From assembly GCA_030295235.1 (NCBI GenBank), contig AP026136.1, positions 1,302,001 through 1,366,000 on the forward strand: DNA of 64,000 nt, read 5' to 3'. A program made the position numbers and the translations under genes. Positions 1-64,000 of the stretch are shown one piece after another. Source of the stretch: Fistulifera solaris (lineage: Eukaryota; Bacillariophyta; Bacillariophyceae; Naviculales; Stauroneidaceae). How positions within the stretch are numbered: position 1 is the first letter of the stretch; every line of letters begins with the position of its first letter. The notes under the pieces were generated by a model. It did no database searches, was not told the DNA's origin, and worked only from the letters and a program-made list of their open reading frames with translations.

Positions 1-56
1 AGACTGAAAAGCAAAGCACGAACGCGTCAAACAAATATCGTCGTCTCACTCTCACC

Positions 57-465
57 CATCATCATCGTCGTCGAGGCACAAAAAGTGCCCCCAATGAACT
101 TGACCTCCATTCTTTTCCCCTTGTTCAACTTGAATTTCAAAATTTAAAAGCGTCGGTAGACTATTAATGTCTTTTATCATATTCCGTAGGAGTAAACATT
201 TGCTTCTATGTCGCTTCAATCTCTTTAGTTTGCATCGCATCGTCCACGACATCAACAACTCAACACTCAACTCTCAACCCCGACGCGCCGACACAGACAC
301 AGATACGCATACAGGCTACACATTGAAGGCTCCCGATCGAAATAACAAAACTGAAAAACAATACATCCGTTTCATCCTTCATCATCGTCAAGGCACACAA
401 AGTTGCCTCCGGTTGACTTGACTCCTTTCTTTTCCCCCCTTTGTTCGATATTTGAATTTGAAACG
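57..465. repeat. Imperfect ~90-bp direct repeat pair (57-147 and 375-465)
   Basis: Two stretches share the same order of blocks: a CATCATCGTC start, a GGCAC-AAAG-TGCC block, TTGAC followed by CTC/CTCC, a TTCTTTTCCCC block, TTGTTC, and a TTGAATTT end. They lie in the same orientation about 318 bp apart, roughly three quarters identical by eye. No coding function is visible. They could be two ends of a small element or an old local duplication. The DNA between them shows no recognisable gene. Confidence 0.55.
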
Positions 466-1559
466 CGGATGTTGCTTGTGAGATACGAGTAGGCGGGCTC
501 GCACCTATTGAAGAATATTCAGACGCGTATATCGCGACATTCATTCATTCGTGGGTCGTGGTCGTGGGATCCCAACACATGGGGAAAACCGTTGCTCAAG
601 ACAGAAATACTTAGATAGCTTTCCCTAAATGATTTTAAATTGAGTTTGTGAACACAAACAACATTTTGATTTTCGGTAGAAGCGCATCGCCAAACATCTT
701 TCTCTCTTTTTTCGCTGCGTTCTTCTTCTTCTCACATCTCCTCTCAAAGGCGACTGAGAGAGGTTTGATGTCCTCCCCGTATTCAGTTGTTGCCAAAGCT
801 GTGGCCTGCGATCATAGCTTGGGACCGTATGGTTGAATACTCAGTGGGAGCGCATGAAGGGTTGTGGTGCGTATGTCCCGAGGAAGGAGGAGTCGTCTCG
901 CAAAACGGCAACCTCGTGTCGTCTCTCGACGATTCGCTTGCCTGCTTGCGAGGGCTTCCTGCCTTACCGGAAAACACGCAGTTGGAGCATTGTGCTGGGA
1001 AAAGTTCTTCACCTGAGTTGTGGGATCCATGAGGCGTGCCGAAGAACTGTGTGCGCCAGTGATTGGTGAAGCAATGGTAACGGTTGAGCGGGGTTTGGGG
1101 TTCACCCGCTGAGCAGCTTATGAAAGCCACATTCGCCTTTCCGCTCCCAACCGGATACATGGGCGTTTGTGATCGCTTGTTGACATCTGCTTAACGTCTT
1201 CGGAGCTCTTGCGGTGCTTATGAGTTATCCTAGAAATAGGTTAGCGGTTACGGGCACTAGCAAGGGTCCCCCATATGTCTCAGCACAATGAAAAATGTAA
1301 ACCACGACCCCTTTCATGCTAACACTTGTTCACTTCAAAACAAAACCAAATAATTTTTAATTAATGTATAAATAATACAACGGATGGATGCGCGCAGTGG
1401 GTAATGGCGACGGGCGTCGGGAGAAGCTTCGCCGTCTGATACAGTCCAATTTCGATGCGCTCCAGCGGTTTCGTGGTCGTGCGACTGCTTGTTCACTCTA
1501 ACTTCTCTACCACTCGTTGCGTTCGCTTTGTGCTCTCTCTAGTATTCACTCCAATGTCT
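466..1559. other. No recognisable gene
   Basis: Several overlapping open frames of 60-125 codons occur on both strands between about 780 and 1160. They coincide only because this GC-richer patch lacks stops in four frames at once. None has a domain, a splice context or a recognisable composition. I see no RNA gene. Confidence 0.4.
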
Positions 1560-2830
1560 TCCAAAGTATTAGCTGCGTTCTTGCGAAAGCCCGAGCATCC
1601 ATCTGTTTGGCCCAGTGTAGCAATGGCACTAGGCAAACTCGGAATGCTGAATGCTTATATGCCAACAGCACCACGGTGCATAGATCAATCACCACTGGGA
1701 GGAGACCACTCGCGAGGCACGCACGTTGCGCCGCTATGTTGAAAACCGATGTTTTGTAGCATGATCGATATAGCATAATCAAATAACGGCCAAGTTTTCC
1801 AGCACGGCGAAATGCAAGTCATACCACGTATCGGTATTATTGGGATAAATGTAAAGAGTAGCTGTTGCACCATATACCAGCCCGGGGAGTCCGATTCTGG
1901 CAAGACATTTTCCAACATCCAGTAACATCCATGTACCAGAGATGATGCGCGTATCGTTCTAGGCCCGGTCTTGGTACTGACCACACCAGTGCGCAGCACA
2001 GCCGCACGGGTCGCATCGACACCAATAGGGTGCCCCCGGACTTCCAGAGCCCGGCGCAAAGTACAAATTCGCATTAGCATCGTGTTGACTGATCTCAAAC
2101 ATGCGCATGACCCAAATTTAAGATCGCTACGCGTAAATGATCCCACAAACGGCAAGATTGGATTCGCTGTTGTTTCGAAAGGTAAGCATGCAGATTCTGT
2201 TCCATAGTTGACAATTCGTTGTAGGTCAGACCGTTGGGTATTTGTACTTGCCCTGTAACAGCACATTCCCGATCGAGCTCCGCATATCCCCCATTCGAAG
2301 CATTGCTGTACCAATAGTTAGGCCAAAGAGCAGAACACGTTCCTCCTGCTCCGGTACTATATGTATTGAATTGTGTGGAACAGTTTTTCATGGTAGTGCC
2401 CTGCGGAGGACTTGTTTTGAAATCCACCACAGTAAGGGAAAGAATAGAGTACGTCATCAACTTTTGCTCAATTGCATCCCCATTGCTCTGTTGCAAGATT
2501 TCGATTCTGGTAGCAGGCCCAAACGTAGCGGAGTCGGAATCAAAGTGTGAATGTAGATGCGGCAAGTAGCGCCCTTGCAAAAGCGTTGTCAAACTGGTCG
2601 TGTAAACTTGCGGATTTTGATCCTATTGCTGCCACGACAAGTCCGACGGTACTATCACCGCTCTCAGATATCCAAACATTCCTTGTATTCGCCGACCTGA
2701 ATCATCCCTTCGTCCTAACTAGTAGTAGTAAATGGTGTCATCCAATGCCTGTAAACGTCTTGTCGAAAGAGAATGGTCGTCTGGTGCATTCGATCAATAA
2801 CACGAGCCGCTTACACGGCTTGCGCTAGTG
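1560..2830 (-). pseudogene. Decayed gene remnant, family not recognised
   Basis: On the minus strand, protein-like stretches follow each other in different frames. One near 2690-2560 reads like an ectodomain, with ISESGDSTVGLVVAA followed by an FDNAFARALLAAS segment. The next, about 2560-2200, contains a Cys/Trp/Tyr-rich part (CSALWPNYWYSNASNGG). Another near 1940-1780 contains ARIGLPGLVYGATATLYIY. Between them are stops and frame changes that simple introns do not explain. I do not recognise the family; a membrane or secreted protein is a guess from the hydrophobic and aromatic composition. It lies beside other decayed sequence, which fits a degenerating region. Confidence 0.35.
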
Positions 2831-3081
2831 TCGCATAGGACCGATAGAATGAGCCGTCTCAGCTAGCCGAGCTGTCGTTTTTTTTGTGATCGGATCGACA
2901 AAGATACTATTTTTCACCGAAACCTTTCTTGCTGTCGTTGCTGCGTTTCAAAGTGATGATTCGTCCCTGCGAACGCTGTCAGGACGAATAATTGTGTCTT
3001 CATTAAAACCACCGTGGATCCTTCACTGTACTGATAATCGGTTCATGTAAAAGAGTAATGCGCATAGGAAATTTCATTGCC

Positions 3082-3470
3082 AATCGCCTGCCTTTCCTGT
3101 TGAATATATAAGCATTTACTATCTAAAGTCGATTGTATGTGGTGATGGACATAAAGAGAAAGAAGGATCATCGCTTGCGAAGACGACGACAACAACAACA
3201 CAAAGAAGTCATTAACAATTAAATAATAACAACCAAACAAAAATAATACCGGAGTAATGAAATGCATGTTCTTGTCTTCGTGACTGAAAATGCAGTCGTG
3301 TCGAAAAACAGAAAACACTTTGAGCATACAGTAAATATATAGCTCCGGAGTAATGGACAAGAATCCGCAAGGACTTTCGACGTGAAGAATCGAGGCGTGC
3401 CTTGTCAATGATGCTGATGGTAATTGCATCGTTTTGAAGCAAGTGTTACTACTTACCAGTACCAAGCTAG
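3082..3470 (+). repeat. Dispersed repeat R, copy 1
   Basis: This copy matches 6709-7067 in the same orientation over nearly its whole length. Shared landmarks, in order, are AATCGCCTGCC, a TAAGCATT-AGTCGATTGT block, GATAAAGAGAAAG, an ACAACAACAACAC tract, AAATGCAGTCGTGT, CACTTTGAGCATACAG, GACAAGAATCCGCAAGG, CGAGGCGTGCCTTG and TAATTGCATCGTTTT. A partial extra copy of the AATGCAGTCGTG block lies near 3525-3545. No coding potential is visible. It lies just 3' of the minus-strand MFS remnant. Confidence 0.75.
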
Positions 3471-3771
3471 TAAAATGAACGTTGGATGAACCTGCAGTCT
3501 GGCTCAAGAAGATCATAATTCATGACTGAAATGCAGTCGTGGCGAAATAGCACCATAATAGCACATTGATTTTCGATCATTAGAAAAGGTTGGGGAAACA
3601 ACAATATACAAAGATGTTCGATTGCCAGGAAAGGTATTTCTTCATCCAAACTGGGCTTTAAATTGCCTTCTGGCTCTGACACCTTTTCTATTGCAGACAT
3701 TGGGGTAATTTGATGTTTGTGTTGCTCTACGAAAAAACAACCGATAGCAAACTTTTATGCATGATTCGTAT

Positions 3772-5105
3772 CTATTCGAACTCTTTTCCCGAGTCGTACA
3801 GAATTATGAATGAAATCGCCCCAAGAACGTAGATGAGTGCATTCAAACCAAAGACTAAACTCCAGTCTTGACCACTTGCATCGAGTATCCTTCCCGTCAA
3901 GTATGTGGCACCTGTTCCAATCAACACGGCTGGTAGGCTCGTAACACTGTACAAAAGACCTGCCCATTTGGGGCCGCTCTTTTTGTGATTGGCTGCATCA
4001 TAGCCAGCCGAGTTAAAACACAGAAACCCAATGTTGACGGCTACGTAGAGCTGGGCTGCCCAAGCTTGTTCGGGAATATGCCAAGCGAGCAAACCCAGCG
4101 ACAGAGCTGGGACAAGAAGACCGATTGATTAAAAAAAATTTCCGAATATTTGTTCGGGCTCTCTAGTCCTTGGAATCTACGATTCGTTGCCCAATTGGCA
4201 TCGGCCGAGGTCCCTGCGACTATACCTCCCACAACACCTGCTACACAGGGCAAGATCGACAGCCAAGCCGAGCCGCGCACACCAATTCCATATTGTTCCG
4301 AATAGAACATCAGTGTCCAAGCTGAAGCCATAAAATTGCCCCAATTCTTGGCCGAGTGGGCCAGAAATATCGCCCACGCCCCTTTCGATTGAATTATTTC
4401 TTTCCATGGAGCATCCTTGATACTGAGCTGGTTATCATTTGAATACAAGTCATTTCCTTCCTTTGACGTAGTTGGGCTATCTTTCGCGAGAAACAACCAA
4501 CGGAAGCAACAAAAGTAGACAACCGCTGCCATAAACATAAAACAGTTCTCTCCAGTCTCCAAAAAAGTCCGAAATGACGGGACTTAACAACAACAAAGCC
4601 ACAATCGTTCCCGACTGAAAGCCGCTGAAAAGAAAAGCTAGTGCTGTTGTGCAGAAAAGAAATGATATCTACATGTGCGTAAGAGCGCCGGGCTTTCGCA
4701 TCGCAGACTAGTCGTACCTCTACTCTTCTCATTCACCGGAGTCCATTCATTGAGCAATCGTGTCGATGTGGGCAACAGAATACTCTCTCCTGCTCCTACA
4801 AGAGTACGAGCGATCAAAAGAGGTCTGATGGAAGAAGCGGCCGAGACTATCGTCAGCGGCGTACCAATGGTCGCGAGACTCCAAAGCGCAATACCCGAAG
4901 CCATCCGGAGTCGCGGAGACCACTGCCCCGCCAAGAATCCAGCGGGTAATATAACGAGAGCGTAGCCAAAGCTCAACAACGATGAGATGGAACCTTTGGT
5001 TGTATCCGTGAATTGAAACTCTTCCGCCATGGGAATGATAGCTACGGACATGGCAATGCGATCAGTCGCCGATAAACACGCGGTAAGCCATAATAGTCCC
5101 AGCAT
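3772..5105 (-). pseudogene. SLC17-like MFS anion transporter, probably dead
   Basis: The protein resembles the SLC17/ANTR phosphate-anion transporters. The first helix ends in SATDRIAMSVAIIPMAEEF, then come KGSISSLLSFGYALVILPAG, an ARTLVGAGES segment and EWTPVNEKSR. A GT-AG intron at 4644-4717 joins this to ALAFLFSGFQSGT. Later pieces contain KDAPWKEI, SKGAWAIFLAHSAKNWG and C-terminal helices ending in LYDSGKEFE. The frame is lost near 4510-4530 and again before TNIRKFF, and near 4128-4138 a T8 run is followed by TAA where the family has Gln (RKFFQSIG). Upstream, an in-frame TAG at 5121-5123 separates a plausible N-terminal extension from the first Met. Several independent lesions make a pseudogene more likely than sequencing error. 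Confidence 0.65.
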
Positions 5106-5598
5106 AATGTACTTGAGTGACTAGGGTTCGTTGTTTGTTGTTTCGATAAGCGAATTGTCTGTCCTTTGTGTAAGGGCAGTGCGGGGTTCGTCGAGACTTG
5201 TCGATGATGATAATTCGAATCTTCTTTCTATAGCAAGACATTCATCTCAACGAGCAAATTTACGCGATCGAAGCAGTCTTAGTGAAGATGAAGCGTGCGG
5301 TGTTAACGATATCCTGGTGGAAGGACCGCAGGCAATGCTGAAAGTGCGTTGACGCAATTGTAGAATAATAATGGCGAATAGAGCAGAAGCAGTCCGCCGC
5401 CCATCATGATTATCGTTCCGTTCCTTGTCATACTTTGCCTCTTCAGGCGAATGAGAATTGTCTATGTAGTCAAGGAGGATTAATTTTCATATTGTTGCAG
5501 AGCATTAAAGACTGCGATGGGAGACCGCGAGAGGCAGATAAGCTGCGAGAAAGCAAAACGCAACATTACCAGTAATAACATGTAAGGAAATAACACAT
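5106..5598. other. 5' region of MFS remnant
   Basis: The first ~130 bp on the minus strand stay open in the MFS frame apart from the TAG at 5121-5123, and encode a Ser/Thr-rich stretch that could be the lost N-terminus. The remainder up to the palindrome array shows no gene. Confidence 0.35.
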
Positions 5599-6050
5599 CC
5601 CCATTTTTCTGGGGACGCATGAAAACACCACCTGCCCAGATTTTCTGGGCGAGTGGTTTTCACACACACCCAGATTTTCTGGCTGATTGGTTTCCGCCCA
5701 CCCGGATTTCCTGGGTAAGAATGAAAACATCACATGCCCAGATTTTCTGTGGGAGTTGTTTTCACACTCACCCAGATTTTCTGGGAATGCATTCCCAGAT
5801 TTTCTGTGGGAGTTGTTTTCACACTCACCCAGATTTTCTGGGAATGCATGAAAACACCACATGCCCAGATTTTCTGGGTGATTGGTTTTCACAATCACCC
5901 AGATTTTCTGGGCGAGTGGTTTCACACTCACCCGGATTTTCTGGGTAAGCATGAAAACACCACATCCCCAGATTTTCTGGGGATGTGAAAACACAACACT
6001 CCCAGATTATCTGTGTACAAGAAAACACCCCATGCACAGATCATCATCTA
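5599..6050. repeat. Array of 14 regularly spaced palindromes
   Basis: The unit core is the palindrome CCCAGATTTTCTGGG. Fourteen cores or close variants start near 5600, 5635, 5669, 5701, 5737, 5771, 5794, 5828, 5864, 5898, 5931, 5967, 6001 and 6035. Spacing is 32-36 bp, except one 23-bp step. The ~19-bp linkers are of two kinds that are nearly reverse complements: GAAAACACCAC-type and GTGGTTTTCAC-type. The array is therefore self-complementary at two levels. A 57-bp segment (5737-5793) is tandemly duplicated at 5794-5850. Open frames on both strands give repetitive PDFLG- and ENLG-type peptides, a by-product of the repeat. It is not a CRISPR: the linkers are near-identical and this is a eukaryote. 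Confidence 0.9.
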
Positions 6051-6282
6051 TCTTATTCGCCCTTCTTGTTTCTCGTCGTCATGCCGTTGTCGTTCACTTA
6101 TTGACGATGAACGATGAATGAACAGCTTCTTGACAAATATTGTCAAGTGTATTGTACCCTTGCTGAAAGCACTGACTCAAGTCAACGTTCTAGTGACCGA
6201 CACTCGCCGTCGCGAGTCGGTCGATCACAGTAATCGACGCTGAAAAGATTCACAAGCAAATATAGCGTTCACGAAAAAAAAG
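6051..6282. other. Short spacer
   Basis: No gene seen. It contains a partly inverted CACTGACTCAAGT / ACTCGCCGTCGCGAGT region around 6170-6215; the ACTCGC-GTC-GCGAGT part can pair. Confidence 0.3.
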
Positions 6283-6708
6283 ATGAAAACAAAAAAAATA
6301 CATTATGCTCGCATCACAGGCTTCCTAGCTTCACTCGACCGCGTCGCCATCTCGGTAGCCTTTCTTCCCCTGTCATCCGAGTTTCCATATTCAAGTTCTA
6401 TGAAAGGGACATTAGCTTCCTTGTTCAGTGTCGGATACTGTCTACTCACTCTCCCACTTTGGGTCGAAAATGTATGACCCGAATGGGCTATGATGTCGGG
6501 TATTGCTGTCTGGAGTTTATCCACACTCGTCACGCCTAGTAGCCGGTATAACGCTATTGACACTCATGATAGCTAGAGCAATGGAGGGTGCTTGGGACAA
6601 GCATTGTGCTGCCTTCGACGCAACGATTTTGACTTTTTGGACTTTGCAAGAAGAAAAGAGTCGATTGGCGTTTGTGTTTAGTGGCTTTACTTGTGGGAAA
6701 ATTATGGA
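6283..6708 (+). pseudogene. Second SLC17-like MFS fragment
   Basis: Aligned to the minus-strand MFS remnant at 3772-5105, this copy shows TGFLASLDRVAISVAFLPL, SSMKGTLASLFSVGYCLLTLP and then a stop. Further homologous pieces follow in other frames: MSGIAVWSLSTLVTP, LMIARAMEGA and LQEEKSRLAFVFSGF. Homology ends near 6708, exactly where repeat R copy 2 begins, so the C-terminal half is missing. At the position of the 4644-4717 intron (after EKSR) this copy runs straight on without an intron. Stops and truncation make it a clear pseudogene. Confidence 0.7.
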
Positions 6709-7067
6709 AATCGCCTGCCTTTTCTGTTGTAGATACATAAGCATTGACTTTTTCAAGTCGATTGTTTATGATGATGGAGATAAAGAGAAAGAATCATTGC
6801 CTGCGGAGACAACAACAACAACACCAACAACACAAAAACATGAAAGTCAACTAAACAAAAATACTCCGTAACAAATAAATGCATGTTGTCGTATTCGTTA
6901 CGGAAATGCAGTCGTGTTGAAAACAGACAACACTTTGAGCATACAGAAAAATAAATATAGGTAATTGACAAGAATCCGCAAGGTGAATTATCGAGGCGTG
7001 CCTTGCTAATGATACTGATGGTACGGTAATTGCATCGTTTTCAATGAAATGTTTCTTACCAAGCTGA
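6709..7067 (+). repeat. Dispersed repeat R, copy 2
   Basis: This is the partner of 3082-3470, with the same landmarks in the same order and orientation. Its left end abuts the break of the MFS fragment. From 7068 to the kinase stop at 7293 nothing recognisable is present. Confidence 0.75.
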
Positions 7068-7292
7068 AGCGGCGTACTAAAAAAATTGACACAACTAAAA
7101 AAAGCAATCTAACTTCTGATGGGGGTAAGTTGTAGTTGTTGTGGAGTATTATAGCATTACCTTATAAAATTGTAAGCCTCTGAATAAAGTAGTTTGTTAC
7201 CTTGATCATTGATTCGAGTTGCGTGGGTGATGTGTGTCCGTTCATGAGAAAACGAAATGTGTGCCTTCTAGTTTAGTATATCGACAATATCT

Positions 7293-8859
7293 TTAGAGTT
7301 GCATGGGATCCAGTCTCGGTTCGGCCACAATGCCAATTCCCCGAGCCCCATTCTTGCATTTATGAAGCGCTTCCGGATCACAATTCAGGGCGAGCCACGG
7401 GTGGGTCAGAGCTTGATCGGCTGTGTAACGGTACTCGATATTGTAAGAAAGCAAAGTCGAAACAAACGCCATGGCTTCGTCAGACACGTCACGGAATAGT
7501 TCGTGGGGAAAGGTATATTCACCCTGAACAATGGACGCTTTGATGGCTTCGTCGTTCTTTCCGTAGAATGGAGGAGCGCCACTTAGCAACATATAGACAA
7601 TGACGCCCAAACTCCACAGATCACACGCTTCGGTATACGATTTCTTCAAGACTTCGGGTGCCACATAGTAGGAGGATCCTACCACTCGACTTAATCGTTG
7701 CCCAGCCGTGAAGTGCGTCGACAAACCGAAGTCGATCAGCTTGAGTGGACTCCACACGTCCTTTCCAGACTCTAGCACCCAATTCTCTAGTTTCAAGTCA
7801 CGATGACAAATATTCCGTGAATGGAGAAAGGCAACCGCAGATAGCATCTCACTAACGGTTTTGGCTGTAGCAAAAGAAGAAGATGTAAGTGAGCAAAGAT
7901 TCCAAGTTGGAAGCAAAGCCGACACGCGAATTCGTACCTGCATAGGACTCTGTAACACCGTGTTTGGGATGCGTTGTCAATAGATGGAACAAGTCACCTC
8001 CACGACCCAACTCCGTAATAATGAAAAGCTCATTGTCTACGCAAAACACGTCGTAAAGTCGAATCACATTGTCATGCCCACGAAGTTCTCTTAGAACATT
8101 GACTTCTTCTTGTAGCTTGGCAATGTATTTGGGATCATTCCGCAGCATGACACATTTGCAGGCGAATTTCTTTCGTTTGCCCGATCTTCCGGAGCTGTGC
8201 CCTTCTGGCTCTCCTCTCGAAGCAATACATACTTGCCCATACGAACCCTTCCCGATAACCAAATCGCGATGTAGTAAGTAAGCCGGTCGACGTGGCACTA
8301 CTTCTGAAGAGGGCTGTGGAGAATCCGCTGTTACTGCCGGAGGCGGCGACGAAGGCTGTATCGAGTCCGGAGGCGTAGATGATCCGAGCACCGGACCCTT
8401 GAAGGGCGACACACCGAACGGATCGGGGGCATGCATTGCTCCGTGTCTTCCGTATTCGGTGTGTTGCTGTTGCGGACGAGAACGACGATCTCGTGAAGAC
8501 CCTGATAGACGGCTTCGATTGTGATGATCATCCATAACAACCCCCCGCCCCATCGGATCGTAATGAGTTGGCGGCCCCGACTGCTGTGAATGGTACGGTG
8601 AAGTCTGCCCATACTTACTGGATCGTGGAGGTTGTCCGTCTACGTCCATAGGCATTGTAGAAGGTGGCGGAGCTCCGTACCCGCCGATAGGACTTTGTTG
8701 TGGTGGTGGCGACTGATGATGATAAACAGCGGAGGAGGCGCTAGGAGGCATTTCGTTGCGAGGAGGCTGCGGAAAATCGCTCGGATGCGACTGTTGGCCT
8801 GCGGAAGAAACAAAATTATTCGACGTCGATGCTTGCCCCCGTCTTAGCCACTTGCTCAT
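7293..8859 (-). CDS. CAMK-type Ser/Thr protein kinase
   Basis: The gene has two exons (8859-7938 and 7864-7293) around a 73-bp GT-AG intron, giving 497 residues. The first ~190 residues are Pro/Ser/Gln-rich and low complexity. The kinase domain follows: glycine loop GKGSYGQV, FACKCV lysine, catalytic loop HRDLKLEN, DFG (LIDFGLSTHF) and APE (YYVAPEVLKK). The C-lobe ends in the subdomain XI region (ADQALTHPWL). The lobe order and the YTEACDLWSLGVIVYMLLSG stretch fit CDPK/CaMK kinases. Only ~25 residues follow the domain, so there are no EF hands and no obvious calmodulin-binding tail; it is not a complete CDPK. It should phosphorylate Ser/Thr in the cytosol or nucleus; the substrate is unknown. 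Confidence 0.9.
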
Positions 8860-10406
8860 GTCTGTTGAAGAGAAAGTGGTGTTGTTTCGCGAAGAAGGAG
8901 ACTTTCGCGAAGAAAATTATGTTCGCAAAGTCAAAAGAACTCGAGAACTACCGAAACAGAAGAAGAATCCGAGGAATCCAAAAATACCAATACAGTCAAC
9001 TGATACGAATCGGTCGTAATCGATCGCTTTTCTCCTTTTGGTTTAAAAATTAACGTCTGCTCCGATTCGTAGATCTCAGAGGTGCAGAAACGTGTCAATT
9101 TCTCTCACAAACGGAAGCCGACAAAAGTAATCCAGAAACGCCGAAAGCACGCGTAGCGCCTATGCAGCAATTTGTATTGTTGTTATTCAAGAAATAACTC
9201 TGCTTTTTCGTCATTCACTTGCTCGTAAAAGTCTATTGGTGTAAACAGACTTCGAACAATGATGGACGGATGCGAGGAAGGCCAAAGCTGTGTGTGCGGA
9301 GTGCGTGTAAAAAGGGTGAGTGTTTCTGTTGGGCGAATAATAACTGTTGTTGCCCCAACTTTACAACAAACTGTACAATTAGGAGACAAGATTGCGCAAC
9401 AGGATCGCGGGTATCGCTGATTCTCGGCATGTGCGAGCCATCACACTCGAGTATTTACGGGGAGGCGGACGATAAGAATCGATGAGCGAGCGCAAATGAC
9501 ATTATACTATCCCGATTGTAGTACAGTCGGCCGGATCGCTCGTGGGCGAAGGCATCTTTCCGTCTTACCGCGCAACGGTACTCACAAATAGAAAATCAAA
9601 ACCGGTTTGCAATGGAGTGGGAAAACGTGAATGAAATCGCCCCCAACAAGACTCGATTCTCAATCTTCGCCCACCGTGGACGACCGATGAACGGACGACA
9701 ACAGGAAACATGGAAGCACGCTATTGTCGTAATGAATGAAACACAAAACAAACGTAATCATTGAATATTTTTCTTTTAACGAGACGATTGACGCGTACCT
9801 CTTTGCTTACAAGAAAAATTCAAGAAAATTCTGTTGCTGTCGGTCCATGGTCGATGAACGCACAGCCTTGAACAAGAGCTTTGGAGATGTTTCGACCGAC
9901 GGTTAAATCGCCCTAAGTAATCATAACTTGTCTTGGTTTGATAGATGAAAATCAGTCCCTGTAAACTTGCTTTATGAATAAATATGACAATGGCGAGCAG
10001 ACTAGCCAGTTGGATCCTAAGTATGCATCCAATGACACTCTAACTGAAATTGACAACGTTAAATATTTATGTCCTCTACAGAGTCGTCGATAGAGTAATC
10101 CATGTCGATTGGCTGTGTTCGACTCCGACCACCAACGTGCCGACGTGGTTTGCAGCCTGCAAAATGGCAGACGTCACTTATACCCGTAACCCTATCGTGG
10201 AGTGATCAAAAACTATGGATTGCGTCTGCTAAAAAAAACAAGGGTAGGGTACACTTCCTTCGTATCATGTCTCGTTGCTACATGCAAGTCCTTTAAACTA
10301 TATATCAGTACAAAAGAGAAGTCAGTTAATTCATTGTAATTTCAAATTAAGCAGTGTTTCTCGAATCTGTAGATGGTAATGTTGGCGTGCTTTGCTCATT
10401 TAACAC
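8860..10406. other. Intergenic, no gene seen
   Basis: The ~1.5 kb between the kinase 5' end and the CDC45 3' end has only short open frames with low-complexity or Cys-rich chance translations. I see no tRNA-like or splice-supported structure. A kinase promoter should lie just above 8859. Confidence 0.4.
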
Positions 10407-12470
10407 TCATGCCGAATCCATTAGATAATGGAGCTGTTCCAAGAAACGCTGCACATCATCGGATCCAACTCGAATCACGTGACTGTCATGACCAAAGGAA
10501 AAGGTTCCTGTCATAGATTGTGCGGCAAGCGCGAAATGCTGTCCCCATCTATTTCGTACCCAATCACCAGCTTTTTCCGTGTACTCGTATCCTGCCACGG
10601 TGTAGAAATCATCGTCTTTCGCCAGCAATATCAAAGGACGACCGACCCACTTGCCGTTCACACGGTGCAGTTGGAAAAGATACTGGGCTAAACGCGTCAA
10701 GACCGCCGGTTTGGCCAAGACAGATTCATCACCGACGTAAGCGTACCGGAAGTGAGCTAAAGACGTGATCGCATTCCGTTCCATCAAGCTAGCCGCAGCA
10801 GCGAAAATTTTTTTCTGTAGTTTCATTGCTAAATGTAATCCATATCCTAATGGATTTCCTGTCAGGCTTCCTCCGTTCACTAGATTGTCTTCATTTTGCA
10901 GATCCATTACACGAGGAGGAGCATTGGATTGCAAGGCATCGAGTGCGCGATTAAACATGTCGTCCTTGTCACTGCCAAAATCGAGTAACGCAGCTGCCGC
11001 ATGAGCGGCATCGGCCGCCGAAAGCACCGACTGATACCCCGTGATACGAAGAAAGCTGGTGTATTCCAAGTTCTCCAATCCATATTCCTCGGCATACTCT
11101 TGAAGTTTGGACGCCAGCATGCGCCGCAAGGCGGGTTTCATAAAGGCGTACGGTTGCTGACATTCCGTCAAGGGGAACCCCATCTTGGCGAGTAACTCCT
11201 TGAGTTTGTTCATACCCGCTGGTCGATACAGTTGAAGTTGTGTACTGACCGTGTCGGAATACATCATCGCATCCAACAATGAAGAAAATCGCAACAAGAA
11301 GAACTTATAGTCGGGCTGAGAAAAGACGCGTCCCGTACCCCGTAACGATAGTTTCGTTCGTTCACCGGTTGCTCCGTTGGAAGAAAGTTGCTCGGCATAG
11401 ACGGTGTTGCGAGCTCGCAATGCGATATCATCACTGTCATCCGCATCTAGTTTTTGACACGCTTGCCGCAATTGCAAAGCCAAAGTCGAATATCCCGTCA
11501 AATCCAATCGTCCGTGCCAGTAAGCATCCGTGACTCCGACACAAGCCAACCAAAGCAGTGTCGTGTGGTCCCCGAACCGCAATTGTGTGGCCAACTGGTA
11601 CGCCACAAAGGCCGCCGGCGCCCCGTAATAACTTCCGGCGGAATAATATCGTTCGATGCGCTGTCGACGGTCCTGTTGCCACTGTCGCGGTGTCAAGAGT
11701 GCCGGTGTCGATTCGGCCGTCGGTACTGTCGTTGGTTCGGTTTCTTCCATTGCTTCCGTTGTGTCGCGTTCTTTTTCGTACGATTCTGTTTCGTCTTCCT
11801 CGTCTTCCCTGCGAGGCTTTTTCGCTCTACCCACCGACGAATCGTCATCGTGATCGTCGTCGTCACTGTCTTCTTGATTCTCTTCTTGTTGCTGTTGTAG
11901 CGGATCTCCCGCATTCTCATCATTTTCATCTTGATACTCAAACTCTCCTTCGTCACGATCGGACGATGCAACGGATGAATCTTCTTCTTCGTCGTCTTCT
12001 TCCGATGATTCATCATCGTCTTCCGACTCGGAAGATGATTCATTTCCACTGAGATTTTCTCCATCACTGGGTATTTCTGTTTCATCAATGTCCCAAAAGA
12101 CGACAATATCCCGATTCGCGTGAATATTGGCCAAATGAACGGGCCGTGCCGGATCCAGTACATAAATTTGTCGTCCTTGATACCATTTGGTTAAATTCTG
12201 CGGTGCACCCATATGCAACAACACCACACAAGTCGCTACCGCGGAAGCCTGTTTCAAATCTTCTTCCAAGTTAGTACAACATAGCAAATGATGCGCGATA
12301 TGATCGGCGCGCAACAAGAACGACAGAATGCGGGCCGCACACAAGGCATCGACCGTCGGACGACAAAGAATCCAAACGGAACCATCTTGTCCACAATCAC
12401 GCAAGATTTGTTGATAGCCGCGATGCCAGTATTCTATTTCTAATTTCATTCTTTCGTGATGAGATGACAA
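10407..12470 (-). CDS. CDC45: CDC45 replication initiation factor
   Basis: A single exon of 687 residues. CDC45 joins MCM2-7 and GINS as the CMG replicative helicase in the nucleus and has a RecJ/DHH-type fold. The N-terminus carries the conserved pattern VWILCRPTVDALCAARIL, followed by VVLLHMGAP, IYVLDPARPVHLANIH and VFWDIDETEIPSD. Residues ~140-240 form the acidic, Asp/Glu-rich linker typical of the family, here very long in Glu/Asp/Ser. The C-terminal half has PDYKFFLLRFSSLLDAM, FPLTECQQPYAFM, YTSFLRITGYQS and a final DDVQRFLEQLHYLM helix. Length and motif order match CDC45. The frame is intact, unlike many neighbours. Confidence 0.93.
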   Translation of the reverse strand: MSSHHERMKLEIEYWHRGYQQILRDCGQDGSVWILCRPTVDALCAARILSFLLRADHIAHHLLCCTNLEEDLKQASAVATCVVLLHMGAPQNLTKWYQGRQIYVLDPARPVHLANIHANRDIVVFWDIDETEIPSDGENLSGNESSSESEDDDESSEEDDEEEDSSVASSDRDEGEFEYQDENDENAGDPLQQQQEENQEDSDDDDHDDDSSVGRAKKPRREDEEDETESYEKERDTTEAMEETEPTTVPTAESTPALLTPRQWQQDRRQRIERYYSAGSYYGAPAAFVAYQLATQLRFGDHTTLLWLACVGVTDAYWHGRLDLTGYSTLALQLRQACQKLDADDSDDIALRARNTVYAEQLSSNGATGERTKLSLRGTGRVFSQPDYKFFLLRFSSLLDAMMYSDTVSTQLQLYRPAGMNKLKELLAKMGFPLTECQQPYAFMKPALRRMLASKLQEYAEEYGLENLEYTSFLRITGYQSVLSAADAAHAAAALLDFGSDKDDMFNRALDALQSNAPPRVMDLQNEDNLVNGGSLTGNPLGYGLHLAMKLQKKIFAAAASLMERNAITSLAHFRYAYVGDESVLAKPAVLTRLAQYLFQLHRVNGKWVGRPLILLAKDDDFYTVAGYEYTEKAGDWVRNRWGQHFALAAQSMTGTFSFGHDSHVIRVGSDDVQRFLEQLHYLMDSA

Positions 12471-13065
12471 TGCGATCGGCGTGTTTGCTTGCTTTTGCGC
12501 CGAAAGGACGAGAAATTAATAATACGGAGAAGAAAGAATGAGCGCGAAGATCGTCATTTTGAAAAAATAGCTCGTTGTGGCGCGCCGTCGGGGAAGCAAC
12601 CGGCAGTTACTACCAACACGTGATCCGTGTCTTTCCGCAACCGCTACAATTCATTCATTCTCTTGTCTGCATCGAAGTCGAAGTTCATAATAATATAGAC
12701 AATCCAGACGATGAACGATGATTCCTTGCGGAGATGAAGTATTTGGAAAGTACCAGGTAATCGGCTCCGTCAGTGTCGTACAAAAGCGTCGCTCGCAAGT
12801 ATTAGGCCTTGAAAGAATGTGTAAAAATCGACGTGTTATATAAAATCCGAATCGTTGAGCGGGTGCGAGGTATAATCGCCGGCGACTTACCCAGAATTTG
12901 AAGTTCCGTTTTTCGTTAGCAGGAGCGAGAGAATGCTGCACTTGATACTGGTACGACTAACCTGTAAATCGCGAGCACCAATAATAACATCAAAATACTA
13001 GACGACGGAGTAAATAGTTTCTGGTTCGTTTCTATTCCTTTCGTAGACTATGGCATATTACAATG
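12471..13065. other. Intergenic: CDC45 upstream region
   Basis: About 600 bp between the CDC45 start and the 3' end of the next minus-strand gene. A 96-codon open frame (12651-12941, minus) has no recognisable features and I do not call it. The CDC45 promoter should be at the left side. Confidence 0.35.
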
Positions 13066-14988
13066 TTACATTCCATTCACAATGGCATTTTGAATATCTT
13101 CAAACGTGACCATGACTTCCATAGGTGCCAAAACAGGCATACGCGTCGATCCGGGGCCACCACCATTGGGACTCATCAGTTTGAAAGGACTAAGACTACC
13201 CTTAGAAGCAGCATCGTCCCAAGTCACCCGTTTGCGCAATTCTGATTGAACACCCGTCAAGAGCAAATGCGCGATGCGTCCATTGCGTTCCGCCATCCAA
13301 TCCGGATCCAAATTCTTGCGCAATAATTCGGCTATAGCTTCGAAACGGACACCTTCTGCGGGGACCAAGCCCTTCTCTTGCAGCATGGCCAAGAACATAA
13401 AGGCAATGTCTTCCGCGGTGGGTTCGAAGAATTCAAGTCGCGTCAAGAAACGACCTTTGAAACCGATATCCGATACAAGGATACGTTGCAAGTCGACAGG
13501 AGCCCCGATCAAAATAACCACAGGGGCATTGTCTTGCGCCAGAGCCTTGGCCATTTCACGGAGTGCTGCGGCACCATGATCACGACCCCTCGGTCGTGCC
13601 GTTGATGGCAAAAGCGTGTAGGGTTCATTCCACACCAAGACACCGCCGGCCGCGCGCTCCAGCAAACGACGAACACAAAAGACGGTTTTGGCTTCACTAC
13701 GAGGATCCACGAGATCCGCACGACTGCATTCTACAACGTTACGTGTTTGCACGGCACCCATGTCGTACAAGAGAGAGGCGGCGAGTTTCGCGGCCGTGCT
13801 ACGACCAGTTCCTGGACTTCCCGTCAAACAGAAATGACGCGGGATGTGCCGCGGCTGCAACTCCAGAGTCCGACGGTACCCACGCATTTGGTTTTTGAAG
13901 GTTTCGAGTCCCACAATTTGTGCAAGAGCCTTTTCGAGAGGATCATCGGCAGGGCATAGCGCGTCTTGGACCATTTGTGCTTCAATTTCTTCTTCACTGA
14001 GAGTAGCTTGCGGTGCGCTTTCTTCTTGATGTGCCTTGCGGACTTGCTCCAGTAGTGTATCCAAGTCACGTACTTGCTGAGGATTGATACCGGCACTGTA
14101 CAAGGCATGCGGTTGTCGTTCGGCAATGTCCAAAAGTAATCCAAGCACAATATCCCTATCTTCATGCATACCGTCATGTTGTTCCATACTTCTTTGCAGT
14201 TCCTTCTCCAATCGTTCACACGCGGCTTGTGCACTCGCCAGAACTTCATCATCGGTTGGTGGAAGTTTCTGTCCTTGTAGCAAAGCAATCACATTAGGAC
14301 TAGCTCCATCGGCAATCGCGAGATCCAGCGGCGTGTTATTGTCATTGTTCTTTTGCAAAGCACCTTCCGGGTACGCGTTGTACAAGGCTTCGACGACCTC
14401 GAGTGGTGCATTGTAATGTGCCGCGTAATGCAAGGGCAAGTTCCCGTGATTGTTCTTTTGGCAGCTCCTTCTGGGTATACTTTCAACAACAATTTCTCTA
14501 CATCTAGCGGTCCTTTCTTCCATGCCGTAAAGTGCAATGCCAAGTTTCCATAGTTATTGGTCATACTGGCTGCTTCGGGATAAGCTTCTAGAAGTGCTTC
14601 CGTGACTTCCAGAGGAGCACGAAACGAAGCCGCCGAATGAAGAGGCAAGTTGCCGCGATCATTTTTGATTTGTGCTTCGTGTCTGTGAGAGTGAGAAAAA
14701 AAACAGGACATGTGTGAGATTCAAGTATGTTTTTCATGGAAACATTGCGGAAACAGGCTGATTCATCGTCGACGAATGCGAGCAAATGAATCGTAATCGA
14801 CAGCAATCTCTCGCTCAAATCTAGCGCAATCCTCCTTAGGGAAGGATGGCTACAGACACTAATATCCGCAAGGCAACGCACCTTGTAGCCGGATCTTTCG
14901 CTCTAGCAATCGCCGCTTTCCAACCTTTTGCTAGATCATGCAAATCAACATATTCACCGCCACTTCCTGCGACAGCTCGACTTGTCAT
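13066..14988 (-). CDS. Ankyrin-AAA+ (CbbX-like) protein with degenerate ATPase motifs
   Basis: Exon 1 is 14988-14882, the intron is 14683-14881 (199 bp), and exon 2 is 14682-13066. Exon 1 gives an N-terminus with LHDLAKGWKAAIARAKDPA, which matches the paralogue at 15636. Ankyrin-like repeats follow (NDRGNLPLHSAASF, NHGNLPLHYAAHYNAPLEV), then a coiled region and an AAA+ domain of CbbX/CfxQ type. Walker A reads GSPGTGRST, with Arg replacing the catalytic Lys. Walker B reads GGVLVWNEPYTL, with Asn replacing Asp. So ATP hydrolysis is doubtful, and it may be a structural partner. A one-base break lies at 14457-14463 (YPEGAA to QKNNHG); adding one base gives exactly 575 codons. It could be sequencing error or early decay. 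Confidence 0.8.
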
Positions 14989-15635
14989 GTTGTTGTGCTG
15001 ATTTGTGTGTTGTTGCTATCCACGGAAAAAGATAAATCAGTTGTATGTATTGAATAGCACACAGGTCTTGCTTGCTACTGCTGCGTTGAGGTTCTAATAC
15101 AACAACAATAAAAAAGAAAAAAGACGCTTGCTGTACGGTCGCTGCTGTCTGTTGTTGTTATTATATTATTATTGCTGTTGTTGTTGTTGTTGTTAAGATG
15201 TTGATATAGACGCAAGAGACGCGCGACCGAGGAAGATTTCCCACCCTAATTTTTTCAGTCTCAACGGATCCTTTTTCTCGTCCATAGACCGTTGAGTACC
15301 GTTTCAGTCACATGATTAGAAATTTCGGCTACTACAAAAATGACAGTCGTGTAAACACAAAGAGAGGTTCAACGGGCGCGCTCTTTTCGGCGCGGTCCTC
15401 TGTTTTGCGGCACAGGCGGGTCGGCGGATTCGCAACAACAATAACAAAGAAGCAACACCAATAACAGCCTTTCTCTTGCTCTGCTGCTACTCGGAACGAT
15501 ACTATCCTTGTCGTTCGTGTTATCTAGAGAGGAAAGGGTGTATCTTATCTTCATACAAAGACAATCCCTTGTTGCGCGCTCCAGATCTAATTCCATCATA
15601 GATTCATTCATTCATTTGGAATACAAATTGAAAAA
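14989..15635. promoter_or_regulatory. Shared divergent promoter region of the AAA+ pair
   Basis: The 647 bp between two head-to-head paralogous genes must hold both promoters. It contains a TTG trinucleotide tract (about 15150-15195) and an 80-codon minus-strand open frame at 15369-15611 that I do not regard as a gene. No specific motif is identified. Confidence 0.45.
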
Positions 15636-17462
15636 ATGTCAACGGATACAATAATGCACGATTTGTGTAAGGGCTTTGGTGCCTTATTGATGCGTAGTAA
15701 GGTAAGTTACAAGGAAAGGACTTCCTAACGCATGCATATTGCGTAAAGAAGAATTGGAAAGACGAAAATAATGTCGAGCTCTTCCCCCTGCATTCAAACT
15801 CACTCGTCACTCACACAATCACTCTTTCATTTTTTTTCGCAGGAACCTTCCTTCCCGGAAGAAGCTTCGCGTGTCAATGATCGCGGAAATTTGCCCTTGC
15901 ATGCGGCTTGTAGTTATCAAGCTTCGCCGGATATTCTGGAAGCTTTAATTCGAGCCTATCCGGCCGGATGCAGTCATCCGAACACTACGGGAAATTTACC
16001 CATTCATCAAGCATGCATGTGGCAAATCCCTTCCGAATCGTTAGAACTATTGTTGCACAAATATCCTGCCGGAGCCGCCGTACGCAATCAGTACGGAAGT
16101 CTTCCTCTCCATATGGCTGCTTCCAATCAAGCATCGCCCGAGAACATTCGTCTTCTCATTGATGCTTATCCCGATGCCTTGCATCTGCAGAATGATGACG
16201 GCATGACGCCCTTGGATTTGGCACTTGCGGATCAAGAGGCAGTAAGTGATGCGGTCATTGCACTCTTGGAAGGACGTCCGGCGCCTCCGGAACTCACAAG
16301 ACGTCAAAAAGCGGAAAAGTATCAAGAGCGGGCTGCCGCCATGGAACGTAAATTGGCTTCCTTGCAAAACACCGGATCGCGTCGTGACAATGATGTCAAG
16401 GTTGTACTGGCTGCCGTGCGACGCTTGGCAGATCGGATTCCGCATGCTCTCTATGTCGCCGGTGTCGATCCCAACCAATTGGAAGTTGCCCTTTCGGAAG
16501 CATCGCCACAGAGTGATCCGGACATCATTCTACTCGAAACCATCCGCAAACGTGGCAGTGGTGTTCGTGATCGCGTTGAAGATCTTTTGGGCACCATTGT
16601 CGGACTCGAGCACATTAAATCACAAGTCCGTGGTTTGCGTCGTTCCGCGGAATTGAGTGACTTGCGTACGTCTCTCATGCCTTCCAAGAATTTGGTGCAC
16701 CTGTTGCCACCCGCGTTAGCACAAGAGACAGCGCGACCGGCTGCTAGTGCAATGGTCTTTTGTGGGAATCCGGGTACTGGCAAAACAGCGGTTGCGCGCT
16801 TACTGGCCAAAGTATATCACGAGCTGGGTGTCTTGCGCAAACCCAAATTTCTAGAAGTGGAACGAATGGATTTAGTAGGAAAGGATGTCGAACAAACCAA
16901 GTTGAAGACAAAAGAAGTGCTAGAAGAAGCGGCCGGAGGTGTGCTTTTAATTGATGAAGCATACACGTTGGGGATGGCGAGTCGTCGGAACAAGGTGGAT
17001 GCGGGGGCATCGGCCATGGCAGAACTTGTGTACGCGATGCAAGACAATTCCAACAATCCCAGCTTCCCTCTAATAATACTGGCGGGTTTTACTTTGGAAA
17101 TGCAAGCCTTCTTGGCATTCCAACCTGAATTGCGTAAATGCTTTCCAGCCGTGTACGAATTCCCAGACTACTCATGCGCGGAGTTGGGACAGATCTTTGG
17201 TGATTTGGCTGCATCAAAAGGCTTTGATGTAGAAGAATCGTTGACATCGTCGTTCATTGCAGGCCTTTTGGAACGCGAAACGACTCCAGCATGGCGGTCC
17301 GAACGAAATGGCCGTGTTTGTGAAATGTTATTAACCGGTGTGCGTACGCAAGTCCGCAAACGTATGCGTATCGCACAAATGGAAGGAACGGATGACCAAT
17401 TTGATCCGCACTTGATTTTGAAAGAAGATGTGGAGAATGTGATGAAGAGTGATTTCAAGTAG
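15636..17462 (+). CDS. Ankyrin-AAA+ ATPase, CbbX/CfxQ-like
   Basis: Exon 1 is 15636-15701, the intron is 15702-15842, and exon 2 is 15843-17462; 561 residues, frame intact. The N-terminus MHDLCKGFGALLMRSK matches exon 1 of the neighbouring paralogue, which supports this start. Residues ~25-170 are four ankyrin-type repeats (NDRGNLPLHAACSY, TTGNLPIHQACMW, QYGSLPLHMAASN, NDDGMTPLDLALAD). The AAA+ domain has Walker A GNPGTGKTAVARLL, a pore-side segment LVGKDVEQTKLKT, Walker B GGVLLIDEAYTL and a candidate sensor/finger region QPELRKCFP. CbbX proteins remodel Rubisco, but ankyrin-fused members need not; I see no clear plastid leader, so a cytosolic remodelling ATPase is the safer call. It may form mixed rings with its degenerate twin. 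Confidence 0.85.
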
Positions 17463-17976
17463 TAGTGATTGAGTAAAAAAAACTTAACAACGATGATGTT
17501 TAATAACTGATAGCCGATAGCCGAAAGTGCAAGTCTCCGACAACACTATCAGCAACAATGCAAAGGAATAGCGCCTAAGACCCAAAGAACGAAATTCTCT
17601 TTGATTACCTTTTTAAAAAACGAGACCTGGTATGCTTTTCTCCGCCACTAGCGCATGAGCAACGTTCTGTGTACGTCAAAACGTCACTTACCAAGAATTT
17701 CTGAGGATGTAAACTAATCACAATATGCGCAGATTTTCTGTGTACTTGAGAACACCACGTGACTCTTAAGTTTTTCTGTGCACGCGAAATCAAAACTTGA
17801 AAATACCTCTTGCCTAGATTTTGGGTGCACGAGAAAACCACACACACAGATTTTCGGACAACGTGGAAACTCCTCTGCACCAGATTTTATTTTCTTTTGT
17901 GCGCATCTTTTGCATTATTTCATATTATCGAGTGTGTTTATTATCTCAAAAGACGACGCCGTTTACAACATACAAC
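17463..17976. other. Intergenic with an eroded palindrome array (about 17720-17890)
   Basis: Around 17720-17890 are degraded units of the same family as 5599-6050: GCAGATTTTCTGTGT, AGTTTTTCTGTGC, CTAGATTTTGGGTGC, ACAGATTTTCGG and CCAGATTTTA. They are linked by GAGAACACCACGTG and GAGAAAACCAC-type spacers. Spacing is about 28-48 bp and the palindromes are imperfect. The tract ends ~90 bp before the start of the F-box gene. Confidence 0.65.
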
Positions 17977-19415
17977 ATGACAGCGAACGACACTCCGCAG
18001 CAGGTGATGCAAGTAATTGCTGATTCTGACGTATGGAATCACCATCTCGCTCCCTTTTGACATTTCAAGATGTCGCTCGCTGCGAGCAAGTTTTTCGTTG
18101 CAATGATAAAGAGAAAACGTGGGAACTATTGTGTGTGCGCGACTTTTCATTAAATTCGAAAGAAGCACCAGATGATTCCTTTCAGACGATTCTTCGAGAC
18201 ATTGAGAAATGGAAAGAAATCTATCGACGCTGGCGGGCTTGGCATGTTCATACGCATCATGTAACGACAACACAACAAGGTTATGATGCGATACAATTGT
18301 ATCAAGACATACAATCTTTTTATATTAGGCAGCACCAACGTAACACACTACCAAAGTCTTATCAAGAGTCTCTGGCTCCTGCGTTAGACAAAAACACCCT
18401 GCTATCGTGGACGGAGCACGCTCTCGTGCCATCGGATCTCGTTGCTTGGTATGCCGTATGTGGAGGACAACATGTCCTTTCGAGGAACTACAGTGACGAG
18501 GACTTTTGGGCAGCATTTTTGGGATGTTACACATGCTACGATGCTTATTACGCTATGCGACTCGTTGATGCTAAAGTTATGGGACCCATGGGTGTGCGCA
18601 GCCAATCCAATTATCCCAACAATCATGTCTTGGTAGCTCTTTGCGTCGGAAATCCCAGGCTATGTTTGTCGGTGAGAAAGGATCCCGGGGACGATCCACA
18701 TGGTCGCCTAGTGCGATTGCATCCCTTTGGTCATAACGACAGGAACTCAATCGTTGTTGGAGATCAAGGTATTTTGCATTATTTTCAAGAATACGTGAAG
18801 CAACTGAGAACGGGAACGTTTCCGATTGCGTCCCTATCACCCGACACACGTCGCGTACCAGGTTTCGTGCTCTTTCCCGACGCTGGAGATGCCGTGTCCG
18901 TTTGTATCACTCACGGAATCGAAGTCCGTGCGAGCGCACGGTGGTTTCCTACATTTAGCAACAACAATATTCAGCCATGGCAAGAAGACGAGGAAGGCTT
19001 GAACTTTGGCTACAGTTTTCGTATACGAATGGTGGATTCCTCTGTCGGAAGCATATGCCAACTTGTATCGCGGCATTTCGAATTCGTCAATGGTCACGGT
19101 GTAGTTCGTCGCATTGATGGAGATGCAGTGGTGGGGAAACAACCTCTCTTCTTCTTTAACGAATCTCAGGGCATACAATCGTTTGGATATCATGATCTAG
19201 GGCCTGCCGGAGACGAAGAAACTTATTCGAATATGGCATTTACCTATCAGAGTCAAACGGGCCCCACAGCTGGTACGACACGTCAAGATACGCACGGAGC
19301 TTATATAAAAGGATTCTTTCGTTTTGTTCCAGGAAGCATCGAAGAACCCAAAGGCCCATTGTTTGACGTTCCTTTCAACCCTTTTCCTTTGACTGTTCCA
19401 TTTCCCTTTTACTGA
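17977..19415 (+). CDS. FBXO3-like F-box / SUKH-like / ApaG-domain protein
   Basis: The protein resembles FBXO3, a substrate receptor of SCF ubiquitin ligases. The F-box starts in QQVMQVIAD and continues as PSRSLLTFQDVARCEQVFR and WELLCVRDF. A one-base break near 18025-18035 separates these two parts; with one added base the span is a whole number of codons. If the break is real, translation would begin at 18033 and the F-box would be truncated. The middle (about residues 125-260) is SMI1/KNR4-like, with LVPSDLVAWYAVCGGQHVL. The C-terminus is an ApaG domain: ITHGIEVRASARWFPTFS, LVSRHFEFVNGHGVVRRIDG, GKQPLFFFNESQGIQSFGYH and a final GFFRFVPGS strand. An SCF-linked role follows from the family, not from this sequence. 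Confidence 0.8.
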
Positions 19416-19556
19416 GCTTGACATGTAGATGTTATACCCACTCTTGCGTGTCTGGAGCGCCCAACGAACTTGGAGTGATGTTGTATCGAAGCGACAAGTC
19501 TTAGCATGCATGCAAGTAAATATCTATAATTATTTATGAATATTCATCTTAGACCT

Positions 19557-20882
19557 TCACTGTAGATCTTGAACAGCTAAGTGTCGCTCATGGTCATTAA
19601 GTTCATTCCACAGTTTCACAAGGGAATCAGCACCCCATACCACGGAATTCCACGCCATCTCAACCGTTTCTACTGGATGAGTGACCCGATCGAGTGTGAA
19701 ACCCCCAACGTTTTGTATGATTTTCCCGACTCCTCCATGACGCTCCAACTGTCTCGAAAGAAGTCGATGAGCTTGTCGACGAAGTATTTTATTGCTGATG
19801 TGTATCAGTCGAGTTGTGTGATACAATTGAGCTACACCGCGTTCCAGTCCTACCATGAGCGGAGCGTTCTCAAAATTGCTGTACATATGCTGAACGAAGC
19901 CGTCTGCCAGGATGATCGGACAGCCGATGAGAGCGGTCATAGCAGCCACGGGCCAAAGTGTCATACCCAATGCAACAGCCAAGAGAGGTCGATCTTTTGC
20001 AACATCTGTACCCCATTGTAACGTTGACGCAACGGCAGGGCCTAATGGAGGCCAGAGAACTTTCATACGATCCTTTCGTTTTTTTGTTTGTCTTTTTTGT
20101 TCCTTTCCATCGTGTGTTTTCTGATCATAGCTCGTGGATGATGGCGAATTGTCTGTTTGATCAAGGAATTCAATTGTTTGCGACCCCTCAATCGGTTGCC
20201 GCATCATGAGATCTGCAGGAGTGACTGTCGACACAAAGGATTGCAACGAAGCGATAAAGATCTGCGCAACTGTCAATGCCACATCCGCAAGCTCTTCAGC
20301 TTCATCTCTTTCGATCGCCCGCAACGTTCCCTCAACATCTTTGAGTAGTGACGCTGCGGCGTGTATTGCCTTGGTAATGTCGCTTTCTGTGACTTCGCTC
20401 ATCTTGTTCCATTGCAATGTCATTTCCGTGTCCATTTCACGACTATCTGCTCCTTCAACTTCTAATAGTAGGGAATGATGTTGTTGCATATCTTGTAAGC
20501 AAGCTTGTGCGAGTAATTTTCGTTCATCGTCCGTCTGATTGTTTAATTGAGTCGCAACGTGCCCGACGGCATCTGCTAAGCTCTCAGTCGTTCGCATAAT
20601 CGCTTCTCCCAACTTGCCGTTACTTTCAATCTCATTTAACGTACGATCCGCATGATTCAAGAAGTTGGCGGCTTCTTCGATGATTCTTTCCGCAACGTTT
20701 TCGCGTTCCTTTTCCATCTGAGCGGCTTGCTCCAAATCAGACCTCATGAGCGAACTTGTGTACAACCATCTATTCATTGCGTAATTATATTGCGAACGTT
20801 CGTCTTCCTGTTTCAAAGATGGTTGCTTGATTATATTTAATTCAATGCTCTTTATTGCATCATTATCATATATTATTTTCAA
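19557..20882 (-). CDS. Hypothetical protein with coiled coil and hydrophobic hairpin
   Basis: An open frame of 441 residues, family not recognised. Residues ~50-230 are Glu/Ala-rich and helical, rich in heptad-like patterns (DLEQAAQMEKERENVAERI, KAIHAAASLLKDVEGTLRAI). A basic stretch KEQKRQTKKRKDRMK follows. Residues ~305-335 form a strongly hydrophobic segment (LLAVALGMTLWPVAAMTALI) that could be one or two membrane passes. The C-terminal ~100 residues are amphipathic. The first ~35 residues are less convincing, and the true start may be the Met of MNRWLYTSSLMRSDLEQ at about residue 36. Confidence 0.6.
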   Translation of the reverse strand: MKIIYDNDAIKSIELNIIKQPSLKQEDERSQYNYAMNRWLYTSSLMRSDLEQAAQMEKERENVAERIIEEAANFLNHADRTLNEIESNGKLGEAIMRTTESLADAVGHVATQLNNQTDDERKLLAQACLQDMQQHHSLLLEVEGADSREMDTEMTLQWNKMSEVTESDITKAIHAAASLLKDVEGTLRAIERDEAEELADVALTVAQIFIASLQSFVSTVTPADLMMRQPIEGSQTIEFLDQTDNSPSSTSYDQKTHDGKEQKRQTKKRKDRMKVLWPPLGPAVASTLQWGTDVAKDRPLLAVALGMTLWPVAAMTALIGCPIILADGFVQHMYSNFENAPLMVGLERGVAQLYHTTRLIHISNKILRRQAHRLLSRQLERHGGVGKIIQNVGGFTLDRVTHPVETVEMAWNSVVWGADSLVKLWNELNDHERHLAVQDLQ

Positions 20883-21260
20883 TACAGTACGTTGTAGAGT
20901 TCGCTGCGAGAAGCGAGAAGTGGAGAACTGCGTACGATTTGGGATTTGCCGTCATCGTCGTGACTCACTCCGACAACTTCCTGCTTCTGCTTTACTGTAG
21001 TCCAAAGTGTAAGCCACCTTTGCGCAGGATTGTGCTCAGTCACGATCACTCCGGCACTTGAGTATTCAGTACTGGTACCGGTACCGGTTCTCCCGAACCA
21101 TCGACTGACTTGTTTTGGTTTTCTCGTTTCTCTTTTTCTTCGACCCAACAGCATCGTCATTATTTCGATCGATCGTATTGCCATTCGAATCCTTCTATAT
21201 GATCTCTTTTTCCTTTCACATACTCATAACACAAATACAAAGTGATTTCTTCCCCTACAA
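20883..21260. promoter_or_regulatory. Divergent promoter region with a GGTACC-type motif
   Basis: The region lies between two divergent genes. It holds GTACTGGTACCGGTACCGG at about 21069-21088, one of at least five such blocks in intergenic DNA of this window. Whether it is regulatory is unknown. Confidence 0.35.
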
Positions 21261-24200
21261 ATGTGCCCGAATCCTCCCGAGTCGTCGCTCGACGCAGTGC
21301 CTTCAAAAGATGAATGCGATGTTTCTGCTCCATCTATTTCCAACAAAAATGAAGAATGCGAAGCTGCTGCTCTGAATAACATATGTGACAAAGAAAAAAC
21401 CGGGCGGTCGCCTAATCCTCTGCAATCAGCTTCTTTTGGATCAAAATTATTCTTTTCCTGGCCTTATCCTCTATTGCAACTGGGAATGAAGCGTCCTCTG
21501 GAAGACGCCGATTTGAGTGATATTATGCGAGTCGATTCCAGCGCATACAATGGAGCCTACTTTCAGCGTATGTGGCAGCGCGAAAGAGAAACCAGCACTA
21601 CGAGCAGCAAGAAAGCGCGTCTGCATCACGCCTTCTTTTGGGATTTTCTACGGACTTTGTGGTATGTGCAGCCATTCATGGCTTTGGGTTGTGCAGCACG
21701 AGTCGTACAAGCGGTGGCGCTCGGATTCTTTATCGACTCGCTGGACAATAACAACAATCGCGACAACGACACTCAAGTCATCGGATACGCAGCGCTCATC
21801 TTGGCTTGCGGGTGTATCGTGTTAATGGAGCATCACCATGTTTTCTTCTGGAATTGGAGACGAGGCATGCAATATCGACTGTCAGCCGTTGCTGCTATTT
21901 ACGAGAAGAGTCTTCGACTACCTTCGCTTTCTTCTTCCGAAAGCAAAGTCTCCATATTAAACTTGGCTTCGAATGATGTCGACCGCTTCCTTCTAGCATC
22001 ACTTTTTGCCGGACACTTGTTTTGGGCGCCGTTGCAGTCCCTCGCTATTCTAGCAACGGGTGTGGCTTTGATGGGTGTCGCTTTTCTAGCGGGATTCGTT
22101 CTATTGCTGGTAGTGTTTGTTCCCTTGCAATTTTATTTGAGTCGACGATTCGCGTCGTTGCGGCAACACATAGCAGGTTTCACTGATCAGCGTGTTCATC
22201 AAGTCAAGAATGCACTAAAAGGGATCCGCGTCATTAAATGGCAAGCGATGGAGTATGTATGGCAAAAAGAATTCAAACTACGCGAGCGCAAGAAATGGAA
22301 AAGATTATTCACGCAAATCATCTCAAAGCGTGGAACGAAGCGCTGTTTTTTGTTACCAACATTGTCGTGGCCATGACTATCTTCTTTGTGCATGTCATAG
22401 TGTTGGGCAAAACGCTTGAACCTGGTCACGTCTTTACCGTTTATTCGTTGATGAATATTCTTCAGCTAGAAATGACCAAGCACGTCTCACTAGGCGTCAT
22501 GGGCGTGAGTGAACTGTCCGTGAGTCTGACGCGATTGCAAGCTTTTTTTGAATTGCCGGAGTGGTCTAGTAGTGCACAAGCTGTTTCAAATAGAGAGAAA
22601 GACGACGACAGTCAAGTTGGCAATGGAAACAGCGACAACAAAGTAAACAATACGACAAGTCAAACCAGCTTGGTCATGTCGTTGCGTAATGTTACGTGTC
22701 ATTGGAATCACAACTTCTCTATTGATCTCGCAGCGGGCGACCCCGTTGTTGCATTGCACAACATTACCTTGGATTTTTCGGCTGACTCGCTAACCGTCAT
22801 TTTAGGAGCGGTGGGCGCTGGCAAGAGTGCTTTGCTACAGTGTTTAATTCAGGAATTACCAGTTGCTAGTGGTTCTTTTCGACGGCAACAGAGACACGAC
22901 TTGACCATGGCGTACGCAGCGCAGGATCCGTGGATGATGGATGGAACGGTTCGGGACAATGTGTGTATGGGATTGCCGTACGATCAGGAATTTTATGAAG
23001 AAGTCATGACAGCTTGCGCATTGCAAGAAGACCTCCGACAATGGCCGAAGGGTGATTATACGTGGGTGGGCGATCGAGGTGTACAGTGTAGCGGGGGACA
23101 ACGTGCACGTATTTCGTTAGCTCGGGCACTCTATCGTCGAGCGCAGTTACTCATTTTGGACGATCCTTTGGCTGCCGTCGATGCTGCAACGGGGTTTCAT
23201 TTGTTTCAGAATGCGATCTTGAAAGTCGCTCGACAACATTCCGTGTGTGTTGTCTTGGCAACTCATCAACATCAGCATTTGATGACCACACCATCCTCAT
23301 CAAATTCGATGGATTATTGCCGCTGCGTGTGGATGCAGCAAGGAACAATTGAATGCATCGGCACATACGATGATTGTATCGCTAAAGCGTATGGAACTGA
23401 AATCGAAACAAAAGCTGTCATATTTGAAGCCAAACAGATCATTGAATTGAAAGTTGTTGATAATGACAATGATCTCTTGTCAAAAAAGTCTTGACGACGG
23501 TGACGAGGACGAAATAGCAGACCATCATTCCAGTGCAGAAGAGGATGATACAACGAAGGAGAGAGAAGGGGACGAGGATGATATGAAGGAAGCCAATGTT
23601 CAAGGTTTGGTTCGTCTAGATACCTACACTCGGTATATCAAAGCAATGGGAGGTTTGTGGGTTGGTGCCTTTCTCTTTATATTGTTTAGCATCACACAGG
23701 GCAGTGTATTGGTCACTGTTGCGACGTTCGGACGATGGGCAGAGAGCGATGATCAAGATTCGTGGGATATTGTAGGATTAGCGTTGGGTTTGACTGGAGC
23801 TGTGGTAGCATTGGGCATTTTCCGGGCTTTTTTGTCGCTCAGCTTGACAGTTAAAGCATCTCAACGCTTGCATGATCAGATGACCGAGTCTGTATTACGC
23901 GCCCAGATATCATTTTTGATACCAACCCACTCGGTCGAATTTTAAATCGCTTCAGCGCCGATGTTGGTTCGAACGATGACATGCTACCGCCTACTCTCTT
24001 CGACTTTAGTGTTGTTCTGTTCATTGTTCTTGGTGCTTTGGCCACCACTGTAACCACTCTACCCTTCACGCTTATTGCAATCCCACCGCTGTTGTGGTAT
24101 TTTTGGTGGGTCCGACGCATTTTCGTGACAAGCACCCGTGAGTTGAAACGTCTCGAAGGCTTGGCACGTTCCCCACTCTTTGCCATGCTAAATGAAAGTG

Positions 24201-25387
24201 CCAGTGGTATCGCCACATTACGTTCCAATCACGGTGCGGTGGAATTTTTTCGTCGCAAGTTTCAAGAGGCACACGATGGGCATACACGGGCGTTCTTCGC
24301 GTTCATTGCGGCTTCTCGGTGGCTTGGGTTTCGTATGGACGCGATCCTGTTTCTCTTTCTGTGCATAGTCACAATCTTGTCGGTTGTTTGTTTCCTGACT
24401 GGCTTTCTGTCGATTGACCCTTTAATCTTGGGATTGACCTTAAGTTTGCTGCTACAACTGGCTGGCTTGTTCCAATGGTGCATTCGACAAAGTGCGGAAG
24501 TAGAGAATCAGATGGTCAGCGTGGAGCGCGTTTTGGCTTTTGGGCAATTGCAATCTGAGGCACCGCTTGAGCAAGGAAAAGATGCTGAGCTTTTGCGCCA
24601 GGGGTGGCCTTCAGCGGGTTCTTTGGAATATAATAATGTGACGGTGCGCTACCGACCCAGTCTACCTCCAGCGTTGCAAGCTGTGTCTTTTAAGGTTCCA
24701 GCAGGTGCGAGAGTAGGAATTGTGGGGAGAACAGGAGCAGGAAAGAGTAGCTTAGTACAGTCTCTCTTTCGATTACTGGAAGCTGAAGATGGTCAAATTT
24801 TGATTGATGGCGTAGATATTCAGCCGCTGGGTTTGCACGCTTTGCGGAAACGCGTCTCGGTCATCCCTCAAGCCCCGACTTTGTTCAGCGGGTGCTCCGT
24901 GCGCGAGAATGTGGACACAGAAGGCACTTGTAGCGAGACAGAACTGATTCAAGTGATGGAGACTTGCCATTTATCGCACACGATTTCAAAATTGCCGAAT
25001 GGCCTAGACTCTTTGGTAGAAGAGAATGGTGCCAATTTTTCTGTTGGTCAGAGACAGTTGCTCTGCTTGGCTCGAGCTCTATTAAAACGCAATCCGATAT
25101 TAGTGCTCGACGAAGCAACCGCGTCGGTCGACCGAAAGACGGATCAGTACATACAGGAGGCTTTGAAAAAGTTGTACAAAGGGACGGTTTTGGCGGTTGC
25201 CCATCGTCTTGATACAGTGATTGAATGTGACTTGATTCTGGTGCTGGGTCAGGGGCGTGTACTCGAATTCGGAACCCCGGCAGAGTTGCTGGACAAGACC
25301 GATGGCGTGTTCACTCAAATGGTGCAAGACACAGGAGATCGGATGGCTCAAGAATTACGAGCGCGAGCATTACGTAGGCGGGGTTAA
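21261..25387 (+). CDS. ABCC-type (MRP) ABC exporter
   Basis: A full-length two-TMD, two-NBD ABC transporter of the MRP/ABCC class, ~1375 residues, without the extra N-terminal TMD0. TMD1 begins after LFFSWPYPLLQLGMKRPLEDAD, a family hallmark. NBD1 has Walker A GAVGAGKSALLQ, signature CSGGQRARISLARALYR and Walker B LLILDDPLAAVDA. An acidic linker leads to TMD2 with FDTNPLGRILNRFSADV. NBD2 has GRTGAGKSSLVQSLFRL, FSVGQRQLLCLARALL and ILVLDEATASVD. Both ATP sites look competent. Likely role: ATP-driven export of amphipathic anions or conjugates at the plasma or vacuolar membrane. The frame breaks near 22295 (one base short), in an A6 run at 23482-23487 (one base long) and in a T5 run at 23913-23917 (one short); the net sum gives exactly 1376 codons. 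Confidence 0.9.
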
Positions 25388-26284
25388 GAGGAAATAAAAG
25401 GAACACTAGACTGTTTTCATTTTGCTGTTTCTGTTTTCGACTGACGATCGTCAAACGCTGAGACGGACCCATTGAGTTTCGATAGCAGTAAAAATTAGAG
25501 CAATAATAAGGCTAAACGTGCTCTAAAGAAAGCCTGTCTCAATCGTTGCATTTAATGCTCGCCTGTTCTGTTAGCAAAAGCTTTCTGATGTCATTCTTGA
25601 TCTCTGTCGATCTTAAAGCAGAGGGGTCGCTTGCGATACGAGAAGATATGAATTGAGAATGTGCATCAACAATATCATCAGCGATTAGAACACATCGACG
25701 ACTTTACAAGTTCGGTAGAGGTTTTTAGAAATAGCTTTATGCCTTCCCCTCTACCTGGTAAGCAAAATGTTCCTTTCTAAAACTTTATGAAGACGTTTTT
25801 CATCCAAATTTAGTTCATCTAAAAAGTTTTTTTGATTTTTATTGCTCGCGAGCAATGGGCAGACGCCGGAAGGCGTCTTTCATACTCAATAAATTTCGTT
25901 CGTCGCATTCGCCATCGACAACAAACTAGCGTTTCAATCAAATTTTGCATGATTTCTGCTTTTATTTTTCAGTTAAAGACTCATAGAGTTTTGATACAAG
26001 GGCATTCATTTTTAGTTTTTTTGAAGTTGACAAAATCGAGCATTTGGGTGTGCACGGTATGAAACGTAAGCTCTTTCTTCTTCCCTTGGCTGCGAAGGTT
26101 GGCTCTCTCGAACTTTGGTTATTTTCAAGCATACTACCGGCGTCGAGGCCGATATGCATTCTGTCAAAATGATGACAAAAAAAGCTCAGTCTCTACCTAA
26201 CCCAGATGTCTTTAGACCCGATCAAAAATATCAAAAATATATGTGACGTAGACTATTCTATACAAAATTTATGTGCATCTAACT
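25388..26284. other. Intergenic with dispersed repeat D, copy 1 (about 25841-25985)
   Basis: No gene seen. Repeat D copy 1 opens with two adjacent hairpins: the perfect 16-bp palindrome ATTGCTCGCGAGCAAT (25841-25856) and AGACGCC-GGAA-GGCGTCT (25861-25878). The downstream part (CTCAATAAATTTCGTTCGTCG, CCATCGACAACAAACTAGCG, TTTCTGCTTTTA) matches 42030-42130. The opening GGGCAGACGCCG matches ~41800. Confidence 0.6.
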
Positions 26285-27903
26285 CTATACTGCCACGGGA
26301 ACGAACTTGACATTCTTGGTAGCGCAGACTGGGCATGTTTCTCCGAGTCCTTCAGCGACGCATGCCTCGCAAAATGCATAATGCATGCAGGGTGCCGCGA
26401 TGTGAGAGCGCGTACCAAGTCCACATACTACACAAGGCGGCAACGCACCGGATTTCGTGGAAGACATGGTAGACATGTCGTGCGCGATATCGTTGTGAGC
26501 AGCTTCTTTTGACTTCTTTTCAATGAGACCCGGTGGTCGCTGTTCGAGCGCTCTTTGCCGCGCCAGGTATTCTTGACGCTTCTTTTCGATCCGTTGGAAC
26601 TCTTCCAGTTCTTTTTGTTGCATTTTCTTTTGCATTGCACTATCCGATACTTCCTCTTGCAAAACTTTTTCCGCAGCGTCAGACTTGCTCTGCTTGAAAA
26701 TATCTAGGAACGAACCGCGATGCTTCGAGTTGGTTGCACTATCACTTGTTGTCTTTTGCTCAGCGGGAACAGCTTTTATCTGGGCCGCTTGAAACATTCG
26801 TGACGAAAATCCTGGTTTCGCCCCCGATTCCACCTGCCGCCTTTGATGACGATACCACTGTCGTTCTGCTTGCTCTTGCTTGATAACTAGAAGTTTATCC
26901 GTCGTCTTTTTGGTTCTCGAAAAGTTTTTCGTTCGTGTGCTTTCAACCCATCTTCCGTGAGACGCATGACACCCCGAACCGGTCCATTGACAAGTTCTGC
27001 ATCCTGAACACCCTTGGGTTGCAACGACTCGGACATTGTCGTAACCGTGTCATCTTCTTCAGCGCCCAGCAGCTTCAGTCCCACTAGCGGACTAAATTCG
27101 GATCCCTCACTGCAATAGGATGAATTATCTCGTGCTTTTGGACTCGTCACGTGTTCGGGTAATACAAATGGTGCTTTGGGCGATTTGACGTCGGCTCCGA
27201 AGCGTAATTTCGATGAATTACTCCCGCGCTTGTTGTTGTTTGAGTCTTCCGACGCCGTTCGTGGTCTCAGAATACTAGGAAGTGATTTAGAAGATGTCGT
27301 GAATGGCTTGACAGGTTCATTATGCGACGGGTCCGAAAATTGAGCCGAACGAGACATTGAAGAAGCTTTGGAAGGAACAGGTGAGTCTTTAATCGAAGCA
27401 TATACATCCCGAAGAGGTTGCTGGTTCTTTTTGGGTGAATCACAAACAGGTTCGAAGCGACTGTAAGACCGATTCTTGTGTTCGGTAGGCATATTAGTCT
27501 GTTCCACATTAATATTCGTTGAGTCGTCTGCGTCAGGAGAACGCAAAGGAATCACTCTGTTCCGTTTTTGAGAAGCAGAAGACGGAGAAGTCTTTTCGTT
27601 GGGACTATTACCGATTCCCAAGCGAACATTTTGTTTGTAAGTCCTTAATTGATCTTCGATATCTGTCACATCCAAAAGGTTGCGTCCGCTGGCTCTCGTG
27701 TTTGCCTCCGAATGTCCCGTACATGTCACTGCATCAGGACTCGTGAATACAGATCCTGCTCCGACGGTATCGTCATCAAGAAGTTCAAAAGGTCCCTTTC
27801 GAGTTGTCGTGTTATTGTGACGATTGTGTTTCTTCAAACCTTTCCCTTGTGAAGATTCTTTCGCTTTGCGTGATCTGCCGTTTTGAAACCACATGACGTT
27901 CAT
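26285..27903 (-). CDS. RING-finger protein with long disordered N-terminus
   Basis: Two adjacent minus-strand frames join if one base is added to the T5 run at 26907-26911 (A run on the coding strand), giving 539 residues in whole codons. The first ~340 residues are Ser/Asn/Pro-rich and basic, with many SP sites, and likely disordered. A charged helix follows (ELEEFQRIEKKRQEYLARQR). The last ~50 residues hold a C3HC4-type RING: CVVCGLGTRSHIAAPCMHYA, FCEACV and CPVC. The family is E3 ubiquitin ligases; the CVVC...CPVC spacing is of the short, IAP/MULAN-like type at a C-terminus. The target is unknown. If the break is real, the RING would be separated from the N-terminal part. Confidence 0.75.
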
Positions 27904-28873
27904 TTGTTAATACTAATTTGACGTTAATTACGACTTTTGCAAGGCATTCATGAGAAATGATGAAAGACGACGAAGAAGTAGGAGAAATAGAAATGATGGA
28001 GTTGCACATTCGACCGACGCGAAAAACAAAACGGTGGCCGAAAAACCATTCGGTGGTTTTCCACTCTCGAAAGGAGGGCAGATGGAGCATTTTGCGGACA
28101 AATTTGTGTCACACAAGCAGGCCAAGCACGCAGTCACAGCTGAACGACTCAATTACTACGAAAATGTCACAAATAGACGTTTTGTATTTAATACGTGTTG
28201 AGTCTTGTTTGTTAGGTAGAACGGGGTAAAAACTTGAATCACGATACTCTATCATATCATTGGTCGCCCGTCGCTTGCTACATAACAGCACGACTGACAT
28301 GACGTGACACAGAAAGTTCCTATGATACTCGGAGTATCATGTCGCTCCGGGTCCGTGTATCCCCCGTTCATTCCCTACTGGGCACTGGTACGGAGCGTAG
28401 CGTACACGTAGTACCGGCACTTGCACGGCATCGTTCATCCTTTCAATATTTTTTGAGTTCAATCGATGTTGTTTATCAACGGAGACACGGGAACGCACCT
28501 CTGCTTGGTACATTTCTCTACGGGGGCCTACGTGAGTGTACACTTTTTCCCGCACCTTGCTGGAAAGTTGTTTCAGACTTCACAGAAATTCTGTATACTT
28601 TCCCTAGTTCTGGAGACGGTGAATTTCATCAATCAGAAAATCTGATTATTCTCCAGAAACAAGAGAGTTCTTCAACATCAAAATTTTTGTTCCGTGTTCT
28701 GTTTGTTTGCAGATTGCACAGTTATCACCTCTCACGACGACGCGTAAAGGGAAGTGTGCAAGTGATGCTCTTTTGTTACAAGTCCTCATCATTCGAACAT
28801 AAAGTCTATCCGTTTCATTCACTGATATGTGAATTTCGTCTTTTGACTAGTAAAGAACGAACGAAATAGGGAA
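27904..28873. other. Intergenic, divergent promoters
   Basis: The region separates the RING gene (minus) from the CTL gene (plus). It contains a perfect 9-bp inverted repeat with a single-base centre (28322-28340, ATGATACTC-G-GAGTATCAT). A 176-codon open frame (28339-28869, plus) is Ser/Leu/Phe-rich without features, and I do not call it. Confidence 0.4.
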
Positions 28874-30305
28874 ATGGACGAAAAACTTTTGAGTCTCGAA
28901 GGAGACGAGTACTTTTACAGGAACAACAAGGCAATTTGCTTGCCCCGTCGCCTCTTTGACAGTACGAACGGATGTATCTTATCCGAATACACAAGAAAGA
29001 CCCGTTCGTGCGTATCGCAATAGAGGAGCAGCTTTCTTATTTCTGATGCACCTGGCGGTCGTTTTTTATTGCGCTTTACAAGGAGGATGGCCCGTCGCCG
29101 TCGAACGACGATTGTTGGGTCTTTTGTTCCTCACAGGATGCACGGCAGTCGCTCTTTCGACGATAGCGTGGTATGCTATGACGCAATATTCACAGCATTT
29201 TGTCGTCGTGGCGTTAAGTTCGACCTTTGCGGGGCATTTCTTTGCCGCTGGTGTCTTGCTTTATTTTCGTTGGTGGTCGGGAATGCTTCTTACTATCGCA
29301 TTTGCCGCGGTAACGTTGATTTATTTGCGAATGGTATGGGATCGGACGCATGTAGCAGCAGCACAGCTGCAAGTGGCGCTACAAGCAATTGAACGTAATA
29401 AAGCGGTGCTCTCCCTGGCCTATTTCATATTACTTGCACTGCAATTGTGGGTGTTAATATGGCTCATGGCTTGGCTAGGATTTTATAATCTAACTTATGG
29501 AGAGAACTGTTCGGGTTATAACGACAACGACAATCAAGGCTATCACTGCACAGTTCGATTGAGAGGACACGTTGGTGTTCTAATTTGGTTTTGGTTGTCT
29601 TTCTTCTGGACGACTCAAGTTCTCCGAAACGTGTTGCGTGTGACTGTAGCAGGTGTGGTGGGATCTTTTGTTTGTTGTCCCGAATATCCAGCAATAGGGG
29701 AAGCGTTCCGGCATGCAACGACATCTTCCTTTGGTTCGATATGCTTCGGAAGTCTTTTGACGGCATTACTTCAAGCTATGTATCAGATTTGCCGCATGCT
29801 TCAGAGGACATCCTCCTCCTCATCAGGAAACGTTTTCGTTTGCATCGTCGACTGTATTGTGGGGTTCTTAGAGCGACTTACGGTTTACTTCCACAAATGG
29901 AGTTACATCTACATTGGTCTTTATGGGGACGACTACTTGACCGCAGGACAAAATGTGCTGCAACTTTTTCGGGAACGTGGTTGGGATACGATCATTACCG
30001 ATCAACTCGTTGTACGAACGCTTCAGTTGTCTGCGACAATGGTAGGCGTTAGTACAGGTGCACTCGCACTGTTGATGGGGCCGTCTTTACATTGGTCAAA
30101 ACTTGTTACATTTGCGATACCGGCGCTACTGGGAGGAACTCTGTCTTCCATTTTATTTCTCAGTGTCGTCGGGGCGGCTGTAGATGCCATCATAGTTCTC
30201 TTTGCGGAAGCGCCACTCGAACTTGAGCGAAATCATCCCGGGCTTTATCGGCAGATGGTTACAGCTTGGTCCCAGCTGTATCCCGACGAATTCCGTGCCC
30301 CCTGA
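28874..30305 (+). CDS. Choline-transporter-like (CTL/SLC44) membrane protein
   Basis: The body is a multi-pass CTL/SLC44 (DUF580) protein. Landmarks are the first helix FLFLMHLAVVFYCAL, a luminal Cys-containing loop (NLTYGENCSGYND), the helix LIWFWLSFFWTTQVLRNVL, the motif HATTSSFGSICFGSLL, and the strongly conserved KWSYIYIGLYGDDYLTAGQN. The C-terminus ends DEFRAP. Family members move choline or related amines across the plasma or organelle membranes. The 5' end is unsettled: the ATG at 28874 starts MDEKLLSLEGDEYFYRNN in a different frame, and the CTL frame has no ATG before LMHLAVV, so one base is likely wrong between 28874 and about 28960. The 28874 start is my choice. Confidence 0.8.
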
Positions 30306-30618
30306 ATGCATCAGGCGAGGATATGGATGATGTAAATTACTTAGTCTACAAATAATGTAAGCCACTAAAGACTTAAAATTCTCGCTGCGCAAACTTCTAG
30401 CTTTCTCGAACAATAGTTTAGCAATATGCTGTCTGAAGACAGCTGCCGTCAGGAATGAGTAGCGACTACGAAAGTCACATTGCTAAAGCGGTTCATCCAC
30501 GACACAGCTAGACACAAATTGTTGAGGTTTAGATTCGGCAAGAAAATCGCAGTTACACTTTATTTTGTTTCCAAGCTTGCATTGTATTAGCGACGAATCT
30601 CTGATCATATTGCAACCT
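30306..30618. other. Intergenic between convergent genes
   Basis: 313 bp between two 3' ends. No gene seen. Confidence 0.4.
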
Positions 30619-33269
30619 TTATTGTCGTTTCTTCAGCTCGACATCAATATTGTGACGAATGAGACCCAAGTCGGCACTAACCATTGCCCACCACGCCGCT
30701 ATGGTGGTGCATAAGACTAAGATCGGTGGAAAACCGAACAAGTTTCTCTGACCGTCGATTTCTTCCACATGTAGCAAGTCTAATGTCTTGTTCAAGAAAG
30801 ATACGAGGAAAGCGGCACTCCCACCGCCCCATCGATTTGCTAGTGTGTCCACGATGGGCTTTGCCTCATACCGTGCTTCGTTCGAAAGCCCTCTCCATAA
30901 GGATTCACGAACAGGTTTTGCAACGGCCATGTTCATCACTTTACAGAACTCATCAACAATCAGGAAAATATATAGATTGGGCGGTTTTCCATTGTAAGCA
31001 TTGTGCCACCAAGCTAGGTAAAGCGCACCCGCAAAACGTGCTATGGGCATCAGCGACAATGTTCCCCTCGGTCCAAACGTGGCAGCAACAAAAGCGCCTG
31101 CACCAGTAGCTTGTAAAACAAAAATAGCCATGGAAGATGCCATGTTTATGTTTGCTAAGAACGCTGTGTCTGCTTGAACACTGCTTTCTTTTGTACGACC
31201 TGCAACAAGCTCTGCGCGCTGGAAACTGAGGAGCACGTTGGTGCTCGCATAAAGCGCATTGTAGGTGAAAATTGCCATCAATAGCCGCGATCGAAGAATC
31301 GTTTTAGCTCCTCGTAAAAGGCGTTGTGAGAACGTATTGTCCTCAAGGTCATTATAGTGTTTTTGTGAGTTATTTGATGAAAGGTCAGACGCAGACTTTA
31401 CCCGAGCAATTGAATTCCCGGACGCAACACGTTTCATGGTGCCCAGCGAAGACGATCTCTTCATACTGGAATCTAGGGATGTCAGGTCATTGTTTGATTG
31501 GAACAACTGTTGTTCTTCCCAGTGCTTCTGCATTACTCGACCTAATTCTATTGATAATTCAGCTGAAACTTCGAGCATGACTGCCGAAATTAGCAACAGA
31601 CCGGACAGTCTGAGAAGCTTGGCGAAAATAGACGTCACGAAGCTGCAAGAATTACCGGGATTGTAAGATTGAGCGGGCACTGATTACTCCACGACGCCAA
31701 CAAATTCTTTTGCTTACCTTCCGAGAATGCCACCCACCGTTCCACCGAAACTCACCAGCGCCATTCTTTGAAGCCGCGTTGTAGTCTGTTCCACCACAGT
31801 CTTCTTTTGTGCAACTTCCTCGTATTCCATGGCTTCTGTAGTAACGCCCCACATTAACGAAATAGAGTGCAGCTTCATCAAGTGCACAATAAGAAAGAAG
31901 GCTACATACATTGCAAGTGCCAGAGTCTGCAACACAGAAATCGGAAGAGAATTAAAAATAGGTCTCATCCATGCATTCATTTGACTGAGGTTCTCTCCGT
32001 TCGAACCTAGCAGATGCATTATGTCAAATATAAAGGCATATGAAACCAAAACGAAAGCAAAGCAACGATAAAATAGCGCGAGCGAGGTTCCTTGCGTTTC
32101 TCCTCGAGTCAGTCCCATTTTTTCCATAATCTTCGACGAGACGGATCTGGTGCTTCAAATAGCCATCCAATCGGCACGGAACTGCAAAATGCCATAAGCA
32201 TACTTAACAATGTCAGTTTCGGAACGTGGGCGACACCTATCTGCAGAGCAATAGCATCTCGCATTGGAGTCAGCACATGATTGGCGCAGGTGACATGTAA
32301 AAGAGCCCAAAAGCCTATCCAAGTGGCCGTTGTGAACGGTGTATAGTGTTGCCGTAACAGATATTTCGAGAGTGTTGCATAGAAAAATGTGGACTTGTAC
32401 TGCGGGATGAAAGCTTCAGGGTCATCCTCTTTCTTTTTCCGAAGAGGGCTATTCGGTTTGAGTTTCGTCGCTTCTTCTATCCTCTCTGCCTCTTGAAGGA
32501 GGGCCTGCATATTGTCCCAGCTCTTGATGGTTGGCGGTAGCGGTAGTTGCGTTTTCTCCGCTGCTCTTGCCAGGCGTTTATGATGATCGCTGTCTCCTTC
32601 TTCGATTAGATCTTTCTCTTCGGCAATGATGCTGGGTTGTCGGGCGTGTTGACGATGTAGCTGTAGTTGTTGCTTGAGCCAAGTATCTGTTTCGTTTTCG
32701 ACAGCAGAGGAAGAAAATAATTGTGGATGTAAGGGCGGCTTTGGAGTTGATGACGCAATCTGAGCTCGTAAAACAGATCGTTCCATCTCTATCGGAGAAG
32801 GGAGGAATGAGGATGAGGGAGATAACTCCATTGCTTCCATTTTGCATTGAAGCTCATCGTCCTTATTGTCGAATGACGACCTCTGATTCGATTCGAAAAG
32901 CGTCGTATGTTCTCCGGTCAGCTCTGACGAATCTCGGGTTACTTCATCGGAAAAGCATGTAATTGTTTTATCTACAGTAAGCGAGTTTAGAGTTTCATTC
33001 ATCAGCGAACTCTCTTGCGCGCGCTCATTAGACACAATGGCCTCAGGAGTATTCTTAATCTGGACGGTGTCGCTAATTAGTTCCAGAGCGACTAGTTCCT
33101 CATTCTTTGCGACTTTCGAACACATTTGCAGCTGCAGATTATCTTCTATGCGAGTCTCATCATTTGCAATTGTGCTCCGGTGAAACGCCGGATTTTCCGG
33201 AGAAATACTGTCCGATGTTGCGGTCGTCCATTCCTCTTCGTCGCTTGCTTTTTGCGTCGTGTCTACCAT
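30619..33269 (-). CDS. TLC-like (ATP/ADP translocase family) membrane carrier
   Basis: Exons are 33269-31718 and 31642-30619 around a 75-bp intron, giving about 858 residues. The first ~260 residues are hydrophilic and acidic. The membrane part begins with TATWIGFWALLHVTCANHVL. Later segments include LPISVLQTLALAMYVAFF, VSFGGTVGGILGSFVTSIF and, near the end, VAKPVRESLWRGLSNEARYE followed by AKPIVDTLANRWGGGSAAFL. That last block matches the TLC pattern of an Arg-Glu followed by YKAK-like and D-R-G-G positions, so a nucleotide-transporter relative is likely but substrate is unknown. The frame breaks at a T6 run at 32118-32123; adding one base gives 859 whole codons. A second hydrophilic Ser-rich loop lies mid-protein. 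Confidence 0.7.
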
Positions 33270-34276
33270 AGTGCATAAAAACCAAAATGTAAGCGTGAAT
33301 CAAGGAGCTTGAAACGCCCATAAATCATAATGCATCAACAAAGACACTGAATAAGGTTTTCTCTCGAATCAGGAGTTACTCTTTTGCTTTCGGTGTGTCA
33401 ATCGTCGATCGATTATTGTTTCATTGCACCGCAGAGGAAATAAATAATGATGTAAAGGGCTTACCGGTACTGAAACGCACGTACATGCCTTCGTAGCACG
33501 GATGAAACAGTCGACAGGCAAGTGGACGCATGACTCTCATGACTCAAAACAAGCGATCCAGTCGGGAAATTGTTTTGGTGTGGTGGTGATCATCAATCTT
33601 GATGGGGCGGGGAGCCTGTAGGCGGGGTTTTGGTTGATAAAAATGCATCATGGGGAACGCTTAGGAAAAAGTATGAAAATTGATGCAGGAATGTAGCATT
33701 AGTTAGTTTTGCATTGATCTTGTCAAGCATTTATCAAGTGGTTTTGAGGTAGCAAAACGTACCGCTTTACACTTTATCGTCGCCCAATAAACGGTAAGTA
33801 ATTTGAAGCGAAACTAATGCTCTTATCGATGTTGTCGATGTGGATAAATTAGGGGCGAGAAAGAACTATGGTGTGAAGTTTAGGGTGGCTTTTTGTGAGT
33901 CAACAACATTTCAGTCCCGAAAAATGTCAATGACAAACTTCTCGAGCAACTCACACAGCTTTCAACCCTGATATAATCGTCTTTCGGGGAAGGTTTTGGT
34001 CTTTCGGTGTATTGAAAAAGACGCAGAAAGACACCGATCGTACGAAATGAAAACCAAGCTGGAAAAGAGACATGTCGAATGTTTGAGCACTTGCTGAATT
34101 CCCCAACGCTACTCGTCAGGCCAAGAAGAGAATACTTGTCGACTCAAAAGAATAGCAATGATACAGACGTTTCGAAAAATAATTTCGTAGCTAATAGTAA
34201 AATTATTGACCTAAATGTTGGCAGTAGATTGTACAGGAGGAAGACGAGCCGCACAAGGCGTCTTCTCGGTATATGT
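33270..34276. other. Intergenic
   Basis: About 1 kb upstream of the carrier gene. It is AT-rich with short chance frames only. TTACCGGTACTG near 33463 is a weak relative of the GGTACC blocks. Confidence 0.35.
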
Positions 34277-35185
34277 TCATTGCGTGGTAAAAGGAGAGCT
34301 CAGTTTGCCAAGTCCACTTTTCATTTTAGACAGTTGTCGTAAATGACGATATCTTGCTAAAGCGCTTCGCGCCTCATTAGGACTGTGTTGCACGAAGTTC
34401 ATCACGTGTTCATCGTGATGAATGGGGTTAAAGAGCAAATTTTGCATGTCGTTCTCGAGTTGTTCCGTAATGCGTTGAAGATCTTCGGATGAGAGGTTAC
34501 CGCGCGACTTAGGACTTTTGTTGATACACAAGTGATCGACCACAGGATTCGTAGCGCAAGCTCTTTCTAGAATCTTTTGACCTATTTTCGCAGCAATCAC
34601 GTCTTCTTCACAGTCTTGCGAAGCCTCTACATCTAATGCAGCAGCATACTTCTCCCAGACTTGCTCATAAGACATGCCTTGTGTTTGAAACTTGCCGTAC
34701 TTGCGATACTGACGAAAGCCATCGTACAACGAAGCTGCTAAGCGATACGGCCAGTAGCTGCGCTCACGAGCATATAGCTTCGCGGCCACCCGTGCTTGAT
34801 ACGCCAGAGGAGCGAGATCTGTCGCAGCAGAGCTCCCTTGCTGATGTGAATAATAGCGATGCAGTTCTAACAACGCCTTGGGTAACAGAGACTTGTAAAG
34901 AAGTCGCGCACTCGATGCATCCAAGTCTCCCCAAACACTGTTACGATTGCCTCCGAATGTTTCTCGTAAAGCATCGACACTTGCATATTTGCGAGCCCAT
35001 GCTTCAGCAGGTTGCCCGGGCACTAAAAACTTCCATTCCGTTTCCTGTTTTTGCCTTGTTTCTTTCTCAGTTTGCAGTTCTTTGTAGAGTTCCGGATAAT
35101 CGTGAAGAAAGGGACGAGAGACACTTAAACTCGGTATCATGAAAGCCTGACTCCATTTTAAAAAGCATAAGGTAAAAATCATCAA
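34277..35185 (-). CDS. Hypothetical protein with plastid-type leader
   Basis: A single exon of 302 residues, family not recognised. The N-terminus MMIFTLCFLKWSQAF followed by MIPSLSVSR resembles the secondary-plastid bipartite leader of diatoms: a hydrophobic signal, cleavage just before Phe (A-F), then a Ser/Arg stretch. The rest is soluble and helical, with Tyr/Arg-rich parts (PLAYQARVAAKLYARERSYW, SLYDGFRQYRKYGKF) and four Cys. An alternative upstream Met at 35261 lies in a different frame and is not used. Plastid localisation is inferred from the leader only. Confidence 0.65.
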   Translation of the reverse strand: MMIFTLCFLKWSQAFMIPSLSVSRPFLHDYPELYKELQTEKETRQKQETEWKFLVPGQPAEAWARKYASVDALRETFGGNRNSVWGDLDASSARLLYKSLLPKALLELHRYYSHQQGSSAATDLAPLAYQARVAAKLYARERSYWPYRLAASLYDGFRQYRKYGKFQTQGMSYEQVWEKYAAALDVEASQDCEEDVIAAKIGQKILERACATNPVVDHLCINKSPKSRGNLSSEDLQRITEQLENDMQNLLFNPIHHDEHVMNFVQHSPNEARSALARYRHLRQLSKMKSGLGKLSSPFTTQ

Positions 35186-36365
35186 CAGAGAAGAAAATCT
35201 CCCGCGAAATTGTGTGCTGGCGGGAGACGAAGTTAACTCGAGGACGTTTGCTATTTGACATGTTGTTTGTTTCGTAATGCGCCTCTTTCTATGGTCGATG
35301 CGTCTGACACTAGCTCTGGCTTTTGCTATTCAAAAAGCAATCGATTCTCAAGATTATGAAAGGAAGAAGCGCAACGAAGAGCCTGATGAACGAAGTGATG
35401 TTTGTCCGATCCGATCAACTCTTTATTGTCAGAATTTGAGACTGAGTTTTTTACTCCGTATTAGAATTACTTGCGGAGCGAAAGCTAGAAAATCTACTTA
35501 ACATCCGTACAGCCTCCCCATCGACCAACCAATCAGCTAAGAATTTGATGCAGCTGTCCACCCGGTGGACAACTGACTGAATCTGGGTGTCAACAACACG
35601 TGGTCGACAAGTATCTTAGTGGTTAAGTTATTTAAGCTAAATGATGACGACCTCGTTTTTTATATAAAAAGAACGTTGAAGTAAAAAATGACTGCTGTCG
35701 AAGAACTGCTTCGTCATGCTTCTGCCGGGTTTCTCCGTGCAATTGCATGAATTTTGGAAGTCCCCACAAGATTCAACACTCAAGATACAAAGTTGCTCAA
35801 ATGCTACGCGCTACCGTACCGGTACCTGGTACCGTAATAACTGCACGAGAAAAAAAAGATTCAACGAAGGACCCGGAGACTGATGCAGTCACGCAACCTC
35901 ATCCGCACTCGGGACTGGGGTTGGCATGAAGGTTTGAGAATGTTCGATGAGCGCCGAACGTGAACAATGAGAGCAGTCGTCTGTATTAATCGACAATCGT
36001 TCGTAATTAATGTACTGCAGCAACACATTGGCACTCGGATTCTTCCAATGAAGAGCAGAGTGAGCCATCATGCCATCGATATTTTTTCTCAATACGACAA
36101 ATGAATACGGATTTTCGATTAAGTGTAATCCATTAAGCTTGTCTATCGCTCTATGCTAAATTGGTAGAGTAGATCAATATCTTTTCATATATTTCTTCAA
36201 GATGCTACTACAGAGCAGTGGATGCCGCCAAACAATCGAAAAATTATGTTACGTCACATTATTATGATTAGATTTAAGGTCTCATGCGTCTATAAGTGTT
36301 GGTATATTGGCTACTTACTTGACCGTATGGTTTTTGCAAACTAGATGGTTGTTATGGCTAGCCAC
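35186..36365. other. Intergenic with GGTACC block and a 15-bp palindrome
   Basis: No gene supported. It contains the palindrome GTCCACC-C-GGTGGAC (35556-35570) and the block ACCGTACCGGTACCTGGTAC (about 35812-35831). Confidence 0.4.
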
Positions 36366-39300
36366 CTACCGTCGGCGCGATGTTTTAGATGGCTTGGAAG
36401 ATTTGCGTTGCGCACGGTCGGCCTGGCGTCTTTCACGAGCATTTTGTATCTCGGTATCAATCCAAGCTTCTTCCAAACAAAAGTCTTCGTCCAGTTCGGA
36501 GCGTTTAAGTCTGTGCACGCGAGGCGGCGGCATCTTGTAGTAATAGGTGGAACTCACTTCACTCGAAACCGTTTCGCCATCCTCGTGTCTCGACTGTTTG
36601 CTCTTTGTACCACGATGTTTAGTGAGCTGGCCCTGACGCATAAATGCGACCCCACGATATTCTTCCGGGACCGCAATCATGTGAGGGTCATTCGTTGCTT
36701 TTACAAAGTCATGAGGTGTGGATTGGCCAGGAGGGCGATTCTTATTTGACGGACTGGCCGCCACATTACTGAATACATTTTCAAGAAGCGCATCTTCTTC
36801 GTCGTCTCTCTTACATCTCTTCTGCCTCCTCTTGAGCTTTCGCTGAAGACGTTTCTTCTGGTGACGAATCTCGCGATCAACTTCGGCTTTCACCCACAAA
36901 AAGAATCTTTGTATTTTACGCGCAGCATTCTCTCGCTCCTGCTGACGCACTAGAACTTCAAAATCCGGGTTGTCGCCGGCAATTATACTTCGCGCCTGCT
37001 CTAGAATACGTTTGAGAACACGTCGATTTTCATATTCTTTCAAAGCCAAATACTTGCGAGCGACAGTTTGAACGACAATGACGGAGCCGATCACTTCCAG
37101 ATATTTCATCTCCGTAAAGAATCGTCTGGACTGTCTCTGGATTTTGATACAAGCAAGATTTCTACGCGCAGAGCCCACAATTTGGTCTCTATAGGTCGAG
37201 CGCACCGAATAGCCTCGCCAGGATCGTTGTATAGTACGAGCCGCTGCGTACTTGTGGAAAGGTTTGGTGCATAAATATGCCCGAGCGTAACGTTGAATGA
37301 TCCGTGCTGCAGCACGCTTCCAAAAGCAAAAGCGAATCAAATAGCCACGGACCACAGCTTGAATCTTGCTGGCTGCAAGGTATTCTTTGTACGCTATTCG
37401 AACAACGTATGCTCTCCATGAAGCTTGAATCAATCGGGCCGCTGTGAATTGACCATAGGCTTTTCGGACTAAGTATGCCCTCCAAGTCTTTTGTATAGCC
37501 GTACTATTTGCGACCTGACCCTCGCCGAGAGGAGAGACTGCCGTCAAAATATTGTCGCTGCTGTGACTTGCTCGCTCGCCATTACCACGAAGAACAGCTT
37601 GGATTTTGGACGCTGCCAAACTTTCGAGATCCAACCGTTGCTTGGCAAGATGTCTTCTCCAAAATGTCTGAATTTTTCGAGCTGCCAAGTAAGTCAGGAA
37701 TGCTTCCCTTCCTTTTTTATATGCAGTTCGAATCACATGGCCACGGAACTGGGCCTGAATTAAGCGACACGCCAGATAATCGACGCATAATCGGCGCACA
37801 GTGGCGCCTCTCCATCTCGTTTGAATCACACAAGCTGCCCTGTTCTCATCGACCCTAGGATATAAGATTTCTTTTGCGGATCGACTGACACGCTGAGCTT
37901 GTCTTAGTTGAAATGCTCTGACGGCATGTTGAATAGCAACCACTCCGGATAAAATTGACCCATAGCGTTGTTTTGCCTGATAGCCACGGAAGGTAGACTG
38001 AATCGTCATCGCACTGTCGAGAGAGATGATAAAATTGGAGAAATGCCAAAATCTCCTCCACTGTGCCTGAACTAGAGTCGCGGCTCGATGTTCGTATTTC
38101 ATGATCAGGTACTCCGTTTCCGCAACGAATCGGCGCCAGTACCGCTGGATTGTGACTCCTGCATCCTGGCGTTGCTGCTCTTGCATAACACGACGGCGCC
38201 TGATAGCCAACCATCTGCGTGCAACACTTTGAATAATCACAACATCAGCGATTGCAAACATGTAGTCTGCGTATGCAACAAACCCCCTCCAAACTTTTTG
38301 AATCATCACAGCTGACTGCAGACGCCGCAGCTTTGTCTTGCAAAACCACATCCTTACGCCTGCTTGTAGCGTAATAGCATGCCGGTGACGCAGCGTGTTG
38401 GCTACTCGTCGCGCTTTCCATCTACGAACAGCAGACTGAGCGATCAAGACATCAGCCAGGAAGTGCAAGTAATTCATTGTACAATCATAGGATCTCCACT
38501 GAGTTTGGATAGCGACGGCTGCTTTGTATTCACGCTCAGAGCGCTTAGCATTAGCCAGCTTCTGTGCTTTTCTTCTCCGCCAAACACTTTGGATTATTAT
38601 GATATCCAATAAATCAAGCTGGTAGTTAAATCTCCCGATGAAAGAGCGGTAAGACGTTTGAATTTTTGTGGCTGCAGCCCGTTTGCCCGCTAGCTCCTTA
38701 CGAACTAAAAACGTTCGTACCACCGATTGAATTTGAATAATGGAAACCATCCGATCCATAGCTTGGTTCATTGCTAAGAATTTCCGAACTGCAGTTTGAA
38801 TGAGAGTGATGTTGTAAATTTTCTCGTAGACATCGAGCGTCGCCAGCAGGCCTCGAACATGGCGTTGGATTTCGATCGCACAACACTGTTGCAACAGTAA
38901 ATGGTCTCGCTGAACACCGGCGCGATACAGCGCTTGGATCCTGCTCGCAGCGTCATGTTTTATTTTCATATTTGATTGAACAAACCAACGTCGTGCACAT
39001 GCTTGTATCATGACAATGGCCCACATCCGCGTCAGAGCTTCGCGGAGCGCCAAATGTTTGCGCACCATGCATTGAACAGGAATAACGGCCGCCGATAGCA
39101 AGCGCAGTCCCGCTCGTTGCATGGGGTCGTTTTCGTCGAATGAAATGGCTGTCGAATGTCCCCGTACAGCGCTTTCTAAGGAAGTCCTGCCATTTCTTCG
39201 TAAAGTGCTTCTCAATCTACGAATGTCCGAGCCCACTGACGATAGCCTTTCGGGCGCATACCGTTGTTTAGTGACCGAATCGCTTTCTAACAAGGACGCT

Positions 39301-40858
39301 GCCAGAATTCCGCTGGGTTCTGATCGATGATGAATCGATTTCTTGACTAGTGGAGGTTCCATGGCCTCAGACGTTCGAGAGGGCACATTCCTTTGGTTGA
39401 ACAAACCACGACGAGCGGCCATGATTTTTCCGTGATCCTGTCCACGGAAACGATCAAGTCTAGGCTCCGGTGGCTTGGGGACTATCGGAGAGGCGGGAGT
39501 TGCTCGTGATTTTATCAGGGGTGAAGTGGGCACAGGAGATGATCGCGGTGAAAAGCGGTGCGCATTACTATTCCTTGAAGTTCCTACCATAGTAAAGGAA
39601 CTATTTCTCAAAGGAGAATCACTCTTTCTACGTCTTGCTGGAGAAGTATCAGCCACTCTCTTCGAATGGAATGCGCTAGGTGACGGGGACCTTGTACGAT
39701 GACTTTCGGGTTTGGGTTCTGCTCGAGATTGACGTCTATGCCGAACCATTTCTTGCTTTACTACTTCCTGTCTTCTTACGCCGTCGTCGTCTTCATCAGA
39801 AGTAACATCGACACAATCGAGGGCGGGATCATCGGCTAAGTGTCCTTCGCTGACGATAATGTGGTTGTGAAAGTGTTCAGCGAAAGGGTCTGCAAATATT
39901 TCCATAGTCTCCGGATCAGATGATGTGTCGAATCGGTCAGCAGCAAATGGCGATATATTAAAAGGGTCAACCGTTCTAGGGGCGAGCGTTATTATCTTCT
40001 TGTTTTGAAAAAGGAAGGGTTTGTCAAACCGCTGACTTCTGTTTGAATCGCAGGAGAAGTGGGTCTCTTCAATAAGAAGCCGGACGCTTGCGGAAAAACA
40101 TCATATTCCTCTGATACGACCGTGTCTGAAGAATAAAGACGGTGCTGCGCTGAATGTGACATAGATATCGAGTGATGTGTGACCGCTGTCTATTAATTAC
40201 GGAAAGAATGGGTAAAAACACGCGTGAGAAGTGGATCACCAAGTCGAATCGTTTCTCTGTCGTAAAAAATACGTACCTCAAATGTGCTCCTGCTTGCTAC
40301 TTGTTGTTCAAAACCACTAGATCTCTGGCCATGTTGTCTTTGCTGCCTCGCTAGTATATCGCTCTCTCGCGTACGCAGAGGATCCTCTTCGACTGCAATA
40401 GGATGTTCACGTGAGCCGACTCCATCCCAGCTATCGGTAAAACGTCCCTGCCAGTGATCCGTCAGATCAGCTGGAACAACCCATTCCGTTGAGTTGATTG
40501 CTTGATTTCTCGGCTTAAAGAAGAAACCGTCATCTTCTTCTGGCCAGGTAGCTTGCGACCACGGATCCGAGGTTGTTGAGAGAGGAAACCTTTGATTACG
40601 AGACTGTGCTACAGCTGTTTCGTCGACTTCCTGGTTCACCCAACTTCCCGCGGATACACTGTTCGAAACTGATCTATTCTTGTTGACCGGACACCCGTTA
40701 TTATTATCTTTTCCGTGGCTTATTGCTCGTTCAGTACGCTTATTGCTGATAATATTTCGAATTTCGGGCTGCACGACACTACGTCCGTTGCTTTTGCTTC
40801 TTGCTGCTGAACGAGTGCTCCTGTCCTTTTTACCCCCGATAGCAGAAAAGAACTTCAT
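36366..40858 (-). CDS. Large IQ-repeat (calmodulin-binding) protein
   Basis: Exon 1 is 40858-40277, the intron is 40145-40276 (132 bp), and exon 2 is 40144-36366. The total is 1453 residues once one base is added in the T4 run at 40003-40006 (SFFKN-KKIITLAP). The first ~500 residues are Ser/Arg/Pro-rich and probably disordered. Roughly residues 540-1250 carry about 29 IQ-type motifs (VMIQACARRWF, AIEIQRHVRGLL, ARTIQRSWRGYS and so on), often in ASPM-like tandem spacing. The C-terminus is basic (KKRLQRKLKRRQKRCKR) and then acidic. No motor or calponin domain is seen, so it is not a myosin or a full ASPM. Likely a Ca2+/calmodulin- or light-chain-binding scaffold, perhaps cytoskeletal. Confidence 0.85.
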
Positions 40859-41742
40859 TGCTTAATTCCAGGATAATAGCAATGGTGCTTCAAGTCGTCT
40901 ATTCACTATCATTGACTTTCTTTCCTCTTGCTTCAATTGAGGACGAGAGATGCGCGGCTCCGTGAATGCAGATTTGTACCTGGTATTCCTTCCACACCAG
41001 CGAGAGCGATTCACGGCGAATTTCCGTTGATGAATACATACCCAGACAAGGTACTCATTTTCTTATTGTTCGGAGTCAGTCAGTCCATACTTAAAAGGTT
41101 CCCTTTCTAATTACTCTTAATTTTAGCGAACAAGATAGTGGCACCGGCGACCAACGAGTGTCTGTTGAAGCATCATTAGACACTACTTGTCCTAAATAAA
41201 AGCTTTATGAAATCATTCAAACTCAATACATTTGCACGTAATATATTTAGACACACATTGAATTTTTTCGAAATCAATATATTTACTGTAGCCTTGAATG
41301 CAGTATCGGGACTGAACTACACCGTAGTCCCGGAGTACTAGTAACCACATTATTTTACTCCGTTCCTAAATTGCCGGTACGATAATGGACCGATTTTCCG
41401 CTAATCATTCATGCAATATGTCTTTTATCGGTGGATGTACTACTATTGATATTTGTTCATGCATAAAGAACATCAGCGGCTCTTGTGCTCTCTAGGTGTT
41501 GGAGATCATTTAACTCCACCTCAGACCTCAACCTTTACCAAAAACCTGCAAAATTGTTGAAGAGAGGACTAAGCACTCTTTATTTAATAAATTACTCTAT
41601 GTTTTTATTTCGTCTATTTGTGATTCTTGAGCCTAAACAATAGCTGATTTACGACCAACGGGAAGCCGTGGAAAGTCGCAAGCCGCCCTCTTCGACCTCA
41701 TAAAGCCCCATTTCTGCACATGCTTCGGCCCATTGAGTCTTA
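40859..41742. other. Intergenic, AT-rich
   Basis: Upstream of the IQ gene. No coding or RNA gene seen. Confidence 0.35.
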
Positions 41743-41770
41743 CCAGGTACTGGTACCGGTACCGGTACCA
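41743..41770. repeat. GGTACC block
   Basis: A run of overlapping GGTACC/GTACCGG units, TACTGGTACCGGTACCGG. Similar blocks are at about 21069, 35812, 41968 and 45118. Confidence 0.6.
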
Positions 41771-41785
41771 CTTTACTGCACTCGA

Positions 41786-42130
41786 GCGAAGTGAGCGATG
41801 GGCAGACGCCGACGTTTCGTCGTTCGCACAAACACCACACCCCCACATTTTCTGGGTACGTGAAAACACCACACTCCCATATTTTCTGGGTACGTGAAAA
41901 CACGACGCCCACATTTTCTGGGTACGTGAAAACACCCCAGGCCCATATTTTCTGGGTACGTCAACATACTGGTACAGTACCTGGTACCGGTACCATTCTC
42001 AACAAATTTTCGCGTTTCGTCGTTCGCACAAAACGTTCGTTCCTCAATAAATTTCTTTCGTCGCCATCGACATCAAACTAGCGTTTTCAATCTAACGTCG
42101 CGTAACTTTTGCTGTTTATCAGCTCAATAC
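41786..42130 (+). repeat. Dispersed repeat D copy 2, interrupted by a palindrome-array insertion
   Basis: Flanks match repeat D copy 1 (25841-25985). Between them, 41833-42012 holds four palindromic units (starts near 41842, 41876, 41908 and 41942; CCCACATTTTCTGGG and CCCATATTTTCTGGG) joined by TACGTGAAAACACC linkers, then a GGTACC block. The 180 bp are bounded by an exact 20-bp direct repeat, CGTTTCGTCGTTCGCACAAA, at 41813-41832 and 42013-42032. This is what an insertion with target-site duplication, or a repeat-mediated duplication, would leave. Confidence 0.8.
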
Positions 42131-42912
42131 TCTTTCTTATGAATATACGGTTTATAAATGAGCAGTTTCTTGGCGATCCTTGAGAGGTCTTGCCAACGAT
42201 CGAAAATTCACTGTCGACAGAGAAAACATTGCCGACAAAAGCTCTCCGAAAGCCGAGAAACATACTGACGCCATTCTGTGACAATATTCAGAAGCATCTT
42301 GCTTCGCTTCAGACGTTCTCACAAGAAAAGGATTCTTTATCGTCTCATTCTCGCTAATCGATTTTCGCTTAAAATTTTCTTTCTCCTTGCGTCGAATTAT
42401 CGAATCATCAACTTCGCACGAGCGACAGAACCGCTTAGATTCAAATAAACTTAAGTCAATAGTCACGATTGATGAATATTTATTTCCTATCACCAATAAA
42501 ACATCTATTTTTCCTCTGATATAGCATTGTCGGGACCTAACTGATTATTGACTTTGTACGCGAAACTCGCTTTATGGCTTGCGGGATCGAGGCCAAATGC
42601 ACGCTTCCCGACGGTCATTGTTGATTCACAGCTCTTCATTCAAAAAATTAGAGATATTGCGGATTTTTGAGGGCAAGTAACAAGCCGAGAAAAAGTAAGG
42701 GCAACCTGACCAAATCCGAAAAGATATCGCCACTGCCTTTCCACAAAGCTTTTCTTGAGCGCTGCGTACGAAGGTATCACATAAACTACTATTCATCCTC
42801 AATCCTCATTTCAATCCACAGGATGTAAAAATTGCTGGTTTATGCAACAATAGCTTGATCCAAAAATGACCATGGATCGCCATTTTTTACCCCGCCCGGA
42901 TCGAAAAACATG
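42131..42912. other. Intergenic
   Basis: No gene supported; a 114-codon minus-strand frame (42152-42496) has no features. Confidence 0.35.
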
Positions 42913-44740
42913 CTACAGCTCGTCTTGTCCCCTTCTTTGACGGAATCTCAAGTCCGTCTCCTGATATTGGCTTTTCAAAGTGTACAGTAACTGGTAGCCG
43001 CCAAGATCAGAGAGTAATTCGGATAGCTGGTCAAATCCTTCCGCATAAGGCTGAAAACTTCGCACGGCGGTTGCAGAATAAGGAATTTTCAAAGACACTC
43101 CGTTCGAGGATAGACCGATCCGCTCAAGTAGAATATCTGTCATACCGTTGGGATCTTGCATCCAATCTTCGTATCGAATGTGAATAATACGACCGGGAAG
43201 TACGTCGTCCCAGTGTCGCATCATTTGACGATAGGCGCGATAAAGTTCTACCAAGACATCCCAGTTGCATGTATAGTCATAAATTCCGAAATCCGAGGAC
43301 GTAGAGGAATCATGCATGAAAGCAGCCACGAGATTTTCCAAGGGATCCCTTACAACATGAACAATAAGTGCATCCGAATAGATTGTATGCAGCAAACCGA
43401 TGGAGTAATAGTTCATCCAAAAGAGTCAACCGCAAATCGCGCGGAATATCCGCCCAGCATTTGCTGCACGATGCTTTCTGCCAGGGAATGGATGACCGCA
43501 GGTAGATCAGCCTGAGAGACCGATGCTATTAGATTTCGAATTTCTGTCAGACGTTGATTCCATATCGAGTGGGATGTGCCGATTATATCTGAGTGAGATG
43601 CTACCAAGTGCCTTTCCACCAGCGTGGCTCCACTTTCAATAAACCCCATCACAAAGATTGGTGATTTCGTCGAACTTCCAATTTTCTGGGACCAAAAGCC
43701 TTTTTTAAAAATAGAACGCGTATTATGAACCTTTTGTAGTTCCGCTCCATTTTGCCAGGGCGGCAAAGCAGCCACTTTCGTACGACAACCAGTTTGGAGA
43801 TGCTCCCTTGCTCGGGGAATATTGCCGTGTACAAGATGATACCACATTAACGCGAGATTGAGACGGTGGATTGTGGTAGCATACTGGTATTTAGCTACAA
43901 GCGAATTTGCAGGAGAGGATTGTCTGGAAAGCGCAAAAGATCTTTCTCTGCTGCAGCGACAACAAATTTCCATTCTGGTGCATTTTTCGTCAATAATTGC
44001 ACGAGCTGAAGCAATATGGACGACGTTGTCAAAAACGATTTTTGCTGGTCATGCTGCAAGGCTTGCGTGTAATCGAAGACGGCGTTTTCGGTGTATTCAT
44101 CTCCCAGAGTCCGCCATGCATCCCCCCTTGCTCGCCAGGCTTGCACAGAAGTAGGGTCTATTTTTATGCATTCGTTCCATCGAGTCATGGCTTCATCGAC
44201 TCGATGTAAATTTTGAAATAACCATCTGGCTTGTTCTGTGTAGAACTGACAGAGCAGCTCTTTATGCATGATGGTAGCTGCATCAGTAGATATGGATTGC
44301 TTTATCTTTTGCTGAAGACTTTCGTAGAGATCCATCAACGGTTCTGTATAGGGCGACGAAGAGGCATGCTGCGTGTAAAGTTGCATTGCTTGCAGGTATT
44401 CTATGGCACTCGGTAGATTGTCGGGGTTCATTTCGTAGCTTTGCTTTAAGCGTTCAATTTGTTGAACAAGCTCGACTGAATTCTGTAACGAGAATGATTC
44501 CTGTTGTTGTTCCTCCAGAGGCCGAATGGAGGTCCGTTTCCATCCCTGAGGACGCTTTCTAGCGAAAACAGCAGGCCCTGGATACGTTGGAATAGGATCG
44601 ATTGAAAACGTAACAGTATAACGTGCGAAAATGGCGAAGGAAAAGACTGGAAGAACACAGAACAGCCAGAGCCAGAGAATTTCGTCCTTTTCCTTCTTAA
44701 GTCTGTTATCCTTCTCCTCCTTTATTGTCAATACTTTCAT
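42913..44740 (-). CDS. Membrane-anchored TPR-sulfotransferase
   Basis: About 609 residues, type II topology: a short basic N-terminus, one hydrophobic anchor (ILWLWLFCVLPVFSFAIFA), then a lumenal part. TPR-like helices follow (ARWLFQNLHRVDEAMTRWNE, SVQAWRARGDAWRTLGDEY). The sulfotransferase domain has a 5'-PAPS-loop region reading FVMGFIESGATLVERHLVAS and a clear 3'-phosphate motif HVVRDPLENLVAAF, then IHIRYEDWMQDP. In the family the first motif is usually G-x-P-R-S-G-T-T-L; here Ile-Glu replaces Pro-Arg and Ala replaces a Thr, so activity is uncertain. It would act in the Golgi on a glycan or protein. Frame breaks near 43910-43935 and at an A4 run at 43419-43422 (one base short each) restore 610 codons. 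I chose the Met at 44740 because it sits just before the anchor. Confidence 0.8.
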
Positions 44741-45296
44741 GGTAATTGTGTTATCATATTTGTAAATAACAACTAGAAAAGGACAATCAGAGCGGCAAGA
44801 AATAATTAAAGCCATCGTCGCCTTCGAAAAGGAAGCCTACATATACACTCTATCATATAGTTCGGTAGGATGATGATTCTTGATTGAAACCATGTTGACG
44901 CACTTCTCTCTAGCAACATCATCAACACCAATGCCATCATCAATAATCTAATGATGCTGGACATGACTGGGTTCAATGCGGCTTCGAGAGTGGAAAAGTT
45001 TAGTTCATTGAAAAATGACATATTAGTTCGGTTGACTGTTTCCAAGATTGTGAAGTTTTGTCGCGAGTCAGTCGTCATGATATTGGTCTCTAGCCGTCGA
45101 TCCGAAGCTCTTTACAAGGTACAGTACCTGGTACTGTAAGTACGGTACGTCTCACCTCTCCATCTCCATAGCATCATTGCTGCGGACTCTTACTCAGTAT
45201 TTTTTTTATTTTGGCCGCTTTGCGATCATCACAAACGATTCATACCCCCTTACTTTATCATATTTTGTTGTATTTCTTATCTCCATTAAAACATCA
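44741..45296. promoter_or_regulatory. Divergent promoter region with GGTACC-type block
   Basis: The region lies between the sulfotransferase and the solenoid gene. The block GGTACAGTACCTGGTACTG is at about 45119-45137, with TACGGTACG following. It holds no gene. Confidence 0.35.
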
Positions 45297-48200
45297 ATGT
45301 CAGTGTTCCCGTCACAGACACTAGCAGTCTTTCACGACGATGAAGAATGGCTCTCGCGGTTAATCGCTGACACGCAAGCTCTTGAAGAATTTCCTTCATC
45401 TGCGTTTATCGACCGTTTCTTGAAGGATCGTTATTGTGACACACTTTCTTGCTGGACCGAATGGATTGCACAAGCGGAAGCATACGGATTCATTATACCC
45501 CGTGAGATCTCATTTATTCAATCATATGATGTTCCTTCGTCGGCATCGACAAAAACGCGGCTTCCTGCACGGTTGTCAGAGTCTTTCGTCCGAGCGATAA
45601 CGATCTTGCTGAATGTGTCTCGCTACACCGCGATAGAACTTACTACGACAGCTTTGGCGATGTCTTCCGTCGATATTACAACCGATGAATTTGAAGCCGG
45701 GCTAGATCTTATTTTAAAGGTGGTGGAGTGCTACCACCGTCAACGCATAGCTCGTTTGGGTTTGCTTACAGAATTGTTGCGAATCGAGCAAGCGGCAAGC
45801 TCAGAAGATGTTGAACACTCACAGGCTCATTCTACCCTGAGCCGCTCGAAAGCTAAAGGAATTGTTCAGCAGCTTGAGCCTTTCAACCTATTTGCGATTC
45901 TCCTCATGGCAGCATATTCACAGGAAGACCGTGAAGTGCCTTCGACTTCTCTCTCCCGACCTCAACGTGAAGCGCTACAAAGTTTGCCTAAAACAACCAC
46001 ATTTACTTCTTTTGTTACCAATCTGATGCAAGTTAAAAACATGTTTGCGAAACAACAGCAAATCAAGGCCATGGAAGCACTCGTCGCTCTGTGTTACGAG
46101 CGTGTCACCATACAACGCGCTCATTTGATCATCTTGTCGGTAGCGTATTCCAAAACAACCGACCATTTGGTAGGAATGTGGGGACTCGAAGGGCTGGCAC
46201 TCTGGAGAGATACACCGGATCATCCACTCTTGCAAGGCGCACAGGCGCACGACGAGGTCAGGGCACTCGCAAAACTGTGGCAGCGACAGTGTCTCGTGTC
46301 GAAACCATTCACGCTCATGGTGCTGGGACTCGGTCTACTCATGCAGGCTGCAAAATTGCCGGAAAGTTCAACGTTGTTGGAAACAGCAAATGAGCAAGAC
46401 GCTTTTGGTTACTTGTATGAAGTTTTGAGGCAACTTGTTCGGCCAGCTCGCTCGTCTCCCGGTGAAAACTCAGAATTGGATGCCTCGAGTCTCATGTTTG
46501 CTGGCATTGGGCGAGAAGCCGTCTCTGCGGCAATATCGGCATTTTCACAAAATTTGGAAAATGTCAACAATGTCGACATCTTGTGTTTGTTAGCGGCCAT
46601 TACTACTCAAAATAGTCCTATCATGACACAACAATTCTGGGTCGATTGGTCCGTCTACACAAAAATGTCCGAAGAAAGACCTCTTTGTGTGCTTATGGAT
46701 CGTGCACATCAACTTGCTCAACGAAATTGCCCTTTGCCCTTTTTAAGGATGGTGACTTCCATTGTTTCGACTTCAGAATCGGTCCGCGTCGTCTTGGAGG
46801 ACTTTGTTCCGCCAAATTTATTCTCTCAGGCTTTGCTAAGCAAAGAGAAGAACGAAGACCTTCTAGTAGTAGTTCTTGAGTGCGTCCGCGTATTGGCTCA
46901 TCATGCTTCTTCTGCCTCAGCGCGGCTGTTGTTGTGTCGTGGGATTGACCCAAAGCTGCTGTGCCAAGCTGTGCTGGAGTCTGCCAGCGAGAATGCCGGT
47001 GCAGCCGGAATGCAAGCGCTTTCAGTGCTGTTGCAGGACAACGCTGAATGGACCCGAGTTATTGCAGATTCTTTTCACTGGATCGTGGGCGAAAGTTGGA
47101 AACACTTGGTGTTCAGAGGGAATCTGACCGCTGGAGCAGCCGCTCAGTTTTTAAGTCGTCTCTTTCGGAATATGACAGCAGTGTTTTTGCTCCCGATACA
47201 AAAGAAACGTTTGTTTTTAGTTTTTTAAGTTGCTTCTACCAGGCACTCATGCCACTCGTATCCTTGCTGTCCTCGTCAGTTCCAATGCTTTCGAAGCCGG
47301 CCTTGGTCGGACAGAAACAGCTTGACGTACAAGAGCGCCATTTCTATCATGGAGTGCGTACACACCACCTTGCAGTATGCCGGGCCTATGGAAGCACTGC
47401 ACCCGTCTGTTGCCGTGGCACAAGCTGTTTCTGATTTTCGTTGGAACATCATTTCATCGATACCTGGGAAATCTATTATTTTTTACGCAACATTACCCGT
47501 CTCATTGAGCATTGCCCGCTTTTTTAGATGAAGAGATCCGTGATGCGCACCTTATTCGGTTAAAAAGAGATCCTAATTCGTTCCAGATTTGGATCGCCAC
47601 CGCAAGCATGAACCCTCTATCGAATGGCGAATTCCAGTCCTTAATAATGGAGTCGCTGGAGAATTCCGACTTATTGTCCTTTGACTTTTCGGATATGGCA
47701 TTTCAGGAGGGCGATACATTGAAAATGCCCATTCAAGCGGCTTCCACCGCCATCACTTTACTTAGTATGTGGTGTAGTGTGGTGGACTCAAGGCGTCAAC
47801 GTAATTCAGAGGCTGTAGACACGGAGTATCCTCATGTTCTCCTGTCGGAACGAGGTGATCTCCCTCACCTGAGCCCTACTACGTCTCGAGCAGTTACCAC
47901 GGTTTGGAATGCAGCGTCCATATCATATGCAGAATTATTTACTCGATATGTTCAGATCCAAGCCTTGTCGGACGATGATGCGTCTATTTCCGAAAAAGGA
48001 ATGAATCTTCTCGTTGTGTTGTCGGAGCGCGCAGCACTTTTAAAGGATGATTCATTCTTTCGCACCGTTTTAGACTCTAGATCTCTTTCTGCGAAGCTCG
48101 GAAAGCAGATTGAACTCTTGTCAAGGTTCGAGGGAGATTGCGATGACAAGATATTCACGTTTTCTTTCGCTATTTTGGCTCATTGTGCAAGATTCAATCT

Positions 48201-51200
48201 TGAGGGCGTTACTAAAGTTTTGCCCAGTAGCTCTATGAAGACTATGCAAAAGTTTATTCAAGATACCTGTTCGAATTTGTTGAAACTGAAACAGCAGGGG
48301 GCTGGTTCATCAGCAACACAGAATCAACTTGATATCGCTACAGGATGCCTACAACTGGTTCTGTCGTTGCGCCGAGCGGGGTCTTGCATTGGCATGAACA
48401 ATCCCCATGAATTCTATGCATGTGTCGTGCGCGATTTACTTGGTTTTCTGTCTGTCTGTGTTCCTTCAGAGGATGATTCTCCATGTGCTGGACTTCTAAC
48501 CAATTTTAGGCGACTCGCTTTGGATTTGATCGCTTTAGAGCTGTCGATTTTACCGGCTCATCATATGGGCGAGCAGCGAATAAAGCTGTTTTCTGAATTC
48601 AACGCAGTTTTCGGCCGTGATTTGTCAGGTCTTGTCACGTTATCGAGGTACTATCTCGAATTGCGTCATCTGGATCAGCTTTTTCAAGTATACAACTGTT
48701 ATTTCGGAGAATTCGACATTGTGCCAGGAAAGTCTGTTGAGCAAATAATGGGATATTTTGCCAATAAAACGGGCAAGCTGTGCCAAGAAAGTTTCGACAT
48801 TAGTTTTGCTTCGTCATGGCTGGCTGCGTTTCGATCAGAAAAGTCGATTACATTAAATGATCTCGCGCTGACTTACTCCCGGTTTCTTGGCGAAAACTAT
48901 TTGTTGGTTTCATGGAAGTCGCTTCTGACGTTCGTGGCTATCCAGGAAGATGTTATTGGACGAGGACCTCAGCAAAGTCATGTGCTTGGAGTACATATGA
49001 AACTGGAGACACTTACAACCATGTTGCGGAATCTAGAGGCAATGGAACGGATCCAGCCGGACTTGCTGCGGGATACAAAGCACAGGGTTGTTACAACCTG
49101 TCGTTCCTATCATTCCATTGCTCTCAAGGGGGGTGAGGATTGGGCCGATATTATCAGGCTAGTTACAAATTGCTGCCGAAAGATCGTTCAGGGCACAAGC
49201 TATGTCTCTGCCACAGTACGTGTCGGTGTTGATCAGCATGCTAATTATCTGCTTCCAAAGTTTGCGTTGCTAATACGGCCTCTCTTCTTTCCATACAGGA
49301 TGCATTTGCCGGGGTGGAGCAGTTGCTCGCGTATGCTGCCACGCTCCTTAACGAGGTTCACCCGGTATTCGCCAATAGCTCTGAAACCGATATTCTTATA
49401 TCGCTAGCTGATATTGCTTGTCAGATAGTCGAAATGATATCGCGCTACCACATGTCGTCGGGAGATCACGGTAGCCATCTCCACTGCTTAACAGTTTGTA
49501 TATCTGTGCTTGCCGCGTTGATAATCCAAGAAGAGCCACCCAATATGCTGTGGAGAGGGGGAATCCGAGTTTAGCGAACGCATCTTCCAGTTACTCAAGG
49601 AATATGATGTGATTCAAAATCTAGCCGCTCGAATCAGTTTTGCGGTGACAAATGACGGGAGTTCTACTGACCAGGATGTAACAAGCCCCTGTGATTCGAC
49701 TCATCTTGTCCTTGCACTCCTCAGCAAAATCGCCAGCATTGGTGATGCTGATATGTTATCGCTCCTCGTTGGGAGCGAGTTAGCGCGTCTTTACCCAAAC
49801 CTGTTCATTTTTCGATTCACTCGGTTGGTTGTTTTTCCATGCGAGGGTATATCGCTAAGGCTAAATCATCACAAAAAGGTTCACGTGACGAAACACAGTT
49901 GTCACGCAATCCAAGATCGCTTGAGCAGGGTAGAGACGATCCGCTACACAAGGTCTGGAGGGCTAGCATTACTTTCCTAGCTGCTGGTTTGCGTTCGGCG
50001 ACTGCGCAGGACTGCGATGAGGTTACGCGAGAAAGATACGTCATTTTGGCTCTCGACTTTCTTACTGCCAATGCAGAGACAATAAGGACATGTCTTAAGC
50101 AGTGTAGCTCTATCCTTTTCGATCAGGAATACCCAGTCCTCACGATGACCTTACTGGAAGAAGCCGGTCTCATTTTGTCGTTGGCGGGCGAGCTCTGCTC
50201 TAATGATACACTGAAGACGTTTCAAAGAAAATACAGAAGCCTTTACAACATGTTCTTGAACTTTTGTAAAACCCTTCTTGTCAGTTTGAGTTCCTTTATT
50301 TGTTCTAGTTCAACTTCAAGGGAACTTTTCCGCTGCATCGACGAAGTGGAAGACGCTGATACCATGGCTCTTGATTCCATTTCACATATATCGGACTTGG
50401 GTATTTTGTTTTTCACATTAGCTGGCGGCATTTCGAATGCTCGCCACGAAGCCATTAGGCATTCGCATTTTGCGTCGGTGAGTACGTAGGATTGCTGTTG
50501 CTTAGCCGCTGACGACCCTCTAACTTATCGTTCTGGATAGAGATGCTCAGCACCGGTCACGCCCGATGACGTTTCAAAGCAGGCTTCGTTTCCACCCGGA
50601 TTTGAATCAGACGCGCGTTTGCGAACGAACTCCGATCCAAACTCGTTGTATTCTTTAGAGCGTAATTGCAGAGAAGCGGTAAACAATACTTTCTCATTGC
50701 AGATGGAGCTCCAAGCCGCACGTGTTCTGTGCCATGTAGTTCATATCTTATTGCGAGCTCATCCAGCTGCTACTTCTTTAGTGATGCTGTTAGGTGATGC
50801 TCATCATGACGCGATGCAAATCATTCGAGAGGGATCTCACGTTGCGTTGCAGGTTGACCCTCGATCGCCCACTATCACACTTGCTGAAATTGTACGATGC
50901 GACACTGTGAACCGCCGATGGGAAGTTTGTTCATGGCAAAGGGTTCTTCGATTTACTCCGTGGTGTCTCGAAAACAAATTGTTGGTGTAGAGGACGTATC
51001 CCTAAGACAAGCAATACTTGATAGTGCCCCTGCCCCGCGATCTTCTGCGGAATTGGCGAAATCAGTAGGTGCGGCCTCTCTCGGACATTTGATCTTGGCT
51101 CTGCGCTGGTGTCGATATTCGGATATAGTAGAAGATGGCTACCCCGTAGCAAAAAGGCTTGCAGAGCTGTGTACATTTCTTTTAACAACCGAAATTTCGA

Positions 51201-51497
51201 TGCATCGTGAATCAGGAACATTTTTGTCTACCGAAACTCTTTGTTTGCAGCTCATGGATCTATATGGAGAGGAAGAGGAGTTCGCAACGTTGCTAAAAAG
51301 ATTTTTTGGGGCCTTTGTCTGAGGATCGCAGAGGTCAGCTCCAATCGATTCTAGATCGAGAGGTCTGGTCTATGGCACGCGAGCAGCTTTACGATGAAAT
51401 ACATGAGGCCACTCTGCGTATGCAACAGCATGTCCACGGACGCGGACATTCTTCGGTCGCCCCCATTTCTCCCAGAAAGTACGAGTTCCAGCAATAG
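45297..51497 (+). CDS. Very large alpha-solenoid protein, probably Nup188/Nup205-like nucleoporin
   Basis: About 2018 residues of almost purely helical, HEAT-like sequence with no catalytic motif. Length and the central LCLLAAITTQNSPIMTQQFW / PLCVLMDRAHQLAQ pattern suggest the Nup188/Nup205 inner-ring family; this is tentative. Two introns are clear: 49216-49298 and 50478-50540. Frame breaks lie at about 47184-47188, 47300-47325, 47434-47437, 47520-47525, 49550, 49808-49812, 50980 and 51302-51307, five short and three long by one base. Their sum plus the introns gives exactly 2019 codons. The start MSVFPSQTLAVFHDDEEWL is the first Met of a plausible soluble N-terminus; an upstream in-frame ATG at 45177 would add an unlikely hydrophobic stretch. 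Confidence 0.6.
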
Positions 51498-51584
51498 TAG
51501 TACACTAGGCGTGAAATCTTTTGCACAAACATTGGTAGTGGTGTTAAAATTCATTAAGTATTGTCATCGAGTAACTCGGTTTCA

Positions 51585-54353
51585 TTATTCTTTTTCAAGC
51601 TGCTTGAATCGTGTCATCCACGCAGGAGCACCGTTGAGAGATGTATATGATGCATTGTTAAAATCGTCGCTTTCCTGTACAGACTCTTCTTTATGCACCA
51701 CGTCTGGCCGTTTTTTCAGCCACAAAGGGATTTCATCATCAGTCGCAGTGGATGATGTCTTTATCGCATTTGAAATTTCTTCTACAGAAGCATTTGTTTG
51801 TTCATCCCAACTGGCTGACGGCTCGCCAGAATACAGCTCGCTAAATATCCGATTGACGGGTTCGGTGACTTTTTCTATCAACGGTGATTGAAGTGAAGAA
51901 GGATTTGCCGTTGGGTGCTGCATTTCAAAGTTTAGAGCCTGATCGTCGCTCACCTGCTCATTTGGATGCAGTATTTCCTGCCGTTTACTCATCCACAGGG
52001 GCATGCGCGACACGTTCTTATCCTTCATTGCATTTTGATGTAAAGCAGCCTTGGTTTGTTTCTTCATAGTGGTTGGAAGCTCATCAAGCTGCGAGCACTT
52101 CTTATCAATAGAGGGGCCAGCTGGTTTGCACTCGCTCAAAAGCGTTGGAGCCGTACATGTCAGCGGCTCGGAACCTAACTCTCCGCCAAAATGACTACTT
52201 TGGTCAGTTGTTTCATTCATTAACGAAGTATTCAAAACCGACAATGGCGGTGAGGAAACCGGTGCCGGTTTATCAATTCTAATCGGGTTCTGGGAAATGT
52301 ACTGCTCTTTTGGCCCTGATTTTAGCACAACGGCTATCGACTCTTGAGAATGCAGAGCGCCACAGGCTTTACTGGTATCGTTAGCTGCTTTCTTCGATGC
52401 CGACAGAGGCCCATCTGCTTCGAATCCAGACCTTTCTAATGCATTAAGAAGGAGATGCTGTGGTTCACTTTGTTCCTCTCTTCGCCTCATAATTTCTTGT
52501 CGTTTTATCATCCACAGAGGTACAAATTTGCTGTCCGTAGTTGGATTGATTTTCATGAAATTTTTATTTTGATCGTTAGTTGTCATTTCGTCTCTAGCCG
52601 CCTGCTTTGTTGTAAACCTCTGGCGGCAAACAGTGTCTTCTTCTCTGTCCCGGTTTTGAGCTTGACAAAGAATTGTGGACGACCAGAGCGGCTCGATCAA
52701 TTCAGAAGCCTCTTGCGAACACTTTTCGATGCATGGGGAGGGAATGGATGACTTGCTGCTTTGATTAGGAGGCTGTTCGCGTTCGCGGCCACATGATGCA
52801 GCTTGACAGAATTCCCTTTCACTGGGAATCCATTTTCGTAGAGCCGAGATAGCAGAGTCTTGTGACTCTTCTGTAAAATCGCCATTGCTTCCATGACTGC
52901 TTGTAGAACTCTCATCGGTCCATTCACTCTCTTCTACAGATTCATAATCATCCGTCAATTTTACTTCAACCAGGTTGCTGGCTTCGACGCGCTCTAAGTC
53001 GGCTTCGTCAACAAAGTATCCTCTTTCTGAAACTAAATCATCAAAAGTCGCTTTCTTAAAGCTTTCAGCTCCTTCTGAGTTGCATGATGTGGCATATTCT
53101 GTTGCGGACTTATTTTTAGGTTTTAGAACACAGCGAAACCAAGCCACTGCGCAGACACACACCGAAAGACTGGCCATGAGAACAGCGCAAATGAGAATGA
53201 CGGGGGGTTTGTTGTCATCGACCCTACCCACTTGAAAGTTCATTAAATTGTCTAATTCGTCTGCATCAGTAACAACATGGCATGAAACTGTTGTCGAGAA
53301 AACATCAAAAGGCATTTGCTCAAGCGATGCCAAGTATTCGGCGTAGAAAGCTCCTTCATGTTTCATTCCCTCCAGTATAACACTTTTTACCTCAGCTATT
53401 GATGGCGCTGAAGCATCGTTTTTCGCTTGAAACAGGATTGTTATTTCGAATTGGATCATCCGAGAACTGATGAGTTTGTATCGCTGGACCTCTAAACCCT
53501 CAAATTGTATTGCCTCGACACCATCGAAAGTTCTTGCGTACATGTTATCCAAAAATTGTTCTGTCAAATGAACCAGGTACAAGGTTTCTACTTCGCTTGG
53601 CAGCTTGTTGGACCGCGTGCTGTACTCAAATACAAGAATTTCGATCGGTCGACCAACAACGTTTGTAATGCCGTCCTCTGCGGAGTCAAATCGGAAAGGG
53701 CTGAGTGAGGTCCAACAGAGAATACAGCGCATCGTGAACTACGATTACTTCGCCGTACATACCTTCGTCATTCGGTGACAAACCTTGCGTATCATACGCC
53801 CTAGATAACACGGACTGATTTTCAACTGCAGCAGTTTCATCGTTTTCGCTTCGTTTCTTAGAAGACTTGCGTCCATTGTTCGACCTTTTGGGCTCCTTGA
53901 CGTGGGATTCTTCTTGAAGGCCGGCGCCGTTCGGGTGATGACTCTGGACAACTTGTTTGGTAGTCTTTTTACTAGCTCTTTTCACATCGCTAGATTCTCT
54001 CTTCGAATGATGACTTTGGACTGTTTGCGCTGGTTTTGCAGCGGCTTGTTGCTCAAAGCCTTTGGATGATGACTGTGAACAATCTGTGTTTCTTTTGGCC
54101 CACTTTCTCCGACTGCAATAGATGCATCAGCGCGATCCACTCTACTATTCTCCTTGGACGACTTTTTGGACCCTTTGGCATGTGATCTATTGTTCTTTCT
54201 CCCTGCGTCATCTACGGTAGCCGATGATCCATGTTTGTTTTCCAGGATTCGAGGTGAACGAATCGCATAGTCACCGCGAAGAAGTGAGCTTGTTGCCGAG
54301 CCGAGAAGTGCAGCGAAAAGGATAGCAGTATAGTTGATAAGCTTCAATCTCAT
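51585..54353 (-). CDS. Receptor-like single-pass membrane protein with repeated tail motif
   Basis: Exons are 54353-53763 and 53677-51585 around an 85-bp intron, giving 894 residues once one base is added near 54057-54066. A signal peptide (MRLKLINYTAILFAALLGS) leads into a basic Ser/Lys ectodomain with three SHH motifs (IVHSHHPK, TVQSHHSK, VVQSHHPN). A folded ectodomain follows (GRPIEILVFEYSTRS...IQFEITILFQ), then one TM segment (VILICAVLMASLSVCVCAVA). The ~500-residue cytosolic tail is acidic and Ser-rich and holds four related motifs: VPLWMIKRQEIM, MPLWMSKRQEIL, IPLWLKKRPDVV and APAWMTRFKQLE. No kinase or cyclase domain is present. Family and function are not recognised; a cell-surface or endomembrane receptor is a guess from topology. 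Confidence 0.7.
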
Positions 54354-54828
54354 GGTGTGTATTGTAATTGATACGACTCTCGATTGTCGTTTTTCTGTGA
54401 AAGGGTGCGCTCACATTTTGAATTTGTCGCCCAAATTTTCGTGAAAAGAGGCGTTGGAGGTTGAATTCATAATTTTCAACTTATGAATGGATACCGTTCG
54501 GAACTGTGTCTTATAATGTATGATTGGTTTCCGTTCAATAGATCTGACTATGAGAAAGTTACCAAGTATTGTAGTTTAGTACTAAGTCGCATGTCGCATG
54601 TGGCATGCCTACTGGTACTGGATGATGAATTTTCTCCTCGTTCGTCGTTTGGCGCAATAACAACAGACTCCGAACGTCAAACGCAAAACAAGCACGCCGC
54701 ACACGGCTACGGAGAAATCCGACATTCACGACATTTAACTTAGCCTAACGACTATCTATGCTCATGCACTAAGAGATCAAGGGCCCTATCGATGAGCGAA
54801 AGGAGTTATGAGCTATTTTCGTTATGAA
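54354..54828. other. Intergenic
   Basis: About 475 bp, no gene supported. An 86-codon plus-strand frame lacks features. TACTGGTACTGGAT near 54610 is a weak relative of the GGTACC blocks. Confidence 0.35.
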
Positions 54829-56048
54829 TTAGTTTACGTGCTGAGCAATGAAGACCGATCTTCGAGAAGAGATCGATCTTGTCAGTTTCGGTGAGCCTCC
54901 ATCACGACGTCCGGCCTCGACAGTAATGAAACGACCAGATTGCCTGTGTAAATTGTGAGCAAGACTATCAGGATACCTGCCTTCTACATGGGCCGAACAA
55001 GTCCTTCTCAGAGAACCGGGTTGTGATGCCGATTTGAAAAGACCACTTTGGTTGCGCAGAACAATTTCTTCCATACCCCGACTAGCACGGCATATAGTCT
55101 TTTGCGCGAAACCATCCTGGGCTGTGGGAGGGACCTACAAGAAATGTCATCTTGTTGATGCATTTGGAGGTCTCGACGAGTTTCATCGCTTCTTCTTTCA
55201 ATAGAGCTTTGGACGAGGTGTAAGACCGAGAACGCTGCGGAGGTAACACTTTTGGTACATCCTCTGTTTGAGCTAAATCCATTGAACGACGATAATCATC
55301 TGGATCTTGTCGGATGCGGCGTATCGATGTTCTTGGAGTCAAAGATCTCTGTCGAGGCAGAAATTTGGAGAGGTCTTCCTCGTCATGTAGATCGCTTTCA
55401 GAACCTAAAGAACTCAGCGAGACCAACTGGGAAAAGCTTTCAGAGAATCTCTATTAAATAGGCAGCAGCATCGTCTGCATCAGTTTGAGCAAGCTGACGG
55501 GCTTCCGAGACAGCACGCGCAGAAGCTAAAGCAAAAATTGTTTCGTCTCTGTGAATCAAGATCGATTGCTTCGCCAACTCTGATACGCCTTCGTTAGATA
55601 ACATGCGTTCTAAACCTCTGTAACTGAAATGGGACGTTTCATCCATTCCACCATCGAGTTTTGTCATCTTGGCCAAATCAAACATTTCGTTCTTCATCTC
55701 TTGGTACTCAGATTTTGAGAACCAAAGCGCACGTTCTCTGCGTTGCTCGAGGCTATCTTAGGTACGCTGTAGGTTCTATGTTTTTCTTCACTGAAGGACA
55801 CTTTACGGGGATTGCCAAGTCTATCAGTGGATCGAGAAAAAAACAGACCGAGAGGGCAGAGCAGGTCGTGAAGATAGGGAACGAGAAGGTAGCGATTTAG
55901 GGCATGATGAAAGGGAGCGACCAGCAGCCGTAGATTGACTGCACGTGCTTTGAGTTTCATTTTCTCTAAACTTTCGTTGTTGTTTTCTCATTGCGGCTAG
56001 GAGCTGCTCAAGTGGTAGCTTGCGGCGCGACTCCATTCTCTCTTTCAT
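54829..56048 (-). CDS. Hypothetical basic, Ser/Arg-rich protein
   Basis: Four minus-strand frames link into one ~406-residue protein if breaks at about 55839-55845 (A7 run), 55711-55714 (T4 run), ~55450 and ~55125 are allowed; the sum gives whole codons. The N-terminus is a basic helix (ESRRKLPLEQLLAAMRKQQR). A Ser/Arg/Pro-rich stretch follows, then a helical part (DETIFALASARAVSEARQLA) and RQRSLTPRTSIRRIR / PPQRSRSYTSSKALLKEEA segments. No known domain. RSxS/RxxS phosphosite-like patterns are frequent. Four breaks in 1.2 kb is high, so a pseudogene is possible, but composition and helical pattern stay coherent. Confidence 0.45.
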
Positions 56049-57584
56049 CTTGATTGGAAATCTAATGTACGGAAACACGATAAAAATGAAGCAAAAATTT
56101 GTTTGGTTTCGGCGTGTTGCAGTGGTTATGAACAATAGGACTAAGACAGTGAGTTGTGCTGCAAGAGAGACGAGAACCGAACGTTCTTGCGAGTTGCGAA
56201 GTGGCAACACTTTGAAGTTTGAAGTCTCGTTCAAATGTTCAATCATCGACCATCATTCATCATTCATCATTGGTCATCGATCATCGGTCATAAAAATGAG
56301 TTATTTATGGTAATTGTTGCATTCTTTTATCATTCTTCTTATAAAGCCGAAAACACCTAAACTCATTAGGTGTAATGTCTAATTCGCAATCCGCAAATCT
56401 TTGCTCTTCGCTCAAAGAATAACAATCGAATCTCTCTCTAGCTAGACTCTCACTAGAAAGTCAAAAAGCAAGATTTTAGGAAAAGTCATTGTTCATCGTC
56501 GTCTTCTGTTGACTTCGACCGCTCCCTCTAGAGAGATTGGTCCATTTGTATCCAAGACTGGATTGTAGTCACGAGTAATGGGAGAGGAAAATTGTTGATA
56601 GCAAGCGTTTGATGATTCTCGAACACGAGCTTATCAATCTGGTTCCAACAGACATTCCTTCTTGATGTTTTATGAGCTGTTTTTCGATTGCAACCATTAC
56701 TATTGACGTCGAAAACTCGTCCGGATTATTCCTTAACATATTACTATAGCTACAAAGTGTTGACCGTTTTCTCCAAGACTGGATTTCAGTCACGCGCTAA
56801 TATCGGCGCCACTGGCCGCTGCGTGACAAAAGTGACAATAATGCTATGAGAGAACATGATGAGTGACATTTGTATTCATCAGTTCCTGGCATCAGGCTTT
56901 TGTGCTTCTGATCAACAATGCAAGAAGGACTTTACTTGCTACAAGCTTCTTGAGTCTTCCCTTTCTTTCGTGCGTTCTGCGAGAACAGCCTACAATTATT
57001 TTTCAACATTTCAAGCCCCAGTAAGCGTTCGCGAAGTTCGGAAAGCGATATCAAATGCCTTCTTACAATATACATAGGCCCGTCCGGTCTCATGAGCCAA
57101 ACCTGAATCTTTTTGAAGGGCGAACGTCTAAATCGAAAACTCCGATAACAATCCGCTTTGAAATCCGGTCGACAGTGATAGTCCAGGATATCTACGACAT
57201 TGCCCCGTAAGCTGCGCCAACACGAGGCCTAAAAGATCGCAGAGCGACAACAAACCAATGCATTGTGCTCCGACCCGTCAATTCATCCGTTCAATCGGAA
57301 TAATCGGAAGATCTTGTCAAATGAAAATATTGGCAGCCACAGCAATCATCCCTGGTTATGGCTAGCTAATTTCCGTGGCGACGGAAACTTAAAATCGAAT
57401 TTTTAACACGTTCCGATGGACTACCGGTCTTGTCAAATTCTTCTGTCGACAACTCCGCTTCATTTTTCTGGATTGGTTGATGTCGGCTGTTGCCTCCGAC
57501 AAACTTGACTTGACAACAATTTTTAAGACTCATAAAGCAGACTCCAAACTCCAAACGCCAAACGAAACAATCGAATGCAAAACT
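56049..57584. other. Intergenic
   Basis: About 1.5 kb. It includes CATCATTCAT-type simple repeats (56250-56290). It also includes a duplicated CCAAGACTGGATT(G/T)-AGTCACG motif at about 56552 and 56773. A 73-codon plus frame at 56856 is not convincing. Confidence 0.35.
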
Positions 57585-58914
57585 ATGATTCGTTTTTCTC
57601 TACATTCCCTGACTTTCTACATGATGCTCATGCCCAACGTCGAGTCGCACGGCGTCTCATCTCACCTCGCAGTCGTAATGAGGTGGCTCGCGAGGAAGGT
57701 TCAAATGTTGCCAGTCCTGGGGTTCCTGTAAAAGAGTACTGCTGGCATTGCTTGAACCGCAACAATGGTATTTGCGGAAAGGTTGACGGAAACAATTACG
57801 ACGAATGGCTCGACTCGGCCGGAAACCCGATGCCTTGGAAACCGGAGGCGACTTACCAACGCGGCGACATGATTACTATCGAAACTGAAATCACGGCTCA
57901 CCACTGGGGACACATTGAACTCCGTGCCTGTCCCAATGGTCGTCAGTCGACGCAGAACTGTCTGGATTCGTATCCGTTGGAGTTTGTGCAGGACGTGGAT
58001 TATGCAATGCCTCAGGATCCGAACTTTCCAGATCGAGGATATCTTGCGGATCGATACCGTTCGTATACCATGAAGTTTCGTTTGCCCAGCAACTTGGTGG
58101 GGGATCAAGTCCTTCTTCAGGTACGTCGTCGTAGTTATTGCTCATGATACTAGTAGCCCTGAACTACCTCACGAGCGTCGTTTAACACGTCGACTGAACA
58201 GTGGCGCTACATCACGTCAAACTCGTAAGTATTTGTGTTAGTTGCATTCGCACCCATCTGTTCGTGTGTCCTGACTTTCAAATTCTTTCCCTTTGCTTCC
58301 GTTTACTTTTCAGTTGTCTTCCTCCAGGTTATGTCGACTACTATACAAATATTTCAAATGATGTCGGCCGCAGCAACCTACGTTTGAGAGAATGTTCGCT
58401 TCCTTATTCAAATGATGGACTTGGCTATCCTGAACAGTTCTGGAACTGTGCTGAAAGTAGGTAGACGTAAATCACTCAACCAGAGTAACGTCACACGAAA
58501 CTCTTCTAACAACTCTGTAATCTCTCCTTTTTTGCAGTTTCGGTGGTTGATAAATCCGGAGGCTCGCCTCTTCCTCGTACGCCAGTCAAAGCTCCTACGA
58601 AAGTCGCCACTCCGGTTCCAACGCAGTCACCGTCCGCCAGCCCAGAGAAAAGTGCCGTCGAGTTTCCTGACAGTGTGAGCGACAAAGGTTGCTGTTCGTT
58701 TGATTTTCAGAATTGTATCACGAACTCGTATTGGTGTGGAACGACGGAAGCAGATTGCCTTAGTTGTGAATCCAAAATGAACTGGCTTCCGAGCGGCGCC
58801 CTTGACGATCAGAGTTGCGCTGCCCGCTACCAGACTTGCACCGATCAAGCATGTTGCCCTGGATTGATTTGCGAGCAGAAAAACGCCTTCTACTCGCAGT
58901 GCAATGCTCCTTGA
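57585..58914 (+). CDS. Secreted AA15-like lytic polysaccharide monooxygenase
   Basis: Four exons (57585-58120, 58202-58224, 58314-58456, 58538-58914) give 359 residues if one base is added just after 57650. A short hydrophobic leader (MIRFSLHSLTFYMMLMPNVE) ends before His-22, which would be the mature N-terminal copper-brace His. The AA15 landmarks are RLISPRSRN, YCWHCLNRNNGICG, the second brace His in EITAHHWGHIELRACP, and after splicing QWRYITSNSCLPPGY. A Thr/Pro linker joins a Cys-rich domain ending CCPGLICEQKNAFYSQC, reminiscent of CBM1-type carbohydrate binders. LPMOs oxidatively cleave chitin or cellulose outside the cell. The frame break falls between His-Gly and Arg-Leu of the mature N-terminus. 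The break may be a consensus error. Confidence 0.75.
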
Positions 58915-59246
58915 GATTGTTTTTATTTCTTGTGATTGGTTTGGCACGAACCGCTCGCAAAGTAGATTTCTTGGTAGCCAAATAAGTGTCTTATAAAAGC
59001 AGTCACTTTAAGTGAACTCGTATTATGTATGTTCTTCGCCAAGTCAAAGTCATAAATAAAGCCCAACTATTATTGCAAGAGAACGTGTATTGAAAGTTGA
59101 CGATATATTATAAATAACTTACTATGAATAAGATCATCGTTGAAGGCGATACAAAGTTCATGCAATGCGAGCCGTTTACGAGAGTTGATAAAGTATGCTG
59201 TCTTCTATCGAGTTGCTGTAACCCAAATGGATACACATGATATGAA
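58915..59246. other. Intergenic between convergent genes
   Basis: 332 bp, AT-rich, with AATAAA-like signals (58983, 59055). No gene. Confidence 0.4.
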
Positions 59247-59633
59247 TTAAACTTTCTGAGGACGACGACGTCCGCGCGTTTTCGATTTTGGTGGAGCTCC
59301 AGACATGACCGCAATTTCTCTCGAGTCGGTAGTCATACAAGTGAGTTCATCCGGTTCGAAGCCGAATGAGACGGCGCTATCGTTCATAAACGAGTCATTC
59401 ATCTTTCCCAAAGCTGCTCCAAGCGACGGCTTTGTTGAGTGGCTGGTTGTTTTGCGGCCACCTCGTTTGCTGGAGGGCTTGACAGGATTGGAGACACCCT
59501 TGTCAAGTTGCGGCCCTAAAGAATCATTTGTTACTATCGACTCATCGCTTGCATGAATACGAGGGCCCTTTCTGTGGTTCTCTACAAAGTAATCAAGCGA
59601 CATGGAGGAGTTGTTGTTAACTGCAAAGTTCAT
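59247..59633 (-). CDS. Small basic protein, possible DNA binder
   Basis: A single exon of 128 residues, family not recognised. The composition is Ser/Lys-rich. The tail KTRGRRRPQKV contains an AT-hook-like RGRRRP core, and KRGGRK lies mid-protein. No signal or TM segment. DNA binding is inferred from these basic motifs alone. The small size means it could be chance, but the composition is unlike other short frames here. Confidence 0.45.
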   Translation of the reverse strand: MNFAVNNNSSMSLDYFVENHRKGPRIHASDESIVTNDSLGPQLDKGVSNPVKPSSKRGGRKTTSHSTKPSLGAALGKMNDSFMNDSAVSFGFEPDELTCMTTDSREIAVMSGAPPKSKTRGRRRPQKV

Positions 59634-60365
59634 TGTAATTGTAGTGACGACTGCGATGGATTAACAAGTCGTTTCTTGTTGCTTTTGGCTGTGGCTCTCG
59701 TTGCTGCTGTTTATACGTTTTTCATTGTTTCATTATTATTATTTGTTGGTTTTGCGTTGGGTTGGTTTCTCTTCCGTTCTCGACACTCAAAGTCTAAGGT
59801 ATCAGGTATCGTGAAGGGCGAAAAGAGCCAAGTAGCAAAATCAGTTGTAAAGTTGTAAAAGTCATTATAGCCTTTTCTGGCTTAAGCAGGTTAGATCACT
59901 GGTCATTTGATACGCTGAAAGTACACAAACAAAATAGGAGCCAAGACACAAACATTATTGTCTTTACCCCATTACGACCAGTCCTTCTGCAATTATCACT
60001 GAATGAACCATAGAAACTTACACATTTATTTCGTCCTAATAAAGCTACTTAAGCCCATGACCATGACCTACCTCCGACGACGACTGACGACTCCTCCTCC
60101 TCCTCGGAGAACCTTGAACCTTGAACCCTTAACCCGTATGTTCCTCACTGTTTTCATGGCGTGACGTCTCACGTCGTAGGCCCCAAAAGAGGCTTTTTCT
60201 GAATAGCCGAGAGCCGCGGCAACGAGGAGGTCGTCGTCAATCCGCAACGGCCGCGTCTTTTTTTCGATGGTGCGTCGCAGCTGAGTCGAGGACGATCGAC
60301 GATGATCCTTTGGTTCAATTATTATTTCGTTCCTTCTCAATCGAAAAGACAACTTATTAGCAAAG
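59634..60365. other. Intergenic
   Basis: About 730 bp. A plus-strand frame (59553-59858) with hydrophobic runs overlaps the small basic gene and is not called. A minus-strand frame (60068-60625) runs across the 5' end of the DHHC gene and ends in a Gly/Arg tract, and I treat it as antisense chance. Confidence 0.35.
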
Positions 60366-62346
60366 ATGGAAGCAATATCTTTAACAGGTGCTACGATGGT
60401 CTCCAGCAGCTCTGCAGACCCTTTAGCTTCGCTCTCCGAAGGAACCGATGATTCGAACGGCGTCTCCGGAGCAATTTCTCCCCGACGCGTGGCTTCATCC
60501 TGCTGTGGAAATGACAGCAACGGCTGTAGCAGGACATAGCAATCATAATCATCATGGAGAATGCTGTCAGAATAAGCCAGCGCCGATTGTCTGGCAGCCA
60601 GCGCTGCATCTGCAAATATCTCCACAGGAACTCGTTACATCGTCGTCGAGCGAAGACATTCTCAGAGTCGTCTGGCAGCTGATTCGTTTCGGGACCTTTG
60701 CGCAACTCAAACAAATCATCGATGCGTGGTATCAACAGAAAGAAAAACAAGGTGAAACAGCGCCACAGGAAAGCGTTCATGCAATTGTACGCGAATGTCG
60801 TGATCCGGCAGGGCACACCCTTTACATTGGGCTACAAAACGATTCGATGACATTCAGTTCGTTCGGTTTTTGGTTCAAACAGTCAAATGTGAAAACTTAC
60901 CTGCAACAGACAGCACGCACATGACTCCGCTTCACTGGGCTAGCACGCTTCCGTGTATGATCAAGTGGCGGAGATGCTCGATATTTTCCTGCAACATTTT
61001 CCGAAACAGATAGAAGCAAAAGACTCTACCGGTTGCACCCCATTGTTAATTGCAGCGCCTTACGGACAAGTTGAAATTGTGGCGTATTTATTCTATAAAG
61101 GTGCGAGTTTGCAGGCTACGGATCATCATGGGGACTCGGCGGTGCACTGGGCAGCTTACAAAGGCAGTGATACGGTTTTGGGATTATTGGCCTACTTTGA
61201 TCAAACGCGACATTGGTGGACGTCACCTGACAACTACGGTCAAATGCCGCTTCATTTGGCGGCATTGCGTGGTCATGTGCGAACTTGCCGCTTCATCCTG
61301 AAGCAAAGTCGCCGATCCGTTCTTGTGCTTACAACACAGAGACACCAATCAACGAACACCGCTAGAACTTGCTAGACACAAAGAACAGGCCGCAGTTGTT
61401 GTCTTTTTGCATCGTGCACAAGTGCCTCGACATGTGTGGTTGCAACAGAAATCCATGAATTGGTGGGCTTCAAAAGCAAAGCAATGGCTGCAAACCTTCT
61501 TCTCAAGGCACGAATGGCAAATTTGGCTGGGATTGGCGCGGAGGCGATCAAGATGAATCGCCTCTCTTTCCATACTATTATGTCATGACGCACTGTATCC
61601 TCAACGTTCTGTTCTATTTTTCAGTTTTCATGCCGCTTTTTCACACGGAACGCGGGATTCTGTGGGATAGGATGGGGCGGACACATTGTCAATGCGCTTC
61701 TGATGGCTTCCTGCATCTACTTCTATTTTCGAACCACCCATACCGACCCGGGCAAGTTGACCAAGAGACATTCTCAAGTTCAGTATTGGCGTGACTTGTA
61801 TGGGAAGACACTGGAGAGCTTCATACAGCGAAAGCCAAGCGGCCACAATTGTGTCATTCCTGCCACATTCGCGGCCACCCGATCGAAACACGATCGCTAC
61901 ACCAACATCATGTGTCGAGGTGTTTGATCACCATTGCCCCTTTGTCGGTGCTAGCGTGGGTCTTTACAACTATCGATTCTTCTTTCTGTTTTGCCTGACA
62001 ATGATGCTATACTTTGTGGGATTCTGGATCATGTTACTGACTTGGTGGTTCCGTGTTGACAATCCGGCTATTTCTACCTTACTTTTAGGTTTGTTCTTGG
62101 GTGTACACGGAGGCTTTCCTGCGGGCATGATTGTGTATCATGTCCAACTAATTGCAGCAAATCTAACAACCAACGAACACATCGGTACTACCAAGTCACG
62201 ATTACTTGTGGCAAGTCAAAGATGGGATGAGAAAGTACAGCAATCCATGGAATAAGGGGTTTTGGGAAAATGTCTTGGCGACAGATTTAGTCCGAGTGCT
62301 TCTTCTTATCATGTGGATGCAGATCCAGAGAGCGCCCAGTTGTTGA
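60366..62346 (+). CDS. Ankyrin-repeat DHHC palmitoyltransferase (AKR/HIP14 type)
   Basis: The layout is that of AKR1/HIP14 S-acyltransferases. An N-terminal part (QLIRFGTFAQLKQIIDAWY) leads to ankyrin repeats (STHMTPLHWAS, DSTGCTPLLIAAPYGQVEIV, HHGDSAVHWAAYKGSDTVL, NYGQMPLHLAALRGHV, TNQRTPLELARHKEQ). Membrane helices follow, then DPGKLTKRHSQVQYWRDLYG and a Cys-rich domain with CHSCHIR and FDHHCPFVGASVGLYNYRFF. The TTxE motif is NLTTNE, and the end is NPWNKGFWENVLATDLVRV. An intron lies at roughly 60810-60912 (acceptor TTACCTGCAACAG). The frame breaks near 60530, 60945, 61300, 61535, 61650, 61880, 61905 and 62235. The start is uncertain (60366 or 60448). DHHC enzymes attach palmitate to Cys on membranes. 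Confidence 0.75.
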
Positions 62347-63484
62347 TAGCGGAGCAGATTGTCTAAGGTAACAAGCATAGCTTCGACAAGAACAGCCACT
62401 GTGACGATTGTTTTCATAAGTTCAGAGATAACAACAAAGCCCGCCAAAATAAATGTGCACATTTGCGCAAGCCATCCTTCTTGCGTCAATTCGAGGATCC
62501 GCAATATCTTGCGGTATCCAGCCATCACTTCTATATTCAATAAGGCGGGCTCTATCCAAGCGGTGAAACAGGCTCTGGCTTAAAGGGCATATTGTGTCAA
62601 AAAATTGTTTGGACCAAACCTCTCATGGGACACAAGTAGCTTTTCCACCTTCACAGAAGCTATTCCACATGACGAAACAAGCAACAACCAAAACACGAGC
62701 TAGGAATGCATCAACCTGTTAGATCGATAGTTCAAAAAGTGGATGATAGACTAAATAATAAAAGTGCCACTCGATTGTTTGATTGAAAGCAACATCTATT
62801 TTACACCACCTCCGAAGCGTAGTTTGAAGTGCATTTGATCTGTGAATATACTTCTCATTTTTGAATGAATAAATAATGCAATACTCCGTGTCACACCACC
62901 TCCATAAGGACACGCATTTTCCAGGCTTGAACTGCCATCGATTGGCATTTGCATATAGGGTTAAAGTTAGTATTAGGGTTAGAAATTTGGAAATTGGGAT
63001 ATGGAACTTGGAACCGCGGAAAAAAGAACTAGAACTAGGTGAAGTGGAATAAGGTAATTAGGAAAAGGTAAATAAGGAAGAAAGAAAAGAGTAAATCACT
63101 GGGAAAAGAGAAAAAAGGTGGAAAAATAGGGAAATAGAAAGATATTGGACATTTAGCACCAGTAAGACACATTATTGATGCACGGTCTGTCCTTTACACT
63201 CACCAACAGTTCGAAAATTTCTGCAGTCTGTCCTTCATACCCATGGCAATGGAACCATTGTAATTTGTAATGCAAGTTGGCTTGAAAAAATGCAATTGTA
63301 TGTCGGGAAAAATTGCCGTTCTCAGTTGGAAAAGGTGCACATATGAAACATTATGGGCATGAAGGGTTAAGAAGACTTCCATTTCTTTCAAGACATCTGA
63401 CTATTGCACACTTCCGACTATTGCTGGACTTCCAACATTTGCAAGACTTCAGACTATTGCACACTTCCGACTATTGCAAGAGGG
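62347..63484. other. Intergenic, purine-rich, with a telomere-like motif
   Basis: Around 62973-62982 is TTAGGGTTAG, inside a degenerate stretch. 62990-63150 is strongly purine-rich on the plus strand. A minus-strand frame (about 62202-62540) looks somewhat protein-like but lacks a good start and overlaps the DHHC 3' end. A 25-bp motif containing CACACTTCCGACTATTGC is present twice (about 63400 and 63453). Confidence 0.45.
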
Positions 63485-64000
63485 TGTGAGAAGTGAGATG
63501 TGAGATGTGAGATATGAGAAGTGAGAAGTGAGATGTGAGAAGTGAGAAGTGAGATGTGAGAAGTGAGATGTGAGAAGTGAGATGTGAGAAGTGAGAAGTG
63601 AGAAGTGAGAAGTGAGATGTGAGAAGTGTTAAGTGAGAAGTGAGAAGTGAGAAGTGAGAAGTGAGATGTGAGAAGTGAGATGTGAGAAGTGAGATGTGAG
63701 AAGTGAGATGTGAGAAGTGAGATGTGAGATGTGAGAAGTGAGAAGTGAGATGTGAGAAGTGAGATGTGAGAAGTGAGAAGTGAGATGTGAGAAGTGAGAA
63801 GTGAGAAGTGAGATGTGAGATGTGAGATGTGAGAAGTGAAAAGTGAGATATGAGAAGTGAGAAGTGAGAAGTAAGATGTGAGATGTGAGAAGTGAGAAGT
63901 GAGAAGTGAGATGTGAGATGTGAGAAGTGAGAAGTGAGAAGTGAGATGTGAGAAGTGAGAAGTGAGAAGTGAGAAGTGAGAAGTGAGATGTGAGAAGTGA
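63485..64000 (+). repeat. Heptanucleotide satellite, runs off the window
   Basis: A tandem array of the 7-mer GTGAGAA and its variant GTGAGAT, with rare others (GTGTTAA, ATGAGAA, GTGAAAA). It covers at least 516 bp to the window end. The two main variants are interspersed in an irregular order. With the nearby TTAGGG-like motif it could be subtelomeric, but that is only a suggestion. Confidence 0.9.

Follow-up and report, generated by a model that had tools for sequence, protein, structure and literature searches.

A dispersed palindromic minisatellite superfamily of the diatom Fistulifera solaris, with sampled arrays mostly 5' of genes

The window is a 64-kb stretch of Fistulifera solaris DNA (C12:1302001-1366000) that carries a palindromic repeat array near its left end. 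On one side of the array is an MFS transporter gene on the minus strand (3772..5105), composed of three overlapping or adjacent ORFs that were taken as exons; the ORF at 4638-5105 matches Pfam MFS_1 (2.3e-19). Its start codon is about 490 bp from the array, and the gene is transcribed away from it. On the other side, a plus-strand MFS paralogue is represented by its 5' portion (6131..6709); this matches the first ORF of the MFS gene at C9:509 (L059) and is cut off at about 6709. It also points away from the array, in the opposite direction to the first MFS gene. A reading of 6131-6709 as the conserved tail of a mobile element was rejected because it is this first ORF. The MFS gene, the array and the paralogue ORF together (window 3071-6709) match C10:294-298k in pieces of ~90-98% identity. 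A 77% direct repeat (3082-3458 and 6709-7061) bounds this 3.6-kb segment, which therefore looks like a duplicated or translocated one. The homeologous contig C11 matches the window here only from about 7064 onward.

The array belongs to a 34-bp class and is confirmed largely as the initial annotation described it, apart from one core and one gap. It spans 5599..6015 on the plus strand and, by mismatch search and direct parsing, has 13 CCCAGATTTTCTGGG-like cores, starting at 5599, 5635, 5669, 5701, 5737, 5771, 5794, 5828, 5864, 5898, 5931, 5967 and 6001. A core in the window was called at <=3 mismatches to CCCAGATTTTCTGGG, with all 13 on the plus strand, and six of the 13 are exact. Both strands of the window yield 26 core matches, including 7 cores of this same array that are also read on the minus strand, while 100 shuffles gave a mean of 1.69 and at most 6. 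Fourteen palindromes had been claimed. The fourteenth exists only as a remnant, which was read in the sequence after the final linker (6016..6050, plus strand; CACAGATcatca; CACAGAT..., about 6035-6050). The claimed period of 32-36 bp holds for 11 of the 12 core-to-core steps (36, 34, 32, 36, 34, 23, 34, 36, 34, 33, 36 and 34), the exception being the 23-bp gap. Each core is a palindrome with 6-bp arms around TTT; at other loci, core position 5 is frequently not G, and this breaks one pair.

The linkers come in two forms in mixed order, as had been reported. By eye, seven are in one orientation (one truncated) and six are their approximate reverse complements. The usual orientation, of the gcatgaaaacacc type, is found on the plus strand at 5614..5634 and again at 5716-5736, 5786-5793 (truncated), 5843-5863, 5946-5966, 5982-6000 and 6016-6034. 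The inverted orientation, of the gagtggttttcacac type, is found on the minus strand at 5650..5668 and again at 5684-5700, 5752-5770, 5809-5827, 5879-5897 and 5913-5930. The cores all keep one orientation (TTTT) although the linkers flip.

Two further arrays of the family are in the window. A degenerate one lies at 17681..17917 on the plus strand, with two cores at <=3 mismatches in the core search and others recognized by eye; an ApaG-domain gene starts about 120 bp downstream (18033, plus strand). A 4-unit array of subfamily CCCANATTTTCTGGGTACGTGAAAACACCACAC, identified by TRF and parsing, lies at 41830..41961 on the plus strand. Separately, a long tandem array of 14/35-bp units (TGTGAGAAGTGAGA) occupies 63485-64000 and reaches the window end.

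The genome search covered 51.7 Mb in 61 contigs. The exact core CCCANATTTTCTGGG occurs 537 times (300 + 237), TCCAGATTTTCTGGA 621 times (331 + 290) and TCCAGAAATTCTGGA 2,327 times (1154 + 1173), and the reversed control words for all three 15-bp cores do not occur once in the 51.7 Mb. That this is a diatom genome is also seen in its 23 hits to the silicon-transporter family, some being fragments of a single gene. The loci fetched for closer study (L-numbers) are among the matches listed; C1 and C2 supply most of them, and the remainder are on C4, C6, C8, C9, C10 and C33. Parsing of these loci found 34-bp-unit arrays at dozens of places, with the unit type CCCANATTTTCTGGG-tACGTGAAAACACCACnC. 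Another class is built of alternating TCCA..TGGA and CCCA..TGGG dimers, and a further class consists of alternating 20+32-bp arrays. One array, on C5, alternates three palindromes (ACAGAAATTCTGT, TTCCAGAAATTCTGGAA and GGTCCAGAAATTCTGGACC). Generally, a unit consists of a palindromic core of 15 bp and a linker, the period is 34-36 bp, and the short arrays are scattered on many contigs. The alternative that the motif is found only at 5599, and at random spacing elsewhere, was checked by this search and does not hold: the family has thousands of exact cores and dozens of 34-bp-unit loci.

The label of minisatellite, also proposed in the initial annotation, fits these arrays. Minisatellites are head-to-tail arrays of 10-100 bp units. 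Here, TRF reports periods of 34 and 57 (two units), parsing gives 34-36 or 20+32, and there are many related arrays genome-wide where the controls give zero. Homogenization within arrays is seen in part, as L026, L027 and L039 have a uniform T at position 5 and L024 and L014 are mixed. The arrays are a dispersed palindromic minisatellite superfamily. Such repeats are familiar as a kind; this one has an unusual unit, an unusual position and a subgenome-specific presence. In the open-licence literature, no naming or description of a diatom palindromic or Fistulifera minisatellite family was found. Tandem repeats are error-prone in assemblies, and the arrays might in principle be an assembly artefact or collapsed repeat. 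This explanation is very hard to credit given thousands of cores on many contigs, sequences that differ from array to array, collinear homeologous flanks and paralogues with related yet different unit order.

The mixed linker order is a local feature. The linker is framed by the inverted repeat TCTGGG...CCCAGA. A strict flipped pattern (TTTTCTGGG N3-10 GTTTTCAC) has 3 matches genome-wide and the unflipped pattern has 214, although the strict form misses variants and caught only 2 of the 6 flipped linkers seen by eye in the 5599 array. All 3 strict matches are in the 5599 array and its C10 paralogue (C10:297). With this ratio, a general linker-flip mechanism is rejected, and the strict flipped matches are confined to one lineage. 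Template switching between short inverted repeats, as described in one published report, homogenizes the arms and inverts the spacer (PMC8604942). One such inversion may have produced the reverse-complement linkers at 5599, and tandem duplication of the mixed units may have followed, which would explain the mixed order.

The core is better conserved than the linker. Within arrays, the difference per site is 0.137 in the core and 0.272 in the linker, and the core is lower in 28 of 30 arrays; this comparison leans somewhat on detection by core (<=4 mismatches), but cores found via the linker are still more informative than linkers found via the core. Some outer positions of the two arms also covary. 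Compared with 500 within-array shuffles, covariation is higher than in every one of them at outward pairs 3-5 in the 34-bp class (332 units, 27 arrays) and at outward pairs 2 and 4 in the other class (93 units, 8 arrays). This excess is not a probability because the units of one array are related. At the remaining outward pairs, covariation is not above the within-array shuffles. Position 5 behaves differently: none of its 232 non-majority units is paired, the opposite C at core position 11 being constant (the centre was used for detection). This speaks against a strict hairpin requirement, and strict hairpin selection is weakened as an explanation.

Folding distinguishes the 5599 array from an ordinary one. 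Compared with shuffles, the 5599 array has a z of -15.3 as RNA and -12.9 as DNA, and the three-palindrome C5 array has a z of -11.3 as RNA. The sole ordinary 34-bp array folded (L014) is modestly better than its shuffles, with a z of -2.8. The idea that the family is designed around pairing of linker to linker is not supported, since flipped linkers are local. The same results bear on the proposal that the arrays are transcribed as hairpins and cut into small RNAs or kept as structured 5' leaders. The strong folds of the 5599 and C5 arrays and the covarying outer arms are in its favor. An RNA hairpin gene is recognized by compensated stem pairs; here, some outer pairs covary and pair 5-11 does not. 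The weak fold of the ordinary array also counts against the proposal, and the predicted 5599 fold is long-range linker pairing that depends on the local inverted linkers. Rfam has no match over the gathering score in the 64-kb window. Altogether, the hairpin RNA proposal is quite improbable.

A subfamily of the arrays is associated with a mobile element. Several loci with the unit CCCANATTTTCTGGGTACGTGAAAACACC have common flanks and constitute the TACGTGAAAACACC-linker subfamily. L026, L027 and L047 are inside elements with terminal inverted repeats (TIRs) at both ends, the TIRs beginning with GGCAACCACTCCATGCTGGTGGACC. Of the 8-bp duplications, those of L026 and L027 (CACCAAAC and ACTTTTAC) are exact, and L047 has a near-match; no 8-bp target duplication was seen at loci beyond these three. 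L041, L042/L043 and L048 have a single TIR end. The 25-mer of the TIR (GGCAACCACTCCATGCTGGTGG) occurs at 20 places in the genome with <=3 mismatches. At the fetched loci, it adjoins only arrays of the TACGTGAAAACACC-linker subfamily, and it was seen at a minority of these loci. We take this TIR element with its 8-bp target-site duplication (TSD) to be hAT-like and non-autonomous; the hallmarks of Helitrons are 5' TC, 3' CTRR with a hairpin and no TSD. In the window, the 41830 array is carried by a truncated copy of the mobile element (41772..42898, plus strand), in which 41 bp to the left of the array and 905 bp to its right match L026 at 88% and 90%, respectively.

Other features were observed around these elements. 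Strings of GGTACC-type palindromes adjoin TACGTGAAAACACC-linker subfamily arrays (window 41745-41990; L027 and L044). Between about 41349 and 45261 of the window, C12 differs from C11 by the mobile element and a stretch 86% like C7:195-197k. A fragment resembling the mobile element lies at window 25827-25960 and has no array, which makes it useful for placing the entry of the array. L042-L043 (C4:1067-1075k) is a 3.3-kb two-array unit in three tandem copies of >99% identity.

Repeats flanking the arrays were compared with a null of 60 mismatched flank pairs. Within 700 bp, inverted repeats are above the null in 5 of 43 loci (L017, L025, L027, L035 and L047), with an excess over the null maximum of one base except in L047, and direct repeats are above it in 3 of 43 (L026, L027 and L041), being 23-30 bp long and near the array. 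The 700-bp limit missed the known L026 TIR pair, so that longer elements may hide from this comparison. The 5599 array has no repeat above the null in its 700-bp flanks. One alternative is that every array goes back to a single DNA transposon family, with the TIR GGCAACCACTCCATGCTGGTGG and an 8-bp TSD, as a remnant whose repeats were internal or subterminal sites of the element. It draws on the 20 TIR places, the TSDs (near-match in L047), the flanks common to TACGTGAAAACACC-linker loci and the direct repeats at L026, L027 and L041. Against these are about 3,500 exact cores compared with 20 TIR matches, the restriction of the TIR to the neighborhood of TACGTGAAAACACC-linker arrays and the few flank repeats above the null, and the alternative is accordingly improbable. 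On this evidence, one TIR element appears to carry subfamily members and probably does not explain the family as a whole. The mobile-element origin raised in the initial annotation is thus shown for TACGTGAAAACACC-linker subfamily members only.

Most of the sampled arrays, which come largely from C1 and C2, are 5' of genes, and they are often flanked by two genes with divergent transcription. Gene context was taken from codon-scored ORFs, predicted by a finder trained on 11 long window ORFs, rather than from annotation. Over 42 loci (largest array per locus), 52 of 58 neighboring gene ends point away from the array, and 41 of 45 do so without the ten loci assigned by the analyst to the TACGTGAAAACACC-linker subfamily. 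Twenty loci are two-sided: 15 are divergent, 5 tandem and none convergent. At random intergenic points, 224 of 416 ends (54%) point away, with 53 divergent, 66 tandem and 20 convergent cases. These control points are >=100 bp from ORFs and come from the window and three arbitrary 10-kb stretches (94 kb in all); the three stretches are array-free, with only six scattered fuzzy core matches. The binomial p for array loci against random points is 5e-9, which is a guide only, given overlapping draws and some paralogy among the array loci. In a second control with length-weighted window ORFs, the proportion pointing away is 0.59. From the array edge to the start codon of the outward gene, the median distance is 331 bp (quartiles 174 and 532). 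With an MFS ORF pointing outward on either side, the 5599 array likewise lay between divergent genes. Twenty neighbor proteins were compared with Pfam, and 18 have a match at E<=0.001, 17 of them above the cut-off. The neighbors are thus ordinary genes, with families such as poly(A) polymerase, TAP42, PPR, cactin and amidohydrolase (found twice, in a homeologous pair), and no common function is apparent among the scanned proteins.

F. solaris is an allodiploid, and a report on RNP editing in this species describes a CRISPR guide target identical in both homeologous apt genes (PMC13276009). This target has one exact match each on C38 and C39. Sequence matches identify the homeologous contig pairs C12/C11, C1/C2, C5/C6 and C9/C10. 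Nineteen homeologous sites were compared. The array is absent from 14, of other make-up at 3 and of the same kind at 2. For one part of this comparison, 16 gene pieces, from source arrays mostly on C1, each located the homeologous partner, and 15 partner sites were read (all but that of L045). Twelve of these have no array, one has an array of another class (L046/L076) and two have the same kind. The 12 empty partners have 0-2 cores at <=3 mismatches, a count inside the background range given by 30 resampled sequences per site; L080, whose partner L023 has a 50-core array, shows 2 stray cores and is at the top of its background. The 'absent' call for L015/L070 is weaker because the alignment covers the gene side only. 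Arrays of the same kind occur in the pair L013/L077, where 4 cores are present, and in L037/L078, where the 9 cores are about 84-87% like the L037 array.

Individual sites illustrate the turnover. An array of 7 units at C9:510 has none at the homeologous C10:520, and no core is found at the C11 site homeologous to the degenerate array at ~17,690. C2:773 and C1:820 have arrays of differing make-up between ~90% identical flanks, and the 34-bp array at C10:297 is matched, in the same place, by a long 20+32-bp array at C9:281. Seven empty sites were aligned. Their flanks differ and they are not clean deletions or insertions, so that gain is not separable from loss; no target duplication was seen at these seven sites. 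That 14 of the 19 homeologous sites have no array speaks against an essential function, and the 2 arrays common in kind to both homeologs mean that not all arrays turn over fast.

These patterns are compatible with a purely selfish or neutral minisatellite whose arrays enter nucleosome-free, insertion-tolerant promoters and are inert there. The absence of arrays from 14 of 19 homeologous sites where the neighboring sequence is still alignable, the lack of a common function among the scanned neighbors and the swapping of array kinds at one site are expected from such a repeat. The better-kept core is not, and tolerance of spacers alone would not predict that 0 of 20 two-sided loci are convergent. 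The chances of this explanation are evenly divided. It overlaps with the reading that we favor because the two differ only in their last, regulatory step.

The favored reading is that the arrays are a dispersed promoter-resident palindromic minisatellite of F. solaris that may tune adjacent genes, and taken as a whole it is likely. In this account, seeds would enter open promoter chromatin either with the TIR element or as filler during break repair, after which slippage and unequal exchange would enlarge the arrays. When the polymerase switches template on the hairpin arms, it could keep the palindromes perfect and could also invert the stretch between the arms. The arrays would probably add clustered sites for a putative dimeric DNA-binding protein, or exclude nucleosomes. 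Genes on both sides might then be tuned by the arrays, and differently in the two subgenomes. This regulatory step is the weakest part of the account and is by itself less likely than not. A stronger version is unlikely: here a mobile palindromic regulatory module, its palindromes maintained by template switching, would invade bidirectional promoters and rewire adjacent gene pairs differently in the two subgenomes, so adding to homeolog expression bias.

Several known systems resemble the family in part. CRISPR arrays have regular palindromic repeats with unique spacers in a prokaryotic host. The F. solaris arrays share the regular palindromic repeats about 34 bp apart; unlike CRISPR, their linkers are alike within and between arrays, and they are in diatom nuclear DNA. 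As the initial annotation had held, this is eukaryotic DNA and a CRISPR array is rejected, because the linkers are conserved and the host is not prokaryotic. A two-core pattern has no match in viral contigs or prokaryote genome contigs. The bacterial REP/BIME elements are intergenic palindromes with conserved linkers in alternate orientation, and the present arrays share these features. They differ in being eukaryotic, in their longer tandem arrays and in cores that are all in one orientation. Non-autonomous, hAT-like TIR elements with an 8-bp TSD resemble those in which TACGTGAAAACACC-linker subfamily members sit; the TIR was seen at a minority of fetched loci.

Among eukaryotic repeats, the SIRC of Arabidopsis are described as short interrupted repeat cassettes with diverse low-copy spacers, from which tandem repeats were filtered out, and with a pericentromeric peak (PMC10342631). 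They are eukaryotic yet CRISPR-like in layout, a link to MITEs has been suggested for them and some of their repeats are palindromic (PMC10342631), all of which recalls the F. solaris arrays. In contrast to SIRC so described, the F. solaris linkers are conserved, the repeat is tandem and the sampled arrays are gene-adjacent, which places them outside SIRC. Dispersed euchromatic satellites include Drosophila 1.688, those of Crassostrea gigas and Tribolium TCAST (PMC10048060, PMC3411249). They form short arrays near genes, with some copies in transposons and a suggested regulatory role, as here. The F. solaris family differs in its 34-bp palindromic unit, where such satellites generally have longer monomers, in sampled arrays that are mostly 5' of genes and in a presence that varies between homeologs.

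The family offers many natural replicates for observing how palindromes are kept perfect and how spacers are inverted. According to one study, subgenome-preferential expression is seen in about 61% of the homeologous gene pairs of F. solaris, for which promoter motifs are suspected (PMC5935921). Promoter arrays present on one subgenome only, as at 14 of the 19 sites, are a concrete candidate cause of this expression preference.
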